Shown: in pieces, positions 1-64,000 of the stretch
How positions within the stretch are numbered: the first letter of the stretch is position 1
Layout: each line of letters starts with the position of its first letter
Source of the DNA: Rhizobiales bacterium 62-17
Lineage (GTDB): Bacteria > Pseudomonadota > Alphaproteobacteria > Rhizobiales > Beijerinckiaceae
DNA length: 64,000 nucleotides
NCBI GenBank assembly: GCA_001898965.1
Contig: MKVW01000003.1
Location: forward strand, 328,844-392,843
Reading direction: 5' to 3'
The notes under the pieces: model-generated
The model's input: the letters and a program-made list of their open reading frames with translations, nothing else
Database searches by the model: none
Told to the model about the DNA's origin: nothing
Program-made: the position numbers and the translations under genes

Positions 1-2
1 GT

Positions 3-224
3 AAACCCGACCCGGCCGACCGGCGCGGCGTGCTGATGGAGCTGACCGAGAAAGGGCGCACGGCGCTCGATGCGATCTGGGGCGTCTACATCCGCGAAGC
101 CGATCAGTTCTTCGCCGATTATTCGGAGGCGGAATTGCAGACGATCCGCCGCTTTCTCGAACAGGGCCGCCAGGTTCAAGACGCCAATCGCGAACGGGTC
201 GGTAAGCTGCGGTTCGAGGCTTAG
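3..224 (+). CDS. MarR family transcriptional regulator, C-terminal part (5' truncated)
   Basis: The reading frame is open from the first bases of the window, so the start of this gene lies upstream. The visible 73 residues begin in the wing of a winged helix: the string PADRRGVLMELTEKG matches the D-R-R-x-x-x-x-x-L-T-x-x-G signature of MarR proteins. It is followed by the C-terminal dimerisation helix (YIREADQFFADYSEAELQTI). MarR proteins are dimeric repressors that usually answer to small phenolic or lipophilic ligands. What it controls cannot be seen, because its operator side is outside the window. Confidence 0.8.
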   Translation, partial: KPDPADRRGVLMELTEKGRTALDAIWGVYIREADQFFADYSEAELQTIRRFLEQGRQVQDANRERVGKLRFEA

Positions 225-312
225 GTTTGTTGTGGCCGTCCAAGCGCGGCATTTGATGCATTGTCGTCAGAAGCCGGCATTAGCGTGCACGCAAGCGACA
301 CAGGAGCGAAAC

Positions 313-972
313 ATGCGATTGGTTCTCTTCGTCGGCCTTTTGCTGGGTTTCATCTCGATGGCCGCCGCCAGGCCGGCGGATTGTCTGCTTGAGGTGCAGG
401 GCCGGCGCGTTATCGACGGCACCTGTGACTTCTCCCCTCAGTCGGATGGTTCGTTTCAAATTTCGGCCAAGCGCGGGCAGCGCATCGAATGGTTTGCGCA
501 GGTGCAAGTTGAAGGGCGGCAAGTTGAAGGGAGGAATGTTGCGCAAGGCTATTGGAACGGCGAGGCCGGCGCGCGCCACGCCCATTACAATCTCGGACAA
601 TTGCAGGCATCCGGCGCGTGCTGGAGCAATGCGACGGCGCGCATCTGCGCGTGGAAAGTTGGCGAACGGCGCAACCCGCCATCAGTCGAGCGAGCGCCGG
701 TGAGCTTCCCGAAGGGAACGATTTATGCCGATGCACGCGACAGCTTACAGGCGCTGGGCTGGAAGCCAGCGCCGCCCGAGAAGCCTGAGACCTGCTTGGG
801 TGATGATGGCCGCTGCAAGGGCCGGCCTGAAACCTGGGCCTGTTCAGGCACCGGGCTTGGGCATTGTCTCTATGTCTGGCGACGCGGCGATACGTTGGTG
901 GAGATCGTGACGCAAGGCGAAGAGGTGAGCCAGCAACAGGTGACATCCGTCCGCTGCCGGGCGGAATGTTGA
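313..972 (+). CDS. secreted hypothetical protein, cysteine-rich
   Basis: A 219-residue protein of unknown function. The ATG was chosen because a Shine-Dalgarno-like AGGAG lies about 7 bases upstream and because the product then opens with a clear signal peptide (MRLVLFVGLLLGFISMAAA), so export to the periplasm is predicted. The mature part has regularly spaced cysteines (PADCLLEV, GTCDFS, SGACWS, RICAW, ETCLGDDGRC, TWACSG, HCLYVW, VRCRAEC), which suggests disulfides. No known domain was recognised. It stands alone after the MarR fragment. A longer open frame upstream is judged to be run-through. Confidence 0.6.
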   Translation: MRLVLFVGLLLGFISMAAARPADCLLEVQGRRVIDGTCDFSPQSDGSFQISAKRGQRIEWFAQVQVEGRQVEGRNVAQGYWNGEAGARHAHYNLGQLQASGACWSNATARICAWKVGERRNPPSVERAPVSFPKGTIYADARDSLQALGWKPAPPEKPETCLGDDGRCKGRPETWACSGTGLGHCLYVWRRGDTLVEIVTQGEEVSQQQVTSVRCRAEC

Positions 973-1027
973 TGCTCAAGCGCCTTTCTCGTAAACGCCT
1001 TTCTCGATCGGCTTGGTCAAACCAAGA

Positions 1028-1321
1028 TCAACCGTGCTTCTCGAGATAAGTGGCGATCTTGTTTTTAATGTCGGCGATTGGCCCATGGAGGTGCCCATTG
1101 CGCTCCAGGATGTCGATCATCTGGAAGCGCTGATAGGGGTTCTCTGAATCGATAGCCTCTCCCAAGCGGCTGTAATGGGAGCGAATAAGCTTTTCCTTCG
1201 TTGCGATGAGCACCGCCCAATCAGCCTCATTCCACCGATCGCGCCTGAATTTGCGCATGTTCAGGGAGGCGGCATTCTGTGCTGTTCGACGGATGTAAGA
1301 CGGCAATGGATTGTCGTGCAT
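1028..1321 (-). CDS. conserved-looking small hypothetical protein
   Basis: A 97-residue, charged, soluble protein with no signal peptide and no recognised domain. It is rich in Arg, Asn, Ile and Lys and probably mostly helical. Codon use and amino-acid composition look like a real gene rather than a shadow frame. It is alone on the minus strand between the secreted protein and a small membrane ORF, so context gives no function. Confidence 0.5.
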   Translation of the reverse strand: MHDNPLPSYIRRTAQNAASLNMRKFRRDRWNEADWAVLIATKEKLIRSHYSRLGEAIDSENPYQRFQMIDILERNGHLHGPIADIKNKIATYLEKHG

Positions 1322-1439
1322 CGTCAGCCCTCGTCGCCGGGCACGTTAGCAATCCAATGTTGCGAGCGGAAGGGCTTTGAGCTGCGAACCAAATACTGTA
1401 TACAGCCGGCGCCTTTTTGGGAGGAAAGGGAGCTTCAGT

Positions 1440-1562
1440 ATGAGTTTGACGGCTTGGGTTTTATTCGTCGCTGTATTGATTGCCGCCTATACGATGTTGT
1501 TCGAAAGTGGCAGCCGTTCCGCAAAATATAATGCCGTGGTCATCGAAACCACGGCTCAGTAA
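1440..1562 (+). CDS. small single-span membrane protein (40 aa)
   Basis: An ATG preceded by a purine-rich GGGAGGAAAGGGA stretch starts a 40-residue peptide. Its N-terminal half (about residues 3-21, LTAWVLFVAVLIAAYTMLF) is one hydrophobic span followed by a short polar tail. A longer in-frame start exists upstream, but the ribosome-binding site and the membrane segment favour this one. Its function is unknown. Being so short it could be chance, so confidence is moderate. Confidence 0.4.
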   Translation: MSLTAWVLFVAVLIAAYTMLFESGSRSAKYNAVVIETTAQ

Positions 1563-1618
1563 TCCACTGATAGTTGAGGCAGAAGCACGAGGCGGCGCCT
1601 GGTCGCCTCAGGGCTCTT

Positions 1619-1828
1619 TCACTCGCCGCCGCCTTCCATCCATTTGATGAAGGGGAACATCGGGATGATCCAGCCGATGCCGAGCAGGGCGTAGCCGAAG
1701 CCGCGTACCACCGCGTGCGCTTCCTGGAAGATGCGTGCCTGCGCCAGCGCCATGACGACGAGGGCGTAGACGACCACGAAGGCCAAGACCACCGCCGCGC
1801 CGATCAGTTTCCGCGTCCGCCGTTTCAT
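1619..1828 (-). CDS. DUF2842 family membrane protein
   Basis: A 69-residue protein with two predicted transmembrane segments (about residues 9-30 and 42-62) and the C-terminal IGWIIPMFPFIKWM stretch seen in DUF2842 proteins of Alphaproteobacteria. The internal ATG (MKRRTRK) was chosen over an upstream start because it gives the usual family length. It lies just upstream of, and divergent from, the COX15 gene, a common neighbourhood in Hyphomicrobiales. Its molecular role is not established; proximity suggests a link with the respiratory membrane. Confidence 0.75.
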   Translation of the reverse strand: MKRRTRKLIGAAVVLAFVVVYALVVMALAQARIFQEAHAVVRGFGYALLGIGWIIPMFPFIKWMEGGGE

Positions 1829-1913
1829 GATCCACTGCTGTCCAATTGAGGTGCGACGTGACGTCCGTGGACGCCCGCGTGCCAAGGGCTTATCTCTCCG
1901 GGCGCTTTAAAGC

Positions 1914-1955
1914 AAAACGCGTCTTGATAGAAATGCATTTTGCTCTTTCGTATGT
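1914..1955. repeat. dispersed palindrome upstream of COX15
   Basis: The bases AGCAAAACGCGTC and ATGCATTTTGCT flank a short centre and form an imperfect dyad (AGCAAAA / TTTTGCT). The GCAAAACGC core recurs in the elements at 6691, 20713 and 46591, so this may be a diverged member of that family rather than a promoter element. Confidence 0.4.
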
Positions 1956-2027
1956 CTTTGTTTTGATGCGTCTTTGCAATGGCCAGCCGGCCCATGCGGC
2001 AAAACGCACCCAGCGCGGAATTCAGCC

Positions 2028-3101
2028 ATGACCTCTCAGACGGTCGTCTCATCCGTCCATCCCGCCGCAGACGTGTCGGGCGGCACCACCGCCATGCGGA
2101 TATGGCTGTGGGGCGTGGCGTTGCTGGTGTTCGCCATGGTGATTGTCGGCGGCGCGACGCGGCTCACCGAGTCCGGTCTGTCGATCACCGAATGGAAGCC
2201 GGTGCTCGGCGCTATTCCGCCGCTGTCAGAAGCGGCCTGGCTGGCGGAATTCGAGCGATACAAACAGATTCCGCAATATTCTCAGATGTTTCCCACGATG
2301 GCTCTGAGCGATTTCAAGTTCATCTACTATTGGGAGTGGTCGCACCGGCTGCTCGGCCGCCTGATCGGCATCGCTTTCGCGCTGCCGCTTCTCTGGTTCT
2401 GGCTGCGCGGGCAGGTGAAGGGCAAGCTGCGCTGGCAACTCCCGGCGGTGCTGGCGCTCGGCGGTTTGCAAGGGGCGGTCGGCTGGTGGATGGTGGCTTC
2501 GGGCCTCGCGGGCCGCACGGAAGTGGCGCCGGAACGGCTGATGATCCACCTGATCCTCGCCTCGATCACCCTCGTGGCGCTTGTCGCCATTGCCGTCGGC
2601 CTGACGGGCAGGAGCGATCGGGACGCGGCGGCCTGGGCCAAGCGTGGGGCTCTCATCCTGCTGGTCGCGGTTCTGTTGCAGATCGCGCTCGGCGCGCTGG
2701 TGGCCGGTTCGCGGGCCGGGTTGTCCTACAACAGCTGGCCATTGATGGACGGCTCCTTCGTGCCGAACTTCATGTTCCGCACCGATCTTGAACCGACCTG
2801 GCGCAATTTCTTCGAGAACGTCACCATCGTGCAGTTCCAACACCGCATGTGGGCCTATGCGCTGCTCGCCATCGCGCTCTGGCATGCCTTTAGCCTACGC
2901 GCCACGCTCGCCGCCGGCCGCGCCTGGCTGTTGCTGGGCATGGTCATCGTCCAGGCGGGATTGGGCATCGCCACTCTGCTGCTGGTGTTTCCAGAAGGCC
3001 GTATCCCCATCGGCTGGGCGCTGGCGCATCAGGGCTTCGCCATGTGCGTGCTGATCGTCGCCACGGTGCATTGGCGGCGGCTGGCAGTGGCGAAATCTTG
3101 A
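2028..3101 (+). CDS. ctaA: heme A synthase (COX15/CtaA)
   Basis: This enzyme converts heme O to heme A for aa3-type cytochrome c oxidase, in the inner membrane. The 357-residue product has eight hydrophobic segments. It has the diagnostic motifs VVGGATRLTESGLSI near the N-terminus and YYWEWSHRLLGR, plus further conserved histidines in LMIHLILA, VQFQHRMWAY and LAHQGFAM that coordinate heme. The ATG in ...GCCATGACC was preferred to an upstream in-frame ATG because it gives the usual family length. The DUF2842 gene is divergent from it. No other cytochrome oxidase gene is in the window. Confidence 0.95.
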   Translation: MTSQTVVSSVHPAADVSGGTTAMRIWLWGVALLVFAMVIVGGATRLTESGLSITEWKPVLGAIPPLSEAAWLAEFERYKQIPQYSQMFPTMALSDFKFIYYWEWSHRLLGRLIGIAFALPLLWFWLRGQVKGKLRWQLPAVLALGGLQGAVGWWMVASGLAGRTEVAPERLMIHLILASITLVALVAIAVGLTGRSDRDAAAWAKRGALILLVAVLLQIALGALVAGSRAGLSYNSWPLMDGSFVPNFMFRTDLEPTWRNFFENVTIVQFQHRMWAYALLAIALWHAFSLRATLAAGRAWLLLGMVIVQAGLGIATLLLVFPEGRIPIGWALAHQGFAMCVLIVATVHWRRLAVAKS

Positions 3102-3141
3102 ATTGCCAGAGTCGTTTAGCGGCTCGCGTTGAGATTTTGAT

Positions 3142-3675
3142 TCAATCGGCGCGCTGCAGCTCGTTGCGATAAGCGGCGATACGATCCAGCAGTTTATCTG
3201 GCTTCTGGCCGATCATCGACGTGTTGACGGTGATTGCCGGCGGCTTTGGCTTGCGGATGCCGCCCGTGTCGACGGCCGTGCCGGCGATGGTGAGGTTGGA
3301 CTTCATCACGCTGACATTGCCGATCTCCTGCCAGGGGATCGTCATCTGCTTGAGGCCGACGCCCTTGCTGAAACCGGTAATGCCCTGCGCCGACAGGGTG
3401 AGCGGCGACAAACCGCTGAGCCAGCGCCGCAGAAAAATGCCGCCGCCGAAAGCCGTCACCGCGGCCAGCAGAGCCCAGAAGCCGACGCGCACCGACACCG
3501 GAAAGTCGTGCATCAGCTCGCCGAACCAGGCATGGCGACCGTGCGGATGATCATAGAAATGCGGGTTGAGCGATAGCCAGGCCATCCAGGCGAAACCGCC
3601 GGCGAGAACCAGAAACAGTAAAAGCCAAAGGGACATACGAAAAGGTTTGAAAGGGAAATGGAGGGCTTCGTTCAT
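3142..3675 (-). CDS. membrane protein with PH-like C-terminal domain, function unknown
   Basis: The 177-residue product has two transmembrane segments (about residues 13-33 and 64-86) and a soluble C-terminal half (LTLSAQGITGFSKGV...IPWQEIGNVSV). That half has the strand pattern and the IPWxEI motif seen in small bacterial PH-like membrane proteins. It is on the same strand as NnrU and the DUF4239 gene and may be transcribed with them. The domain reading is by pattern only. Confidence 0.55.
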   Translation of the reverse strand: MNEALHFPFKPFRMSLWLLLFLVLAGGFAWMAWLSLNPHFYDHPHGRHAWFGELMHDFPVSVRVGFWALLAAVTAFGGGIFLRRWLSGLSPLTLSAQGITGFSKGVGLKQMTIPWQEIGNVSVMKSNLTIAGTAVDTGGIRKPKPPAITVNTSMIGQKPDKLLDRIAAYRNELQRAD

Positions 3676-3702
3676 TTTTCCTGCTTGCTGGAATGGGGCG
3701 CT

Positions 3703-4272
3703 TCACACGACCGGCACGCCGATCACATAAGGGTGGATGGCGACCATCGCTCCGGCGGCGATCGTGCCGGCGATGACGGCGATGGCGTCGCCCTTGGTGA
3801 AACTGGCGCTGGCCGGCGCGCCGAGGTCGCCACGCTTCTTCACGGCGATGCGATCCCATACCGCCCAGGCAAGCAGCGAGCCGAACAGGAGGATGCCGCC
3901 GAGATCGCCGTTGGCGAGCAGATGCGCGAAAGCCCAGATCTTGATGGCGACGAGCATCGGGTGATGCAGCCAGCCCTTGATCTTGCCCGGTGGTGCATAG
4001 GTCGCGACGATGGCGATGAAGGCGAGCCAGACGAGCGGGATCGCCAGATGCCGCGTCCAGGTCGGCGGATCCCACACGGGGATATAGCCGGCGGCGCGAT
4101 AGCTGCCGAAACCGTAGACCATGAGGATCAGGCCGACAGCCGAGACAAGGGAGTAGAGGCCCTTGTAGCCATTCTCGCCAAAGCGGGCGATGAGCCCGGC
4201 GCGGGTTTCGCGCAGGGTCGTCAGCGTGTGGGCGCCCAGGAAGATGATGAGGCCGAGGATCAGGATTGCCAT
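3703..4272 (-). CDS. nnrU: NnrU family membrane protein
   Basis: A 189-residue polytopic membrane protein matching NnrU: it opens with ILGLIIFLGAHTL and has GYKGLYSLVSAVGL, the THxL-like start of the family, and LLANGDLGGILLFGSLLAW. NnrU was first found near nitric-oxide/nitrite reductase genes and belongs to the isoprenoid-biosynthesis/NnrU membrane superfamily; its biochemical role is not settled. No denitrification genes are present here, so a denitrification role cannot be inferred for this copy. Confidence 0.85.
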   Translation of the reverse strand: MAILILGLIIFLGAHTLTTLRETRAGLIARFGENGYKGLYSLVSAVGLILMVYGFGSYRAAGYIPVWDPPTWTRHLAIPLVWLAFIAIVATYAPPGKIKGWLHHPMLVAIKIWAFAHLLANGDLGGILLFGSLLAWAVWDRIAVKKRGDLGAPASASFTKGDAIAVIAGTIAAGAMVAIHPYVIGVPVV

Positions 4273-4292
4273 GTCATCACCTATGGTTGGTT

Positions 4293-5083
4293 CTAGCGTG
4301 GAAGAAGCAGGCTTTGCATCGCGGTTGGCGGGATCGATGTCCGGCCGACGAAGGGCCGATCATGCGCCAGGATAACGAAATAGGCTGACGATGCGACCAG
4401 AACATAAATATGCGCGGCGGCAACCTGCATGCGGAAGGCGTGACTGTTGCAGACAATGATGGCGAGAAGTGTGGAGGTCGATATCAGCCACATGGCGATC
4501 CATTGTGCCCATGTGATGCCGGCGTTGGAGGCGGCGAGGCGGGCCAGGCGGGCGTGGCGGATATCGAGAAGCTGGTTAAGCAACGGTGTGTACGTCGCCA
4601 AACCGGCAAGTGATGCATGCTGCTGTGACAGAAATCCGATCGCGTTTAGCAGATGCTTTTCCGACTGATCGAATACCGCATCGTCGAGCGGCCTGGCATT
4701 GGCCATGGCGGGCCAATCGATCGCGACGACATCCTTCAGATAGGCTTGCAAGTCGCCTTTGAGCTTCGACTGCACATCATTGGGGAGGCTGACCAGAAGA
4801 ACCATTGCGTTCTCGATTGAGTCCGCCTCGCGTTGCAGGCGTTGCGCGCTGAAAGTGCGTCATTCCATATTCCGGCCGCGGAAAACGCGACGATCAAAGC
4901 GAAGAGACCGCCACAGGCATTGATCAGGGAATCCCGGATCGGCAGGGGTTCGCCAATGTCGTATCCGAGGCGCGGAATGAGGAAGCGAACGAGGGCGATC
5001 AAAATCCCGCAGATAATGATGCTGATCGCCAGAACGACGAAAAACATCACGGTCAACGGCAACTGATGAAAAGCGACGAACAT
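4293..5083 (-). pseudogene. DUF4239 (bestrophin-like) membrane protein gene with a frameshift
   Basis: Two overlapping minus-strand frames together make one DUF4239 protein. The N-terminal frame (from 5083) carries two membrane segments and the LFALIVAFSAAGIWND stretch. The C-terminal frame (ending 4293) continues the family pattern with SAQRLQREADSIENAM, YLKDVVAIDWPAM and two more membrane segments. Reading shifts by one base at about 4840-4860, where the first frame runs on into unrelated sequence and stops near 4736. The gene is either inactive, decoded by frameshifting, or hit by a sequencing error. The product would be roughly 260 residues. Confidence 0.65.
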
Positions 5084-5183
5084 GCGAGACCTATGGTGAT
5101 TTTCGACGCCTGTCGCCGGTTCGTCTTCTTGAGATCGCTGGCGATTGCCGGATCAACCGGCAATCGCCCTGTTGTGCCGGACT

Positions 5184-6470
5184 TTAGGTCGCGGCAAGGC
5201 CCTGTTCAAGGTCGGCGATGATGTCGGCTACGTCCTCGATGCCGATCGACAGACGCACGACGTCCGGTCCAGCGCCGGCGGCGACCTTCTGATCGTCGCT
5301 CAATTGGCGATGGGTCGTGGAGGCCGGATGGATGACCAGCGATCGCGTGTCGCCGACATTGGCGAGATGCGAGAAGAGCTGCAGGTTTTTCACCAGCGCG
5401 ATGCCGGCGTCATAGCCGCCCTTGAGGCCGAAGGTGAACACGGCGCCCGCGCCCTTGGGGCAATATTTCTGCGCCAGGTTGTAATAGCGGTCGCCCTTGA
5501 GGCCGGGATAGGAGACCCATTTCACCGCCGGATGGCTGGAGAGAAACTCGGCCACCTTTTGCGCATTGTCGGAATGGCGCTGCATGCGCAGCGGCAAGGT
5601 TTCGATGCCGGTCAGCACCATGAAGGCATTGAATGGCGACAGGGCAGGGCCGAGATCGCGCAGGCTGAGCACGCGGCATGCGATGGCGAAGGCGAAATTG
5701 CCGAACGTCTCGCCCAGAGTCATGCCGTTATATTCCGGGCGCGGCGCCGAGATCATCGGATAGCGCTTGTCGGCCAGCCAATCGAACGTGCCGCCATCGA
5801 CGATCACGCCGGCAATGGAATTGCCGTGGCCGCCCATGAATTTCGTCGCCGAATGGATGACGATATCGGCGCCATGTTCGAAGGGACGGAGCAGATAGGG
5901 GGTCGCCAGCGTGTTGTCGACGATCAGCGGCACGCGGGCGCGCTTGGCGATCTTGGAAATCGCTTCGATGTCGACAATGACGCCGCCGGGATTGGCGATG
6001 GATTCAATGAAGATCGCCTTGGTGCGCGGGCTGACGGCGGCTTCGAACGAGGCGAGATCATCGGGATCGGCCCATTTGACGTTCCAGCCGAAGTTTTTCC
6101 ACGAATGGTTGAACTGGTTGATCGAGCCGCCGTAGAGTTTGTTGGCGGCGATCACTTCGTCGCCCGGCTGCATCAGCGCATGAAAGGCGAGGAATTCGGC
6201 GGCGTGCCCCGAGGCGACCGCGAGTGCCGCCGTGCCGCCTTCCAGCGCCGCGACGCGCTCTTCCAGCACCGCATTGGTCGGGTTGGTGATGCGCGTATAG
6301 ATATTGCCGAACGCCTGTAGGCCGAACAGCGAGGCGGCGTGATCGACATCGTCGAAGACGAAAGACGTCGTCTGATAGATTGGTGTCGCGCGGGCGCCGG
6401 TGGCCGGATCGGGTTGGGCACCGGCATGGACGGCGAGGGTGGAGAAACCAGGGGCAGGCGTATCGGTCAT
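5184..6470 (-). CDS. metY: O-acetylhomoserine aminocarboxypropyltransferase (sulfhydrylase)
   Basis: A PLP enzyme of the Cys/Met metabolism family that makes homocysteine from O-acetylhomoserine and sulfide; the 428-residue length is typical of MetY. The motifs include ATPIYQTTSFVF, YTRITNPTNAVLEERVAALEGG, the catalytic-lysine site HSATKFMGGHGNSIAG and PLIVDNTLATPY. The start at MTDTPAPGF was chosen because longer starts add a non-conserved basic tail. Upstream on its strand is a perfect 8-bp hairpin (see 6524-6549) and an AT-rich stretch. No SAM-II riboswitch could be confirmed there. Confidence 0.9.
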   Translation of the reverse strand: MTDTPAPGFSTLAVHAGAQPDPATGARATPIYQTTSFVFDDVDHAASLFGLQAFGNIYTRITNPTNAVLEERVAALEGGTAALAVASGHAAEFLAFHALMQPGDEVIAANKLYGGSINQFNHSWKNFGWNVKWADPDDLASFEAAVSPRTKAIFIESIANPGGVIVDIEAISKIAKRARVPLIVDNTLATPYLLRPFEHGADIVIHSATKFMGGHGNSIAGVIVDGGTFDWLADKRYPMISAPRPEYNGMTLGETFGNFAFAIACRVLSLRDLGPALSPFNAFMVLTGIETLPLRMQRHSDNAQKVAEFLSSHPAVKWVSYPGLKGDRYYNLAQKYCPKGAGAVFTFGLKGGYDAGIALVKNLQLFSHLANVGDTRSLVIHPASTTHRQLSDDQKVAAGAGPDVVRLSIGIEDVADIIADLEQGLAAT

Positions 6471-6523
6471 GGCACCTCGCGTGGATTTCATAAAACGGGA
6501 CGATTTGTTCTTTTTATAGAACG

Positions 6524-6549
6524 GATGGCGCGCGTCAATCGCCATCCGG
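6524..6549 (-). other. hairpin upstream of metY
   Basis: On the minus strand GGATGGCG and CGCCATCC pair perfectly around a short loop that contains TTGACG. It lies 54 bases before the metY start. It could be part of the promoter, a leader hairpin, or a dispersed palindrome. It does not match the SAM-II aptamer layout as far as can be judged by eye. Confidence 0.3.
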
Positions 6550-6687
6550 CTCGGCCTGTGCAGATCCTGTAAACGCCGCCCACCTTAGCCGGCGGCCATG
6601 ACGGGCGGAAGGCGGAGGCTCCCGATGCAAAGGTTTGCACCCTCTTGACCGCGCAACAGGGACGAGAGAGACCGCCATGACGCGCTT

Positions 6688-6736
6688 GACGCGTCTTTGC
6701 GGTTTTGACGATGTCAAACCGCAAAACGCTATGGGG
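6688..6736 (+). promoter_or_regulatory. long dyad before the hydrolase/dioxygenase operon (copy A)
   Basis: An imperfect palindrome runs from GCGTCTTTGC (6691) to GCAAAACGC (ending 6729), with an inner dyad TTTTGAC-GAT-GTCAAA. The same outer arms, followed by TATGGGG, recur at 20713-20749 before a TctC gene and, shortened, at 46591-46614 before ppiD. It lies 25 bases upstream of the TTG start of the hydrolase. It may be an operator shared by the two catabolic transcripts, or a member of a dispersed palindrome family. Confidence 0.5.
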
Positions 6737-6754
6737 CAAATCGAGGAGGGTCGA

Positions 6755-7471
6755 TTGACGGACGGCAAAGGCACGATCGTACTGGTGCACGGCGCGTGGT
6801 TCGGCGGCTGGGTGTGGCGCGACGTGGCGCGCCTGCTGCGTGCGGAAGGTTTTGACGTCACCACGCCGACGATGAGCGGGCTTGGCGAGCGTCGCCATCA
6901 GCTTACGTCCGAGATCGATCTGTCGACCCATACCGACGACATCGTCAATCACATCGAAATGGAAGACTTGCGCGACGTGACCTTGGTCGGCTGGAGCTAT
7001 GGCGGCATGGTCGCCAATGGCGTTTTGACGCGCGTCAAGGACCGCATCCGCACATTGGTCTATTTCGACGCCTTCGATCCGAAGGATGGGGAGTCGCTCG
7101 CCGATCTTGTCAACGCTCAGCCTGTGCGCGACATGGCGCTGGCCGGCCAGCCCGTGCCGCCGCCCGATCTGGCGCAGCGGTGGAACGTCACCGACGAAAC
7201 CCTTCTCGCCCTGTGCGCTGATCGCGTCGGACCGCATCCGGCAAAAACCATGACGGAGCCGGTGAAAGGGTTTCGCGAACGCCCGCAAGGGGTGAACTAT
7301 GCCTATGTCTGGTGCGGGGCCAATCCGGCCTCGTCCTTCGCGAAATTCTACGAGCGCGCCAGCAAAGATCCGCAGTTCGCCTTCGTCGAGCGCCTGCCGC
7401 ATGACCATGTGGTGGCGCTCACCGATCCGCAGGTCTCAGCCGATGTGATCGCCAAGGCGGCGCGTCTCTGA
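6755..7471 (+). CDS. alpha/beta hydrolase
   Basis: A 238-residue alpha/beta-fold hydrolase of the esterase/MhpC type. Visible are the oxyanion region VLVHGAWFGGWVW, the nucleophile elbow VGWSYGGM (Ser), and a C-terminal His in LPHDHVVAL, so the catalytic triad is probably complete. The TTG start is supported by a strong GAGGAGG five bases upstream and by the parallel TTG start of the TctC gene at 20766, which follows the same upstream dyad. An ATG at 6731 in the same frame is less well placed. It heads an apparent three-gene operon with a SnoaL-like protein and an intradiol dioxygenase, suggesting hydrolysis of an ester or lactone in an aromatic degradation route. Confidence 0.8.
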   Translation: MTDGKGTIVLVHGAWFGGWVWRDVARLLRAEGFDVTTPTMSGLGERRHQLTSEIDLSTHTDDIVNHIEMEDLRDVTLVGWSYGGMVANGVLTRVKDRIRTLVYFDAFDPKDGESLADLVNAQPVRDMALAGQPVPPPDLAQRWNVTDETLLALCADRVGPHPAKTMTEPVKGFRERPQGVNYAYVWCGANPASSFAKFYERASKDPQFAFVERLPHDHVVALTDPQVSADVIAKAARL

Positions 7472-7508
7472 CGACGTTTTAGAATACGAGGAATGCAAAG
7501 GAGTGGAT

Positions 7509-8129
7509 GTGGAAATGGATCAGGATGTGCTCGACCGTATCGCCGTGCGCCAGCTTGTCGATAATTGGGTGCTGTGGCGCGATGCCGGTTATTGGGAGAA
7601 GTTCCGCACGGTCTGGCATCCGGATGGCAAGATGTTCGCCACTTGGACGCAAGGCACCGGCGATGAATTCATCGCCATGAACAAGAAGGCCTGGGCCGCC
7701 GGCGTCAGCATTCTGCATTCGCAGGGCGCGCATACATCGGAGATCCGTGGTAATCGTGCGATCGCCGAAACCAAGATGCACATTTCCCAACGCGACACGG
7801 TGCACGACATTCTCGTCGACGTGGTCTGCGTCGGCCGCTTCTACGATTTCCTGGAGAAGCGCGACGGCAAATGGGGTTTCGTGCTGCGCCAGCCGATCTA
7901 CGAGAAGGATCGCATGGATCCGGTGCGCGCCGGCGAGAAAGTGCCGCTCGACGAAAAACTGCTCAACTCCTTCCCCGAGGGCTATCGCCATCTCGCCTAT
8001 ATCCAGTCGAAGATCGGCTTCCCGGTGAAGACCAACATGCCGGGGCTGAAGGGCGAGCGCGTCGAGGCGCTTTATGCGGCGGGGGAAGAATGGCTGGCCG
8101 GCAAGCCGCTATCTTGGGGCCACGATTGA
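7509..8129 (+). CDS. SnoaL-like / nuclear transport factor 2 family protein
   Basis: The N-terminal half (DRIAVRQLVDNWVLWRDAGYWEKFRTVWHPDGKM) is the start of a SnoaL/NTF2-type cone fold, common in ring-hydroxylating dioxygenase beta subunits and small polyketide or aromatic-ring enzymes. The product is about 206 residues, longer than a bare SnoaL domain, with a C-terminal tail ending WLAGKPLSWGHD. An AAGGAG sits about 6 bases before the GTG chosen here; GTG 7503 and ATG 7515 are alternatives. It lies 37 bases after the hydrolase and 56 bases before the dioxygenase, so an auxiliary role in the same pathway is likely. The reaction is unknown. Confidence 0.75.
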   Translation: MEMDQDVLDRIAVRQLVDNWVLWRDAGYWEKFRTVWHPDGKMFATWTQGTGDEFIAMNKKAWAAGVSILHSQGAHTSEIRGNRAIAETKMHISQRDTVHDILVDVVCVGRFYDFLEKRDGKWGFVLRQPIYEKDRMDPVRAGEKVPLDEKLLNSFPEGYRHLAYIQSKIGFPVKTNMPGLKGERVEALYAAGEEWLAGKPLSWGHD

Positions 8130-8185
8130 TTGGGGCCACGACTAATCAGAACACGAAAGAGATCACGTTTCTTTGAGGGGATAGT

Positions 8186-9064
8186 ATGCGCGAACTCGAC
8201 GAAAACAGCATTACGCCGGCGGTGATTGAGCGCTTCGCCAATGCGCCCAATGCGCGGGTGAAAGAGGTGTGCACCTCGCTGGTGAAACACCTGCACGACT
8301 TCGTGCGCGACGTGCGCCCGACGGAGGAAGAGTGGGGTTTCGCCATCGACTTCCTGACGCGCACGGGCCAGATCTGTGACGACGTGCGGCAGGAATTCGT
8401 GTTGCTCTCCGATACGCTTGGTGTGTCGACCCTGGTCGATTCCATCAACCATCCGGTGCATGGCGACATCACCCAGTCGACGGTTCTGGGACCGTTCTGG
8501 ACGGCGCAGATGCCCGACTGCAAGATGGGCGACGACATCCACGGCAATATGAAGGGCGAGCCGGCCTATATCTACGGCACCTTGCGTTCCGAAGATGGCA
8601 CGCCGCTCGCCAATGCGCAGATGGACGTGTGGCATTCCGACGACGACGGTTTCTATGACGTGCAGCAGATGGAAAAGCTGGGCGGGCCGGGCGGTCGCGG
8701 TCGTTTCAAGACCGACAGCGAAGGCCGCTATTTCTTCTGGTCGATCAAGCCGACCTGCTATCCGGTGCCGACCGATGGTCCTGTCGGTGAAATGCTGCGC
8801 GCGCAGGGCCGTCATCCGATGCGTCCGGCGCATCTGCATTTCATTTTCACGGCCGCAGGCCATCGCCGGCTGGTGACGCATATCTTCGACCCGACCGACA
8901 AATACATCGATTCCGATGCGGTGTTCGGCGTCAAGGAATCGTTGATCCGCGAATATAAGGAACATCCGCCGGGCAAGGCGCCCGACGGCAAAGTGATGAA
9001 CGAGCCGTTCGTCACCATCACCTATGATTTCGTGATGGCGAAGGAAGACAAGAAGGCGGCGTGA
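8186..9064 (+). CDS. intradiol ring-cleavage dioxygenase (hydroxyquinol/catechol 1,2-dioxygenase type)
   Basis: This is a non-heme Fe(III) enzyme that opens an ortho-dihydroxylated aromatic ring between the two hydroxyls. All four expected iron ligands are visible: Tyr157 (DDGFYDVQ), Tyr192 (PTCYPVPTDGPVG), His216 and His218 (RPAHLHF). The N-terminal helical dimerisation domain (about residues 1-95) and the TVLGPFW linker are like hydroxyquinol 1,2-dioxygenases; length (292 aa) also fits. It is the last gene of the hydrolase/SnoaL/dioxygenase operon and is followed by an intergenic repeat that probably ends transcription. The exact substrate cannot be settled from sequence. Confidence 0.9.
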   Translation: MRELDENSITPAVIERFANAPNARVKEVCTSLVKHLHDFVRDVRPTEEEWGFAIDFLTRTGQICDDVRQEFVLLSDTLGVSTLVDSINHPVHGDITQSTVLGPFWTAQMPDCKMGDDIHGNMKGEPAYIYGTLRSEDGTPLANAQMDVWHSDDDGFYDVQQMEKLGGPGGRGRFKTDSEGRYFFWSIKPTCYPVPTDGPVGEMLRAQGRHPMRPAHLHFIFTAAGHRRLVTHIFDPTDKYIDSDAVFGVKESLIREYKEHPPGKAPDGKVMNEPFVTITYDFVMAKEDKKAA

Positions 9065-9075
9065 GCCAAGCGCCT

Positions 9076-9199
9076 GGTGTGATACCGGACACGCCAACGG
9101 CGTGATCCGGTACCCAGGGGCAACCGCTTCTGTATAGATCATTTTATCACACGCTCCTGGATCCCCGATCACCTGCTGCGCAGGTGTTGGGATGACACC
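9076..9199. repeat. Hyphomicrobiales-type intergenic inverted repeat, copy 1
   Basis: Opens with GGTGTGATACCGGACACGC and closes with GTGTTGGGATGACACC, with inner arms CCGGTACCCAGGGG and CCTGGATCCCCG. It is a diverged inverted repeat of about 124 bases. Its sister copy at 42950-43094 keeps the arms better. Both sit between gene ends. Such elements are common between genes in this order of bacteria. Confidence 0.7.
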
Positions 9200-9216
9200 A
9201 AGAGTGTCATGTTGCT

Positions 9217-10197
9217 TTACTTGATATCGATCTTCGCCACTTCCGCCACCTTGTTCCAGGCGACGATGGCTTCGTCGAGTTTCTTCGTCATAAAGGCCGC
9301 ATCGCCTTTCACCGGCACGCCGCCGTTGTTGAGCAGGAAGTCGGCATAGGCTTTTGAGCCCGCCGCCTGCATGAACCAGTTGGCCAGTTTGTCGAGGATT
9401 GGCTTCGGCGTACCTGTCGGTGCCCACATGGCCCAGATCGGCGTCGTGTCGGAGGTGCGATAGCCGAGCGAGTCCATGGTCGGCACGTTCGGCATGGCAG
9501 GATTGGCGGCGGCCGTCGTCACCGCGAGCAGTTTCACCTTGCCTTGCCGCTCCTGGCCGCTGGCATAGAGCGTGTCGACGAAGACGAAATCGAGCTGGCC
9601 GGCGGATAGATCGCGCACCGCATCGGGCGTGATTTTGTAGGCGACGGGCGTCATGTCGAGGCTGGCACCGGAGGTATAGGCGACGGAGGCGGCGAGCCCG
9701 ACGGTGGTCGCCCAGCCATAGGTGGCGCGTTTGCCCTTGGCTTTGAGATATTGAGTCAGCTCGGCGACATTTTTCGAGGGATTGTCCGGGCCGATCGCCA
9801 GAGCGAAACCGTTTTCGTGCAGAGCGGCTATTGGTACCAGTTCCTTCTTCACGTCGAAGGGCACGGGCTTGTAGAGCGCCGCATTGCCGGCCGTGGTGGC
9901 GGTGGAGGCGAGCAGCAGGGTGTAGCCGTCGGGCTTGGCCTTGGCGCCGGCATCAACCGCGATATTGCCGGAGGCGCCGGGCCGGTTGTCGACGATGAAA
10001 GTGGCGCCGTTGGTGATCTGGCGAAGCTGTTCGAGCAGGAAGCGGGCCGGTATGTCGGCGCCCGATCCAGCGGCGAAACCAAGCATGATGCGCACGGGCT
10101 TGTCGGGATAATTGTCTTGCGCCTGCGCCGACGTCATTTGTGCTGTCAGGCCGGCGGCCATGGCCGTAACAACCGCCACGATGCGTGCAAATCTCAT
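9217..10197 (-). CDS. tripartite tricarboxylate transporter substrate-binding protein (TctC/Bug family)
   Basis: A 326-residue periplasmic binding protein with an N-terminal signal peptide (MRFARIVAVVTAMAAGLTAQMTS). It has the family signatures YPDKPVRIMLGFAAGSGADIPAR, FIVDNRPGASGNIA and KAKPDGYTLLLAS. Such proteins capture carboxylates, aromatic acids or similar anions. No TctA/TctB membrane partners are in the window, so it must work with permease genes elsewhere or act only as a sensor. It is convergent with the dioxygenase operon and divergent from an acyl-CoA ligase, which fits uptake of an organic-acid growth substrate. Confidence 0.9.
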   Translation of the reverse strand: MRFARIVAVVTAMAAGLTAQMTSAQAQDNYPDKPVRIMLGFAAGSGADIPARFLLEQLRQITNGATFIVDNRPGASGNIAVDAGAKAKPDGYTLLLASTATTAGNAALYKPVPFDVKKELVPIAALHENGFALAIGPDNPSKNVAELTQYLKAKGKRATYGWATTVGLAASVAYTSGASLDMTPVAYKITPDAVRDLSAGQLDFVFVDTLYASGQERQGKVKLLAVTTAAANPAMPNVPTMDSLGYRTSDTTPIWAMWAPTGTPKPILDKLANWFMQAAGSKAYADFLLNNGGVPVKGDAAFMTKKLDEAIVAWNKVAEVAKIDIK

Positions 10198-10334
10198 TGT
10201 CCCCTCCCAGGATTTTAGGAAGGATCACAGGCTTCCTGCCATCGGTCAACCGGAAAACCATCTGGGCGCTTGTCCATCGCCGATCCGTGCAGAACAATCG
10301 CCGATCAGGGTAGGACGACGAGCCGGAGAGGGCG

Positions 10335-12023
10335 ATGGCGAACCTCAGTTTCGTGACAGGCGCAACCGATGGGCCGCTGATCGAGGACACGATCGGGCGC
10401 TATTTCGACGAGGTCTGTGCCCGCCATGCCGATCGCGAAGCTCTGGTCTCGCGCCATCAGAACATCCGGCTCACCTATGGCGAGCTGCGCGCCAAGGCCG
10501 ATGCGCTGGCCTGTTCGTTCATGCGCCTGGGCTTTGCCAAAGGCGATCGGCTGGCGATCTGGTCTCAGAACAATGTCGAATGGGCGCTGACGCAGTTCGC
10601 GACGGCAAAAGCCGGGCTCATTCTGGTCAACATCAATCCGGCGTATCGCCGGGCTGAACTCGACTATGCGATCAACAAGGTTGGCTGTCGCGGCATCGTC
10701 TTGGCTTCGTCTTTCAAGACGAGCGACTATCTGGCGATGTTGGGCGATCTTGCGCCGGAACTGGCGCAATGCGCTGCGGGTGCTTTGAAGGCCGCCCGGT
10801 TTCCCAGCCTCAAATGGGTGTTTCGTCTCGGCGCCACGCGCACGCCCGGCATGGCAAACTTCGACGATCTGCTTATCGCACCAAGCGAGGCCGAGCTGGC
10901 GGCGCTTCAGGCGCGTGGCCTGGAGCTGTCAGCGCATGAGCCGATCAACATTCAATTCACCTCCGGCACGACGGGCGCGCCGAAGGGTGCGACCCTGAGC
11001 CATCGCAACATCCTCAACAATGGTCGCTTCGTCGGCGATGCGATCCGTCTCGTTCCCGGCGATCGCCTGTGCATTCCCGTGCCGCTCTACCATTGCTTCG
11101 GCATGGTGATGGGCAATCTCGGTTGCCTCACCCATGGCGCGACCATGATCTATCCGGCGGAGGCGTTCGAGCCGCGTGCCGTTCTCGAGACGGTGGCGCA
11201 AGAACGCTGCACGGCGCTTTACGGCGTTCCCACCATGTTCATCGGCGTGCTCGATCATCCGGATTTCGCCACGTTCGATGTCTCCAGTCTGCGCACGGGG
11301 ATCATGGCGGGCAGTCCTTGCCCGATCGAGGTGATGAAACGCGTCATCAACGAACTGCACATGCCGCAGGTGACTATCGCTTACGGCATGACAGAGACAT
11401 CGCCCGTCTCTTTTCAGAGCGGCGTCGACGATCCGCTGGAGCGGCGCGTCTCCACCGTCGGGCGCATCCAGCCGTATGGGGAGGTCAAGATCGTCGATGT
11501 GGACGGCAACACCGTGCAGCGCGGCGTCTCGGGCGAATTATGCGCGCGCGGCTATCTGGTCATGCGGGGCTATTGGGACGATGCCGAGCAGACCGCCAAG
11601 GCGATCGATAGCGATGGTTGGATGCACAGCGGCGACCTCGCCGTCATCGACGAGGAGGGTTATTGTAACATTGTCGGGCGCATCAAGGATCTGGTGATCC
11701 GCGGCGGCGAGAACATTTATCCGCGCGAGATCGAGGAATTTCTCTATCGCCATCCCAAGATCAGGGATGTGCAGGTGATCGGCGTTCCCGACCACAAATA
11801 TGGCGAGGAGCTTTGTGCGTGGATCATCGTGCGCGATGGCGTCACGTTGAGCGACCAGGAGGTGCGCGACTTCTGCCAGGGGCAGATCGCTCACTATAAG
11901 ATCCCACGCTATGTGCGCTTCGTCGACGCCTTTCCGATGACGGTCACCGGCAAGGTGCAGAAGTTCATCATGCGCGAGCAGATGAAGAAGGAACTCGGCT
12001 TGGCGGAGAACCAAACGGCATAA
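10335..12023 (+). CDS. AMP-binding acyl-CoA ligase (fatty/aromatic acyl-CoA synthetase)
   Basis: A 562-residue ANL-superfamily enzyme that activates a carboxylic acid to its CoA thioester through an acyl-AMP. Visible motifs: the P-loop [18 protein letters not shown], the [11 protein letters not shown] adenine motif, HSGDLAVID, the hinge [21 protein letters not shown], and the C-terminal catalytic lysine in [10 protein letters not shown]. It resembles the medium/long-chain fatty-acyl-CoA synthetase subgroup, but the substrate is not determined. It stands between a TctC gene and pyrophosphatase; the latter would pull the reaction by removing PPi, although the two are convergent. A hairpin at 12022-12048 ends both. 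Confidence 0.9.
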
Positions 12024-12048
12024 AGCCCGATCCTGTGGACCGGGCTTT
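12022..12048. terminator. bidirectional terminator-like hairpin
   Basis: AAAGCCCG and CGGGCTTT pair perfectly around a 11-base loop between the convergent acyl-CoA ligase and ppa genes; the A and T ends give a short U run in either direction. The left arm overlaps the TAA stop of the ligase. Confidence 0.6.
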
Positions 12049-12053
12049 ATGGA

Positions 12054-12596
12054 TTACTTCTTGGCTTTGGCCTTCTTGGCCCGCTCGATCGCCTCGACGA
12101 TGAGCTTGCGGGCGGCGTCCGCATCGCCCCAGCCTTTGGTCTTCACCCATTTGCCGGGTTCAAGATCTTTGTAGTGCAGGAAGAAGTGCTCGATCTGCTG
12201 CAGGGTGATCTCCGGCAGGTCGGTGTAGTTCTTCACGCCCTTGTAGCGCTGGGTCAGCTTGTCGGAGGGCACGGCGATGATCTTTTCGTCGCCGCCGGCC
12301 TCGTCTTCCATCATCAGCACGCCGACGACGCGGCAGCTCATCACGGCACCGGGCACGATGGCGCGGGTGTTGGCGACGATCACGTCGCAGGGGTCGCCGT
12401 CTTCCGACAGGGTGTGAGGGATGAAGCCATAATTCCCCGGATAGCGCATGGCGGTATAGAGGAAGCGGTCGACCACGAGGGCGCCGGAGTCCTTATCCAT
12501 TTCATATTTGATCGGTTCGCCGCCGATGGGGACCTCGATGACCACATTGACGTCGTGGGGCGGATTTTTGCCGATGGCGATGGCTTCTAGATTCAT
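12054..12596 (-). CDS. ppa: inorganic pyrophosphatase
   Basis: A 180-residue family I soluble pyrophosphatase, which hydrolyses PPi to two phosphates in the cytoplasm. The signature [10 protein letters not shown] with its metal-binding aspartates is present, together with [11 protein letters not shown] and the C-terminal [19 protein letters not shown]. The start [13 protein letters not shown] is the usual one; the in-frame extension upstream is not conserved in type. The C-terminus ends in a lysine-rich tail ([10 protein letters not shown]). Confidence 0.95.
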
Positions 12597-12729
12597 AATG
12601 CTTCCATATGCAGGACCCGTGCCCAAAACGCGATGTGTTCCGGGCGCGGGCCATCGTTATGTCGCCGTTATACCCGGCGCCAGGCCGGGGACGACGGCGA
12701 CGTTAGTCGAAGGCAATCAAGGCAAGGGA

Positions 12730-13695
12730 TCAAGGGTTGCCGTTCATCTTGATGAGCTGATCCTCGAGCTTGCCGAGGGTCTTCATGGTGGCGAGGGCTT
12801 CGGCGACCGAGCAGTTCGGCGTGCGCTTTTCCTGGATCGCGGCGATGAATTCGCGGTCCTGGTTCTCGAAACCGTTCATCGAGGGCGCGACGCCGGCCAG
12901 GTCGATCTTCTTGCCGAAGCCGTCGGTCAGGTCGTCGTAGAAGGAGACCCAGGTGCCCTTGTCGCACATATAGCGGTAGGGCGAGCCGATCGGGCCTTCG
13001 TCGTTGAAGGAGAGCGACAGCACGCAGACCGAGCCCTTCGGCGTCTTCATGATGATGCCCATGTCCATGGCGATCTTCAGTTCCGGATGGTACGGGCCCT
13101 GAACCGCATAGGCTTCCGAGACCTGTTCGCCGGTCTGGTAGGAGAACAGATCGACGGTGTGGCAGGCGTGGTGCCACAAGAGATGGTCGACCCAGGAGCG
13201 GGCCTGGCCGAGCGCGTTCATGTTGGTGCGGCGGAAGAAGTGGGTGTGCGCCTGCATCTGCTGCAGGAAGACGCCTTCCTCGCGCAGCTTCTTATGCATC
13301 AGCTGATGGCTGGGATTGAAGCGGCGGACGTGGCCGGCCATGGCGGTGACGCCGGTTTCCTTCTGGACGCGGACGATGCGTTCGGCGTCGGCGACGGAAT
13401 CGCACATCGGGATTTCGATCAGCACGTGCTTGCCGGCGCGCATGGCGGTCTCGGCCTGGTCGGCATGGATCTGGGTCGGGCCGGTGATGATGACGGCGTC
13501 GACGTCCTTGCGGTTCACCGCCTCTTCGAACGAGGTGAGGGCGGTCGGCACATTATATTCTCCGGCGACCTTGTCGGCGCCTTCCTGGGTCCGGCTCTGC
13601 AGCACCGTCACGTCCGAACCTTCGATCGCCTTGATGGCTTTCAGGTGAGCGACAGCCATTGCGCCGTTGCCGCTAATGCAAAACCTCATTGTCAT
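12730..13695 (-). CDS. Gfo/Idh/MocA family NAD(P)-dependent oxidoreductase
   Basis: The N-terminal Rossmann fold is clear (MRFCISGNGAMAVAHLKAIKAI), followed by DVDAVIITGPTQIHADQAETAMRAGKHVLIEIP, the family's E-K/I-P type motif (here EIPMCDS instead of EKPL). The 321-residue length is typical. The C-terminal half has WVDHLLWHHACHTVDLF with the conserved histidines of the active site. Substrates of this family are sugars, inositols and related polyols, or biliverdin-type compounds; none can be assigned. It is single, with divergent neighbours. Confidence 0.8.
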   Translation of the reverse strand: MTMRFCISGNGAMAVAHLKAIKAIEGSDVTVLQSRTQEGADKVAGEYNVPTALTSFEEAVNRKDVDAVIITGPTQIHADQAETAMRAGKHVLIEIPMCDSVADAERIVRVQKETGVTAMAGHVRRFNPSHQLMHKKLREEGVFLQQMQAHTHFFRRTNMNALGQARSWVDHLLWHHACHTVDLFSYQTGEQVSEAYAVQGPYHPELKIAMDMGIIMKTPKGSVCVLSLSFNDEGPIGSPYRYMCDKGTWVSFYDDLTDGFGKKIDLAGVAPSMNGFENQDREFIAAIQEKRTPNCSVAEALATMKTLGKLEDQLIKMNGNP

Positions 13696-14081
13696 TTCCT
13701 CGCTTCAACAGGGGGCCGTGACGGGAAAACCGGTCGTAACCTGCGAAAAGTCCAAGTTTTCGGTCAAGCTTACCGTCCGGCCGGAGATACAGGCGGGCGG
13801 ATAGCATGGCGGGGCCGAAATAGGAATGCCGGTTCGGCGCGGTGCTTGTCGCGGCTGCTTGTTCGTTGAAATCGTTCGTATTGTTTCGGCTTAGGTATCG
13901 GTCCTTTAACTTTAGTTCCCTTAGAAATAGGACATGCCGGACGCATGGTCCGGGAGCATGAAGGGCCGGGGTCGTGGCGCTAGCACAGGGTGCAAAACAA
14001 TTCGGCAATCGCAGGCCAGGGGGCGCCGTCGCGCCGCGCCAGGCCGGCAAAAGCAGTAGCGGCGCACGGATCGGCGCCAGC

Positions 14082-14522
14082 ATGACCGAGGTCTTCGAGG
14101 AACAAAATCGCAGCCGACTGTTCATTTTCGGCGGGGCCGCCGTGGCGCTGCTGCTGGTCGGCTGGACCTATCTGACCCTGTTTTCGACCCAGTCGATCGA
14201 GAACAAGGTGCTGACCAGCCCAGAGCAATGTGCCTCCTTTGGCTCGGTCGGCATCGACGAATGTCGCGAGCTTTGGCGGCAGGGGCTCGTCCAGCATGCC
14301 AATACGGCGCCGGTCTATGAGACGGCCGCGGCTTGCGAGCGCAATCATGGGCAGGGGCGCTGTGTCGCCGCCTCCCGTTCGACCATCGCCGACCGGCAGG
14401 GCAAGTTCATTCCGGGCATGGTGGCGATCATGCCGGTTAACTCTTCGCACGGCTGGACGGTGACGCCGCTTTATCGCGATCCGGGCGACGGTCCGGAACA
14501 ATGGCGTCAGGTTATTTCCTGA
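14082..14522 (+). CDS. DUF1190-like membrane-anchored protein
   Basis: The 146-residue product has one transmembrane segment (about residues 12-32, LFIFGGAAVALLLVGWTYL) and a periplasmic domain with the YgiB/DUF1190 cysteine pattern: SPEQCASF, IDECRELW, VYETAAACERNHGQGRCVA. Homologues are small envelope proteins of unknown function. A GTG start at 13974 in the same frame would add a low-complexity tail; the internal ATG is preferred but not certain. The roughly 390-base gap before it, back to the Gfo/Idh gene, holds no convincing gene. Confidence 0.55.
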   Translation: MTEVFEEQNRSRLFIFGGAAVALLLVGWTYLTLFSTQSIENKVLTSPEQCASFGSVGIDECRELWRQGLVQHANTAPVYETAAACERNHGQGRCVAASRSTIADRQGKFIPGMVAIMPVNSSHGWTVTPLYRDPGDGPEQWRQVIS

Positions 14523-14709
14523 AATCGTCAATTATATTAGCCGGATAATTCCTCTTTCTGAGGTGTCGAGCGAGGCTTTGGGGGCTTGTCTCATGCAATG
14601 CATGAGCAGGCTCCGCGTTCGGATTTTGAGGTTTTGTTTACCATATTCGTTGACGCTCTTCGCATGCGAGTCCCGCGCGTAAATGCGCCGGCCGCCATTG
14701 GAAGACGAG

Positions 14710-15774
14710 ATGAGCCTGTTCAGTCAGCAAGTTCGCTATTTGCGCTCCCGTTTCGGCGCTCCGGCGCTGCGCGCCTTGCCAGCCCCGGCGGCTGGAGCCG
14801 CCCCCGTCGAGGTCAAAGTGGCGGAGGCTTCGGCCGAACCCACCGCCGAACGTCGCAAATCGGTCCTGGCGCACCCCTCGATGGGCGCGCTTCTGATCGC
14901 GCTGGGCGCGGTGGTCGGCGCCAAATTCCTGGCTTCGACCGACCGGCCGGAGGTTGTGCGCGAAGCGCCCACCATCGCGGCGCCGACGCAGGCCTATAAA
15001 ATGCAGGTCGCCCAGACCGGAGCGACGCCACCGATCCAGCAGAAGCCGCGGATGGAAACCGTCGCCGGCCCAGTGGGCGCGACGGCGATGACGGCACCTG
15101 GACCGGTCCAGACCGCGAGTAACGTGTATTTTCCGGAACCGAAGGCGGTGAAATCGGTCATGACCGATTCGCGCGGTCGCATCGTCGATCAGACGCCGAC
15201 GGGAACTGTCCGTCCGGCTCCCGCGGCACCTGCGGCCACGCCCAGTGTGGCGGCCGTGGCCGCGCCCGCGCCGGCGACCCCCAAGCCGGAAGCGGCCAAG
15301 GTGGTGGCGCGGGCCGAGGCGGTTAGCCCGGTAAGTTCGAGTGCTGCTTCCCCCACCACGCCAGGGGCTCAGGGTGTGCGGGTACCGATGCCGCCGGATG
15401 CGCCTCTGAACATGAGTTATGTCAGTGTCGTCGAGAAGTCGCCGGCGGCGCTGCCGCAGCAGGTGGCGGCTGCCACTCCCGAACAACGCGCTCCGGCCAA
15501 TGTGGTCGAAAGCGCCCGGTTTGGCCGTTCCGGCGGGGTTTCGATCCAGCTTGCGGCCGCCAGCACCGAAGATGAGGCCCGTGCCCTGGCCGACAAGCTT
15601 CAGCATCGCTTTGCCTACGAGCTGGATGGCCGCCTGCTGGAGATCATCCCGGCCAAGCCACGTGATCGGATCGTCTACCGGCTGCGGTTGACGGAAATCT
15701 CCCGCGACGAGGCCGATGCCATCTGCGCTTCGCTACGGGCGAACCGGGCCGGCTGTTTCGTCGCGCGGGACTGA
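14710..15774 (+). CDS. SPOR-domain-like membrane protein with Ala/Pro-rich linker
   Basis: The 354-residue product has a cytoplasmic N-terminus, one membrane span near residues 66-80 (MGALLIALGAVVGAKFLA), a long Ala/Pro/Thr linker (about 85-250) and a C-terminal SPOR-like fold (GVSIQLAAASTEDEARALADKL ... ICASLRANRAGCFVARD). SPOR domains bind denuded peptidoglycan at the septum, so a cell-envelope role is likely. The start at MSLFSQQVRYLRS was chosen over a short upstream extension. It lies upstream of kdsA on the same strand. Confidence 0.7.
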   Translation: MSLFSQQVRYLRSRFGAPALRALPAPAAGAAPVEVKVAEASAEPTAERRKSVLAHPSMGALLIALGAVVGAKFLASTDRPEVVREAPTIAAPTQAYKMQVAQTGATPPIQQKPRMETVAGPVGATAMTAPGPVQTASNVYFPEPKAVKSVMTDSRGRIVDQTPTGTVRPAPAAPAATPSVAAVAAPAPATPKPEAAKVVARAEAVSPVSSSAASPTTPGAQGVRVPMPPDAPLNMSYVSVVEKSPAALPQQVAAATPEQRAPANVVESARFGRSGGVSIQLAAASTEDEARALADKLQHRFAYELDGRLLEIIPAKPRDRIVYRLRLTEISRDEADAICASLRANRAGCFVARD

Positions 15775-15814
15775 CGCTCCCGAGGGTTGCGATTGGCAGC
15801 CCTCCGGCTTAGGT

Positions 15815-15859
15815 CTCCGGTCAAAGCAAATCGCGTTTCGAGAGAAACGCGAACCGGAG
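15815..15859 (+). promoter_or_regulatory. palindromic element covering the kdsA ribosome-binding site
   Basis: Two nested stems can be drawn: TCGCGTTTC/GAAACGCGA with a GAGA loop, and outside it CTCCGGT/ACCGGAG. The GGAG at 15856-15859, five bases before the kdsA ATG, is the right arm of the outer stem, so the ribosome-binding site would be paired when the RNA folds. The core belongs to the same family as the ATCACGTTTC palindromes at 33444 and 53973. Confidence 0.55.
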
Positions 15860-15864
15860 TGATC

Positions 15865-16707
15865 ATGCAGGCGAACAGCGAAGTACGGATCGGCACAGGC
15901 GCGAAGTCGGTGGTTTTCGGCAACCAGCGTCCGTTGTCCTTCATCGCCGGGCCCTGCGCGCTGGAGAGCCGCGACCATGCTCTGCGCATGGCAGGCGCCC
16001 TGCGTGAGATCGCCGACCGGCTCGGTGTCGGCATCGTCTACAAGTCTTCTTTCGACAAGGCGAACCGCACCTCGTCGTCGAGCAAGCGCGGCATGGGCAT
16101 TCACGAGTCCTTGCCGATCTTCGCCGAGATCAAGGAGCGTTTCGGCTTTCCCATTCTCACCGACGTTCACGAGAACGAGCAGTGCGCCATCGTCGCGCCG
16201 GTCGTCGACGTGTTGCAGATCCCGGCATTCCTGTGCCGGCAGACCGATCTTCTGCTGGCGGCGGCGAAGACTGGCCTGGCGGTGAACGTCAAGAAAGGCC
16301 AATTCCTGGCACCGTGGGACATGAAGAATGTCGCCGCCAAAATCACCAGCGCCGGCAATCCCAACGTGCTCGTCACCGAGCGCGGCGCGAGCTTCGGCTA
16401 CAACACCTTGGTGTCTGACATGCGCTCGCTGCCGATCATGGCTGAGCAGACCGGTGCGCCGGTGATTTTCGATGCCACCCATTCGGTGCAGCAGCCGGGC
16501 GGGCAGGGCACGACATCGGGCGGCGAGCGTCAATTCGTGCCGGTGCTCGCCAAGGCAGCCGTGGCGGTCGGTGTCGCGGGTGTCTTCATCGAAACCCACG
16601 ACGATCCGGCCAATGCCTTTTCCGACGGACCCAACCAAGTGCCGCTCGGCGAGCTGGAAGGCTTGCTCAAGCGGCTGATCGCCTTCGATCAACTGGCGAA
16701 GTCCTAA
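15865..16707 (+). CDS. kdsA: 3-deoxy-D-manno-octulosonate 8-phosphate synthase
   Basis: KdsA condenses phosphoenolpyruvate with arabinose 5-phosphate to Kdo-8-phosphate, for the lipopolysaccharide inner core, in the cytoplasm. The 280-residue product has [39 protein letters not shown], the [13 protein letters not shown] segment, [14 protein letters not shown] and FIETHDDP. The ATG is preceded by GGAG inside a palindromic element. In many relatives kdsA sits near pyrG/eno; here it follows a SPOR protein gene and is followed by a dispersed repeat. Confidence 0.95.
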
Positions 16708-16713
16708 AGTCTT

Positions 16714-16766
16714 TGACGCGTTTTCTTTACGCGAACCGGAATCCACTTCGCTCGAAAACGCTTTCA
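16714..16766. repeat. dispersed intergenic repeat
   Basis: Contains GACGCGTTTTCTTTACGCG followed by AACCGGAATCCACTTCGCTC and GAAAACGCT, giving imperfect dyads (ACGCG...CGCG; GCGTTTTC...GAAAACGC). This wording is familiar from intergenic spacers of Hyphomicrobiales. It lies between the convergent kdsA and RidA genes. Confidence 0.5.
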
Positions 16767-16783
16767 TCACGCTCTCAAGCGGC

Positions 16784-17245
16784 TCAACCGACGATCGAAA
16801 AAATACCTTCGATCTCGATCGCCATGCCGTGCGGCAGCGACGGCACGCCGATGGCCGAGCGCGCATGCCGGCCTCTTTCGCCGAACACTTCAGCCATCAG
16901 ATCGGACATGCCGTTGGCGACCGTCGGATGTTCCGTGAAGTCGGGCGTCGCGTTAACGAGGCAGAGCATTTTCACCACCTGATCGACGCGGTCGAGCGAG
17001 CCCAGCGCCTGTCGCACAGTCGCGATCACAGTGAGGCCGCACAGCCGCGCGGCAGCGATGCCTTGCTCGATGGAAAGATCCTGACCGAGCTTGCCGGCCA
17101 CCAGATGTCCTTCGGGGGCGCGCGGACCCTGGCCGGCGAGATAGAGCATATTGCCGCAGATCTTGTATTGGACATAGGACGCGAGTGGCGCACGCACTTC
17201 CGGTAAAACGATGCCGAGTTCGATCAGTCGGGCTTCAGCACTCAT
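16784..17245 (-). CDS. RidA family protein
   Basis: A 153-residue YjgF/YER057c/UK114 family member. The family hallmarks are YLAGQGPRAPEG, SLDRVDQVVKMLCLVNATPDF and GERGRHARSAIGVPSLPHGMAIEIEGI, with the Arg of the H/A-R-S/T-A motif that binds carboxylates. RidA enzymes hydrolyse reactive enamine/imine intermediates; this divergent subgroup (with the long N-terminal part) often accompanies catabolic genes. It is monocistronic here. Confidence 0.85.
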   Translation of the reverse strand: MSAEARLIELGIVLPEVRAPLASYVQYKICGNMLYLAGQGPRAPEGHLVAGKLGQDLSIEQGIAAARLCGLTVIATVRQALGSLDRVDQVVKMLCLVNATPDFTEHPTVANGMSDLMAEVFGERGRHARSAIGVPSLPHGMAIEIEGIFSIVG

Positions 17246-17432
17246 GTAAAATTTCCCAATTGCGATTGTTGAGCGTCAGCAAATTGCGGGCCATCGGTGC
17301 GATGTTCAAGCGATCAAGTTTCCACGAGATCGCCAGGGGTCGCGGCACGTCTGTCTTCTTCCATCAAGGGACGGCGGCCGCCAATGCAGGCATCCTTGGG
17401 GCGAGAGGATTTCGGGGCGAGGGGATTTCACG

Positions 17433-17468
17433 AAAAAGGGCCGCTCTTGAAGGGACAAGAGCGGCCCT
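17433..17468 (-). terminator. rho-independent terminator of small RNA 1
   Basis: AGGGCCGCTCTTG and CAAGAGCGGCCCT form a perfect 13-bp stem with a 6-base loop, followed on the minus strand by TTTTT. Confidence 0.8.
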
Positions 17469-17504
17469 AAGGTTTCCGACAGGGATGACATCCACCAGCG
17501 GAGG
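17433..17504 (-). ncRNA. candidate small RNA 1 (about 72 nt), minus strand
   Basis: A promoter with good boxes (-35 TTGTGT, 17-base spacer, -10 TATACT, at 17539-17511 on the minus strand) would start a transcript near 17504. It contains a CCTCCGC segment just after the start, a small GGATG/CATCC hairpin, and ends in a perfect 13-bp terminator hairpin with a U run (17433-17468). No open frame fits inside. The unpaired CCUCC near the 5' end looks like an anti-Shine-Dalgarno seed. This is a structural prediction only. Confidence 0.5.
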
Positions 17505-17510
17505 AATACT

Positions 17511-17539
17511 AGTATATTTACGGGTGTAAATTCACACAA
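17511..17539 (-). promoter_or_regulatory. sigma-70-type promoter of small RNA 1
   Basis: Minus-strand TTGTGT and TATACT are separated by exactly 17 bases. The region is AT-rich against a GC-rich background. It points into the short interval that ends with the terminator at 17433-17468. Confidence 0.5.
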
Positions 17540-17571
17540 GATAGAAAGTATCGCAAGCCGCCGGATCAAAT

Positions 17572-17615
17572 AAAAAACCGCCCGTCCCGGTAGGTTAGAC
17601 ACGAGGGACGGGCGG
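17572..17615 (-). terminator. rho-independent terminator of small RNA 2
   Basis: CCGCCCGTCCC and GGGACGGGCGG form a perfect 11-bp stem around a 16-base loop; on the minus strand it is followed by TTTTTTATTT. Confidence 0.75.
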
Positions 17616-17690
17616 CCGTGACAATGCTTACTGTACTCAGAAGGTACCCAAATACGCCGGGTACAGGGGGAGTCTCCCCTTCAAAGTTTA
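17572..17690 (-). ncRNA. candidate small RNA 2 (about 120 nt), minus strand
   Basis: On the minus strand a GGGGAGACTCCCC hairpin, a GTACCC...GGGTAC hairpin and a strong terminator (17572-17615) follow one another with no open frame. The three-hairpin plan resembles the alphaproteobacterial suhB/mmgR (alpha-r8) small RNAs, but I cannot confirm a match by eye. No convincing promoter was seen, so the 5' end is a guess based on the first hairpin. Confidence 0.4.
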
Positions 17691-17920
17691 ATGAAAGTTG
17701 AGTCTTCGGCCGTTCCGCCGGCGCAAGGATCTCCGCAAATCGCGGCCAATCGGCCCAAGCGCCTCAGCCGGCAGCGGAATTCTGCGCGGCGTTGCGGCGC
17801 GAAGCCGTCGGGAAAAATGCATAGACGCTTACAAGCGCGACGGCTGCAACATGAACTTGGTTGTATCGGTCTTGACGGGAGTACTGCGCTTTCATCGCCC
17901 GACGGCTGGACTCTGGCGTA

Positions 17921-17940
17921 AATGTAGCCTATGCTACATT
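17921..17940. promoter_or_regulatory. perfect inverted repeat (operator-like) before a 73-aa gene
   Basis: AATGTAGC-CTAT-GCTACATT is a perfect 8-bp dyad 30 bases upstream of the ATG at 17971. Its position fits an operator over a promoter, for example for a dimeric repressor. No regulator is adjacent. Confidence 0.45.
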
Positions 17941-17970
17941 TTAGTGTTCAGGCTATGTCAGGAGACGGTG

Positions 17971-18192
17971 ATGGCGGCGCAGAAGGCGGTGGAGGCAACG
18001 TGGCGGGTGCATCTCGCTGGCCGGTTCAGGCAGGAAGAAACGGAATCCTTCGCCAAGGCCTGCGGCGCCTTTGAAAGCGGTTATGCGGGCACGCTGTATT
18101 TCGCCTTCCGCGATGCGACCGAGGCGCGCCGTTTCGCCGCCTATAGCGAGCGCCACAATCCCAAGACGGCGGTCATCGTCGTCAACGTGTGA
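17971..18192 (+). CDS. small hypothetical protein (73 aa)
   Basis: A 73-residue soluble protein with alternating helix and strand propensity (WRVHLAGRFRQEETESFAKACGAFE ... GTLYFAFRDATEARRFAAYSERH ... AVIVVNV). The start is set by CAGGAGA about 6 bases before the ATG; the long upstream frame is run-through. A perfect inverted repeat lies just upstream. It ends 4 bases before the end of the convergent double hydrolase. No family recognised. Confidence 0.6.
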   Translation: MAAQKAVEATWRVHLAGRFRQEETESFAKACGAFESGYAGTLYFAFRDATEARRFAAYSERHNPKTAVIVVNV

Positions 18193-18196
18193 GATT

Positions 18197-19957
18197 TTAA
18201 GCAGCGCGTCCGGCGCGGAAGGCGCGCTCCATCTCTTGCGTGCGCACGGTGTTGCGTTGATCGACGAAGCGGCAGACGAGATCGCTGAATGCCTCGCGCG
18301 CTCCTGGCTGGGTCAGCATATGGTCGGCGCCGCGCAGAATATGTTTCGAGACGCTGGGTAGGGCCGCTGCATTGATGCCGTCGCCTTCGAGATAGGCGCT
18401 CATGTGGCGTTCGAGTTCGGCGAGGCCTGCGTCATTCTCGCTGTAGACGAGCAGGATTTTGGTGCCGCGTCCGGCGATGGCATGGAAAGCCGCTTCGACC
18501 GGGTTCTGCTGCGCCAGCACGCTGTTGGCCTTGGCGGAAAGCGACATCAACGCTTCCAACGTGCCACGCGCCAAGCTCTTGGCGATGGGAAAGAGGCGCG
18601 CCATCAGTTTGGCCGCTTCGCTCGCCGCCTGTTCGTCGCTGTCGAGCGCTGACATCTTCGTTTGCATTTCCCGCGCCTTGGACCTCTGCCAGGCCGAGAG
18701 TTTCATCGCATGGGTGGCGCTCCACGCGAACGAGACCTGATTGAGGAGCACGAGCCGATCGATGCGGGGATCGACGAGCGCCGTGCGGAAGGCGTGATAG
18801 GCGCCGCTACAGGCTCCGGCGATGGAGATTTCGGAAAAGCCACGTTCCTTCAGCCAGTCGATGACGGCGGAGATGCGTGTCGAAAGATCCTGGGAAATGA
18901 CCGCGACGGTCGAAGGACCGCCAGGCCAGGCGCTGTCAGCAAGGCCCGGCAGATCGATGCGCAGCGACGACGTGCCGAAGCGCGCCAGTTTGCGGGCGAG
19001 ATCGACATGCATGCGGCCCCAGCCGCTGCGCGGAATGCCGCCGGCATTGCAAAGGACAATGACGTTGCGACGTTTCTCGCCACCGGCCGGCCGGCAGAAA
19101 ATGCCGTTGATCGGTCCATCGCCGCCAATGTGCACGGGGGTTTCGACAAAGTCCGGGCCGTTCAGCGGCAGGCAGGGCGGTGCGGCGGGATCATGATCGC
19201 GCAAGCTGTTGCCCTGTGCCAGACGCTCAGCCAGCGAAGCCAATGTGGCAAGCGGCGGTTCGCTGGCGGTGACGTCGCACATCATCGCGCCATAGCCCGT
19301 GAACGGCAGAACTTCGACCTTGCCACCGATGCGCTCAGCTACGGTTTCGGCTTCCTGCGTCTGTTCGCGCGACAGGATCAGCACCGAGGCGGACAGCGTA
19401 TCGGACGACGGCCAGGCGAGCGTCTTTATGGCCGCCGCCGTTTCGCCGGTCATGCGATAGCCGGCGAGGGCGATCTCGTTATCGTCGATGGACCGCGCTT
19501 CGGTCTCGCCCAAGGGCGGCGCGATCATCGCCGAAAAAGCTTGCGCTTCGCGCAACCAGGCTTTGCCGCTGAGCGGCGGCGCGATCAGCGTCAATCGACT
19601 GAGATCTTCGATGGCCGGTGCGGCCTTCGCTGCAAGCAGCGCGCCGAGGCGCAGACCGACAAGCGACACGTCGCTGACGTGAGCGTTGACTTTCAGCCAG
19701 TCGGCTGCGGCACGAATATTGGCGATCCAGGTTTCGACCTGTTGCGGATGCAGGGGGCCGCCGAGCGCGTCGCCGGTGCCGAAATAATCGAAGCGCAGCA
19801 CGTTGATGCCGCGTGCTGCCAGGTCATGCGCCAAAAGGACGAGCGACTTGCGCGCGCAGATCTCCTCGAAGCCGAAGCTTGAGCAGATGACGACGCCACG
19901 CGTGCCGCGCGCCGGATGAAAACTACCCGAACATCCCTCGAAACTGACCGGAACCAT
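18197..19957 (-). CDS. double alpha/beta hydrolase-fold protein lacking serine nucleophiles
   Basis: The 586-residue product is a tandem of two alpha/beta hydrolase folds. Domain 1 (about 1-265) has VVICSSFGFEEICARKSL, LRFDYFGTGDALG and the elbow VSLVGLRLGALLA. Domain 2 (about 285-586) has VIVLCNAGGIPRSGWGRMHVDLAR, LRIDLPGLADS and ISIAGACSGAYHA. The elbow residue is Arg in domain 1 and Cys in domain 2 instead of Ser. The G-L-R-L-G form is known from hydrolase-like proteins associated with exosortase/exopolysaccharide loci (TIGR03101-like), but none of those genes are here. A scaffold or acyl-transfer role is as likely as hydrolysis. Confidence 0.7.
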   Translation of the reverse strand: MVPVSFEGCSGSFHPARGTRGVVICSSFGFEEICARKSLVLLAHDLAARGINVLRFDYFGTGDALGGPLHPQQVETWIANIRAAADWLKVNAHVSDVSLVGLRLGALLAAKAAPAIEDLSRLTLIAPPLSGKAWLREAQAFSAMIAPPLGETEARSIDDNEIALAGYRMTGETAAAIKTLAWPSSDTLSASVLILSREQTQEAETVAERIGGKVEVLPFTGYGAMMCDVTASEPPLATLASLAERLAQGNSLRDHDPAAPPCLPLNGPDFVETPVHIGGDGPINGIFCRPAGGEKRRNVIVLCNAGGIPRSGWGRMHVDLARKLARFGTSSLRIDLPGLADSAWPGGPSTVAVISQDLSTRISAVIDWLKERGFSEISIAGACSGAYHAFRTALVDPRIDRLVLLNQVSFAWSATHAMKLSAWQRSKAREMQTKMSALDSDEQAASEAAKLMARLFPIAKSLARGTLEALMSLSAKANSVLAQQNPVEAAFHAIAGRGTKILLVYSENDAGLAELERHMSAYLEGDGINAAALPSVSKHILRGADHMLTQPGAREAFSDLVCRFVDQRNTVRTQEMERAFRAGRAA

Positions 19958-20059
19958 GCCACCCTCGCGCCATTTCCTGGCTTTGGTTCAGCATGGCGCC
20001 GGCGAGGTTAGGGGCTGGTGAATCGAATGGATCGAAACACGATCTTGGTTATCCGATCC

Positions 20060-20554
20060 TCAACCACGACCTCGGTAGTTTGGCACGTTCTGGTCTGGCG
20101 CCCAGGTGCCGGAAGGGAGTTTGCCGGTCTGCCAGAAGACGTCGATGGGAATGCCGCCGCGCGGATACCAATAGCCGCCGATGCGCAGCCAACGCGGCTT
20201 GATCAAGCCGGCGATGTCCTTGCCGATGCGCACGGTGCAATCCTCGTGAAAGGCGCCGTGATTGCGGAAACTGCCGAGATAGAACTTCAGCGATTTGGAT
20301 TCGACCAGCCAAGGGCCGGGCACGAAATCGATGACCAGATGGGCGAAGTCGGGCTGGCCGGTGACCGGGCAGAGCGAAGTGAATTCCGGCGCGGTGAAAC
20401 GCGTCACGTAGACCTCGCCGGCCTGCGGATTGGGGACCCGTTCCAGAATGGCCGCATCGGGATGGTCGGGCATGGTGGCGGGGCGGCCGAGCAAGCCGAG
20501 GGACAGCAGTTCGGAGGCGCTTTTGCGCGCCGGGCGTTTGGTCGTTTTGGCCAT
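20060..20554 (-). CDS. queF: NADPH-dependent 7-cyano-7-deazaguanine reductase
   Basis: QueF reduces the nitrile preQ0 to the amine preQ1 in queuosine synthesis. The 164-residue type I form is present with the catalytic cysteine Cys62 ([13 protein letters not shown]) and Asp69, the QueF motif [20 protein letters not shown] and GGIPIDVFW. The start at [12 protein letters not shown] is the family-like one; an ATG three codons upstream is also possible. It is monocistronic, and other queuosine genes are not in the window. Confidence 0.95.
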
Positions 20555-20712
20555 AAAGGTCACCGGACAGAGAAATTTGGCCTTGAGTAGGCCGCCGGGC
20601 GCAAATCCGCAATGCCGCCTGGAAATGGCTCTGCTCTTGCCCGGTGATCAGACTTGCGGCCTACTGTGCTCAAGACCAGGGCGGAAAGCCTGGGGGCGAA
20701 AGCAAATTGGAC

Positions 20713-20749
20713 GCGTCTTTGCGTTTGACGTCGTCAAACAGCAAAACGC
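20713..20749 (+). promoter_or_regulatory. long dyad before the TctC gene pair (copy B)
   Basis: GCGTCTTTGC and GCAAAACGC form the outer arms and TTTGACG-T-CGTCAAA a perfect inner dyad. The outer arms and the following TATGGGG are identical to copy A at 6691-6736. It ends 16 bases before the TTG start of the TctC gene. Confidence 0.5.
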
Positions 20750-20765
20750 TATGGGGGAGGATAGC

Positions 20766-21734
20766 TTGATCAATCGTCGCGACGTGATTGTCGGCGCGGG
20801 CGCCGCCGCGCTTTCGACCGCCGGTGTGCCGGCATTGGCCCAGGGGTGGCCGGACAAACCACTGCATGTCTATATCGGCTTTGCCGCCGGCAGCGGCGCC
20901 GACATTCTCTGTCGCTGGTTCACCTCCAAAATGCAGGAACTCAGCGGCCAGACGGTGGTGATGGAAAATCGGCCCGGCGCTGTCGGCTCGATCGCCATCA
21001 ACGTGGCGGCCAAGTCCAAGCCCGATGGCACCAACATCCTGTTCACCGGCAATACTCTGATCGCCGGCGGCCGGCATCTTCTGAAGGATTTCTCTGTCGA
21101 CTATCGCAAGGACCTCGACTGCGTCTGCGGACTGGTCGAGACGCCGTTCGTGCTCGTCGTTGGCACCAAGTCCAAAGCCAACAGCGCCAAGGAATTGTTG
21201 GACCTGCTGAAATCCAAGCCGCAGAACCGCTACGGCTACACCAATCCGGCGGCGATGGTCGCGGGCTTTGCCCTGAAGGCCTATGCGGGCGTGCAGGCCG
21301 AAGCCATTTCCTATCGCACCACCGCCGATGCGGTCGGCGATCTGGAGAGCGCCACTCTCGATTACATGATCATGGATGGCACTTATGCCGCCGGCCAGCT
21401 CAAGGCGGGGCGCCTGCGCATTCTCGGCGCCACCATGGAAAAGCGCATCAACGTGCTGCCCGACGTGCCGACCATGCAGGAGCAGGGGATACCCGATTTC
21501 TTCTTCAGCCCCTGGTGGGCGGTCTGGTTGCCCAAGGGATCGCCGCAGGAGGCCAATGCCAAGCTTGGCGAACTGGTGCAGCGGATCTGCAAAATGCCGG
21601 AAACCGTCAAGTTCCTTGGCGACATGGTGGCTATGCCGGTCATCGGCGATGCCGAATACGTGCTCTCCAAGCTCGATGCCGACAAGGCGCGCTGGGACAA
21701 ATTGGCGACGGCGGCGGGATTGACGCCTCAATAA
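20766..21734 (+). CDS. tripartite tricarboxylate transporter substrate-binding protein (TctC/Bug), Tat-type signal
   Basis: A 322-residue periplasmic binding protein. The TTG start has a GGGGGAGG seven bases upstream and gives an N-terminus (NRRDVIVGAGAAALSTAG) parallel to the MDRRDVIKGMG of the next gene; the RR pair followed by a hydrophobic stretch suggests twin-arginine export. Family motifs: IGFAAGSGADILCRWF, VVMENRPGAVGSIA, KSKPDGTNILFTG. It is followed by a paralogue with the same architecture. TctAB permease genes are absent from the window. The upstream dyad is shared with the hydrolase/dioxygenase operon. Confidence 0.85.
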   Translation: MINRRDVIVGAGAAALSTAGVPALAQGWPDKPLHVYIGFAAGSGADILCRWFTSKMQELSGQTVVMENRPGAVGSIAINVAAKSKPDGTNILFTGNTLIAGGRHLLKDFSVDYRKDLDCVCGLVETPFVLVVGTKSKANSAKELLDLLKSKPQNRYGYTNPAAMVAGFALKAYAGVQAEAISYRTTADAVGDLESATLDYMIMDGTYAAGQLKAGRLRILGATMEKRINVLPDVPTMQEQGIPDFFFSPWWAVWLPKGSPQEANAKLGELVQRICKMPETVKFLGDMVAMPVIGDAEYVLSKLDADKARWDKLATAAGLTPQ

Positions 21735-21870
21735 TGTCAAGGAGCCTTCAAAATCCCGTCAGACCCTTGTTTTCAGGGGAAAATACGCTTGCGCGGGGTA
21801 CGACCCTCTGCTTTATGACCCCATTCGCCCGGGCGGCGGCTACCGCATCGGGTGTGAGAGGAGAAAAGAA

Positions 21871-22845
21871 ATGGATCGTAGGGACGTCATCAAGGGGATG
21901 GGCGCCGGCGCTTTGACGCTGACGGTGCCCGCGGGGGCCTTCGCGCAGGCGGAGAATTATCCGGCGCAGCCGATGCACATCTATATCGGCTTTCCGGCCG
22001 GCAGCGGTGCCGACATTCTCGGCCGCTATTTCACCAACAGACTGAGCCAGATCACCGGCAAGACGATCGTCGTCGAGAACCGGCCGGGCGCCAACAGCAA
22101 CATCGCGCTCGGTCTCGTCGCTAAAGCGAAGCCCGATGGTTACTCGATCCTGTTCTCGGCCAATTCGAACATGGCGGGTTCGCGCTATCTGTTCAAATCG
22201 CTGCCCTTCGACACGGTGCAGGATTTCGTGCCCGCCGGCACGTTCGCGCAGATCGTTTTCGTCGTCGTCGTGGCGCCGGATTCCAAGATCAATTCGATCG
22301 CCGATCTCACGGCGTTCCTGAAGACGACCGATCGCGCCAAGTACGGCTACACCAATCAGATGGGTATCCTGTGCGCCGAGCTCTATAAGTCGATGACGAA
22401 TTCGAAGGCCGAGGGCGTTTCCTATCGCACGGCGCCGGAAGCATTGCCTGACGTCACCAACGGCACGCTCGATTTCATGATCATGGACGGCACCTTTGCC
22501 GCTGCGCAGGTTCGCGCTGGCCGTTTGAAGTGCATCGCGGTCACCACCGGTCATCGCAGCGATTCCTTCCCCGGCGTCCAGACCATGCAGGAAGCCGGCT
22601 TGAAGAATTTCGACCTGTCGCCGTGGTGGGGCGCTTATTTCCCCAAGGGTACGCCGCAGCCGATCGTCGACAAATTCTCGGCTTGGATTCTGCAGATCGC
22701 CAAAGAGCCCGAGACCGCGAAGTTCCTGGAGTCGGTCGGTGCCGTTCCGCATCACGACACGCCGAAGGAAGCCAATGCGCGCCTCCTGGCTGACATCGAA
22801 CTGTGGGGCCCGATCTTCAAGGCGGCAAACATTCAGCCGCAATGA
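21871..22845 (+). CDS. tripartite tricarboxylate transporter substrate-binding protein (TctC/Bug), paralogue
   Basis: A 324-residue paralogue of the preceding gene, clearly from a tandem duplication: MHIYIGFPAGSGADILGRYF, IVVENRPGANSNIALG, AKPDGYSILFSAN, LDFMIMDGTFAAAQV. The N-terminus MDRRDVIKGMGAGALTLTVPAGAFA is a probable Tat signal. AGAGGAGAAAAG precedes the ATG. It ends 29 bases before a strong terminator (22875-22901), so the two TctC genes form one transcript. The ligand is unknown. Confidence 0.85.
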   Translation: MDRRDVIKGMGAGALTLTVPAGAFAQAENYPAQPMHIYIGFPAGSGADILGRYFTNRLSQITGKTIVVENRPGANSNIALGLVAKAKPDGYSILFSANSNMAGSRYLFKSLPFDTVQDFVPAGTFAQIVFVVVVAPDSKINSIADLTAFLKTTDRAKYGYTNQMGILCAELYKSMTNSKAEGVSYRTAPEALPDVTNGTLDFMIMDGTFAAAQVRAGRLKCIAVTTGHRSDSFPGVQTMQEAGLKNFDLSPWWGAYFPKGTPQPIVDKFSAWILQIAKEPETAKFLESVGAVPHHDTPKEANARLLADIELWGPIFKAANIQPQ

Positions 22846-22874
22846 TTTGAACGCTTGTTCTTTTTAATTTCCGA

Positions 22875-22901
22875 CCCGCCGGATTTTTCCGGCGGGTTTT
22901 T
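22875..22901 (+). terminator. rho-independent terminator after the TctC pair
   Basis: CCCGCCGG-ATTTTT-CCGGCGGG followed by TTTTT. Perfect 8-bp stem. Confidence 0.9.
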
Positions 22902-23080
22902 CATGACGTTTTGCAACTTGATAAAATCAACAACGAGAAGGGTTTGATTCAACGCAACATCATGCAGCGATCTCAGAAGCATTCGAGTTCCATCACATCA
23001 ATGTGTTTCGGGTTTATTTGCGACGGAAATCAACTTCATCCATTGGGGTGACGTGTGGTGCGCGCAATTTTGGAGATGGA

Positions 23081-23473
23081 ATGTTGAATAATCTGAATGC
23101 CGTCAGCCCTTATTTGCTGAGTGTTTTGCGTATTGTTTTCGCGCTGGTTCTTTTCAGCTTTGGAACGCAGAAGATTTTGGGCTTTCCTTTCGCCGCGCGC
23201 GTGCCTGAAGCTTTCTCGCTGTCTTGGATTGCCGGCGTGTTCGAACTGGTGGTCGGTTTCTTTCTGTTGATTGGATTTCTCAGCCGTCCCGCAGCCTTCA
23301 TTCTTTCGGGGCTGATGGCTTGCGCTTATTTCATCGGCCATGCGCCCAACAGCTTCTTTCCGTCGCAAAATGGCGGCGTGGCGGCCATTCTGTTCTGCTT
23401 CGGCTTCCTCTATCTCGTGGCGGCCGGCCCTGGTCCTCTGAGCATCGATGCCTGGAGAAAAGCAAAGGCGTGA
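23081..23473 (+). CDS. DoxX family membrane protein
   Basis: A 130-residue protein with four predicted transmembrane segments and the DoxX pattern (LLSVLRIVFALVLFSFGTQKILGFP ... GVFELVVGFFLLIGFLSRPAAFILSGLMACAYF). It is preceded by TGGAGATGGA and followed by a terminator at 23501-23529, so it is probably monocistronic. DoxX-like proteins are linked to thiosulfate:quinone oxidoreductase or to redox homeostasis; function here is not assigned. The roughly 180 bases upstream, after the previous terminator, are AT-rich and likely hold its promoter. Confidence 0.85.
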   Translation: MLNNLNAVSPYLLSVLRIVFALVLFSFGTQKILGFPFAARVPEAFSLSWIAGVFELVVGFFLLIGFLSRPAAFILSGLMACAYFIGHAPNSFFPSQNGGVAAILFCFGFLYLVAAGPGPLSIDAWRKAKA

Positions 23474-23500
23474 TCCAAGCTATCGTGTGTTGCAATCGTC

Positions 23501-23529
23501 AGCCCGCCGGATTTCCCGGCGGGCTTTTT
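23501..23529 (+). terminator. rho-independent terminator after the DoxX gene
   Basis: AGCCCGCCGG-ATTTC-CCGGCGGGCT followed by a T run. Perfect 10-bp stem. Confidence 0.9.
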
Positions 23530-23581
23530 GCTCTATAACTGTTGCTCATATCGGCGTAGGCCTTTGAGGAGCGACGGTGTC

Positions 23582-24121
23582 GTGCGGTTGATTTTCATCT
23601 ATGGCGAGCCGGCTGTCGGCAAGCTCACGGTGGCGCGTGCGCTGGTACAGCGAACCGGGCTGCCTCTGTTCCACAATCATCTCATCGTCGATGCTGTAGC
23701 AGCGGTCTTTCCCTTCGGGTCGGAAGAGTTCGTTCGGTTGCGGGAACGGTTCTGGCTCGAGACCATCGAAGCGGCTGCGCGTTCAGGGCGCTCGCTCATC
23801 TTCACCTTCAATCCGGAATCGAGCGTTGCGCCCGACTTGCCGCGACGGATCGCGGAACGTGTGAAGGCTGCTGGCGGGCAGGTGGTCTTCGTGGCCTTGA
23901 CCGCGCCGCCCGACACTCTGGAGCAGCGGCTTGTCGCTGCCAGCCGCGCTGAATTCGGCAAGCTGCGATCGCTCGAACTCTTCCGTCAGCTTAAAGCGGA
24001 TTTCGCCGCGTCGATGGCAGCGATGCCCAAGGCGGATGTGACGATCGATACCAGTGAAACCGCGCCGGAGGCCGCGGCTGCGACGATCGCAGAGACGGCC
24101 GATCGGCTGTCCAAACCGTGA
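23582..24121 (+). CDS. P-loop NTPase / shikimate-kinase-like protein
   Basis: A 179-residue P-loop protein of the AAA_18/AAA_33 small-kinase type. It has the Walker A YGEPAVGKLTVA, a NHL segment (LFHNHLIVDAVAAVF) and a TFNPESS strand. The residue after the Walker A lysine is Leu-Thr rather than Ser/Thr directly, a known variant in this group. The GTG start (MRLIFIYGEP) was chosen because the strand leads directly into the P-loop and GAGGA lies 11 bases upstream. Substrate unknown; it may phosphorylate a small metabolite or nucleotide. Confidence 0.7.
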   Translation: MRLIFIYGEPAVGKLTVARALVQRTGLPLFHNHLIVDAVAAVFPFGSEEFVRLRERFWLETIEAAARSGRSLIFTFNPESSVAPDLPRRIAERVKAAGGQVVFVALTAPPDTLEQRLVAASRAEFGKLRSLELFRQLKADFAASMAAMPKADVTIDTSETAPEAAAATIAETADRLSKP

Positions 24122-24145
24122 TTTAGGCGTGTTTGGAAATCTTAC

Positions 24146-24790
24146 CTATGCAACGATCAGCAGATCCTGGACGGCGCGGACACCCGCAACGGACCAAGCG
24201 GCGCGTTCGACCGCAGCGCGCTCGGCATAGTTGTGAACCGTTCCTTCGAGCGTTACCTTGTCGTCATTGACGCGGACCTTGATGGCCGATGCTTCGATTT
24301 CCGCACTGCGCTGTAAAGCGTCGATAATGCTCTTTTTTACGTCGCTTGTATTCGCATGCAGCTTGATATGAATTCCGTTGGTGACACCGACTACGCCTGC
24401 CATGCGATTGACGGCATTCTCTGCTGCTTGACGCTCATAATGCCAATCGACATCACCCGTAAGGGTAATCCATCCCTTCTGGACTGTGGCTCGAACTGTT
24501 TTGGGTATGAGAGAATTCCAGGCAATAACATTCGCGACCCGCACGGCCAGTTGCTCATCGGGCGTCAAATCGTTGGGATTCGAATGCACCTCTAGCGCCT
24601 GGACGACAGCTTTTACACCTTGCACGCGCAAGGTCGCTTTCTCGGCGGCGATCTTTTCCGGATAGGAGCGAACGTGTCCGCTGAGGGTCACTATTCCGTT
24701 GGCCGTTGTCACGGCAATATTTTCAGCTTTGACGCTTGGTTCAAAACCGAGCTCGTCGATGACCGATTGACGAAGACCTTTGTTATCCAT
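24146..24790 (-). CDS. BON-domain protein (three BON domains, OsmY-like)
   Basis: The 214-residue product consists of three BON domains (about residues 3-66, 75-143 and 147-214). Each has the VxGVxxVxxxLxV-type ending: VQGVKAVVQALEV, MAGVVGVTNGIHI and VAGVRAVQDLLIV. Unlike OsmY there is no evident signal peptide, so it is probably cytoplasmic. BON domains bind phospholipid or oligomerise in osmotic and envelope stress. It lies beside a CBS-BON protein and an Nramp-type transporter on the same strand, in DNA of lower GC than the flanks, suggesting a co-inherited stress module. Confidence 0.85.
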   Translation of the reverse strand: MDNKGLRQSVIDELGFEPSVKAENIAVTTANGIVTLSGHVRSYPEKIAAEKATLRVQGVKAVVQALEVHSNPNDLTPDEQLAVRVANVIAWNSLIPKTVRATVQKGWITLTGDVDWHYERQAAENAVNRMAGVVGVTNGIHIKLHANTSDVKKSIIDALQRSAEIEASAIKVRVNDDKVTLEGTVHNYAERAAVERAAWSVAGVRAVQDLLIVA

Positions 24791-24887
24791 GGCCGACCTC
24801 CACAGTTGAACAAAGATAATTGTAGCGTCCTTCCGATGCGCCTCATTGACCTAACGCAAAGGCGTCGCCGCGAAGTGATTTCGCCAT

Positions 24888-25631
24888 CTATAAGCGGAGA
24901 TCATGCGGTGCCGAAACTTGCTTCTCGTCCTCCGGCGATCCCATATACATGCCCGACATCGGCTCGATCCAGCAGAGATGATCGTGAACCTCATGAACGC
25001 CGGTTACATTCTCCGTTGCGACGATGGCCGCTTGTCGACAGCGGTCATCCGTTATGCTGCCATAGAGGTGGACGACACCATTTCGCACGGACAAATTGAG
25101 TCCTATCGGTCGCCAATCCTTGCCCTCCATTGCCATGACGATATTATTCCCAATCGCGATGTCGTTCGTATTCGTTGCGGGAATATCTCGCGCAAGATTG
25201 GCGACAGCTTGCAGCAGATTTGAACGTGTTACGATGCCGATGACTTGATTTCCCCTGACGACGGGCAATCGCTTGACGTGTTTGCTTTCCATCAGGCGAA
25301 CGATTTCTTCCAGCTCCGTATCCTCGCTGATCGTATAGGGATCGTCCGTCATAATTTCGGAGATTTTACGTCCTTGCTCGTGGACAAAATCCGAAGCTGC
25401 TCGCCCGCCGCCGAGAAAGAATTGCAGCCAACGGCTATGCTTTCGTTGCGTCCCGATTTCCGCGCGACGTAGAAAATCGCCTTCCGAAACAATGCCGATC
25501 AGTTGTCCATCAGCTTTGATGACCGGAAGGCCGCTGATGTGCTTATCCAGCATTAGCTTGGCAGCTTCCATGATCGGCGTATCGGGGCCAACCGTAATGA
25601 CACCATGGGTCATGATTTGTTGCGCACGCAT
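24888..25631 (-). CDS. CBS-domain pair with C-terminal BON domain
   Basis: A 247-residue regulatory-type protein: two CBS domains (residues about 8-58, beginning IMTHGVITVGPDTPIMEAAKLM; and about 92-150, beginning IMTDDPYTISEDTELEEIVRLM). They are followed by a BON domain (about 160-228, ...GKDWRPIGLNLSVRNGVVHLYGSI...). CBS pairs bind adenosyl ligands such as AMP or ATP. The combination is common in Hyphomicrobiales and is usually a stress-response accessory. It sits 97 bases upstream of the triple-BON gene on the same strand. Confidence 0.85.
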   Translation of the reverse strand: MRAQQIMTHGVITVGPDTPIMEAAKLMLDKHISGLPVIKADGQLIGIVSEGDFLRRAEIGTQRKHSRWLQFFLGGGRAASDFVHEQGRKISEIMTDDPYTISEDTELEEIVRLMESKHVKRLPVVRGNQVIGIVTRSNLLQAVANLARDIPATNTNDIAIGNNIVMAMEGKDWRPIGLNLSVRNGVVHLYGSITDDRCRQAAIVATENVTGVHEVHDHLCWIEPMSGMYMGSPEDEKQVSAPHDLRL

Positions 25632-25715
25632 CGCCGTAACTCCTTTGCACTTAGTCGCTATAGAGTACGCGCCAGGCCGGCATTGGGTTTGATCTGTATC
25701 AAGCCTGTCGTGATG

Positions 25716-27020
25716 TCAGGGCAGGAACATTCTGATGGCGGACAGGCCCATGATCGCTACGCCGATCCAGCCGAGAATGCGGGTGCAATAGCCAGCCGTA
25801 TAGGCGCCCATGACCGATCTCTTTGACACGAGAAGAATAACCACGATCATCAATGGGACAGCGACAATTCCGTTGATGATTGCTGCCCAGAAAAGGGCTT
25901 TCATCGGGCTTATCGGGGAATATTGAATTGCCAGGGCTGCAAGAACGCTGAGTGCGATTACGCCATAGAAGCCACGCGCGTCACTGGCGCGTTTGTCCAG
26001 GCCCCAGTCCCAGTTCATTGCTTCCGCGACGGCATAAGCCGCCGATCCAGCAAGGACAGGTACGCCGATCAATCCAACGCCAAGGATGCCCAAGGCAAAA
26101 ACGATAAAAGCGAAGTCGCCAGCGATCGGCTTGAGTGCGCTGGCGGCTTGGGCTGCGGTTTCGATGTTGGTGATGCCTTGCGCATAAAGGGTGACGGCTG
26201 TCGCCAGAATGATGAAGTACGCAGTCAGGTCGGAATATAACATTCCGCTCCACGTGTCCCATTGGATACGGAGAAGTTCCTTGCCCGCGCTTTGCGTGTC
26301 GTTGAGCAAGGGTTGGCTGTTGGTCACTTTCATTTCTTCGATTTCTTCTGATGCCTGCCAGAAGAACAGATAGGGACTGATCGTCGTACCAAATATACCG
26401 ACGATCATTGCCGCGGCATTGGCATCCAGATTGAAGGTCGGCCAGACGGTTCTTCGCCATACTTCCTCCCAAGGCACATGAACCGCGAAAAGAACCGCCA
26501 CATATGCCAGCAGAGAAAGCGTCAGCCATTTCAGAAAGAAGACGTAGCGGTGGTAGGGGATGAATATCTGCAGGAGCAGGGTCGCGATCACGAAGAAGGG
26601 CGTTGCCACGTTGCGGCTGAGGGGCGTTACCAACTCCGCCACTTCGCCCATAGCGGCGATGTCCGCAGCGATATTGAGCGTATTGGCAATCAACAGCAGT
26701 GCGACCACGATACGCAGTACGATCGGTGGAAAGGCCGTCTTGATATTGGCCGCAAGCCCTTGTCCGGTCACGCGGCCGATGCGCGCGCACATGGACTGAA
26801 TAGCCGCCATGAGAGGAAATGCCAGCGGCATGGTCCAAAGCATGTTGAAGCCGAATTGCGCGCCGGCTTGCGAATAGGTGGCGATCCCGCTCGGATCGTC
26901 ATCGGCCACTCCGGTAATAAGACCGGGCCCGACCCTGGAAAGGGGATGCTCGCGGAATTGTTCCCAAAAGGTCGGGATCGGAGTTTTTAGCTCGGAAGGA
27001 TCATTCGGCGGCGATGACAT
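25716..27020 (-). CDS. Nramp-related metal ion transporter with altered metal-binding motif
   Basis: A 434-residue polytopic membrane protein related to Nramp/MntH. The hallmark first-helix DPGN motif appears as ADDDPSGIATYSQAG, so the Asn ligand is replaced by Gly. This form is known in a bacterial Nramp-related subgroup (including Mg2+-type NRMT proteins). The helix-6 region lacks the MPH motif, reading FGTTISPYLFFWQASEE. Substrate is therefore unlikely to be assigned to Mn2+ by homology. GAGG six bases before MSSPPND supports this start; longer starts exist at 27050 and 27095. It is divergent from feoAB. Confidence 0.75.
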   Translation of the reverse strand: MSSPPNDPSELKTPIPTFWEQFREHPLSRVGPGLITGVADDDPSGIATYSQAGAQFGFNMLWTMPLAFPLMAAIQSMCARIGRVTGQGLAANIKTAFPPIVLRIVVALLLIANTLNIAADIAAMGEVAELVTPLSRNVATPFFVIATLLLQIFIPYHRYVFFLKWLTLSLLAYVAVLFAVHVPWEEVWRRTVWPTFNLDANAAAMIVGIFGTTISPYLFFWQASEEIEEMKVTNSQPLLNDTQSAGKELLRIQWDTWSGMLYSDLTAYFIILATAVTLYAQGITNIETAAQAASALKPIAGDFAFIVFALGILGVGLIGVPVLAGSAAYAVAEAMNWDWGLDKRASDARGFYGVIALSVLAALAIQYSPISPMKALFWAAIINGIVAVPLMIVVILLVSKRSVMGAYTAGYCTRILGWIGVAIMGLSAIRMFLP

Positions 27021-27280
27021 GGGAGGCCTCGGGTCTTCCAGGTTCTGCATGAGGCACTCGCACGGCCACAATCCTTGGCATTTGAGCAAGATCAATGCGG
27101 TGGTGACCGGAACCCGACTGGGACGAGGAGTCGAAAGGGACCTCTAGATTAGAACGTATACAATGTAGAAGCGTTTTTAGTATCAATTATTTGTGCCGGT
27201 GCTTCTCTGGGCGTTGCTGAGGGGCTGGGGCGGCGTTATCACGGCGCATTCGGCGCCGATCGTGCGGCGCCGCGGCCAGT

Positions 27281-27580
27281 ATGATGACTATGAACGAAGA
27301 GATCGATACGCGTCGGCATATGCCGTTGGGGCTGGCCCGGCGTGGCTATCGCGGCGTCATTCAACACCTGGACACGACGGATGTCGGGTCGGCGCTCTCG
27401 GGCCTCGAGCTCGAAAGCCGGCTGCTCGAACTGGGTTTCGTCGAAGGCGCCAAGGTGGAAATTCTGCATGAGGGGATCGTTGGACGCGATCCCATCGCCG
27501 TTCGCGTCGACAATGTCACGATCGCCGTGCGTCGGCGGGAAGCCATGGCCATCATCGTTTCAGATCTGAATGGATTGTGA
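27281..27580 (+). CDS. feoA: ferrous iron transport protein A
   Basis: A 99-residue SH3-like protein: MPLGLARRGYRGVIQHLD..., LESRLLELGFVEGAKVEILHEGIVGRDPIAVRVDNVTIAVRRREA is the FeoA fold with the G-F-x-x-G-x-x-V core. FeoA is a cytoplasmic partner of FeoB in Fe(II) uptake. It ends 3 bases before the feoB start. The AT-rich stretch at about 27140-27200 upstream holds the promoter; it includes a TTAGAAC half-site that may be an Irr- or Fur-type box, but no full palindrome was seen. Confidence 0.9.
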   Translation: MMTMNEEIDTRRHMPLGLARRGYRGVIQHLDTTDVGSALSGLELESRLLELGFVEGAKVEILHEGIVGRDPIAVRVDNVTIAVRRREAMAIIVSDLNGL

Positions 27581-27583
27581 GCC

Positions 27584-29458
27584 ATGGAACCGCCGTTGAT
27601 GCATCTGGCCCTGGTGGGCACGCCGAACAGCGGCAAGACATCTTTGTTCAATGCGCTGACGGGCAGCCGGCAGAAGGTCGCCAATTATCCTGGCGTGACG
27701 GTGGAGCGCAAAGAGGGCTCGTTCGTCACCCCGACGGGCCAGCAGGTGTCGCTGGTCGATCTGCCGGGCACCTATTCGCTGCGTGGCCGCAGCCCTGACG
27801 AAGAGATCACCCGCGATTTCGTGCTTGGCCGGGTGAACGGCGAGTCACTGCCGGATCTCGTGTTGTGCGTGGCCGACTCCACCAATCTGCGTCTGACCAT
27901 CCGGCTGCTGCTGGAACTGAAGAGTGCGGGCCGGCCGTTGGCGCTCGTGCTGAACATGTTCGACATCGCGACGCGCCGGGGCGTGTCGGTGAACGTGCCG
28001 CTGTTGTCGGAAATGCTCGGCGTGCCGGTCGTCACCTCGATCGCCATCCGCAAGGGCGGCACGGCTGATCTGCTGCGGCTGACCGACGATCTGTTGGCGC
28101 AGCAAGTGGGAGCGGGAGCACGCGAGAGCGCCTGGGAACCGCAGTCGGTCGCGCAATTGCGCGCGCTGCAACGCGATGCCGACCGCATCATCGCCGCGAC
28201 CATCAGTCAGCCGGCGCGACCTGACACCTGGACCGCGCGCATCGACGCCGTCGTGCTGCATCCGGTCGCGGGTCTGCTGATCCTTGCCCTGATCCTGTTC
28301 GTGATGTTCCAGGCGGTGTTCGCCTGGGCGCAGCCGTTGATGGAATTGCTATCGTCGAGTTTCGATGCGCTCGGACAATTCATTCAGGAGACATTGCCGC
28401 AGGGCCTGTTGCAGAGCTTCTTGCAGAACGGTGTGATCTCCGGCGTCGGCAGCGTCATCGTGTTCCTGCCGCAGATCATCATCATCTTCCTGTTCATCCT
28501 GCTCCTGGAAGATTTCGGCTATATGGCGCGCGCTGCCTTTCTGATGGATCGCATCATGGGCGGCGCCGGACTGCATGGCCGCGCCTTCATTCCGCTGCTG
28601 TCGAGTTTTGCTTGCGCCATTCCTGGCATCATGGCGACGCGGGTGATCGACAATCGCCGCGATCGGCTGACGACCATATTGATCGCGCCTTTGATGACCT
28701 GTTCGGCGCGCATTCCGGTCTATACGCTGATCATCTCGGCGTTCATCCCGGCGAAGATGATCTGGGGCTGGATCAATCTGCAAGGGCTGGTGATGTTCGG
28801 CCTCTACGCGGCGGGGATCGCGAGCGCGCTCTGCGTGTCGTTCCTGGTCAAATTCTTCATGCTGCGCGATTACGCGCCGGCGCCGTTCATGCTGGAACTG
28901 CCCGATTATAAGATGCCGCGCCTGCGCAGCATTTTGATCGGCGTCTACACGCGCGCCAAAGCGTTTCTGCAACGCGCCGGCACGACCATCTTCGCGATGA
29001 TGGTTCTGATCTGGTTCCTGGCCTCGTTTCCGCAGCCGCCGGTGGGCGTCACGGAGCCCGCGATCGACTACAGCCTGGCGGCAATGATCGGCAAGGCGAT
29101 CGAGCCGCTGCTTGCGCCAATCGGCTTCAACTGGCAGATCGCCGTCGCGCTGATCCCCGGCATGGCGGCGCGCGAAGTGGCCGTTGCCGCGCTTGGCACG
29201 GTCTATGCGATCGAGGGCGGCAAGGAGGCGGCCGAACAGATCGGCCAAGTTCTGTCGACGCAATGGAGCCTGGCGACAGCACTCTCGCTGCTCGCCTGGT
29301 ATATTTTCGCGCCGCAATGCGCCTCGACCCTGGCGGTCATTCGCCGCGAGACCGGCGGCTGGAAATGGATGGCGATCACCTTCTTCTACATGTTGGTGCT
29401 CGCCTATGTGGCGAGTTTGATCGTCTACAATATTGCGGTGAGGCTTGGCGCGGGCTGA
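27584..29458 (+). CDS. feoB: ferrous iron transporter B
   Basis: The 624-residue Fe(II) permease has an N-terminal G domain with G1 GTPNSGKTSLFNALTG, G3 DLPGTYSL and G4 NMFD. A GDI-like linker follows, then the polytopic membrane part with GxxxxxFxPLLSSFACAIPG and a second gate-like repeat. It is slightly shorter than the E. coli protein. It is translationally linked to feoA. Iron control at the promoter is expected but was not shown. FeoC is not visible downstream. Confidence 0.95.
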   Translation: MEPPLMHLALVGTPNSGKTSLFNALTGSRQKVANYPGVTVERKEGSFVTPTGQQVSLVDLPGTYSLRGRSPDEEITRDFVLGRVNGESLPDLVLCVADSTNLRLTIRLLLELKSAGRPLALVLNMFDIATRRGVSVNVPLLSEMLGVPVVTSIAIRKGGTADLLRLTDDLLAQQVGAGARESAWEPQSVAQLRALQRDADRIIAATISQPARPDTWTARIDAVVLHPVAGLLILALILFVMFQAVFAWAQPLMELLSSSFDALGQFIQETLPQGLLQSFLQNGVISGVGSVIVFLPQIIIIFLFILLLEDFGYMARAAFLMDRIMGGAGLHGRAFIPLLSSFACAIPGIMATRVIDNRRDRLTTILIAPLMTCSARIPVYTLIISAFIPAKMIWGWINLQGLVMFGLYAAGIASALCVSFLVKFFMLRDYAPAPFMLELPDYKMPRLRSILIGVYTRAKAFLQRAGTTIFAMMVLIWFLASFPQPPVGVTEPAIDYSLAAMIGKAIEPLLAPIGFNWQIAVALIPGMAAREVAVAALGTVYAIEGGKEAAEQIGQVLSTQWSLATALSLLAWYIFAPQCASTLAVIRRETGGWKWMAITFFYMLVLAYVASLIVYNIAVRLGAG

Positions 29459-29669
29459 CCGATTTCATGGTTTGTTCTCGCCTTGCCGCTACGTTTTGAT
29501 AACCGTGTTGAGCGGGAAACAGCCCCAATCGGGCCGTTTTGCCGTTGGGGCCGGCCGCCGATCGCCTCGGGACCGATGACAGTCATATTCCCTTAAGGTT
29601 GATCGGCTGAGCTTGGCGATCTACCTTTGAGACTGTCGACTTCGTGTCCGCGTTGCGTAGGAGTTCGTC

Positions 29670-30668
29670 GTGGCTGCACCCGCTCGTCCCTATTGGAAGG
29701 GCTATCTTCAGCTCTCGCTCGTTTCGTGCCCGATTTCGCTCTACACGGCGGCTTCGTCGTCGGAGCGGGTAGCGTTCCGGCAGATCAACAAGCAGACCGG
29801 CAACCGGCTGCGCCAGCAGCTCATCGATGAAGTGACGCAGAAGCCCGTCAGCGCCGAAGACAAGGGCCGGGGCTATGAATATGCCAAGGGCGTCTATCTT
29901 CAGGTCGAGGATGAGGAGCTTGAGGCGATCGCCATCGAAAGCAGTCACATGATCGGCGTCGATCGCTTCGTGCCGCGTGCGCAGATCGACGAGCGTTATC
30001 TCGACAGTCCCTATTACATCGTGCCCAACGACAAAGTGGGGCAGGAGGCTTTTGCGGTGATCCGCGAGGCCATGCGCGTCAAGGATATGGTGGCGCTTGG
30101 GCGCGTGGTTCTCGCCAAGCGCGAACGGATCATCATGTTGCAGCCGTGGGGCAAAGGCATTTTGGGCGAGACCCTGCGCTACGACTATGAGATCCGCAAC
30201 GCCGACGAATATTTCGACGACATCTCCGACATCAAGATCAAGAAGGAGATGCTCGATCTGGCGCAGCATATCGTGGCGTCGAAGACGGGCGATTTCAACC
30301 CGAAGGACTTTCGCGACGAGTATGAAGAAGCTGTCGTCGAAATGCTGAAGAAGAAACAGGCTGGCGCGCCGATCCCGAAGGATCGCCCGGCCTCGGCGCC
30401 GAACAATGTCATCGATCTGATGCAGGCCTTGCGGCGCAGCCTCGGTCAGTCGGAAAAGGAAAGCGCGAAAGCGGAGGCGGCGAAGCCCGCGGCCAAGAAG
30501 GCGCCGGCGAAGAAGGCCGGCAAGCGGAGCAAGGCGGCCCCCGGCCAGCGCGAGTTGCTGCTGCCGATCGCCGGCAGCGGCAAAGGCAAGGCGGCTGCTG
30601 CTGAAAGCGCGGCGGAGCCTAAGAAAGCCCCCGCCAAGCCGGCAACAACGCGGCGCAAGGCCAGCTAG
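29670..30668 (+). CDS. ku: non-homologous end-joining protein Ku
   Basis: A 332-residue bacterial Ku: homodimeric ring that binds DNA double-strand ends. The core (about 1-255) has WKGYLQLSLVSCPISLYTA, the RIxxxTGxxLxxxxI region, GYEYAKGVYLQVEDEEL, YLDSPYYIVP and MVALGRVVLAKRERI. The C-terminal 80 residues are a Lys/Ala/Pro-rich tail, as in Ku proteins that thread on DNA and recruit LigD. GTG start with TAGGAG upstream. No ligD gene is in the window. The 210 bases before it show no gene. Confidence 0.95.
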   Translation: MAAPARPYWKGYLQLSLVSCPISLYTAASSSERVAFRQINKQTGNRLRQQLIDEVTQKPVSAEDKGRGYEYAKGVYLQVEDEELEAIAIESSHMIGVDRFVPRAQIDERYLDSPYYIVPNDKVGQEAFAVIREAMRVKDMVALGRVVLAKRERIIMLQPWGKGILGETLRYDYEIRNADEYFDDISDIKIKKEMLDLAQHIVASKTGDFNPKDFRDEYEEAVVEMLKKKQAGAPIPKDRPASAPNNVIDLMQALRRSLGQSEKESAKAEAAKPAAKKAPAKKAGKRSKAAPGQRELLLPIAGSGKGKAAAAESAAEPKKAPAKPATTRRKAS

Positions 30669-30802
30669 GTCCCGCAGTCTCGGATCATCCCCCAACGGTC
30701 GCGATGCGTGCGTCGGGAATGACATTGAGGTGTTCTGACCACTTTGGAACTCATCGTATCGCCATCGGTTTGAACCATAAGGATCACCGATGAGAGAGAT
30801 AC

Positions 30803-31042
30803 ATGACGTTCACAAATGGCATGCCACCGGACGAGCCGGGTCAACCGAAACCTCCTGCGCCACCTCCGCAACCGCCGCAGGAGGTTCCGCCGATGACGCC
30901 GGTTCCATCGCCCATTGAGAAGCCACTGACGGATCCCGATCGCATCCAGCCCGGACGGCGCGAGCCCGATACGGAACCGCCATCGCCGCCCGTGCAACCC
31001 CCACCAGCACCGCCGGAACAACCGCCGCCCACTGCAACCTAA
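30803..31042 (+). CDS. small proline-rich protein
   Basis: A 79-residue, strongly proline-rich (PPAPPPQPPQEVPP, PPPAPPEQPPP), probably disordered protein. It starts at an ATG preceded by AGAGAGATAC. No signal peptide, no domain. Similar low-complexity peptides occur near Ku and stress genes in this order, but codon composition alone cannot prove expression. Confidence 0.45.
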   Translation: MTFTNGMPPDEPGQPKPPAPPPQPPQEVPPMTPVPSPIEKPLTDPDRIQPGRREPDTEPPSPPVQPPPAPPEQPPPTAT

Positions 31043-31144
31043 CCGAGTAAACGCGCCGGGAACCCATCCTGACGCGCGACGTTAGCTTCGTGCCGGGGCG
31101 CTCAACCGCAGACATATGGTCTGCGGCAACGTGAGAGAACGACC

Positions 31145-31561
31145 ATGAATACGAAGCATCTAATGGCAACAGTTGTCGTAGCGGCGCTTGCCTTTCCTGT
31201 CGTTGCCAATGCGCAAGGCGTTGTTGGCGGCGCGGAAAGTGGTGCCCGTCAAGGCGATAGAGCCGCAGGCCCTGTGGGTGCGGTTGTCGGTGGTGTGGTC
31301 GGCGGCGTTGCAGGTGGTGTCGCCGGCTTGATCAATGGCGATCAGCGTCCGCGCTTCCGCGAATATGTGGTCACGCAAAGGCGGCCGTCTTATGTCTATC
31401 GCGAGGAGTTACGCGATGGCGTCGTATTGCCTTCCGAAGGCATCGAATATTACGACGTGCCGCCTGAATATGGCGTGCGGGACTATCGCTACACCGTCGT
31501 GAACGATCACGTCGTCCTCGTCGATCCGCGCACCCGCCGGGTGGTGGAGATCATCGACTAA
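31145..31561 (+). CDS. DUF1236 family secreted protein
   Basis: A 138-residue exported protein. The signal peptide (MNTKHLMATVVVAALAFPVVANAQ) is followed by a glycine-rich segment with GxxxG repeats (VGAVVGGVVGGVAGGVAGL), then a C-terminal DUF1236 region (YVVTQRRPSYVYREELRDGVVLPSEGIEYYDVPPEYGVRDYRYTVVNDHVVLVDPRTRRVVEII). The glycine zipper suggests membrane interaction or oligomerisation. Such proteins are abundant in Hyphomicrobiales; function not known. Confidence 0.85.
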   Translation: MNTKHLMATVVVAALAFPVVANAQGVVGGAESGARQGDRAAGPVGAVVGGVVGGVAGGVAGLINGDQRPRFREYVVTQRRPSYVYREELRDGVVLPSEGIEYYDVPPEYGVRDYRYTVVNDHVVLVDPRTRRVVEIID

Positions 31562-31607
31562 ACAGCTCGGATGTTAATTGCAGCGGACGGCACATGTGGC
31601 CGTCCGC

Positions 31608-32597
31608 TTATTGCTGCAGAAAATCGATGATCTCAGTAAGCGTGGCGTCCCGTCCGCGCTCCGGCCGGTCGAGCAGCACATAATGTGTGGTGTTCTTGGG
31701 TTCCCAACGGCGGACGTCTTCGGCATTGACCAGATCGCGCTGCAATTCATCCACATCCTCAAGACGCGAAAAATAATCCAGCTCGCCTCGGATGATCAGG
31801 ACTTTGCAAAAAACCTGATTGGCGTGAACGAGCTTTTCGCCGATGCCGATATAGAAACTGTCTTCCAACATGCCGTTGGGGCTGCGGAACGTGGGGGGAT
31901 CGCGGCTCAATGTGGTGGGGTCGCCATCGCTGAGGGCTTGCACGAAAGCCTTGGCGACGGCTGGATCGCGCCAGTCGTCTTTGTTGGCGATCGGGATGGA
32001 CGTGTCCCATTTCTCAAGCAGATGATCGAGCGTGTTGAAATTATAGCCGCCGAATTTTTCCGCGTGGAAGCGCCGGGGATTGACGGGATCGGCGAGTTGC
32101 GCCCCGCGATAACGCGCGTGTTCGGACGAGCCGCCGTAGAGCGGGTTATATAGAATAAGATGACTGACCTTTTCCGGCCATAGCGCGGCATACATCAGAA
32201 TAAGCGTCGCGCCGACGCCCCAACCGAGCAGAGCGACTTTCTCAACACCGCAGGTGTCGCGCATGGCATTGACCGTGGCGTCGACGTCGCGGGTGATTTC
32301 AAGGCAGCGTGCCAGGGGGCGCGAGGCGCTGGGCGGCTGCGCCATGGCGGCTGGGCGATCGGAACGGCCGAACCCGCGCGCATCGGGAATGAAACTGTCA
32401 TGCCCGGCACGGGCCAGGGCCTCGGCCACCGAGCCGTTTTCGACGGGAAGATCGAACTCGCTGATCCCCGGCACGCGCGTGCCATGCATCAGCAGGATCG
32501 GCGTACCTTTGGGTTCCTCGCCACGGACTTCACGCACCGCGATCGTGACCTGATCGATTGTCTTTACCGTGATGTCTCGACGATGGATGCGCGTCAC
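31608..32597 (-). CDS. alpha/beta hydrolase-fold protein, nucleophile position is glycine
   Basis: The 329-residue product has the alpha/beta hydrolase frame: ILLMHGTRVPG (oxyanion region), FIPDARGFGRSDRP, the elbow VALLGWGVGATLIL and a late THYVLLDRPERG with the candidate His. The elbow reads G-W-G-V-G, so the usual Ser/Asp/Cys nucleophile is Gly. It may be non-catalytic or use another residue. It is followed on the same strand by the amidohydrolase, which suggests a shared catabolic role. Confidence 0.75.
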   Translation of the reverse strand: MTRIHRRDITVKTIDQVTIAVREVRGEEPKGTPILLMHGTRVPGISEFDLPVENGSVAEALARAGHDSFIPDARGFGRSDRPAAMAQPPSASRPLARCLEITRDVDATVNAMRDTCGVEKVALLGWGVGATLILMYAALWPEKVSHLILYNPLYGGSSEHARYRGAQLADPVNPRRFHAEKFGGYNFNTLDHLLEKWDTSIPIANKDDWRDPAVAKAFVQALSDGDPTTLSRDPPTFRSPNGMLEDSFYIGIGEKLVHANQVFCKVLIIRGELDYFSRLEDVDELQRDLVNAEDVRRWEPKNTTHYVLLDRPERGRDATLTEIIDFLQQ

Positions 32598-32616
32598 CGG
32601 GATCCTCTTGTTGTGA

Positions 32617-33417
32617 TCAGCTGAAAAAGAGTTTGAGCGCGGTCAGGTCCATGGCGCGCCGGACTGTTTCATCGGGGAAATGGGCGGCGTAGCGTTCGAG
32701 GGTTTGGGCATAGGTCACCTTGTCCTCGAAGGCGGCGAACGGCCAATCGCTGCCCCACAGCAGGCGTTCGGGGCCGGCGTGTTGGAGCAGGGTGGACGCA
32801 AACAGCGGGCAATCCTGCGCAGGCTCGATGCGGAAGGCGGCGGAGACCTTCACCCAGGTGTTGCCGCTCTCCAGCGACCGCAGGACGGCCTGAAAGCCCG
32901 CCGAATTGATGCCTTCGCCTGGGGTTGGCCGGCCGAAATGATCGATGACGAGTTTTGCGCCCGAAGCTTCGATCTTGGCGATGTGATCGGGCAGGCGGGC
33001 GCCTTCGTCATGCAGTTGAATATGCCAGTCGAGGTCGGCGACGCGGCGCATCAGCCGGCGATATTCGTAGCTCGCCAAATCAGGTGGCGTCTTGACGTTG
33101 CGGAACTGAAAACGAATGCCGACGACGCCGTCCTCCTTCATCCGCCGCATGGCATAGAGATCGATGTCTGGCGAAACGTTCACCGTGGTGCGCAGGCGCT
33201 TGTAGCGGCGCACGGCCTCCAGCTGATAGTCGTTATAGTCGCCATAGATGCTGGCGGCGGCGAGCACGGCGAAATGCACGCCATGGCGATCGAGCGTCGC
33301 GATATAGTCTTCGATGGGCGCATCGGCTGGCGGGATATGCCAGGCCGTGGCGCTCACCGGCATCGATCTCGTATAGACATGCGCGTGGCAATCGACGAAG
33401 GGCTGTGCAACCGTCAT
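32617..33417 (-). CDS. amidohydrolase-2 family protein (lactonase/decarboxylase-like)
   Basis: A 266-residue TIM-barrel amidohydrolase: metal-binding motifs FVDCHAHVY, WHIQLHDEG, VIDHFGRP and LLWGSDWPF are all present. The pattern fits 2-pyrone-4,6-dicarboxylate lactonase (LigI)-like and related metal-optional enzymes that hydrolyse lactones formed in aromatic-acid degradation. The start MTVAQPFVD was chosen four codons inside the longest frame. It follows a hydrolase gene and precedes another, with a TctC gene nearby, making a plausible catabolic operon on this strand. Confidence 0.8.
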   Translation of the reverse strand: MTVAQPFVDCHAHVYTRSMPVSATAWHIPPADAPIEDYIATLDRHGVHFAVLAAASIYGDYNDYQLEAVRRYKRLRTTVNVSPDIDLYAMRRMKEDGVVGIRFQFRNVKTPPDLASYEYRRLMRRVADLDWHIQLHDEGARLPDHIAKIEASGAKLVIDHFGRPTPGEGINSAGFQAVLRSLESGNTWVKVSAAFRIEPAQDCPLFASTLLQHAGPERLLWGSDWPFAAFEDKVTYAQTLERYAAHFPDETVRRAMDLTALKLFFS

Positions 33418-33443
33418 GGCGGATTCCATTTATGGGCGGGCCG

Positions 33444-33478
33444 AGCAAAATCACGTTTCTACCGAAACGTGATTTGCT
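33444..33478. repeat. ATCACGTTTC-type palindrome
   Basis: AGCAAAATCACGTTTC and GAAACGTGATTTGCT form a stem of 15 pairs with one bulge and a 4-base loop, between the amidohydrolase and esterase genes on the minus strand. Similar elements are at 15831, 46637 and 53973. Confidence 0.65.
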
Positions 33479-33486
33479 CTAGACAA

Positions 33487-34530
33487 TCATGGATCGGCGA
33501 GTTCCTTGCTGATTAGCCATTTCGATATCTGTTCGGCAATCTCGCGATTGTTCTTATCCATCATCATCATGTGGGAATTGCCCGTGATGCCGATTTTCGG
33601 GAGGTCGATGAGATCGACGCTGCCGCCAGCTGCCTTGATCGCATCGAAATAGGCGAAGTCGCTTTTGCGATAGGCGACCCAGCGTGAATCCTGCTCGATA
33701 TAGTCGCCGAAGACGCCGAGGATCGGGATTGATTTCAGGAGCGGCGCCTTGTCGATATTGCCGGCGCTCGCCGCCTCGACGGAAACGATCCCCTTGATCT
33801 TATCAGGCCGCGCTTCGGCCGCCTTAAAGCCGAAGACACCGCCCTGGCTGTGGGTCAGGAGAACACAGGGGCAGACCTTGTCGATCAAGGCGACGTAAGC
33901 GGCCAGAACGGCATCGTCGGTCGAGAGCCAGCGCGGCACGATCTGCTTGGTGAAGGCATCGAAGGCTTCGATCGGGAACTGGTTGCCGGGCAGCAGTTTG
34001 CGCTTGGCCGGGTCGGCATCGAAAGAGCCGGCGCCGGGGCCGATGCGGAAGCGCTCCCACGGATCGGTCTGGGTCAAGAAGACGGGTTGCGATTTCCAGA
34101 TGTCGGGGGAGGCGAAGCTGGAGCGGCCGCGCTCCACGGCATCACTGACATAAACGTCCCAGCCCTTGCGGATGAACATGTCGCGCCAGCCTTCGCGGCC
34201 GTCGGGGGTCGTCTCATAGGTGACGCCGGTGAGGCCGCCGCCGTGCCACATCAGCAACGGCCATTTGCCCTTGCGGTTCTGCACCAGGAAATATTGCACA
34301 TACATCTGCTCGACCGGGTAGCGGCCGTTCGGGTCGAGCTTGGAGGTCGGGCCGCCGGGAACGCGAACGATGTCCTGCACGGGCAGGCCGGAAAGTTCGG
34401 CGATCCGCCCGCCAACATGGAAGGAGCCCATGTCGCGCAGGGCGATGGGATCGGCGGCATAAGACGCCGTATGGGCGGCTGTGCCTGCGAGGCACAGCAT
34501 CGTTGCCAAAAATGCGTTGCGCAGCTTCAT
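33487..34530 (-). CDS. secreted alpha/beta hydrolase (esterase)
   Basis: A 347-residue exported hydrolase. The start at MKLRNAFLATMLCLAGTAAHTASYAA gives a classical signal peptide; a longer frame upstream lacks one. Motifs: LLMWHGGGLTGVTYETTPDGREGW (oxyanion region), the nucleophile elbow LLTHSQGGVFGF (Ser) and a late GITGNSHMMMMD with the His. It is 26 bases after a TctC gene on the same strand, so ester hydrolysis in the periplasm may release the acid that the TctC protein binds. Confidence 0.8.
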   Translation of the reverse strand: MKLRNAFLATMLCLAGTAAHTASYAADPIALRDMGSFHVGGRIAELSGLPVQDIVRVPGGPTSKLDPNGRYPVEQMYVQYFLVQNRKGKWPLLMWHGGGLTGVTYETTPDGREGWRDMFIRKGWDVYVSDAVERGRSSFASPDIWKSQPVFLTQTDPWERFRIGPGAGSFDADPAKRKLLPGNQFPIEAFDAFTKQIVPRWLSTDDAVLAAYVALIDKVCPCVLLTHSQGGVFGFKAAEARPDKIKGIVSVEAASAGNIDKAPLLKSIPILGVFGDYIEQDSRWVAYRKSDFAYFDAIKAAGGSVDLIDLPKIGITGNSHMMMMDKNNREIAEQISKWLISKELADP

Positions 34531-34555
34531 GTCGAGCCTCTTACGTCTGAGGTGG

Positions 34556-35599
34556 TTATGGGCCGAAGGCGCTGCCGAGCGCCTTGATAACTTCCGGCGG
34601 CGCGGCATAGAGGCGCTGCACATAGGCACGCATGTCGGCGCCCGACATGCCGGAAACATCGATGCGCATCTTGTCGGCGTCGGCCTTCAATTCGGGGCTG
34701 GCCAGCGCGTCGAGAAACGCCTTCTGCAGAATCTCTAGCCGGTCGGCGGGCACTTCAGGAGGCGCGACATAGGGGCGGCTCAGATCGTTCTGCGCGTAGA
34801 GAATGGTCAGAACCTGACGCTGGATATCGGTCTTGGCGAGCGCGGACATGAGGGGCACGCCGGCGGCGTTCAATTCGGGGTCGCCCTTCATGTCTTCCTG
34901 CACGAAGATGCGCGCGAAGCTCTTGCCGGTCAGGAGGTCCGGATATTGCACCTTGAGCGTCGACCAGCCGATGCCGCAGATGCCCTGAACCTCGTTCTTT
35001 TCGATGGCACCGCCGACTTCGCGCGTGCCTTGATAGCCGGGGATGAGCTTGAATTTCACGCCGAGCAGATTGCGTTCGACGGTGGGGAAATCGACCACCT
35101 GGCTGCCACGGGTGGTGCCGCCAATGGTCAATTCCTGGGTCAGCAGGTCTTCGATCGTCTTCACGCTGGCATCGTTGCGTAGCATGCAGACGGAGGCTTC
35201 CACTTTGGCGTTGCCGATGAAGCTGAACTTGCTGGCATCGAGCGCATTGGCGCCGGGTGCCAGCAGCGCATCGATGAGAACGCTGGGAAAGAACGTGCCG
35301 ATCGTCGTGCCGTCCTTGGGCGCGCGGAGCATCAAATGTCGGGCCACGATCTGGCCGCCGGCGCCGGGCATGTTCGAGACGACGACATTGGCGGCGCCAG
35401 GAATGCGCGCGGTGAGATGGCGCGCCAGAAGACGGGCATAAGTATCGAGCCCACCGCCAGCGGCCGCGCCCACAGCGATGGTGATCGTCTTGCCTTGGAA
35501 GAACTGGCTCGCCGGCTGTGCCGAGGCTGAAACCGCCGTGAGGGTGACGAGAAGGCCCGTGCCGAGTGCCGTCCGGATGGTGCTGGCGAGCAGCTTCAT
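34556..35599 (-). CDS. TctC/Bug-type periplasmic binding protein
   Basis: A 347-residue binding protein with signal peptide (MKLLASTIRTALGTGLLVTLTAVSASA), then QFFQGKTITIAVGAAAGGGLDTYARLLARHL and VVVSNMPGAGGQIVARHL, a diverged form of the Bug signatures. It is the first gene of the cluster that continues with a secreted esterase, an amidohydrolase and a hydrolase, and is divergent from a LysR-type regulator. Transport partners (TctAB) are not present. Start six codons inside the longest frame. Confidence 0.8.
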   Translation of the reverse strand: MKLLASTIRTALGTGLLVTLTAVSASAQPASQFFQGKTITIAVGAAAGGGLDTYARLLARHLTARIPGAANVVVSNMPGAGGQIVARHLMLRAPKDGTTIGTFFPSVLIDALLAPGANALDASKFSFIGNAKVEASVCMLRNDASVKTIEDLLTQELTIGGTTRGSQVVDFPTVERNLLGVKFKLIPGYQGTREVGGAIEKNEVQGICGIGWSTLKVQYPDLLTGKSFARIFVQEDMKGDPELNAAGVPLMSALAKTDIQRQVLTILYAQNDLSRPYVAPPEVPADRLEILQKAFLDALASPELKADADKMRIDVSGMSGADMRAYVQRLYAAPPEVIKALGSAFGP

Positions 35600-35703
35600 A
35601 TGGATCTCCCTCATTCCATTCGGCCCTATAATTTCAGCTATCGACTCTGAGCCATAGGAAAGAAGATTGCGCCAAGATGCGCTGAAACGCTTATCAAAAG
35701 CAC

Positions 35704-35723
35704 TATTTTCGATATAAAAAATA
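35704..35723. promoter_or_regulatory. AT-rich inverted repeat between LysR gene and TctC gene
   Basis: TATTTT-N8-AAAATA (35704-35723) is a perfect 6-bp dyad in the 140-base divergent gap, 16 bases before the LysR start. A LysR-type regulator at this position often binds its own promoter region. Weak but well placed. Confidence 0.35.
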
Positions 35724-35739
35724 CGCCATAAAAATTTGA

Positions 35740-36954
35740 TTGGACGATCTTTTGGGACGTATTCCAGACCTTCGCCGTTTGCGCGCTTTTCATGAAGTGG
35801 CCCGTTCGGGATCGCTCGTCATGGCGGCTGCAAGTTTGCGTGCGAGCCAACCGGCGATGACCTATCTGATCAATCAGCTCGAAGCCGATCTTGGCATCAA
35901 GCTGGTCGTGCGCGGTACGACAGGCACAATATTGACCGAGGTCGGTTCCATCTTCGCTAAGCGCACGGAACGCTGCCTGGAAAAGATCGGCGAGGCCGTC
36001 GAAAGCCTGCTCGCGGATGGCACGTCTGCGCGACGCAGGCAGGCCCTCGTGTCGCGGATGAATGGCACGCAATATCGCGCCGTCCTGGCGCTCTGGCATG
36101 AAGGCGACAGTCTGGCGGCGAGCCGGTTGCTTGACGTATCGCAGCAATCCCTGCTGCGGCCCGTGCGCGAATTGGAGAAGCTGTTCGCCAGCAAATTGGT
36201 CCGGCCGCTTGGTGGCCGGGTTATCTTCACCGATGCGGGACATGAGTTCGCGCGCCATCTGGTGTTGGCGGGACAGGAAATTGCATCGGCGCTGGAGGAG
36301 ATCGGGCGCGGGGCGGCGGGCCAGCGGAATTTGCGGATCGGCGCACTCGTTCTGTCGCCACGGCTCATCCTGGCCGAAGCGCTCGATGAAGCGTTGCGCT
36401 TCGCACCGCGGCAGACGGTCGAGATCGTCGAAGGCTCCTATGAGGAGCTGGTGGTGCGGCTGCGCAACGGCTCCATCGATGTCATTTTCGGCGCCTTGCG
36501 CGCGCCGCCGCCCTTCGATGATCTTATCGAAGCGCCCTTGCAGAAAGATCCCTATATTGTCGTCTGCCGTCGCGGTCATCCGCTCGCTCTATCGAAGCGG
36601 ATCAAAGCGAAAGACTTGTCGGAGTATGATTTCATATTCCCGACGGAAGGTTTGCGCCGCGAAGTGCTGGACGCGCTCGTGCAACGCTGGAAGCTGTCGC
36701 CACCATCCCAGGTCTACAGCAATTGGCTGCCGACGGTGGTCGCCATGGTGCGCTCCAGCGATCGGCTCGCGGTCTTGTCACGCTGGCATATCGAATCCGA
36801 CGAGTCTGCCGATCTGCAGGCACTGGACGGTCTGCCGGTGCCGCATGAGCCGCGTTATGTCGGCCTGACGAGCCGGGCGTCGTGGCTGCCGACGCCGTTT
36901 CAGAAGCATTTCATGGATGTGCTGGCGCAGGTCGTGCGGACCCGCGCTGCGTAG
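35740..36954 (+). CDS. LysR-family regulator with two winged-helix domains
   Basis: A 404-residue protein, about 100 longer than a normal LysR regulator. A first LysR helix-turn-helix (about 10-68: LRRLRAFHEVARSGSLVMAAASL) is followed by a second one (about 108-165: YRAVLALWHEGDSLAASRLLDVSQQSLLRPVRELEKL). The substrate-binding domain follows (about 190-400: LRIGALVLSPRLILAEALDEAL, GSIDVIFGALR, DPYIVVCRRGHPLA). The TTG start is taken because it opens directly into the first domain. It is divergent from the TctC/esterase/amidohydrolase cluster and most likely regulates it. Confidence 0.8.
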   Translation: MDDLLGRIPDLRRLRAFHEVARSGSLVMAAASLRASQPAMTYLINQLEADLGIKLVVRGTTGTILTEVGSIFAKRTERCLEKIGEAVESLLADGTSARRRQALVSRMNGTQYRAVLALWHEGDSLAASRLLDVSQQSLLRPVRELEKLFASKLVRPLGGRVIFTDAGHEFARHLVLAGQEIASALEEIGRGAAGQRNLRIGALVLSPRLILAEALDEALRFAPRQTVEIVEGSYEELVVRLRNGSIDVIFGALRAPPPFDDLIEAPLQKDPYIVVCRRGHPLALSKRIKAKDLSEYDFIFPTEGLRREVLDALVQRWKLSPPSQVYSNWLPTVVAMVRSSDRLAVLSRWHIESDESADLQALDGLPVPHEPRYVGLTSRASWLPTPFQKHFMDVLAQVVRTRAA

Positions 36955-36957
36955 GCT

Positions 36958-38217
36958 TTACGTTGCCAGAATGCTGGCGCGGCCGAAGCCATATTGATCA
37001 AGCGGCACGACGCGGCAGGGATCGCCCTTCTTGGCCGGCGGCGCATGGGGCAGGCGGACGATCAGGCCCTGGGCTTCGGCGAGAATGCCGAGCATGGACG
37101 AGTCTTGCCGCTTGAACGACGTGGCGACGGGCAGGCCGTCGCTGTCGTGACGCAGGCGGGCGCGCAGATAGTCCTGGCGCACGTCATTGGCCGGCACGTC
37201 TTCGCCGAGTACAGCGGCGATGGTGGGATCATGTCCAGCGGCGCTGTCGCCGCAAAGTGCGCGGATCATCGGCAGAACGAAGAGCACGCAGCAGACGATG
37301 GCGGAGACCGGATTGCCGGGCAGGCCGGCAATTAGCATGTCGTCGATGCGGCCATGCATGAAAGGCTTGCCGGGGCGCATGGCGATGCGCCAGAAGCCGA
37401 GTTCCATGCCCTCGCGCTTCAATGCCGATTGCACCAGATCATGGTCGCCAACCGAGGCGCCGCCCAGGGTAACGAGCACATCGGCCTTGGCGTCGCGAGC
37501 GCGGCGGATGGCGGCTTCGAGCGCGGTGAAATTATCACCGGCGATGCCGAGATCGAGCACATCGGCGCCGGCTTGGCGCAGATAGGCGCCGACGGCGAAA
37601 TTGTTGGAGGCGATGATCTGGTCGGGGCCGGGGGCGCTGCCTGGCGGCAGCAGTTCATCGCCGGTCGCCAGAATGGCGACGAGCGGCTTGCGCACGACAT
37701 CGAGCGTCGCATGGTTCATGGCGGCGGCGAGCGCCAGTTCGGCTGGGCCCATCAGGCGGCCGGCTTCGAGCAGCACGTCGCCTTCCTTGAAGTCGAGGCC
37801 GGCGCCGCGGACGTGGCGGCCGAGCGGCTCGCTGAATTTCGCGGTGATGATATCGCCATTGGCTTCCGCATCCTCCTGGATGAGGATGGTGTCGGCACCT
37901 TCAGGCACGCGCGCGCCGGTGAAGATGCGCACGGTTTCGCCGGGGGCGATGGCACCGTCGAAGCCGTGGCCGGCGGAGCTGGTGCCGATCAGTTTCAGCT
38001 TCGAGGGGATGGTGGCGATGTCGGCGGCGCGCACCGCATAGCCGTCCATGGCGGACAGATTGGCCGGCGGCTGGGTGCGGCGCGCGGCGAGGGGATGAAC
38101 GAGCCGGCGGCCGTGCGCCTGCGCCAGCGGAACCGTTTCGCTGAGACGCGGCCGTTCCGCGCTCGCCAGCAAACGCCTCAGCGCTTCGTCGACCGACAGC
38201 ATCGGTTCCTTTGCCAC
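36958..38217 (-). CDS. moeA: molybdopterin molybdenumtransferase
   Basis: MoeA inserts molybdate into adenylylated molybdopterin. The 419-residue protein has the N-terminal LSAMDGYAVRAADI, FTGARVPEGADTILIQED, VAILATGDELL and VTLGGASVGDHD (MPT-binding), and LPGNPVSAIVCC. It is adjacent to moaC (stop and start one base apart), and follows the trpD/trpC genes on the same strand, an order found in many Alphaproteobacteria. lexA, often next, is not here; a LysR gene on the other strand ends 3 bases away. Confidence 0.95.
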   Translation of the reverse strand: MAKEPMLSVDEALRRLLASAERPRLSETVPLAQAHGRRLVHPLAARRTQPPANLSAMDGYAVRAADIATIPSKLKLIGTSSAGHGFDGAIAPGETVRIFTGARVPEGADTILIQEDAEANGDIITAKFSEPLGRHVRGAGLDFKEGDVLLEAGRLMGPAELALAAAMNHATLDVVRKPLVAILATGDELLPPGSAPGPDQIIASNNFAVGAYLRQAGADVLDLGIAGDNFTALEAAIRRARDAKADVLVTLGGASVGDHDLVQSALKREGMELGFWRIAMRPGKPFMHGRIDDMLIAGLPGNPVSAIVCCVLFVLPMIRALCGDSAAGHDPTIAAVLGEDVPANDVRQDYLRARLRHDSDGLPVATSFKRQDSSMLGILAEAQGLIVRLPHAPPAKKGDPCRVVPLDQYGFGRASILAT

Positions 38218-38218
38218 T

Positions 38219-38698
38219 TTACGCCTCGCGTTTCCAATCGCCGGATTTGCCGCCGGATTTCTCGACCATGCCGATGCCTTCGATGCGCATGAAGCGATCG
38301 ACGGCCTTCACCATATCATAGACGGTGAGACAGGCGACGCTGACGGCGGTCAACGCTTCCATTTCGACGCCGGTCTGGCCGCTGACTTTCGCCGTGGCGC
38401 GCACGCGTACACCGGGCAGGCTTTCGTCAACCGTCAGATCGACCTTGATACTGGTGAGATTCAGCGGGTGACAGAGCGGGATCAGTTCATGGGTGCGCTT
38501 GGCCGCCATGATGCCGGCGATGCGCGCGGTGCCGAGCACGTCGCCTTTCTTGGCGTCGCCGGCGATAACCAAGGCCAGGGTTTCCGGCTTCATCACGACG
38601 CGGCCTTCGGCGACAGCGACGCGGTGTGTCGCGTCTTTATCGGACACATCGACCATATGCGCCTCGCCGGAGGCGCCGATATGGGTGAGCTTGCTCAT
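38219..38698 (-). CDS. moaC: cyclic pyranopterin monophosphate synthase
   Basis: A 159-residue MoaC, which together with MoaA forms cyclic pyranopterin monophosphate. Motifs include [39 protein letters not shown], and [23 protein letters not shown], and the C-terminal [10 protein letters not shown]. Its start overlaps the trpC stop by 4 bases (ATGA), so translation is coupled. Confidence 0.95.
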
Positions 38699-39528
38699 GC
38701 CGGCCGGCGCTTCGCCATGGTCTTGGCGAGCACGGCCTCGCCATGCAGCAGGTCGTGGGTGGCCTTGCTGACATCGGCATGGCGCATCAGGCTTTCGCCG
38801 ACCAGGAAGGCGTTGATGCCGGCATGGCTCAGGCGCACGCAGTCTTCGTGCGAGCCAATGCCGCTTTCGCCGACGATGATGCGATCCTTCGGCACGGACG
38901 GCGCCAGCTTCTCGCTGACTTCAAGCGACGTCTTGAAACTATGCAGATCGCGGTTGTTGATGCCGATGAGGCGCGTTTCCAGCGGCAAGGCACGGCGCAG
39001 CTCTTCCTCGCTGTGCACTTCGATCAGGACGTCGAGATGCAGATCATGGGCCGCCTTGTTAAGGGCCTTGGCGGTTTCGTCGTCGACGCTGGCCATGATG
39101 ATCAGGATGCAATCGGCGCCCCAGGCGCGCGCTTCATAGACCTGATAGGGATCGTAGAGGAAATCCTTGCGCAGCGCCGGCAGCAGCGTCGCGTCACGCG
39201 CGGCTGTGAGGAATTCCGGCTTGCCTTGGAAGGAGGGTTCGTCGGTGAGCACCGAGAGACAGGCGGCGCCGCCATGCTCGTAGGCCTTGGCGAGCTTCGG
39301 CGGATCGAAATCGGCGCGGATGAGGCCCTTCGACGGGCTCGCCTTCTTCACCTCGGCGATGAGGCCGAAATCACCTGCGCTGATCTTGCTTTCAAGTGCA
39401 TGGACGAAGCCGCGCGTCGGCGAGCGCTGCTCGATGATCCGCTCCAGGGCGGGCAGCGGCATGCGGACCTTTGCCTCGGCGATTTCGCGGCGCTTGTAGG
39501 CTTCGATCTTCTGCAGAATGTCGGACAT
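38695..39528 (-). CDS. trpC: indole-3-glycerol phosphate synthase
   Basis: A 277-residue TrpC, a TIM-barrel that closes CdRP to indole-3-glycerol phosphate. Visible: [13 protein letters not shown], the [18 protein letters not shown] motif with the catalytic Lys/Glu, [31 protein letters not shown], and [21 protein letters not shown]. The start at [12 protein letters not shown] is the family start. It lies 20 bases after trpD. Confidence 0.95.
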
Positions 39529-39548
39529 TCGCTCGCTTCCTGCTCCCA

Positions 39549-40568
39549 CTATACCGGACGATTGGTCACTTCGATCAGTTTGGCAAGCGTAGCCTTCGCC
39601 CTGCCATCGGCGATGGCCTTGCTGGCGATGGCGACGCCTTCCTTGAGTTCCTTGGCCTTTCCGGCAACGATCAGGGCGGCCGCCGCGTTCATCAGCGCGA
39701 TGTCGCGATAGGCCGAGGCCTTGCCGTCGAGCACGTCGCGCAGCGCCTGCGCATTGTGTTCGGGATCGCCACCCTTGAGATCGGCAGGGTTGGCGCGCTG
39801 CAAGCCGGCATCCTCGGGCGCGATGTCGAAGCTTTCGATCTTGCCGTTGGCGAGCGCTACGACGCGGGTCGGGCCGGTGGTGGTGATCTCGTCGAGACCA
39901 TCGGAGCCGTGGACGAACCAGGCATTGTCGGAGCCGAGATTGCGCAGCACTTCGGCCATCGGCTTCAAGAGGTCGACGGAGAAGGCGCCGACGAGCTGGC
40001 GCTTGACCGAAGCCGGGTTGGAGAGCGGTCCGAGAATATTGAAGATGGTGCGGGTGCCGAGTTCGACGCGCACCGGCGCGACATGGCGCGTGGCGGCGTG
40101 GTGGCTCGGCGCCATCATGAAGCCGATGCCAACGCTCAGCAAAGAGGCTTCGATCTGTTCCGGCTTTTGGCCGACGGCGACACCGAGGGCTCCCAGCACA
40201 TCGCTGGCGCCCGAGCGGGAGGAGAGGGCGCGGTTGCCATGCTTGGCGACGGGCACGCCGCAGGAGGCGACGATGAGCGAAGCCAGCGTCGAGACATTGT
40301 AGGAGCCCGAGCCGTCGCCGCCGGTGCCGACGATGTCGATGGCGCCGTCGGGCGCGCTCACGCGCAGCATCTTGCTGCGCATCGCCGCCGTCGCGCCGGT
40401 GAATTCATCGACCGTCTCGCCGCGCACGCGCAAAGCCATCAGGAATGCGCCCATCTGCGCCGGCGTGACTTCGCCCGACAGCAGATTGTCGAAGGCAGCC
40501 TCGGCTTCCGGCCTTGTCAGGCTGGCGCCCGCGGCCACTTTGGCGAGGATCGGCTTGAAGGACTCCAT
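39549..40568 (-). CDS. trpD: anthranilate phosphoribosyltransferase
   Basis: A 339-residue TrpD. It has the PRPP-binding [38 protein letters not shown], and the anthranilate-binding [18 protein letters not shown] region, and [14 protein letters not shown]. It transfers the phosphoribosyl group to anthranilate. It directly follows trpG with no gap, so expression is coupled. Confidence 0.95.
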
Positions 40569-41201
40569 TCACGCAGCTCCGCTTGTCCGTTTCGTCGCGG
40601 CTCCATTGGCCGCGCGGCGCGCATTCCAGTCGTGCGCCATGTCGAGAAAATTCTTCAAGATGAGATGACCATGATCCGAGAGAATGCTCTCCGGATGAAA
40701 CTGGACGCCGTGGACCGGCAAGCTGCGGTGTTGCAGCGCCATGATCAGATTGTCGGTCCAGGCGGTGGCTTCGAGAACGTCGGGCAAAGTGTCGGCCTGC
40801 ACTACCAGCGAATGATAGCGCGTCGCCTGGAACGGTCCGTTGATGCCGCGAAACAGGCCGGCCCCGCCATGGGTGACTTGCGACAGCTTGCCATGGATGG
40901 GGATCGGCGCACGCACCACGTCGCCGCCGAAGGCTTCGCCGATGCTCTGATGGCCGAGACAGACGCCGAGCAGCGGCACGGTTTGCGCGGCCGCTGCCAC
41001 GAGATCGAGGCAGATGCCGGCCTCGCGCGGCGTGCAGGGGCCAGGCGACAGGACGATTGCGTCGGGCTGGGTGGCCATCACCGCGGCGACGGACACCTGA
41101 TCGTTGCGATGAACGGTCACGGACGCGCCGAGAGAGCCCAGATAATGCACCAGGTTCCAGGTGAAACTGTCGTAATTGTCGATCAGCGTGACGGAAGGCA
41201 T
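40569..41201 (-). CDS. trpG: anthranilate synthase glutamine amidotransferase component
   Basis: A 210-residue class I glutamine amidotransferase: TLIDNYDSFTWNLVHYLG, VLSPGPCTPREAGICLDLV, the nucleophile in PLLGVCLGHQSIGEAFGG and the catalytic pair VQFHPESILSDHG. It delivers ammonia to TrpE. The start MPSVTLIDNYD is standard. It is separated from trpE by an inserted metallophosphoesterase gene on the other strand, so trpG probably has its own promoter in the 190-base gap to 41392. Confidence 0.95.
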   Translation of the reverse strand: MPSVTLIDNYDSFTWNLVHYLGSLGASVTVHRNDQVSVAAVMATQPDAIVLSPGPCTPREAGICLDLVAAAAQTVPLLGVCLGHQSIGEAFGGDVVRAPIPIHGKLSQVTHGGAGLFRGINGPFQATRYHSLVVQADTLPDVLEATAWTDNLIMALQHRSLPVHGVQFHPESILSDHGHLILKNFLDMAHDWNARRAANGAATKRTSGAA

Positions 41202-41391
41202 GTCGGCCCCTGTTTCCGGCGTTCTTTTCGACTTTGGCAGGGGCAAGGTCAAGCCGGCCGTTTGAAATGCCAATCTGGCCAATTTGGGCGCGGGCAGGGT
41301 GGTTTAGCCGTCATTCTCCTGTGATCTGGCTGTCGCCGGCCCGTCGCCGCCCCGTCAATCGGCTGTCAGCGAATCGGCGCATGCCACCGCC

Positions 41392-42945
41392 ATGTTCGAC
41401 CGGACCGGATTTCTCGTGGCGACGCGGCGCGACCTCCTCCTTTCGAGCGCGGCCTTGGCCAGCGCATCGGCCCTGTCTGGGGCGGCGCGTGCTGCGGCGC
41501 CGGCCCAAATGGCGGTGGCCGGCAATTGGGCGAGCGGGCGGGTGCTCGACGGCGATCGCGACATGGGTCTGGCCGGCGTTTGGGTCTCGAACGGGGTCGA
41601 TATCGTCGCCACGGACGCGGATGGCCGTTATGTGCTGCCCGAGGCCGACGACGGCACGCTCTTCGTCATCGAGCCGGCGCATTATCAGGTGGCGCGCGAC
41701 CCCATCACCGGCCTGCCGCAACATTACCGTCCTTATGGCGCTCCCGGCGGGCGGACCGATTTCAGGCTGCGCGCCTGGGAGGAGCCGCAGCGCTTCGATG
41801 TCGCCTTGTTCGCCGATCCGCAGCCGGAGAGCCATCGCCATATCGATCACATCCGCGACGGCGCGGTGCGCGATGCCGCGCGGCATCGTCCGGCGTTCGG
41901 CCTGACGCTCGGCGATATCTGCGGCGACAATCTGAGCCTGCTCGACCGCCTGAACCGCACCATCGGGCAGGTGGGCGTGACGTGGTGGAATGCCGGCGGC
42001 AATCACGATCTCGACTACGAGGCGACGACGGCGGTTGGCGCGCGCCGCACGTTCCGGCAGAAATATGGGCCGAGCCACTACGCCTTTCACTATGGCCCGG
42101 CGCTGTTCGTGGTTCTCGACAATGTCGAATACGAGGGCGCGCGGCCTGACGGTTCGGCCGGCGGTTATCGTGGGGCGATCGGCTCCCGGCAGCTCGCCTT
42201 CGTGCGCAACCTTCTGCAGCATTGGCCGCGCGAACGGCTCGTTGTCTTCTGCATGCATATTCCTCTGGCCACAGCCTGGAACCCGCTGAGCATTCGCGAC
42301 AACACGGCCGACGCGCAGGATCTGCTGCGCCTGTTCGATGGCCGCAATGCCGTGAGTTTTTCCGGCCATATGCACACCACCGAGCACGGCTATTTGCCGC
42401 AAGCCTCGGGCGCGCCGCATCACCATCACGTGCTGGCGGCGGTGTCGGGCTCGTGGTGGAGCGGGCCGAACGATTTTCGCGGTACGCCGCTCGCCATGGG
42501 CTGCGACGGTTGCCCTGCCGGCTATCATCGGCTGTCGATCAGCGAGACCGATTATTCCACGACGTTTCATGCGCCGGCCGCCGAAGAGCGGTTGCGCATT
42601 CATGCCAAGCTCGCGGACGATTATGTCGATGTCTTTGCCAATCTGTTCGACGGTGGCCCGCGTTCAACGATGATGGCGATCACGGGCGCGACGCGCGTCG
42701 AGATGACCAAGGTACGCCGCGCCGATCCCTTCGTCGAAGTCTTGTTCGCGGATCCGCAGGTCGATAAGCATTCCTGGGTCAAAGCCGAGCCGTGCGAACA
42801 TCTGTGGCACGCACGATTGCCGTTTAATGCTGGTCTTGCACCGCAGCGCATCGACGTCGAAGCGAGAGACGAATATGGCCGGCGCGTCGACGATATGGTG
42901 TTCGTCGAGCGTGTGATGCCGGAAGCGGCTGTCTCGCACGGGTAA
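41392..42945 (+). CDS. Tat-exported calcineurin-like metallophosphoesterase
   Basis: A 517-residue exported phosphoesterase. It has a twin-arginine signal (ATRRDLLLSSAALASASA) and an N-terminal carboxypeptidase-like/MetallophosN fold (about 40-135, VLDGDRDMGLAGVWVSNG...). The catalytic core follows with ALFADPQ, LTLGDICGDN, NAGGNHDLDY, CMHIPL and FSGHMHTTEHG, then a C-terminal domain (about 370-505). The usual D-x-H motif reads D-P-Q, as in the calcineurin-like C-terminal subfamily. It is inserted, inverted, between trpE and trpG; an intergenic repeat follows it. Substrate unknown. Confidence 0.85.
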   Translation: MFDRTGFLVATRRDLLLSSAALASASALSGAARAAAPAQMAVAGNWASGRVLDGDRDMGLAGVWVSNGVDIVATDADGRYVLPEADDGTLFVIEPAHYQVARDPITGLPQHYRPYGAPGGRTDFRLRAWEEPQRFDVALFADPQPESHRHIDHIRDGAVRDAARHRPAFGLTLGDICGDNLSLLDRLNRTIGQVGVTWWNAGGNHDLDYEATTAVGARRTFRQKYGPSHYAFHYGPALFVVLDNVEYEGARPDGSAGGYRGAIGSRQLAFVRNLLQHWPRERLVVFCMHIPLATAWNPLSIRDNTADAQDLLRLFDGRNAVSFSGHMHTTEHGYLPQASGAPHHHHVLAAVSGSWWSGPNDFRGTPLAMGCDGCPAGYHRLSISETDYSTTFHAPAAEERLRIHAKLADDYVDVFANLFDGGPRSTMMAITGATRVEMTKVRRADPFVEVLFADPQVDKHSWVKAEPCEHLWHARLPFNAGLAPQRIDVEARDEYGRRVDDMVFVERVMPEAAVSHG

Positions 42946-42949
42946 TCTT

Positions 42950-43094
42950 GGTGTCATCCCGGACACGCGCAGCGTGATCCGGGACCCAGGGGCGTGTGGT
43001 AGAATCCAAATTATCTGAGCGGGTCTGTGCAGCGTTCAACGCCGAGCGCGTTGCCCCTGGTTCCCGGATCGCCTGCGGCGTCCGGGATGACACC
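42950..43094. repeat. Hyphomicrobiales-type intergenic inverted repeat, copy 2
   Basis: Begins GGTGTCATCCCGGACACGC and ends GGCGTCCGGGATGACACC, with inner arms ATCCGGGACCCAGGGGC and GCCCCTGGTTCCCGGAT. It is a 145-base near-symmetrical element between the convergent metallophosphoesterase and trpE genes, and shares its arms with the element at 9076-9199. Confidence 0.8.
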
Positions 43095-43105
43095 AAGGGC
43101 TCGCC

Positions 43106-44623
43106 TTACTGCCCACGCCTTGCATTCGTCGCGAAACGTACGGCTTCTTCCGCCGCGCGGAACAAGGCCTGTGCCTTGTTGATGCATTCGCGGTGTTCGC
43201 TCGCCGCCACCGAGTCATAGACGATGCCGGCGCCGGATTGCGCGTGCATCTGGCCATCCTTGATGACGGCCGTGCGCAGCACGATGCAGGTATCCATTTC
43301 GCCCGACGCGCCGAAATAGCCGATGCAGCCGGCATAGATGCCGCGCTTGTCGACTTCCAGCTCGTCGATGATTTCCATGGCGCGCACCTTTGGCGCGCCC
43401 GACACCGTGCCGGCCGGGAAGCCGGCGGACAAAGCCGTGATGTTATCGTGCTGCGGGTCGAGCTTACCCTCGACATTGGACACGATGTGCATGACGTGGC
43501 TGTAGCGCTCGACGAAGAAGCGGTCGGTCACTTCGACGGTGCCGATCTGCGAGACGCGGCCGACATCGTTGCGGCCGAGATCGAGCAGCATGAGATGTTC
43601 GGCGCGTTCCTTGGGATCGGCCAAGAGTTCCTGTGCCAGAGCTTCATCCTCGGCCGGCGTCTTGCCGCGCCAGCGCGTGCCGGCGATCGGACGGATTGTT
43701 ACCTTGCCGTCGCGCACGCGCACCAGGATTTCCGGGCTCGAACAGACGATCTGGAAGCCGCCGAAATCGAGATAGCAAAGGAACGGCGCCGGATTGACGC
43801 GGCGTAGCGCGCGATAAAGCGAAAAGGCCGGCAGTTCGAATGGGCCGGTGAAACGCTGCGACAGCACCACCTGAAAGATGTCGCCGGCGCGGATATATTC
43901 CTTGGCGCGCTCGACCATTTCCAGATAGCGCGCTTCCGGCGTGTTGGACGTGGCGGGCTGCGCCAGGAGATGCGGATCGGCAGCGGGCGGCGCATGGGCG
44001 AGGGGCGCTTCGAGAAGCGCGACGACGCTGTCGAGGCGCGTCTGGGCGCTCTCCCAGGCGGCGCGGGCATTGACGCCCGGTTGCGGGCGCACCGGCGTGA
44101 CGATGGAGATTTCGTCGCGCACTGTGTCAAACACCACCATCAGGGTGGGGCGGATCATCACCGCATCGGGCACGCCGATCGGATCGGGCTTGGCCGGCGC
44201 CAGCCGCTCCATCTGTCGCACCATGTCGTAGCCGAGATAGCCGAACACGCCGGCAGCCATCGGCGGCAAATCGCCTGGCAGGTCGATCTGCGATTCCGCG
44301 ATCAGCGCGCGCAGGCCGTCGAGCGGCTTCTGCGGCATCGGTTCGAAGCGGTCGCGATCGGCAAGCGCGCGGCGGTTGATTTCGCAGGCTTCGCCCTGGG
44401 CACGCCAGATGATGTCGGGATCGAGGCCGATCATCGAATAGCGGCCGCGCGAGGCGCCGCCTTCGACGGATTCGAGCAGGAAGACATTGCCGTCGCGGCC
44501 GGCCGTCAGCTTGAGGAAGGCCGAGACCGGCGTTTCCAGGTCGGCGATCAACGTGGTCGCGACCAGAACGCTTTTTCCAGCGCCAAACGCTTGCGCGAAA
44601 TCCTCGTAGGTGATCGCCGACAT
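43106..44623 (-). CDS. trpE: anthranilate synthase component I
   Basis: A 505-residue TrpE, converting chorismate to anthranilate with ammonia from TrpG. C-terminal chorismate-binding motifs: SPEILVRVRDG, RPIAGTRWRGKTPAED, MLLDLGRNDVGRVSQIG, VMHIVSNVEGKL, GAPKVRAMEIIDELE and GIYAGCIGYFGASGEMD. It is not fused to TrpG. Its start is only 11 bases after the ppiD stop, so there is no room for a trp leader peptide; it must be transcribed from upstream of or within ppiD. Confidence 0.95.
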   Translation of the reverse strand: MSAITYEDFAQAFGAGKSVLVATTLIADLETPVSAFLKLTAGRDGNVFLLESVEGGASRGRYSMIGLDPDIIWRAQGEACEINRRALADRDRFEPMPQKPLDGLRALIAESQIDLPGDLPPMAAGVFGYLGYDMVRQMERLAPAKPDPIGVPDAVMIRPTLMVVFDTVRDEISIVTPVRPQPGVNARAAWESAQTRLDSVVALLEAPLAHAPPAADPHLLAQPATSNTPEARYLEMVERAKEYIRAGDIFQVVLSQRFTGPFELPAFSLYRALRRVNPAPFLCYLDFGGFQIVCSSPEILVRVRDGKVTIRPIAGTRWRGKTPAEDEALAQELLADPKERAEHLMLLDLGRNDVGRVSQIGTVEVTDRFFVERYSHVMHIVSNVEGKLDPQHDNITALSAGFPAGTVSGAPKVRAMEIIDELEVDKRGIYAGCIGYFGASGEMDTCIVLRTAVIKDGQMHAQSGAGIVYDSVAASEHRECINKAQALFRAAEEAVRFATNARRGQ

Positions 44624-44634
44624 GAATGTGCCGC

Positions 44635-46542
44635 TTAGTTGTTGTCGCCGCCGCCGACCGCCATGCGAACAGCCGCTTCGTTGATGGAAACGCCCATGTC
44701 GCTTTGCAGCCGCGTCACATATTGCGCCAGGATGTCTTCGGCGAGCGCCGGCTTCAGCCTGTCCTCGACGGCCTTGAGGTTTTCGTCGTCGGCATCGAGC
44801 GGGGGCGTTACGGAATCGACCACCTTGAAGATGACGCGATCGAGACCGTCGGCGACCGAGGCGATGGCGCCGTTGGCGACGGAGAAGACGCGCGCGACCA
44901 CGGCCGGCGACAGTTTCTCGGAGCCGGTGCGCTTCACGTCATTGGCGAGTTCGTCCTTGACGCCGAGTTCCTTGGCCGCGTCCTCGAAGGAGGTGCCGCC
45001 TTGCAGGCGCTTGACGATCTCGCCGGCCTTTTCCTGCAGGATGCGGACGATTTCGTCCTCGCGCCAGCTCTTGGTCACCTGTTCCCGCACTTCGGCGAGC
45101 GTGCGCTCGCGTGCCGGGTCGATCGCCTTCACCTCGAACCAAATATAGCCGTTGTCCTTGGTGGTGAGCACGTCGTTGTCCATGCCGATGTCGGAGGCAA
45201 AGACGGCGCGCAGCACCTGATCGCGCTCGGGGATATCGGCGATCGGCTGGCCGTCGCGGCCACGGCCGTTGGCATCGGCGGCATCGACGGTAATAGCCTT
45301 CAGCTTCAACGCCTGGGCGGCGTCGGCGATGGATTTGCCGGACGTGCGCTCATCCTCGATCTTGTCGCGCAGGCTCGAGACTTCGTCGCGGGCGCGGTTG
45401 GCGGCGAGCTGGTTCTTCACTTCCTCGGCCACTTCGGCGAAAGGCTTCACCGCCTGGGCGTTGATCTTGACGACGCGCACGAGCACGGCGCCAAAATCGC
45501 CCTTGATCGGCGCGCTCACGCCGCCTTCCGGCAGCGCATAGGCGGCCTTGCCGACGGCCGGGTCGACGAAATCGCGCAGCGTCAGGGTGCCGAGCGCGAT
45601 GTCCTTGTCGGAGAGTTTACGCTCCTGGGCGATCGCATCGAAGGTCGCGCCGGCCTTGATCTTGTCGCTGGCTTCCTGTGCCGCCTTCTCGTCGGGGAAG
45701 ACGATCTGCTGCACTTCGCGCGTCTCGGTGGTGGTGTAGCGTTCGCCCTTGATGCGGTCGTAATAGGCGGTCGCATCGGCGTCGGAAATTTTCGACGCAT
45801 CGGCGACGCTTGCCGGGGTGATCGCCAGCACGGTGAAGGAGCGATATTCGGGTGCGCGGAAAGCGAGCTTGCGCGCGTCATAGAAGCTCTGCAGCTGCTC
45901 GTCGGTCGGCGCCTTGATTTCGCCGGCGGCTTTTTCCGGCAGCCGGAAGTATTCGACGCTGCGCGTTTCGGCGCGATAGCGATGGATGGCTTCGCGCATC
46001 GCCTGCGGCAGTTTCAGATTGGCGGTCAGGGAGTCGGCGATCTGCTGGCGCAGATAGACGCGGGCCTGTTCCTGGATGAAGCGCTGCTCGTTGGGATAGC
46101 CGGCCTCACGCAGGGCGTCGTTGAAGCGGGCGCGATCGAACTTGCCGGTCGGGCCGAGGAAGTTCGGGTCGCCGACGATCGAGGCGGCGATATCGCTGTC
46201 GGCGAGCGCCAAGCCCATGGTCTTGGCTTTCTGGTCGAGCGCCGCTTCGGCGATCAGGCGTTGCAGCACGAGACGGTCGAGCCCGGCGGCGCGGGCCTGG
46301 TCGCTGGTGATCGACTGGCGCGTCTGGCGTTGCAGATTGGTGAGCTGGGTCTGATAGGCGGCACGATAGGCCTCCAGGCTGATCTCCTGATCACCGACCT
46401 TGGCGACGCGGTTCTGGCCGAATCCCTTGAAAATGTCGGCAATGCCCCAAATGGCGAAGCTGATGATCAGAATGCCGAACATCAACGTCATAATGGCTTT
46501 GCCGACCCAATTCTGGGTCATCCGCCGCATACCTTCGAGCAT
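44635..46542 (-). CDS. ppiD: PpiD/SurA-type periplasmic peptidyl-prolyl isomerase
   Basis: A 635-residue membrane-anchored chaperone: one N-terminal transmembrane helix (about 15-37, AIMTLMFGILIISFAIWGIADIF), a SurA-N-like helical region, a parvulin rotamase domain (about 250-350, EVQQIVFPDEKAAQEASDKI ... ALGTLTLRDFVDPAVGKAAYALPEGGVSAPIKGDFGAVLVRVVKI) and a second SurA-like region. It assists folding of exported proteins at the inner membrane. The start MLEGMRRMTQNW is chosen because upstream codons lie in a palindromic element. It is upstream of trpE, an order common in Alphaproteobacteria. Confidence 0.9.
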   Translation of the reverse strand: MLEGMRRMTQNWVGKAIMTLMFGILIISFAIWGIADIFKGFGQNRVAKVGDQEISLEAYRAAYQTQLTNLQRQTRQSITSDQARAAGLDRLVLQRLIAEAALDQKAKTMGLALADSDIAASIVGDPNFLGPTGKFDRARFNDALREAGYPNEQRFIQEQARVYLRQQIADSLTANLKLPQAMREAIHRYRAETRSVEYFRLPEKAAGEIKAPTDEQLQSFYDARKLAFRAPEYRSFTVLAITPASVADASKISDADATAYYDRIKGERYTTTETREVQQIVFPDEKAAQEASDKIKAGATFDAIAQERKLSDKDIALGTLTLRDFVDPAVGKAAYALPEGGVSAPIKGDFGAVLVRVVKINAQAVKPFAEVAEEVKNQLAANRARDEVSSLRDKIEDERTSGKSIADAAQALKLKAITVDAADANGRGRDGQPIADIPERDQVLRAVFASDIGMDNDVLTTKDNGYIWFEVKAIDPARERTLAEVREQVTKSWREDEIVRILQEKAGEIVKRLQGGTSFEDAAKELGVKDELANDVKRTGSEKLSPAVVARVFSVANGAIASVADGLDRVIFKVVDSVTPPLDADDENLKAVEDRLKPALAEDILAQYVTRLQSDMGVSINEAAVRMAVGGGDNN

Positions 46543-46590
46543 TGTCACCCTTCCAGACCAACGGGCGCCGCTCTCCTGTGCGACGCCAGA

Positions 46591-46614
46591 GCGTTTTGCA
46601 AAGCGCAAAGACGC
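46591..46614 (-). repeat. dyad element upstream of ppiD (copy C, short)
   Basis: On the minus strand GCGTCTTTGC and GCAAAACGC face each other with a short centre. The arms are identical to copies A (6691) and B (20713), without their inner TTTGAC/GTCAAA dyad. It lies about 50 bases before the ppiD start. Confidence 0.5.
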
Positions 46615-46636
46615 GTCCAAACAAAGACCGAGGGCA

Positions 46637-46666
46637 AATCACGTTTCTGGCGAAGGTGATTTGCTT
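46637..46666. repeat. imperfect ATCACGTTTC-type palindrome
   Basis: GCAAATCACGTTTC and GAAGGTGATTTGC are imperfect arms of the same family as 33444 and 53973, in the spacer between the divergent ppiD and tpiA genes. Confidence 0.5.
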
Positions 46667-46768
46667 CGGGGCAGCGGTTCACATACCTGCCCCGGCGCGC
46701 TTTGCATAGCTTGGAGGCTCTGCTAACCCCGGCTGATAAAAGGGAATTGAGTGCGATCGGGAGTGTCA

Positions 46769-47518
46769 ATGCGCCACAGCCGCCGCCCGCTTGTCGCGGG
46801 AAACTGGAAAATGAACGGTCTGCGGGCGTCCCTGGCCGAAATCGCTGCCATTGCAACGGGTTCCGAGACGGCCGGAGCCGAGCTGCTGATCTGCCCGCCG
46901 GCCACCCTGGTGGCGGCGGCCGTGGCGCAGACGGCCGGGGCGCCTTTGAGAATCGGCGGGCAGGACTGTCATTGGGCGGCCTCCGGCGCCCATACGGGCG
47001 ACATTTCCGCCGAAATGTTACGGGACGCGGGCGCCGACCATGTGATCGTCGGCCATTCCGAGCGCCGCGCCGACCATGGCGAAAGCGATGCCGTGGTGAA
47101 AGCGAAGGCCGAAGCGGCGCTGCGGGCGGGCCTCACGGCCATCGTCTGCGTCGGCGAGACCCAGGCCCAACGCGAAACCGGCAAGACGCTGGAGGTGGTG
47201 GGAACGCAGCTCGCAGGCTCGCTGCCTCAAGGCGCGAGTGCCGCCAATCTCGTCATCGCCTACGAGCCGGTCTGGGCTATTGGCAGCGGCCTGACGCCGA
47301 CGCCGCAGGATGTGGCCGAGGTGCATGGCTTCATTCGCGAGCGGCTGATCGCGGCGCTGCGCGAGCAGGGGGAGGCCGTGCGCATTCTCTACGGCGGTTC
47401 GGTGAAGCCGGCGAACGCCGCCGAACTGATGGCGGTGAAGAATGTCGATGGCGCGCTCATCGGCGGCGCCAGTCTGCTGGCAAAGGATTTCTTGGCGATC
47501 GCGGGTGTGTATCGCTGA
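46769..47518 (+). CDS. tpiA: triosephosphate isomerase
   Basis: A 249-residue glycolytic TIM barrel interconverting dihydroxyacetone phosphate and glyceraldehyde 3-phosphate. Catalytic residues are visible: NWKMNG (Lys), VGHSERR (His), [11 protein letters not shown] (Glu), and the phosphate loop YGGSVKP. The ATG was chosen from CGGGAG about 6 bases upstream and family length. It is divergent from ppiD, again the usual alphaproteobacterial neighbourhood, and followed by an AroE-like gene. Confidence 0.95.
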
Positions 47519-47562
47519 GGGACGATGGCATTTTTACGCGTGGCTTGAATGGAGAAAAGCCC

Positions 47563-48360
47563 ATGTTGGCGCCCATCGTCGGCAATCCGGTCGTACAGGT
47601 GAAGGCGCCGGCCTTGCTCAATCCACGCTATGCGGCAGCGGGCATCGATCTCGAAGTGGTCCCTATCGAACTGCCGTTGGATGGTTTCGATGCGGGCTTC
47701 TCGGCTCTGCTGAACCGCCCTGATGTCGCCGGCGTGATCGTCACGGTTCCCTTCAAGGCGCAGGCGATCAAACATTGCCAGAGCCTCGACGCGCAGGCTG
47801 AAATCGCTGGCGCGGCCAATCTTATCACGCGCGATGACAGCGGCCATTGGCGTGGTGCGATGACCGATGGCGTTGGTATGGTGCGGGCGATGCGCAAAGC
47901 CGGCTTCGATCCGAAAGGCCGTCGCGGTTTCATGGCCGGGGCCGGCGGCGCGGGGAAAGGGATCGCGGCGGCTCTTTCGGCCGCAGGCATTGCCGCGCTC
48001 GATATTTTCGATCCGGCTTATGAGAAAGCTATCGATCTTGCGGTTCGCACCGGAACGATGGCCTTGCGCCGGCCGCCTGGCACGCTTGGCGACTATGATC
48101 TCTTGATCAATGCGACGGCGCTGGGATTGAATGAGAACGATCCATCGCCGTTCGATCTCGCGCAGGCGAATGCCGATGCCTTCGTCGCCGATGTGATCGC
48201 CGAGCCTTCGCCGTCTCGCTTGCAACAGCGCGCTGCCACACGGGGGCTTCGCAACATTGGCGGCATGGATATGCTGTCGGGACAGCTCGATTTGCTGTTC
48301 GAGGGATTGGCCGCGTCGCTCTTCAACACGCGCAAGATGGGGCGACCGTTGTCGCGATGA
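47563..48360 (+). CDS. shikimate dehydrogenase-like protein (AroE family, altered substrate motif)
   Basis: A 265-residue AroE-family oxidoreductase. It has the catalytic lysine (VIVTVPFKAQAI), the MTDGVGMVRAM and GAGGAGKGIAAALSAAG (NADP Rossmann) motifs, NATALGLNENDPSPFD and GMDMLSGQLDLLF. The substrate-carboxylate motif S-x-S near the N-terminus reads NPVVQVKAP, so both serines are missing. It may act on quinate-like or another polyol acid rather than shikimate. GGAG precedes the ATG 10 bases upstream. It follows tpiA by 44 bases. Confidence 0.75.
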   Translation: MLAPIVGNPVVQVKAPALLNPRYAAAGIDLEVVPIELPLDGFDAGFSALLNRPDVAGVIVTVPFKAQAIKHCQSLDAQAEIAGAANLITRDDSGHWRGAMTDGVGMVRAMRKAGFDPKGRRGFMAGAGGAGKGIAAALSAAGIAALDIFDPAYEKAIDLAVRTGTMALRRPPGTLGDYDLLINATALGLNENDPSPFDLAQANADAFVADVIAEPSPSRLQQRAATRGLRNIGGMDMLSGQLDLLFEGLAASLFNTRKMGRPLSR

Positions 48361-48382
48361 ATTGTCCGACTTTCCGCGGCGA

Positions 48383-48916
48383 TTAACGTTCGCCGTAGGC
48401 CTTCGGCCAGTCTGGGTCCTGAAGAAGTTCGGAAAACTGACGGAAAGTTGTGTTGTCGATGACGCCGGACGCCAGATGTTGCGAGACTTCGCGGGCATCG
48501 ATCTCATAGAGGCTTCGTGTGTCCAGAAGCGCGGATGCCACTTGCAGCATTGTCTCGTATTGGTCGCAGGCATGCTGAAATACTTCAGGTGATTCCGAAA
48601 TGGCGAACTCGGTCACCGACAGCGCCAAGAGGAGTGGCATCGCGTAATAATAGTCCAGGTGCGGCGGCTGCAAACTTTCCTCGTCGCCATAGTTGAGAAA
48701 CATCTCCTTGGCCGTATCTAAATCCGTCGGCGATGGAGGCTGTTTTTGTAAGAATAGGTTGCAGACTTGCATGCAGCGCTTCGCCTCGTCATCCTGAGAG
48801 TGCGCGATGAGGAGCGAAGCTCTCTGCAACAGGATTTTCAAGAAATCGAGTTCGGACAGGCCAATCTCTTTGTCGAGAGAGGCATGGAGCTGCTGGTAGT
48901 TGCGAACACTTTCCAT
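48383..48916 (-). CDS. hypothetical protein
   Basis: A 177-residue soluble, mainly helical, acidic protein (LHASLDKEIGLSELDFLKILLQRASLLIAHSQDDEAKRCMQVCNLFL). The start at MESVRNYQQ was chosen because AAGGA lies 8 bases upstream; an ATG 33 bases further out lacks a ribosome-binding site. Codon choice is somewhat less GC-rich than its neighbours. No family recognised and no functional context: it lies between an AroE-like gene (convergent) and a LysR gene on its own strand. Confidence 0.6.
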   Translation of the reverse strand: MESVRNYQQLHASLDKEIGLSELDFLKILLQRASLLIAHSQDDEAKRCMQVCNLFLQKQPPSPTDLDTAKEMFLNYGDEESLQPPHLDYYYAMPLLLALSVTEFAISESPEVFQHACDQYETMLQVASALLDTRSLYEIDAREVSQHLASGVIDNTTFRQFSELLQDPDWPKAYGER

Positions 48917-48986
48917 CTGCGAAATCCTTGTTTCCGCGTCATATGACACGTCAACACGCGCAAAATCATGTCGCCGTCGTCGCGGT

Positions 48987-49883
48987 TTAAGGATCGCGGT
49001 GGCGAAGGGCGTTGACGATCACCGTGAACGCCGGTGAGTTCTGGCGGCGGCTTGGATAATAAAGATGATAGCCGGTGAATTTCGGCGAGAATTCATCGAG
49101 CACCAATCGCAGCCGCCCGGCGGCGATGTGATCGGCGACAAGGTTTTCGGGTAGATAAGCGATGCCGTAACCAGCAAGAGCAGCGTCGATCATCGGGTAA
49201 GTCGTATTGAAAGTGAGCTGGCCATCGACGCGCACGCGCAGATCCTGGCCGTTTTTCTGAAACTCCCAGGCATAGAGTCCGCCGCTCGTCGTTAATCGCA
49301 GGCTCATGCAATTATGTCCGATGAGATCCTGCGGCTCCTGGGGGATGGAGCGATCGGCGAAATAGGCGGGCGAGCCGACGGCGACAAGGCGCCAGTCCGG
49401 CCCGATGCGCACCGCGATCATGTCCTTCTCCAGGCTTTCGCCCAGGCGGACACCGGCATCGAACCGATCTTCGACGATGTTGCGTAGGCCGTTATCCCGG
49501 CTCAATTCCAGTTTGATGTCGGGATAGTCGGCGAGGACGGGCCGCAGTTTCGGCCATACCAGGGTTTCGAAGGCATGATCGGACACGGTGATGCGCACGG
49601 TGCCGGACGGTTTGTCTCGAAAGGCCATCAAAGCGGCGATGTCGGTCTCGATGTCGGCGATGCGCGGCGACAGCGACAGGCGCAGCCGCTCGCCGGCCTC
49701 GGTCGTCGCGACATTGCGGGTGGTGCGCGTCAACAGCCGCAGGCCCATTCGAGTTTCCAGCCGCTTGATCGTGTGGCTGAGCGTCGATTGCGTCACGCCC
49801 AGTTTGGCGGCTGCGCGGGTGAAGCTGCACTCGTCGGCGACGGCCAGGAACCAAAGCAAATCGTTGAAGTTTTCCCGCGCCAT
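48987..49883 (-). CDS. LysR-family transcriptional regulator
   Basis: A 298-residue LysR regulator: N-terminal HTH (NFNDLLWFLAVADECSFTRAAAKLGVTQSTLSHTIKRLETRMGLRLLTRTTRNV), linker helix and effector domain (TVRITVSDHAFETLVWPKLRPVLADYPDIKLELS). It is divergent from the MFS exporter gene at 50040 with a 156-base gap containing an ATAA-N11-TTAT dyad, so control of the exporter and autoregulation are likely. The start at MARENFNDLLWF is typical. Confidence 0.9.
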   Translation of the reverse strand: MARENFNDLLWFLAVADECSFTRAAAKLGVTQSTLSHTIKRLETRMGLRLLTRTTRNVATTEAGERLRLSLSPRIADIETDIAALMAFRDKPSGTVRITVSDHAFETLVWPKLRPVLADYPDIKLELSRDNGLRNIVEDRFDAGVRLGESLEKDMIAVRIGPDWRLVAVGSPAYFADRSIPQEPQDLIGHNCMSLRLTTSGGLYAWEFQKNGQDLRVRVDGQLTFNTTYPMIDAALAGYGIAYLPENLVADHIAAGRLRLVLDEFSPKFTGYHLYYPSRRQNSPAFTVIVNALRHRDP

Positions 49884-49931
49884 GCCGTCACCTTTAAAGC
49901 TGATGCCGGTCATTATTTATGGCTTGGATCG

Positions 49932-49950
49932 ATAAGTCCAAATCAATTAT
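49932..49950. promoter_or_regulatory. candidate LysR operator (T-N11-A)
   Basis: ATAA and TTAT are separated by exactly 11 bases in the divergent gap between the LysR gene and the MFS exporter gene, the canonical LysR T-N11-A box with a perfect dyad. Confidence 0.5.
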
Positions 49951-50039
49951 TCGTTCTAATCCCATGATGGGCCCGGGACTATCTCGGTCGCGCAAGGCTG
50001 TCCGGCGCGGGCGGCCATTTTTCTGGCGCGACGGACCTC

Positions 50040-51248
50040 ATGGACACGATTTACGACGACACACTCACCGCTTCCCGCGCGGCCTCGCGGGCGGCTTGGA
50101 GCGCTATTCTTTCCATGGCGCTCTGCGTCGCCGTGCTCATTGCCTCGGAGTTCATGCCCGTCAGCCTGTTGACGCCGATCGCCGGCGATCTTGGCATCAC
50201 CGAAGGGCGGGCCGGACAGGCGATTTCGATCTCCGGAATTTTCGCGGTTGTCACCAGCCTGTTCATCGCCGGTCTCACCCGGCGCCTCGATCGCAAGATC
50301 GTCTTGGCGTCTTTCTCGATCCTGCTCGTCGTCTCGGGCGCGGTGGTGACATTCGCGCCCAACTATGCGGTGCTGATGATCGGCCGTGCTCTGCTCGGTG
50401 TTGCCATCGGCGGTTTCTGGTCGATGTCGACGGCCATCGTCATGCGCCTGGTGCCGGAGGAGGCGGTGCCCAAGGGACTGGCGATGATCAACGCCGGCAA
50501 CGCCATCGCAGCCACCGTGTCGGCGCCGCTGGGCAGTCTGCTCGGCGCCTATATCGGCTGGCGCGGCGCTTTCTTCCTTGTCGTGCCGCTGGCTCTGCTC
50601 GCCTTGGTCTGGCAGTGGCTCAGCCTGCCTGCGCTGCCGCCGCGCCGTACAGGCTCGGGCAATGTTTTCAAGCTGCTGTTGCGTTCGCAGGTGGCGCTCG
50701 GCATGGCGGCGATGTTCATGTTCTTCATGGGCCAGTTCGCGCTGTTCACCTATTTGCGGCCGTTCCTCGAAAACGTGACCGGCGTTAGCGTTTCGAGCCT
50801 GTCGGCGATCCTGCTGCTGATGGGCCTGGCTGGCGTCGCCGGCACCTGGGTCGTCGGCCTGCTGCTGCGGGCGCGTCTCTACAGCATCGTCATCGCCATC
50901 CCCTTGGCCATGACCCTTCTGGCCGTGGCGCTGATCGTTTGGGGCGCGATGCCGGTCGCTACCGCCGCCGTGCTGATCGGCTGGGGCTTTTTCGCGACGG
51001 CGGCGCCGGTGGGATGGGGCACGTGGCTCAGCCGGGTTCTGCGCGATGACGCGGAGGCGGGCGGTGGCCTTCAGGTCGCGGTCATCCAATTCGCCATCAC
51101 CTTGGGCGCGGCGATCGGCGGCCTCCTGTTCGATGCGGTGGGCTGGTGGAGCCCGTTCGCCATGGCCGCCGTTCTACTGGTGGGCGCGGCGCTGTTCGCG
51201 GCCGCCGCGGCGGTGGACCATCAACGCGGGCTGAGATCCTTGAGATAA
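50040..51248 (+). CDS. MFS drug/metabolite exporter (arabinose-efflux/NepI-like)
   Basis: A 402-residue 12-helix transporter. The first half has LIASEFMPVSLLTPIAGDLGITEG and the MFS loop LTRRLDRKIV, with RALLGVAIGGFWSMSTAI in helices 4-5, which is the DHA1 drug:H+ antiporter pattern of NepI/YdhP-like proteins. Its divergent LysR partner is the probable regulator. Its 3' end overlaps the convergent TetR gene by 28 bases. Confidence 0.85.
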   Translation: MDTIYDDTLTASRAASRAAWSAILSMALCVAVLIASEFMPVSLLTPIAGDLGITEGRAGQAISISGIFAVVTSLFIAGLTRRLDRKIVLASFSILLVVSGAVVTFAPNYAVLMIGRALLGVAIGGFWSMSTAIVMRLVPEEAVPKGLAMINAGNAIAATVSAPLGSLLGAYIGWRGAFFLVVPLALLALVWQWLSLPALPPRRTGSGNVFKLLLRSQVALGMAAMFMFFMGQFALFTYLRPFLENVTGVSVSSLSAILLLMGLAGVAGTWVVGLLLRARLYSIVIAIPLAMTLLAVALIVWGAMPVATAAVLIGWGFFATAAPVGWGTWLSRVLRDDAEAGGGLQVAVIQFAITLGAAIGGLLFDAVGWWSPFAMAAVLLVGAALFAAAAAVDHQRGLRSLR

Positions 51249-51853
51249 GCGCACAGCATATCGGCCACGGCGTCGGCATAGGTTTCGATGTCTTCGGCCG
51301 CGCGTGGGCTTGAGGAGAATTGCTTGCCCACTGCGCTCAATGTGGTGGTGATCACATCGGCGACGAGAATGCGTTTGGCGTCCGGCGTGTCGGGCAGGGC
51401 TTCGCGCATGAAATCTTGCATCGTGCGCGCGCCTCTCTCTTTCGCCTCGCGCGCTTCGGGCGCGTCGCGATAGAGCGGCGCGGCATCGTCGAGTGCGCCG
51501 CGTATGGCGGCCTCCTCGCATTCCGAGCGGATGAAGGCATGCACCAAGGCGCGCAGCCGCGCCGGCGGCGGCTTGCTTGTGTCTTCCAGGATCGCGCGCA
51601 GCAGGTCGCTGGTCTGGCGCCATTCGTCGCTTTGCAGGCGGAACAGGATCGCCGCCTTGTTGGGAAAATATTGGTAGAGCGAGCCGACGCTGACGCCGGC
51701 TTTCTCAGCCACGCGAGTGGTGGTGAAGCGCTGCGCGCCCTCGCTCGTCAAAACCTGAACAGCCGCTTCCAGAACGGCGGAGATGAGGTCGGTGGAGCGC
51801 GCCTGCTTGGGCGATTTTCGCGAGGAAATAGAGGTGCTTGGGCGATCGGTCAT
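51221..51853 (-). CDS. TetR family transcriptional regulator
   Basis: The 210-residue product has the TetR HTH near the N-terminus (about 15-60, SKSPKQARS/TDLISAVLEAAVQVL..., TTTRVAEKAGVSVGSLYQYFPNKAAIL) and a helical ligand domain. The start MTDRPSTSIS is well inside the longest frame, chosen for family length. It is divergent from the O-methyltransferase gene (97-base gap) and convergent with the MFS gene, overlapping it by 28 bases. The methyltransferase is the most likely target. Confidence 0.85.
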   Translation of the reverse strand: MTDRPSTSISSRKSPKQARSTDLISAVLEAAVQVLTSEGAQRFTTTRVAEKAGVSVGSLYQYFPNKAAILFRLQSDEWRQTSDLLRAILEDTSKPPPARLRALVHAFIRSECEEAAIRGALDDAAPLYRDAPEAREAKERGARTMQDFMREALPDTPDAKRILVADVITTTLSAVGKQFSSSPRAAEDIETYADAVADMLCAYLKDLSPR

Positions 51854-51950
51854 GAGGCGGGCACGGTAATGCGAATGGAAAACCTGAAGGATTATTCGTA
51901 TTTTCCGGATCGACGCAAGGCCCTGTTCGGCCCGTACCGGAGACTTCGAA

Positions 51951-52616
51951 ATGACCACCCTGACCACCACGCCGCTGGCCCCGCTGCTCGACCGGCTGTT
52001 CAGCGAAGCTGACGCCACGCAGCCGGCGATGAGCGCTTTCGTGAGCGACCTTTCGTCCGAGGAGCGGGCGCGCCTCATGCGCAGCAAAACCGACTATCTC
52101 GATCTCTACGGCCGGCTGAAAGATCTGCCGCTGCCGGTGTCGCGCGAGACGGGTGCGCTGCTGTACATGCTGGCCCGTGGCGCGCGGGCGCGTTCGATCG
52201 TCGAATTCGGCACGTCGTTTGGTATTTCGACTCTGCATCTGGCGGCGGCGCTGCGTGACAATGGTGGCGGTCGCCTGATCACCAGTGAATTCGAACCCTC
52301 GAAGATCGCCCGTGCCCGCGACAATCTCACCGCCGGCGGCCTCATCGATCTCGTCGAAATTCGCGAAGGCGATGCGCTGCAGACGCTGAGCTTCGATCTG
52401 CCCGAGACGATCGACCTTCTGCTGCTCGATGGCGCCAAAGCGCTTTATCCCGATGTCTTGAGCCTGGTGGAAAGCCGTCTCAAGCCCGGGGCCTTCATCG
52501 TCGCCGATAATGCCGACTATTGCCCCGATTATCTCAAGCGCGTGCGTGCGCCATCAGGCGGCTACATGTCGACGGCCTTCGGCGAGGACGTGGAGCTGTC
52601 GATGCGGCTTGCCTGA
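51951..52616 (+). CDS. class I SAM-dependent O-methyltransferase
   Basis: A 221-residue methyltransferase of the catechol/caffeoyl-CoA O-methyltransferase type: SIVEFGTSFGISTLHLAAAL (motif I), RLITSEFEPSKIARARDNL, IDLLLLDGAKALYPDVLSLVESRLKPGAFIVADN. It uses SAM and probably a divalent metal. Regulated presumably by the divergent TetR gene. Substrate unknown. The downstream MFS gene is on the same strand after a structured leader. Confidence 0.85.
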   Translation: MTTLTTTPLAPLLDRLFSEADATQPAMSAFVSDLSSEERARLMRSKTDYLDLYGRLKDLPLPVSRETGALLYMLARGARARSIVEFGTSFGISTLHLAAALRDNGGGRLITSEFEPSKIARARDNLTAGGLIDLVEIREGDALQTLSFDLPETIDLLLLDGAKALYPDVLSLVESRLKPGAFIVADNADYCPDYLKRVRAPSGGYMSTAFGEDVELSMRLA

Positions 52617-52649
52617 TCTCGTCTCTTAAACTCACCGCTGCCCGGCAGC

Positions 52650-52747
52650 CGTAAGCGTTCACGTCAACCAACGCATTGACCGACCTCGTTCGGCAGTGCG
52701 TTGGCTTATCCGGCGCACTCCATCGAGGATCTTTTTGGAGTGCAGAC
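52650..52747 (+). promoter_or_regulatory. structured 5' leader of the MFS gene with sequestered Shine-Dalgarno
   Basis: Two hairpins precede the ATG at 52748. The first pairs CCAACGCA (52668) with TGCGTTGG (52697) and holds an inner CCGA/TCGG hairpin. An upstream GCGTT (52655) could pair instead with the AACGC arm, giving an alternative fold. The second is a perfect 8-bp stem, GCACTCCA (52715) with TGGAGTGC (52736), whose right arm contains the GGAG that should bind the ribosome 7 bases before the ATG. The layout suggests translational control. Confidence 0.5.
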
Positions 52748-53935
52748 ATGTCTGCGATTGTTCAGCCCAATCTTGCTTATCGTCACGTTCTCGTTCTGAC
52801 AGGGGCATTGTTTCTCTCTTATCTTGCGGTGGCGATGTCGCTGCCGGCTGTGTCGCTCTTCGTCGTCAACGATCTCAATCTGAGCAATGCCTATGGCGGC
52901 TTGGCCGTCGGTATTGCCTTTCTGTCGACGATCATCACGCGCGGCCAGGCCGGCGCGTTCACCGATAAACTCGGCGGTAAGCTCGTCATGCAACGCGGCC
53001 TCGTTCTCTATGCGGTCGCAGGCCTGATCTGCCTGCTCGCCGGCTTGCCGCAACTGCCCGTCACTGGACGTTATGCCGTGCTGATCGTCGGGCGTCTGCT
53101 GCTGGGCTTAGGCGAAAGTTTCGCCATGGTGGCCATGGTCGGTTGGGCAATCGGCCTCATGGGCCATGGGCGCTCCGGCCAGGTGCTCTCGCTCGTCGGC
53201 ATGGGCATGTATGGCGCTTTCGCCGCCGGTGGTCCGCTGGGCCTGGCCTTGCTCGACCACATCGGCTTTGCCGGTTTGATGATGGTGTGCACGGCCTTGC
53301 CCCTGGTCGGGCTGATCGGCATCCATTGGTTGCCGGCGGTGGCGCCGCAGGCGGGTCAGCGCGAACCGTTCTGGCGGATCATCGGCCGCATCTGGCGTGC
53401 CGGTGCCGCCGTCAGCCTGCAAGGCGTCGGCTTCGCGGCACTGGGCGCTTTCTTCGCGCTCTATGTGATGAGCCATGGCTGGCCCTATGCCGGGCTCGGC
53501 CTCACCTTCTTCGGTGTCGGTTTCGTCGGCATGCGCTTGCTCTGCGGCCACTTGCCCGATCGCATCGGCGGCACCCGCGTCGCCGCCGTCTCGCTCGCGG
53601 TGGAAGCCTGCGGCCAGTATCTGCTCTGGCTGGCGCCCGGGCCGGAGCTGGCGCTCGTCGGTGCTTTGCTGACTGGGCTTGGTTGTTCGATGGTGTTTCC
53701 GTCGATGGGCTCGGAAGTCGTCAAGCAAGTGCCGCCGCATCTGCGCGGCACGGCGGTCGGCGGCTTCGCCGCCTTCCAGGATCTCGCCTATGGCGCGACC
53801 GGGCCGGTGGTGGGCGTGCTGGCGGATTATTCCGGCTATTCGAGCGTGTTCCTGATCGGCGGTCTGGCGGCGACACTGGGCGTGTGGTTGGCGCTGGGGG
53901 TGCGCAGATCGATGGCGCAGCCGCAACAGGCCTGA
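52748..53935 (+). CDS. MFS transporter (YfcJ/YhhS-like)
   Basis: A 395-residue 12-helix MFS protein: LFLSYLAVAMSLPAVSLFVVNDLNLSNAYGGLAVGIAFL, then the DKLGGKLVMQRG loop and GRLLLGLGESFAMVAMVGWAIGL. The pattern is that of the arabinose-exporter-like YhhS/YfcJ family. The ATG at the end of the leader hairpins was chosen (GGAG 7 bases upstream); an upstream frame start lies in the hairpin region. A decayed copy of part of its 3' half is found at 55290-55470. The gene ends in an ATCACGTTTC palindrome. Confidence 0.85.
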   Translation: MSAIVQPNLAYRHVLVLTGALFLSYLAVAMSLPAVSLFVVNDLNLSNAYGGLAVGIAFLSTIITRGQAGAFTDKLGGKLVMQRGLVLYAVAGLICLLAGLPQLPVTGRYAVLIVGRLLLGLGESFAMVAMVGWAIGLMGHGRSGQVLSLVGMGMYGAFAAGGPLGLALLDHIGFAGLMMVCTALPLVGLIGIHWLPAVAPQAGQREPFWRIIGRIWRAGAAVSLQGVGFAALGAFFALYVMSHGWPYAGLGLTFFGVGFVGMRLLCGHLPDRIGGTRVAAVSLAVEACGQYLLWLAPGPELALVGALLTGLGCSMVFPSMGSEVVKQVPPHLRGTAVGGFAAFQDLAYGATGPVVGVLADYSGYSSVFLIGGLAATLGVWLALGVRRSMAQPQQA

Positions 53936-53972
53936 CGCCAGAGGGGCAACACCACGCATGAGCCTTTGCAAG

Positions 53973-53999
53973 ATCACGTTTCGGAAGAAACGTGATTTT
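53973..53999 (+). repeat. ATCACGTTTC-type palindrome / possible terminator
   Basis: ATCACGTTTC-GGAA-GAAACGTGAT, a perfect 10-bp stem followed by TTT, just before the end of the convergent RES toxin gene. Could terminate the MFS transcript. Confidence 0.6.
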
Positions 54000-54001
54000 G
54001 C

Positions 54002-54778
54002 TTAAGCGCGTTTGCGCTCCCAATTCAGAGCGGCAATGCGCTGATCGGCGGCGAAAGCGTCGCGCGGAAATTCCAGCGCCTGTTGCGGAAACTCGCACAG
54101 GGCTTGGACGCCCGACGTGTTCAGGCGAATTCGCCATGTCTGGCGGCTGACCGGAGCGGCTTGAGAAAATGTCCGGCACGTCAGGATCGCCAGATTGTGC
54201 CCTCGGGCGGGGTCGCGCACCGACTGGTAGCGGATGACATCGGCATCGGCTGTTCTGGCGGCATCGGCGAAAGCCTGGCAGCCTGCGTAATCGATGGGAT
54301 CGGTCCAGATCGCGGCGTCGGCCGCCAGGGGCGCGCTGGTCAGATCGAGAAGACGGGCCGTGGAGATGCCGGCGGAAAACGCGGTGTATTCGGCGGCGTT
54401 GGAGGGCCAGGGCGTGGCGGGGGACTCGGCGAAGAACAACAGCCGGTAGAAAGCCATTTCGGCCACGGCCGTCGGGGCGCTCTCCGAAGCATAATAAAGA
54501 CCGGGCGTGCGCCCGGCGCGCCGGAAGCGCGAGCCGCGTGGGTAGGGGGCGCCGTAGCGGAAGGGCGTTGCCAGCAGGAAGTCGAGGTGCCGGCAGTCCA
54601 GGGGGATCGCCGGCTTGGTTGCTTCGATCAAATCCTCAAGCAGAGCCTGCTCGGCGAGCGTATCGGTCAGCTTCAGCGTGGAGACGCGGTGCTGCGCCTC
54701 GACGAGCCGCCAGCACACACCCTCGAAGCTGCGAAACTCAGACGAGAGCGCGACGCGCGTCCAGATAGCCGATGACAT
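54002..54778 (-). CDS. RES-domain toxin
   Basis: A 258-residue RES-family protein. RES toxins of type II systems degrade NAD+ (MbcT-like). The family pattern is visible around GSRFRRAGRTPGLYYASESAPTAVAEMAFYRL (Arg and Glu of the R-E-S set) and RGHNLAILTCRTFS late in the chain. It starts inside the 3' end of the antitoxin gene (41-base overlap), so translation is coupled. Together they form a toxin-antitoxin operon next to the SIR2 gene; both would act on NAD+. Confidence 0.85.
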   Translation of the reverse strand: MSSAIWTRVALSSEFRSFEGVCWRLVEAQHRVSTLKLTDTLAEQALLEDLIEATKPAIPLDCRHLDFLLATPFRYGAPYPRGSRFRRAGRTPGLYYASESAPTAVAEMAFYRLLFFAESPATPWPSNAAEYTAFSAGISTARLLDLTSAPLAADAAIWTDPIDYAGCQAFADAARTADADVIRYQSVRDPARGHNLAILTCRTFSQAAPVSRQTWRIRLNTSGVQALCEFPQQALEFPRDAFAADQRIAALNWERKRA

Positions 54779-55121
54779 CGATGAGTCCGCTGATGGTTTG
54801 CACTTTCTCGATCGGCCGGGCGTCGAGGGCGGTGTTGGGATTGGTCAGCCAGCGCGCGGCCACCTGCGTGTCGCCGCCAACGATGGAATCGAGCGAGCGA
54901 AACAGGCGCACGAAAAGGACGGCCAGCTCGAAGGGCTTCGTGCCCGGCTCAAGCCCAAACTCGCCGCGCTTCATGCGCGACACCGTCGCCTCGCTGACAC
55001 CGATGACAAGCGCCAGGATGCGGGCGGTGACATCCAACTGATCCGCCGCCCGGACAACGGCCCGCGTGATGACGCCACCGGCTTCCGGGGTCGCGGTGGG
55101 CGAGAGGCCAGGGGTGGGCAT
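54738..55121 (-). CDS. Xre/MbcA/ParS-type antitoxin of the RES toxin
   Basis: A 127-residue antitoxin: an N-terminal HTH (about 28-55, LDVTARILALVIGVSEATVSRMKRGE) and a C-terminal MbcA/ParS (DUF2384) domain (about 65-125, ELAVLFVRLFRSLDSIVGGDTQVAARWLTNPNTALDARPIEKVQTISGLIDVIGYLD). It neutralises the toxin and represses the operon. The start MPTPGLSPTATP was chosen from AAAGGA about 7 bases upstream. A CTTTC-TTTG-GAAAG dyad overlaps this site. Confidence 0.85.
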   Translation of the reverse strand: MPTPGLSPTATPEAGGVITRAVVRAADQLDVTARILALVIGVSEATVSRMKRGEFGLEPGTKPFELAVLFVRLFRSLDSIVGGDTQVAARWLTNPNTALDARPIEKVQTISGLIDVIGYLDARRALV

Positions 55122-55129
55122 GGCAAATC

Positions 55130-55143
55130 CTTTCTTTGGAAAG
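55130..55143. promoter_or_regulatory. dyad at the antitoxin ribosome-binding site
   Basis: CTTTC-TTTG-GAAAG just upstream of the antitoxin start. A related GGAAAGGA lies about 40 bases further out. Spacing and position fit autoregulatory operator half-sites of an Xre-type antitoxin, in an AT-rich stretch that includes CATATT as a possible -10. Confidence 0.35.
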
Positions 55144-55289
55144 AATATGCTAATTAAATACCTAAGGAAAGGAAAATCATGTGGGCGCTTGAGGCGACCT
55201 CTTGCTACCAAACGGCGTCATTGCGGGAACATTGAGTTGATTTTACTGCGGAATTTATGCCTGGAGCCTGGATATTCTTGTGATCCCTT

Positions 55290-55470
55290 GGCCGGGTGCC
55301 TTGCCGGGGCTTGGGGTGCTCGATGGTGGTTTCCGGCCATTGGGCTCGGAAGTCGTCAAGCAAGGCGCCGCTGCGGCTGCGTGGCACAGCGGCGGCCGCC
55401 TTCCAGAATCTCGCTAATGGGGCGATGGGCCGGTGATCGGTGTGCTGGCGGATTGCTTAGGTTATCCGAT
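55290..55470 (+). pseudogene. decayed fragment of an MFS transporter gene
   Basis: This stretch is plainly similar to 53660-53830 of the intact MFS gene (for example GGGCTCGGAAGTCGTCAAGC and GTGCTGGCGGATT are shared). It has small indels and an in-frame stop near 55415, and no upstream or downstream remainder. It corresponds to the GLGCSMVFPSMGSEVVKQ ... GVLADYSGYS region. It is a truncated, non-functional paralogue lying between the toxin-antitoxin operon and the SIR2 gene. Confidence 0.75.
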
Positions 55471-55549
55471 CACCGGCTGTGAGGCTCGGGGTATGGATGG
55501 CGGTGAGTGTGCATCGACGCCGCCGTACAGCCGCAAGAGGCATGACATG

Positions 55550-55578
55550 AAAAAGGGCGGCCTGATAAGGCTGCCCTT
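55550..55578 (-). terminator. terminator of the SIR2 gene
   Basis: On the minus strand AAGGGCAGCC and GGCCGCCCTT pair (one G-U), with loop TTATCA and a following T run, about 50 bases after the SIR2 gene stop. Confidence 0.75.
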
Positions 55579-55628
55579 GTCCTTCCGGGTTATGGTCCGC
55601 AGGCACATCCCTCTGTCACGTCGGGCCG

Positions 55629-58600
55629 CTACGCAGAGGTCGTGGCGGTGCGAGCAGGGTCTGCAAGTTGGGGAACAGCAGTCATCGCGGCAACTCGGCC
55701 AGGCTTCATGTCAATGGCGACAGGTCCCGATCTCGTGAAACGGATATGAAAGTTCATCTCGGATCCGAAGGTGAGAGACGGCCAATCATCCGGAGATGCT
55801 TGATCATGTCGACCATAAATGTCTTTAGGATAGGCTGTAGATTTCACAAATAAATAGTTGAGCTCTTGCTTGCAGACAATACCACTATAACGTCCGAGCA
55901 TTTTCGAAACTAGTGAATCCTGACGTGGAATAGAAGATCTCCACTCTTCAGGCGCATGCTTGTCGATGTCGACGAAGAGGTCAGCGGCATCAGAGGCTGA
56001 TCCCATAAGAAATAGGAACTGAGCATGCAGGTGACGAGATTCAAAGTTATGATCACCTTTGCTGTAGCTGCGAGCCAAATGCCCTTTAATAAGGTTGCGA
56101 TCTCCTCCGGTAGATAGAAGTAGCTTAGACACCTCAAAGTGTAATTGCTTGTCGTCTGGAAGTCGCTCTAGTGCCGATGTGAATATCTGTCCAGCTTTCT
56201 CTGTTCTGCCACGTGATGCGTAGGCATTAGCAAGTCGGATGGCGACTCCTGAACCCTTAGCGCCAAGTGCGAAAGCACGCTCCAACGCATGCAACGCTCG
56301 GTCGGGTTGATCCAAAACCTCATGGAAACGCGCTTCGACTTGTTGGAGCTCTGGACTTTCAGGAACGATCTGGCGTGAACGTGCAAGCTGATCTTCGGCC
56401 AATTTCACTTGAGTAGCGAAATAGGCAACATCGTGCTCTTTACTTGCGTCGTTCAAGCTTTCGCTCAGAGTCTCTATCTCATCGATCAGCAACTTGCAGC
56501 GACTTGTTGTGACAATTGAGTTCTTTGGTGAGCCCATCTCGTCAAGGCGTTCGCGTGCTTGCTGTCGGTATTGCGCTTTAAGTGCTGGGTTTTGTTCCCC
56601 ATGTGCTCGTCGCCGAGCTACCTCGACTTGAGTATGGATGATCGAACTCGACTTTGGAGAGAGTTCTCGGGCACGTCGAGCGAGATTCTCTGCTTCTACA
56701 AGCGATCCACGACGGTGATGCATTTCGAAGATTGCCCAGTGTTGTAAGATATGAGCTTGTTGAGGAAGCGCCGTAACTGCTGCTCTATAAATTGCTCGTC
56801 CAGCATCGACGTCTGATAAATCCTCACTTAATTTGCGACCACGTACAATATCTTGGAGCACTTGGTTATCGGTTGAATAACCGGGATCAAGCCCGTTGAT
56901 AATGCGGGTAAGCTGAGTGACTTTTTCCTCGTCAGTTGAGCAAGCGCTTCTAAATACGAATTGTGCAACGCGCGAATGGCGAGCTCGATACTGGTAATCT
57001 CCGGTGTAAGGATCTCGTAGTGTCATGACTACGTTCTCCAGTGGAGCGAAGAAATCGCGCTCATAGTCCTCGAAACGAATACCGGATATGCGCGATATCG
57101 TGCCAGCTCGCACTGGCACGGCAAATTGGTTCATGGTGGCTATGTCGAGGTAAAGGCGCTGCGCTTGTCCTGGAACAATTCGTTGATATTCTTCGAAGAC
57201 GATTTCTTCGAACCGTTTGCCCTGTGTCGCCTCGTGCAAGGCGACAAGTAGCTGGCGTTCAGCCCGCTGCTGAAAAGCCTGCACTTGTTCGGCTCGCGTC
57301 ATGTCGGCTAGCAATCCTAACGACTTGTGTCGCTCCAATAGATCAATAAGACGCTCGATCTCGCTGGTAGAAAGGTTTGCGATACGTAATTCAGTTGGAG
57401 CGAATGGTTTAAGAGGTGCACAGTAGATATTCCACTCGCTATCACGCTCGGCGCCTACTATGGTGAGTGGTACTTTATGGGTTTTTGCTAGGTTAAGCGC
57501 GGTTACGATCTGGTCTGCATATAGAGCGATACGGTCGACGAATAGGAAAATGCGCCGCCCGGTAAGTTCGTAGAGCTCGATCAAGCGTTCGCCAGCAAGT
57601 TTTCCACCCGGCTCCAACCAGAGCGTTAGAGCGTCAAAAACTGTGGCCGAATCCCAGGCTGCCCGTTTAAGAGCGATCGTTTTGCCGGCACCTCCTGGCC
57701 CACGTAGGACGAAAAGACGGGCATCAGTGGAACTAGGTGCTTCGTCCGTGACAGCTTTGAATACGAGGTCGCCGGTTAGCCTACGTTCGGCATCGAGACG
57801 CTGGATGATGGCGCCCCAACCAGTGTCGAAACCTTCGTAGAACTTCTTTGGATCCTGGCTAGAGTGCGGCAGATCTTGGTGTAAAAATGTAAAGTCTCGT
57901 TCTAATGCTGATCGGAGCTGCGGTGTTTCGGACGATTGGACTCTATAAAGGTGTCGTATCGGTAATTCTTTGACTTCTGTGGTGACAGAAAGGGAACGAA
58001 GAGGAGGGGCAAAGGCATGGTCAAGCGCCTTCATGAACTCGCCGAAACGGGCGTTGATGACGCTCACGTTCATACTCCCCCAGTAAGCAATTTCGTGCTC
58101 GGGGAGATTGGGGACGACAAGGTAGTATCGGGGGCGATTACCCAGTCCGACAAAGCGATGTACTAGTTTGCGAATATGGCCGTCGGCCATTCGATACCCG
58201 CAAAAGACAATAGGGCTCTCTCGCGCTCGATCTTCTAAGCGAGCAAAGAGGCGTGAGCGGCCGTTCATGTAGCGGTCATAATGTTCATGCGAAAGGACGG
58301 GTGGTAGCGCAGGATCATGAAATTGTTCAAGGCACCCGTGAAGTTTTAGGTACTCCACGGGAGCAGTTACAGCCTGCATTCGCTGCTCAACGGGTTCGGT
58401 ATCGCGAACGAATGTGACTAGGTTCTGTAAACGGCTATTTGTTGCCGCGTAGGCGCGCTCAAGAAGCAAGTCGTAGTTAGTAGTTGCGATAGTTCGCCAG
58501 CGAAATGTAGGCAGTAATTTGTGCGCATCAGAAGGCTCGTAGTGCGCTAGCAGTGTTCGTAGATAATCAAAGACAACACTGCCTCCGTGTGCCTGTATAG

Positions 58601-58802
58601 CCATCTCAGCAACGGACATGAGGTCGTAACCGTCCATCTCTGATTTGAAAAAGTGTTTAGCTATTGCCGCTCGTATAGCATTTCCTGACGGCGCTCCCGC
58701 TTCCATTGATGCGCCTGCACCCAAGAACAGAATCACTCGTTGCTGCTGCATGGATGCAATCAGGGTGTTCGGAATTAGGTTGAGCGAGGTGTCCGCGTTC
58801 AT
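55629..58802 (-). CDS. SIR2-domain NTPase with TPR repeats and a cold-shock-like C-terminus (putative anti-phage sensor)
   Basis: A 1057-residue protein. N-terminal SIR2-like NADase domain (about 15-265): ILFLGAGASMEAGAP, ATTNYDLLLE (Asn109, Asp111), LKLHG (His155) and VFCGYRMADGHI. Then a P-loop NTPase (about 300-680) with Walker A LRGPGGAGKTIALKRAAW (about 368-375) and FLFVDR, like STAND ATPases. TPR-type repeats follow (about 690-950), and finally a cold-shock-like OB-fold segment (about 970-1034). The start follows AGGGGG by 8 bases. Lower GC than its surroundings. SIR2-STAND proteins (Avs5-like) deplete NAD+ on sensing phage; that role is inferred here. Alternatives are other SIR2-TPR defence proteins. 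Confidence 0.85.
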   Translation of the reverse strand: MNADTSLNLIPNTLIASMQQQRVILFLGAGASMEAGAPSGNAIRAAIAKHFFKSEMDGYDLMSVAEMAIQAHGGSVVFDYLRTLLAHYEPSDAHKLLPTFRWRTIATTNYDLLLERAYAATNSRLQNLVTFVRDTEPVEQRMQAVTAPVEYLKLHGCLEQFHDPALPPVLSHEHYDRYMNGRSRLFARLEDRARESPIVFCGYRMADGHIRKLVHRFVGLGNRPRYYLVVPNLPEHEIAYWGSMNVSVINARFGEFMKALDHAFAPPLRSLSVTTEVKELPIRHLYRVQSSETPQLRSALERDFTFLHQDLPHSSQDPKKFYEGFDTGWGAIIQRLDAERRLTGDLVFKAVTDEAPSSTDARLFVLRGPGGAGKTIALKRAAWDSATVFDALTLWLEPGGKLAGERLIELYELTGRRIFLFVDRIALYADQIVTALNLAKTHKVPLTIVGAERDSEWNIYCAPLKPFAPTELRIANLSTSEIERLIDLLERHKSLGLLADMTRAEQVQAFQQRAERQLLVALHEATQGKRFEEIVFEEYQRIVPGQAQRLYLDIATMNQFAVPVRAGTISRISGIRFEDYERDFFAPLENVVMTLRDPYTGDYQYRARHSRVAQFVFRSACSTDEEKVTQLTRIINGLDPGYSTDNQVLQDIVRGRKLSEDLSDVDAGRAIYRAAVTALPQQAHILQHWAIFEMHHRRGSLVEAENLARRARELSPKSSSIIHTQVEVARRRAHGEQNPALKAQYRQQARERLDEMGSPKNSIVTTSRCKLLIDEIETLSESLNDASKEHDVAYFATQVKLAEDQLARSRQIVPESPELQQVEARFHEVLDQPDRALHALERAFALGAKGSGVAIRLANAYASRGRTEKAGQIFTSALERLPDDKQLHFEVSKLLLSTGGDRNLIKGHLARSYSKGDHNFESRHLHAQFLFLMGSASDAADLFVDIDKHAPEEWRSSIPRQDSLVSKMLGRYSGIVCKQELNYLFVKSTAYPKDIYGRHDQASPDDWPSLTFGSEMNFHIRFTRSGPVAIDMKPGRVAAMTAVPQLADPARTATTSA
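55700..55895 (-). other. coding segment for a cold-shock-like OB-fold domain
   Basis: The last 90 residues of the SIR2 protein read like a cold-shock domain: GRYSGIVCKQELNYLFV, AYPKDIYGRH, then LTFGSEMNFHIRFT and SGPVAIDM. This parallels the G-x-V ... F-x-F-I ... D-x-F-x-H ... L-x-x-G-x-x-V-x-F ... G-P-x-A pattern of CspA-type RNA/ssDNA binders, with several changes at the usual RNP aromatics. By eye only. Confidence 0.5.
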
Positions 58803-58971
58803 ATGATTTTGCCCCCTCATATTGCTCTTGTTGGTTTATCGCGTTGTCGCGACTTGATTATTATTTCTAAGCTTCAGCTTTGGGTATTGCCTCTTGTTCT
58901 GAGTATTGGATCACGCCGTTCGCTGTATGGCTATGAGCTAGAAGGCGGAAATATTTGCTTTGCTCAACCAA

Positions 58972-59005
58972 AAACAGTGACAAGCTTGCTGGCTCGTCAC
59001 TGTTT
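58972..59005. other. inverted repeat upstream of the SIR2 gene
   Basis: AAACAGTGAC and GTCACTGTTT form a perfect 10-bp dyad around a 14-base loop, in the AT-rich 283-base spacer between the SIR2 and nrdJ genes. It may be a terminator-like hairpin, an operator, or a mark of the island edge. Nothing else was recognised in this spacer. Confidence 0.45.
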
Positions 59006-59085
59006 GGGTCTTTGTTAGATGCCATCTCTCATGTAATGGCACGTTATATTAGGGCTAGCGCAAAATTGCAGTGATAATTCGCCCC

Positions 59086-62000
59086 TTACGAACACCCCGT
59101 CGTTGAGCCACACGTGTCGCACTTCAAACACGTCCCGTTCCGCACCAGCGTGAAGTTCTGGCACTCGGGGCAGGCTTCGCCGACGTAGCCTTTCATGCGC
59201 GCTTCGGCGCGACGGTCGGCGACCGAGGGGGCGGTGGCTGTGGTGCTCGACGCAGCCGGCGCTTGCCAGTTCAGCGTTTCGATCACTTCAGCGGTGTCGC
59301 GCAGCGCGGTCGTGGCTTCCGCGTTGTGGGCGCGGGCGGCGGGCTGGTCGGCGTAGTCGTCCTTGCCAGTGCCGGTCTTCACTAGCATCAGGCGGTCCTG
59401 CTTGCCGCGCACGAAGCCCGAGGAGACGAGCGGTGCCGCCTGATTGCGGCCCTGGTCTTCGCCGCCGCCGATGACGGTCGAGCCGATGTCGGAGGGTTCG
59501 ACATGGGCGAGATCGTTGCGGTTCAGGTAGGAAATGGCGAGTTCGCGGAACACGTAGTCGAGGATCGACGTGGCGTTCTTGATCGCGTCATTGCCCTGCA
59601 CGAAGCCTGCCGGTTCGAAGCGGGTGAAGGTGAAGGCGTCGACATATTCCTCCAGCGGCACGCCATATTGCAGGCCGACCGAGATGGCGATGGCGAAGTT
59701 GTTCATCAGCGAGCGGAAGGCGGCGCCTTCCTTGTGCATGTCGATGAAGATTTCGCCGATGCGGCCATCGGCATATTCGCCGGTGCGCAGGTAGACCTTG
59801 TGGCCGCCGACAACGGCTTTCTGGGTGTAGCCCTTGCGGCGATCGGGCAGGCGTTCGCGCTCGCGGGTGCGCTCGACCCGCTCGACGATACGCTCGACGA
59901 TCTTCTCGGCCACCTGCGCGGCGCGGGCGGCGTTCGGCAGCTGCACGAGCTGCTCGACCGCATCCTCTTCGTCGTCGCTATCGTCGGCGATGAGCTGCGA
60001 GTTGAGCGGCTGCGACAGTTTCGAGCCATCGCGGTAGAGCGCATTGGCCTTGAGGCCGAGGCGCCACGACAGCATGTAGGACTCTTTGCAATCCTCCACC
60101 GTCGCATCGTTCGGCATGTTGATCGTCTTGGAGATGGCGCCCGTGATGAAGGGCTGCGCCGCCGCCATCATGCGGATGTGGCTTTCCACCGACAGGTAAC
60201 GCTTGCCGGTGCGGCCGCACGGATTGGCGCAGTCGAACACGTTGTAGTGCTCGGTCTTCAGGAAGGGCGCGCCTTCCAACGTCATGGCGCCGCACACGTG
60301 CGTGTTGCAGGCCTCGATCTCGGCGCGCGAGAAGCCGAGGAACGCCAGCAGTTCGAACGACGGATCGTCGAGCTTTTCCGCCGGCACTTTCAGCGCGCCT
60401 ACGAGGAAGTCGGCTCCCAAGGTCCACTTGTTGAAGACGAACTTGATGTCGAAAGCGCCTTTCAGCGACTTCGCCAGCACGTCGAGCTTTTCGTCGGTGA
60501 AGCCGCGCGCCTTCAACGTCGCATTGTTGATGGCGGGTGCCTGGGCGAGCGAAGCATGGCCCACGGCATAGGCTTCGATCTCGGCGATCTGCGAGGGCGA
60601 GTAGCCGAGCACGCGCAGAGCTTCCGGCACGGCGCGGTTGATGATCTTGAAATAGCCGCCGCCGGCGAGCTTCTTGAATTTCACGAGTGCGAAGTCAGGC
60701 TCGATGCCGGTGGTGTCGCAATCCATGACCAGGCCGATCGTGCCGGTGGGCGCGACGACGGTGGTCTGGGCGTTGCGATAGCCGTGCTGTTCGCCCTTGG
60801 CGAGTGCACGATCCCAGGCGGACTTGGCGCTGTGCGAGAGCGCGCTCCAGTTGGTGCCGAGCTTGATCAGCGAGGCATGGTCGAGGGGCACGGGCGCGAC
60901 GGCGACAGTCTCGTAGCCAGCCGCTTCGCCGTGGGCGGCGCGGCGATGGTTGCGGATGACGCGCAGCATGTGGTCGGCATTCGGCTTGTGGCCGGGGAAG
61001 GTGCCAAGCTCCTTGGCCATTTCGGCCGAGGTTTCGTAGCAGACGCCGGTCATGATGGCCGAGAGCGCACCGACGATGGCGCGGCCTTCGTCGCTGTCAT
61101 AGCCGAGGCCCGACGACATCAGGAGGCCGCCGACATTGGCATAGCCGAGGCCGAGCGTGCGGTAGTCGTAGGAGAGGCGGGCGATTTCCTTGGACGGGAA
61201 CTGCGCCATCATCACCGCGATTTCGAGCACGATGGTCCACAGGCGCACGGTGTGTTCGTAGCCGGCAACATCGAACGCGCCGGTCTCCGGGTTGCGGAAC
61301 TGCAGCAGGTTCAGCGAGGCGAGGTTACAGGCCGTGTCGTCGAGGAACATATATTCGGAGCAGGGGTTCGACGCGATGATCGGACCCGAGGCCGGGCAGG
61401 TGTGCCAGTCGTTGATGGTGGTGTGATATTGAATGCCCGGATCGGCGGAGGCCCAGGCGGCATAGCCGATCTTCTCCCACAGGTCTTTCGCCTTGAGGGT
61501 CTTGTGCAGCTTGCCGTCGGTGCGGCGCGTCAGGTTCCAGTCGCCGTCCTTCTCGACCGCGCGCAGGAATTCGTCGGTGACGCGAACCGAATTGTTCGAG
61601 TTCTGGCCGGCGACCGTCAGATAGGCTTCCGAATCCCAATCGGTGTCATAGGTGTCGAAGGCGATGTCGGTATAGCCCTGACGCGCGAACTGGATGACGC
61701 GCTTGATATAGCTGTCGGGCACGGCGTCGCGGCGGGCTAACTTCACCGCCTTCTTCAGCGCCGGGTTCTTTTCGGGGTTGAAGCAATCATCGCCCGGGCC
61801 TTCGCAGTTGACGCAGGCCTTCATGACCGCGGTCATGTGCTTCTTGACGATTTTCGAGCCGGTGACGAGGGAAGCGACCTTCTCCTCTTCCTTCACCTTC
61901 CAGTCGATATAGGCTTCGATATCCGGATGGTCGGCATCGACGACGACCATCTTGGCGGCGCGGCGGGTCGTGCCGCCCGACTTGATGGCGCCGGCGGCGC

Positions 62001-62787
62001 GATCACCGATCTTGAGGAAGCTCATCAGGCCGGAGGACTTGCCGCCGCCCGACAGTTTCTCGTTCTCGCCGCGCAGGCGCGAGAAGTTCGAGCCGGTGCC
62101 CGAGCCATATTTGAACAGGCGCGCTTCACGCACCCAAAGATCCATGATGCCGCCTTCGTTGACGAGATCGTCGGCGACGGACTGGATGAAGCAGGCGTGG
62201 GGCTGGGGATGTTCGTAGGCGCTCTTCGACTTGGTGAGCTTGCCGGTGAATGGGTCGACATAGTGATGGCCCTGGCCCGGGCCGTCGATGCCGTAGGCCC
62301 AGTGCAGACCGGTGTTGAACCATTGCGGCGAATTCGGCGCGGCCATCTGGCTCGCCAGCATGAAGCGCATTTCGTCGAAGAATGCCTGCGCGTCGTCTTC
62401 GCTGTCGAAATATTTGCCCTTCCAGCCCCAATAGGTCCAGGTGCCGGCGAGACGGTCGAAGACCTGGGTCGAGGTCATTTCGCCGCCGTAGCGGGCGTCC
62501 TTCGGCAGATCGGCGAGGGCTTCTTCGTCGGCGACCGAGCGCCACAGGAACGAGGGGACGTCGTTCTCTTCAACCTTCTTCAGGCGGGCGGGGACCCCGG
62601 CCTTGCGGAAATACTTTTGCGCGATGACGTCGCACGCGACCTGGCTCCAATCGGCGGGTACGTCAATACCGTCGAGCGAGAAGACGACCGAGCCATCCGG
62701 GTTGCGGATTTCACTCTTGGCCTTGCGGAATTCAATGTCCGCATATGGCGACTGATGGGCTTTGGTGTAACGACGTTCGATCCGCAT
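59086..62787 (-). CDS. nrdJ: vitamin B12-dependent ribonucleoside-diphosphate reductase
   Basis: A 1233-residue class II ribonucleotide reductase, which makes deoxyribonucleotides with adenosylcobalamin and needs no oxygen. Visible: the active-site region [68 protein letters not shown], and a C-terminal zinc-ribbon ([22 protein letters not shown]). The long form with C-terminal extension is typical of Alphaproteobacteria. It has a roughly 500-base upstream gap to the next gene; a weak NrdR-like dyad lies about 240 bases before it. No B12 riboswitch was recognised. Confidence 0.95.
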
Positions 62788-63018
62788 TTTAGTCCCCCGG
62801 TATGCGCGGGCAAAACACGCCCGCTGAGGCCACGCCTGGCCCCTGTGTTCTGTCTGACTTGGTCCCCGAAACTCGCGGGCCGCTCAACGGTCCCGTCTGT
62901 ACGCAACGGATCAGGCTTCCTGGCGCTTCAAGGCGTCCGTGTCGTGCGATCCATTGAACAGAAAAATGCGCCTCTGTCGTGGCAACGTCAAGGATTAGTG
63001 GTGGGGTTGACGGCTTAA

Positions 63019-63035
63019 CCCAAAATGTAGTGGGG
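63019..63035 (-). promoter_or_regulatory. weak NrdR-box-like dyad upstream of nrdJ
   Basis: CCCAAAATGTAGTGGGG has CCCA/TGGG arms around an AT-rich centre, roughly like alphaproteobacterial NrdR boxes. It is about 230 bases before the nrdJ start and no second box with the usual spacing was found. Low confidence. Confidence 0.2.
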
Positions 63036-63268
63036 CGCCTGTGAAGAGCGGGGATTCGTCCCGGCCACAGCCCAAGTCTCTGACGAGTCGCGAAATTCTG
63101 CAATGGGCCAATGCCGGTCCTGTGGGAGAATCAGTCGGTCACACTGGTTACGATCGATTCACCATCCTGTTGATCGTCCCCATCAACCACAGGTTGGTGA
63201 CAGGCTGTGTCACGAGCCGCGCTCGGGGTGGATTGGGAGCGGTTTCGGAGAGGTGTCGGAAATTCAAA

Positions 63269-63297
63269 ACCTTGGCCGAGAATCGTACGGCCAAGGT
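63269..63297 (-). terminator. terminator-like hairpin after the acetoacetate decarboxylase gene
   Basis: ACCTTGGCCG and CGGCCAAGGT form a perfect 10-bp stem with a 9-base loop; on the minus strand TTTTGAATTT follows. It sits about 55 bases after the stop of the minus-strand gene. Confidence 0.6.
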
Positions 63298-63352
63298 AGC
63301 TGCGCGGTCGGGTGGGGCTGTGGAGACGGTTCATCCGGAGAAAGAAAAAATT

Positions 63353-64000
63353 TTACGGATCGATCGGTGCGCCCAGCTCCTCGGCGTTGCGGGCCGGGCG
63401 CAGGCCTTCCGGCCATACCAGTAGGCCATCGAGATAGTCGTGCACGACCTGGCCCATCCCCAGGGTGAGATCGGCGAGGATGTGAGTGGCCGAGAGCACT
63501 TCGAGCACCGGCAGATCGGCCACCGGCGCCAAGGCGTGGGCGTGCAGGTCGAGGGCGGCCGGGCCGTTCCAGGCGCCTTTCAGCACCACGTCCTGCAGGT
63601 CGAAGCTGACTAGTTCGCAGATGCGCGTGCTGCCGTCGACGTGCGGGATGATCTTGAGGAGATAGTTCGGCAAGGCGAGGGATTGTTCGATGGCGCCAAG
63701 GTCGGCCTCCACATGCTTGAAACCCATGGTGCCGGTGGCGACCCGCACCGGGCCGTAGTCGAGGGTGCCAACCAGGGTGTCGCGATGCACGGCGAGGGTG
63801 GGGTGGGCGTATTTCTTAGGGAAGCCCCAGATCTCGCGGCCGCCGAAGATCGGCGGACCGTCATTGAGATACATGGCGTGGGTGTAATGGCCGGCCTTGC
63901 CCTCGAAACGGACCGGAATGACCTGGCCGGCCTCGGTGTAATCGCCGAAGCCGGTGGAGTCGGGCATGCGGATGAATTCGAATTTGACGACCGGCTCGGC
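63353..64000 (-). CDS. acetoacetate decarboxylase family protein (5' truncated by window end)
   Basis: The frame is open to the window end; the first residues seen are [11 protein letters not shown], then [19 protein letters not shown], so the true start lies beyond 64000. The family motif [17 protein letters not shown] contains the Schiff-base lysine region; [19 protein letters not shown] and LVGTL match the family. It decarboxylates acetoacetate to acetone and CO2, or a related beta-keto acid. It is on the same strand as nrdJ, but the roughly 560-base gap and the hairpin at 63269 separate them. Confidence 0.85.

Follow-up and report, generated by a model that had tools for sequence, protein, structure and literature searches.

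The window analysed here (64,000 nts from Rhizobiales bacterium 62-17) carries on its minus strand a gene (55629..58802) whose product of 1057 amino acids has the architecture SIR2 - nSTAND5 - winged-helix-like region - TPR - cold-shock domain. With a probability of roughly 0.65, this product is a single-protein SIR2-STAND abortive-infection sensor in which the cold-shock domain most likely contacts nucleic acid. In our best reading, what is new here is the nSTAND_NTPase5 and the cold-shock tail on an otherwise known type of SIR2-STAND sensor; a description of the exact SIR2-STAND-TPR-cold-shock architecture was not found in the literature.

The reading frame is free of internal stops, and translation together with Pfam confirmed the single-gene SIR2-STAND-TPR protein proposed in the initial annotation. 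An alternative ATG lies upstream at 58820, but the start at 58802 is favoured because a Shine-Dalgarno-like GAGGGGG precedes it by 9 nts. The Pfam matches of the protein are well past chance (SIR2_2, E 1.3e-21; nSTAND_NTPase5, E 1.8e-29; TPR_14, E 5.6e-10), and the predicted SIR2 and P-loop folds were recovered by Pfam, in an AF2 model (pTM 0.42, domain packing uncertain) and by Foldseek. As had also been claimed, the DNA is of lower GC content (0.506 over 55584-59082 versus 0.613 for the whole window). Conservation was read from family alignments, including A1 (10 members) and A2 (11 members). Two near-identical relatives, L002 and L003 (99.4% over 8.26 kb), both stand in A1, while L003 alone represents them in A2, A3 and A4, and L002 was omitted from the A1 domain identities. 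L048, L060 and L062 lie outside A1-A4, and a relative with an interrupted frame (L041), one annotated as two CDS (L012) and the partial matches L042-L046 are in no alignment.

The SIR2-like NADase domain covers residues 10-262 (58017..58775, minus strand), with the Pfam match at residues 104-249. The motifs GAGAS, TNYD and LHG are present at residues 28, 108 and 154, with N109 and H155 as the expected catalytic residues. N109, D111, K153, G156 and D207 are invariant in all aligned members (10/10 in A1, 11/11 in A2), and H155 is kept in 9 of the 10 and 11 of the 11. The STAND P-loop NTPase (nSTAND_NTPase5, PF25199) follows at residues 320-463 (57414..57845, minus strand) and was matched in every A1 member (10/10). 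Motif positions and alignment columns place the Walker A GPGGAGKT, which the initial annotation had read correctly, at residues 368-375 (57678..57701, minus strand), where K374 is the expected Walker residue and is invariant in the family alignments. The same columns place a Walker B-like FLFVDR at residues 419-424 (57531..57548, minus strand), with one acidic residue and then an Arg that varies across the family. According to the alignments, the lid or winged-helix-like region (residues 476-640, 56883..57377, minus strand) is the most conserved segment and includes an invariant His609, possibly an MHD-like histidine. It is followed by helical TPR repeats (residues 641-955, 55938..56882, minus strand; Pfam TPR_14/TPR_19, helical in the model), a putative sensor or scaffold. 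The intact, conserved N109/H155 and K374 favour a SIR2-STAND sensor.

The same layout is found in Avs5, EfAvs5 (PDB 9jap) and PaAvs5 (PMC12931631) being likewise single proteins composed of SIR2 (PF13289), STAND and helical repeats. PF13289, the N-terminal effector of Avs5, is matched in the window protein (E 1.3e-21), and motif spacing is similar: N109, 155-156, 368-375 and 419-424 here, N110, 153-154, 357-364 (Walker A) and 406-410 (Walker B) in PaAvs5-1, whose Walker B also combines one acidic residue with Arg (PMC12931631, same portion). Sequence homology with 9jap_A spans SIR2 and NTPase, as a family profile matched its SIR2 domain (i-E 1.1e-12) and, at i-E 2.2e-8 (6e-11 for the core profile), the stretch from the NTPase to the first of the helical repeats. 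Among the 50 Foldseek matches listed for the whole model, EfAvs5 and SAMD9 come first, EfAvs5 with the best E-value and SAMD9 with the best TM-score, followed by an AVAST5 filament and DSR2, which also favours a SIR2-STAND sensor. However, identity as Avs5 was ruled out by a different NTPase family and a different tail. In the part of PMC12931631 available, the NTPase of tested PaAvs5 is nSTAND3 (PF20720), a family that Pfam listed for the window protein at neither E 1 nor E 10, settings at which HMMER filters drop many weak matches, whereas PF25199 reaches 1.8e-29. Weak PF20720 matches in relatives (3 of 10 A1 members, best 1.2e-4; L060, 0.0039; the shorter L051, 3.2e-7) show that the two NTPase families are related. 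The window protein is about 200 amino acids longer than PaAvs5-1 or EfAvs5 (an 869-amino acid chain), the deletions described for PaAvs5-1 extending to residue 828 (PMC12931631, in part), and its additional C-terminal cold-shock domain is apparently absent from Avs5. A PADLOC search at E up to 1 gave 18 matches, none labelled Avs5, from a library that may hold no such model.

Two other SIR2 systems were considered. Thoeris ThsA, which combines SIR2 with SLOG and has the TIR protein ThsB as its partner, gave the best match to the SIR2 domain both in PADLOC and in a single-sequence PDB search. The PADLOC match is confined to residues 12-218, SLOG is not among the Pfam hits of the window protein and a Pfam scan of five neighbouring ORFs in the window gave no TIR protein; membership was rejected because the SIR2 domain alone matches. 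DSR2 also joins SIR2 to a long helical part (Foldseek E 6e-11), and we know of no STAND NTPase in it. Membership was excluded by the NCBIfam Dsr2 equivalog NF041819 (28.5 bits against a cut-off of 1400). DSR2 was described to deplete NAD+ (PMC11087589, as far as its available text goes).

The C-terminal tail (residues 968-1034, 55701..55901, minus strand) is a cold-shock domain, a five-stranded OB fold, as indicated by Pfam in relatives, a profile match to CspA and the fold of the window tail model. Of the 15 full-length members whose tails were scanned, 11 matched Pfam CSD (E between 2.7e-10 and 0.027), three exceeding the gathering score of 27 (L036, 40.4 bits; L038, 39.1; L060, 38); the four tails without a match are those of the window, L010, L033 and L035. 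The tails of L003, L015, L037, L039 and L062 lay outside this separate scan, and whole-protein Pfam at E up to 10 listed CSD for just 3 of the 10 A1 members. The tail profile retrieved CspA at 3.5e-7, and all 11 PDB chains matched by the window tail model in Foldseek at E <= 0.001 are cold-shock-domain proteins. The window's own tail is thus recognised by fold alone, below Pfam detection, and the suspicion that repeats and tail depart from canonical Avs5 proved right for the tail.

The usual ligand of the cold-shock fold is RNA or single-stranded DNA. By analogy with Avs5 and STAND biology, the TPR array and the cold-shock domain would keep the STAND NTPase closed at rest. A phage-derived trigger would bind this TPR and cold-shock half, ATP exchange would open the NTPase and the protein would oligomerise, such that clustered SIR2 domains would hydrolyse NAD+, stop the infected cell and so confer phage protection. 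The cold-shock domain most likely adds a contact with single-stranded nucleic acid (RNA or ssDNA), as trigger or co-signal, a role in the trigger being proposed with less assurance than the other steps. NAD+ hydrolysis by Avs5 is shown in PMC12931631; as a hallmark of Avs5 it is expected upon the sensing of JADA or another phage activator.

A substantial but less probable alternative is that the TPR half recognises a phage protein in an Avs-like manner while the cold-shock domain has no nucleic-acid role and serves only for structural capping, for dimerisation or as a clamp that keeps the protein autoinhibited. What Avs5 senses is a phage protein, and it cannot do without its C-terminal helices (PMC12931631, in part). 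As phage proteins are what Avs sensors recognise in the studies consulted, protein recognition by TPR requires no nucleic acid. The TPR part is moreover the larger one and variable among the family (mean pairwise identity 0.25-0.34). In the window copy, RNP2 is degenerate (IYGR, the RNP2-type His being replaced by Arg998) and the tail is close to neutral (8 basic and 7 acidic residues), hence this copy may bind nucleic acid weakly or no longer at all. Against this alternative, aromatic residues at 983, 985 and 996 (Y983, F985 and Y996 in the window) occur in 11/11 A2 rows, at positions that line the nucleic-acid-binding side of cold-shock domains, although in A1 Phe at 985 is kept in only 7 of the 10 rows. 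The E. coli copy (N18-04097, WP_097725118.1) and the viral-contig copies L036, L037 and L039 also carry a GFGFV motif. Finally, the gene is under purifying selection, tail included: dN/dS is 0.035-0.068 between the window and Parvibaculum in the three segments of finite dS (SIR2, NTPase and cold-shock; dS of 2.1-2.9, near saturation) and 0.013-0.062 in all segments between L037 and L039.

Neighbourhood comparison showed that homologues are patchy and often single-gene mobile cargo, not core genes; an exclusively core or housekeeping distribution, named beforehand as evidence against a defence role, was not found. Together with the SIR2 and P-loop domains, this supports the SIR2-STAND sensor proposed in the initial annotation, outside Avs5 by its nSTAND3 criterion. 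Carriers include a tniABQ transposon, a conjugative plasmid and the psu-int slot of a P4-like satellite of E. coli, where the gene is flanked by psu, the polarity suppression gene, and an integrase gene. In P4-like elements this slot is a hotspot of antiviral systems, and L038, which adjoins a phage portal gene, fits the second hotspot next to gpQ (both hotspots described in PMC9122126). Type I restriction genes occur near the copies of Psychrobacter and Hyphomonadaceae, and the Vibrio copy adjoins VapBC, an Abi gene being found 6 kb away; these neighbours, the psu-int slot and the portal gene favour an anti-phage sensor. A TIR-NLR of the P4/P2 hotspot, whose psu-int slot a member of the window's family thus occupies, likewise combines STAND with C-terminal TPR and an exchangeable effector, and SIR2 may stand in for TIR in some hotspot proteins (PMC9122126, in part). 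The protective protein of that study bears TIR, and the available text mentions no cold-shock domain for it (PMC9122126). An effector swap on the same NTPase-TPR-CSD body was not seen among 17 matching plasmid records, as the 14 that cover at least 80% do so with the SIR2-bearing query. The window protein and L036, as separate queries, found no match in 50,697 records of a phage genome collection.

It is rather improbable that the cold-shock domain senses an infection-caused host state (e.g., stalled ribosomes, loss of tRNA or free mRNA) and guards against any mobile element, plasmids included: RNA sensing suits the cold-shock fold and copies occur on plasmids and a transposon besides the satellite, but the P4 slot suggests a conflict with phages, not with plasmids. 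It is very unlikely that the gene has nothing to do with phage defence and is a selfish stabiliser or a signalling gene, such as a transposon addiction module or a SIR2 protein-deacylation regulator; the Rhodopseudomonas/Parvibaculum copy does lie within a tniABQ-resolvase transposon (exact matches of at least 12 bases were not found between the two stretches searched for its terminal inverted repeats), but no conserved partner gene was seen by eye in the annotation tables of the carriers, the VapBC pair of the Vibrio copy aside, and the SIR2 domains that come closest belong to ThsA, EfAvs5, KomC and DSR2.

SAMD9 and SAMD9L share with the window protein the order SIR2, P-loop STAND, TPR and cold-shock-type OB (PMC5445408, as far as accessible), and the human antiviral protein SAMD9 (PDB 9zjr) has the highest query TM-scores of the 50 Foldseek matches listed (0.37-0.39, scores given without aligned ranges). 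SAMD9 differs in its AlbA/tRNase and SAM domains, none of which is present here. AlbA_2 sits N-terminal to SIR2 in the SAMD9 family, is lost in some members and is replaced by a kinase in many bacterial ones; Pfam lists neither AlbA_2 nor a kinase for the window protein, in which SIR2 starts at about residue 10. SIR2 and the Walker lysine are intact in the window (GPGGAGKT), whereas in the SAMD9 family SIR2 is a variant and Gly takes the place of the Walker lysine (PMC5445408, in part). SAMD9 was not among the best 60 of 293 profile matches, the best 60 of 251 with the core profile or the 56 with the tail profile; its match by fold is strong. Bacterial SAMD9/9L relatives were described to share the central core only, with functions harder to predict (available text of PMC13245274). 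It is possible, if doubtful, that the bacterial proteins represent a version of the SAMD9 core that is catalytically complete, in which NAD destruction by SIR2 is the original effector function and the half made of TPR and cold-shock domain is a nucleic-acid-responsive sensor. If so, the sensor-switch body would have been retained in animals while SIR2 and the Walker lysine decayed, killing having shifted to an AlbA-type tRNase, and a bacterial SIR2-STAND protein triggered by viral RNA or ssDNA, not by a phage protein, would represent a new trigger class for the group. The finding bridges the literatures on bacterial SIR2-STAND defence (Avs5) and human SAMD9/9L. With SIR2, Walker A and OB tail together in one protein, the SAMD9 body plan becomes directly testable as an anti-phage switch in a laboratory E. 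coli, as do the signal detected by the OB domain and the idea that SIR2 is the ancestral effector.

The description as a lone gene between housekeeping genes was dropped for a variable site with a RES-Xre pair. A housekeeping flank stands on one side, where a class II (B12) ribonucleotide reductase gene, nrdJ (Pfam; 59086..62787, minus strand), forms the right border and homology to relatives resumes at about 59083. The other side holds an MFS transporter gene reduced to a decayed 3′ end (55301..55578, plus strand; blastn to L029), a marker of the inserted segment's left edge, and the RES-Xre pair. The claim that the gene has its own terminator is doubtful: the hairpin and T-run 3′ of the gene (55550..55578, minus strand), read by eye from the sequence, were absent from a simple consensus terminator scan and can still read as a minus-strand terminator, yet the hairpin is probably shared or pre-existing because it sits within a stretch (55314-55578) homologous by blastn to the MFS 3′ end of the nearest relative, G022 (L029, 6212-6496). 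At this site G022 carries a different low-GC NTPase module in place of the gene. A general nrdJ-side defence hotspot was not seen in the genus, as comparable NTPase cargo occurs in G022 only in a survey of 13 other genomes with nrdJ in the flank (ORFs judged by eye, with a scan for G022 only; two further flanks, one just 84 bases long and the other lacking an nrdJ match, were left out). The neighbouring pair consists of a RES-domain toxin (54002..54778, minus strand; Pfam RES, 6.8e-32) and an Xre/MbcA/ParS antitoxin (54738..55211, minus strand; Xre_MbcA_ParS_C, 3.6e-11; Xre-like-HTH, 1e-8), the RES toxin family being known for NAD+ degradation.

The reading of positions 55629-58802 on the minus strand as a single gene of 1057 residues is borne out: the frame is free of stops, GAGGGGG lies 9 nt 5′ of the start at 58802, and the gene is single-copy, its only match in its own 5.66-Mb genome being itself. 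The GC content of the gene stretch is 50.6%, compared with 61.3% for the window, in agreement with the lower-GC DNA described in the initial annotation. In the protein, Pfam identifies SIR2_2 at residues 104-249 (1.3e-21), nSTAND_NTPase5 at residues 320-463 (1.8e-29) and TPRs at residues 832-890, matches that exceed chance by far. The SIR2-like and P-loop NTPase domains proposed from motifs were thereby recovered, the named SIR2 motifs and the Walker A motif being present, and the repeats assigned to the C-terminal half are represented by the TPRs. Overall, we read the protein as a SIR2-STAND abortive-infection sensor, with a probability of roughly 0.65.

It had also been suspected that the tail departs from the canonical SIR2-STAND type. 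This was found to be correct, as the C-terminal tail of the family is a cold-shock domain, judging by CSD (the Pfam cold-shock domain family) matches of relatives, a profile match to CspA and the fold of the window tail. A cold-shock-like C-terminal pattern is visible in an alignment of 10 members, and CSD was matched by 11 of the 15 family tails scanned in all (E 2.7e-10 to 0.027), namely 5 of 7 in a first set (all except L010 and the window tail), 4 of 6 in a second (all except L033 and L035) and both full-length members among a further protein set. Three tails, from loci L036 (40.4 bits), L038 (39.1) and L060 (38), exceed the CSD gathering score of 27 bits; when whole proteins were scanned, a harder test, CSD was listed for 3 of the 10 aligned members. 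As counter-evidence, the window's own tail gave no CSD match in the Pfam scan and carries IYGR at its RNP2-like stretch, where other members have, for example, IFVH or IFFP. Its AlphaFold2 model contains five strands with a core pLDDT > 90, and all 11 Foldseek matches of this model at E ≤ 0.001 are cold-shock-domain proteins. In PDB sequence searches, the end of the full-length family profile matches UNR (2.8e-5) and CspA (9e-4), and the tail profile aligns end-to-end with CspA (3.5e-7) and reaches 56 sequences at E ≤ 1, of which the majority are cold-shock proteins and the weakest include FimH chains. Residues 983, 985 and 996, which we take to be the counterparts of CspA stacking residues, are aromatic in every row of a second, 11-row alignment and in 9, 7 and 9, respectively, of the 10 members of the first.

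Residues N109, D111, K153, G156, D207, G368, G373, K374, R453 and H609 are invariant in both alignments (10/10 and 11/11). Position 155 is His in 11/11 and 9/10 sequences, the exception being L015, which has Asn, a variant described as functional in PaAvs5-1 in passages of PMC12931631. The family is under selection: dN/dS between the window gene and the Parvibaculum copy is 0.035 for SIR2, 0.068 for the NTPase and 0.060 for the cold-shock domain at a dS of 2.1-2.9, which is near saturation, the other segments having saturated synonymous sites and hence no ratio. For a less diverged pair of viral-contig copies (L037 and L039), dN/dS is 0.013-0.062 over all segments. Mean pairwise identity is 0.34-0.50 in the SIR2 and winged-helix regions, 0.29-0.40 in the NTPase, 0.24-0.34 in the TPR and cold-shock regions and lowest, 0.21-0.27, in the SIR2-NTPase linker; a STAND sensor would be expected to vary more in its sensor half, as here.

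In sequence the body of the protein resembles Avs5, and in plan SAMD9. The family profile matches EfAvs5 (PDB 9jap) over SIR2 and also over the NTPase through the first helical repeats. With the full AlphaFold model (pLDDT 79.4, pTM 0.42) as Foldseek query, EfAvs5 ranked first (6.3e-21, query TM 0.25), followed by human SAMD9 (2.5e-19 to 3e-18), then by an AVAST5 filament and DSR2; the query TM of SAMD9, 0.37-0.39, was the highest among the 50 matches listed of 1696. However, the Avs5 proteins tested in PMC12931631 are described there as carrying an nSTAND3 NTPase, for which no match is listed in the window protein. The two NTPase families are related, since nSTAND3 is matched in Pfam by 3 of the 10 aligned members and by the shorter L051. 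Passages of the same paper report that PaAvs5 is structurally similar to SAMD9, which roots the Avs5 tree there. L051 (769-3225, 818 aa) and L052 (586-3105, 839 aa) encode SIR2-nSTAND5 proteins without a CSD match, which also give weaker nSTAND3 matches and are possible links between the family and Avs5.

The SAMD9 core, as outlined in passages of PMC5445408, consists of AlbA_2, a variant SIR2, a P-loop NTPase whose Walker lysine is replaced by glycine, TPR and an OB domain of cold-shock type, AlbA_2 and SIR2 having been lost in some family members and a kinase being present in many bacterial ones. The order from SIR2 onward is identical in the window protein, which, unlike SAMD9, keeps its catalytic residues intact; it has no AlbA, SAM or kinase domain. 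Because SAMD9 is absent among the sequence matches listed for three family profiles, common descent with it rests on fold and domain order.

By homology with Avs5, the protein would be closed at rest and its STAND NTPase would open in an ATP-dependent manner, leading to oligomerisation, hydrolysis of NAD+ and arrest of the infection. Speculatively, the cold-shock domain could let nucleic acid act as the trigger or a co-signal, a proposal which, taken alone, we hold tentatively, at somewhat under even odds. Cold-shock domains in conflict systems are as such already known, given that a passage of PMC7159879 lists them with the domains that bind RNA in NTP-dependent systems and that the PADLOC model CSD_V matches the tail of the E. 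coli copy. Homologues of SAMD9 in bacteria, like systems of the SIR2-STAND type, are also known kinds, of which the window protein is a variant. No description of a SIR2-nSTAND5-TPR-cold-shock protein, nor the name nSTAND5, was found in listings of the open-licence literature, which takes in few subscription journals, and such proteins may stand unnamed among published lists of SAMD9 or Avs5 homologues.

Relatives of the gene are often cargo of mobile elements. In Parvibaculum and Rhodopseudomonas (L003 4166-12118 and L002 140-8092), the family gene is located between tniA-tniB-tniQ and a resolvase gene, with no other large ORF separating tniQ from the resolvase, in a transposon that we take to be of Tn5053/Tn402 type; 8.26 kb are 99.4% identical between these two genera. 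In Methylobacterium the gene is followed by a resolvase, and recombinase-family genes lie within 3 kb of it on Klebsiella, Psychrobacter, Acinetobacter and Hymenobacter plasmids. Viral contig L036 has an adjacent integrase and a primase-helicase, presumably of the P4 kind, and in L038 phage portal and terminase genes directly adjoin the family gene. In a P4-like element of E. coli N18-04097, the gene for phage polarity suppression lies on one side of the family gene and an integrase on the other. According to passages of PMC9122126, antiviral systems concentrate at two hotspots, psu-int in P4-like satellites and gpA-gpQ (portal) in P2-like phages, the P4 hotspot including STAND-repeat proteins with SIR2 replacing TIR. 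Other neighbours are type I restriction genes (adjoining, Psychrobacter), HsdR and HsdM (2-8 kb away, Hyphomonadaceae locus), a VapBC pair (adjoining, Vibrio) and an Abi gene (6 kb off, Vibrio).

The distribution of the family is rare and patchy. A peptide-pattern search of an 84,980-species collection, which detects close relatives only, gave near-full-length relatives at three loci (Rhodopseudomonas, Parvibaculum and a Hyphomonadaceae MAG). Among 110 matching plasmid records, 14 reach at least 80% coverage of the window protein; in nine of these (eight Klebsiella, one Acinetobacter baumannii) the annotation divides the gene into two or more CDS. Nine of 14 viral-contig loci are near full length, one with an interrupted frame, and a single E. 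coli genome out of 5,426 matched the L039 DNA in a search mode needing ~85% identity; 50,697 phage records gave no match. Within the genus, none of 36 other genomes has a full-length match, and one (G007) matches weakly over SIR2 only. Matches at E ≤ 1e-20 were obtained in 3 of 385 genomes of the class, at full length in the window's own and G118, and in 10 of 398 of the phylum, the whole profile being covered only by the window's own. The NTPase part as query matched 4 of 199 genomes of the order at E ≤ 1e-15, including G827 (41% in a 1041-aa frame). Interrupted copies occur on a Klebsiella plasmid (L012 8031-11051, annotated as two CDS) and on a viral contig (L041 from 8010, early stop). Two viral-contig proteins, L044 6800-10528 (1242 aa) and L045 1856-5674 (1272 aa), match SIR2 only in Pfam at E 0.01 and possibly form another SIR2 sensor family.

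G022 is the nearest by nrdJ (class II ribonucleotide reductase) identity among 50 same-genus genomes compared (nrdJ 91%, MFS region 83%). At the site corresponding to that of the SIR2 gene, the interval from an MFS 3′-end copy to nrdJ holds in G022 a KAP NTPase gene (PF07693 1.3e-6; PADLOC candidate PDC-S49 1.8e-21) and a 329-aa partner for which Pfam gives no match (L029 8746-11540, GC 50.3%). Since, of the 13 further genomes whose flank includes nrdJ, G022 alone shows comparable cargo when judged by eye, a hotspot on the nrdJ side is suggestive only.

Directly downstream of the SIR2 gene, within 0.5 kb, lies a RES-domain toxin and Xre/MbcA/ParS antitoxin pair (54002-55211). RES toxins degrade NAD+, and the pair is a second putative NAD-attacking module; positions 54085-55016 have a 69%-identical copy elsewhere in G003, of the same genus. 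MFS 3′-end copies flank this pair (53663-53936 and 55301-55578) and, in G022, SDR/AraC genes (L029 6212-6496 and 8330-8571), as if the MFS 3′ end had been repeatedly duplicated around insertions. The final 1.2 kb before nrdJ holds related ORFs of ~300 aa in two relatives (L069 and L074), and the final 0.9 kb in a third (L072) holds an ORF that appears HNH-nuclease-like by eye.
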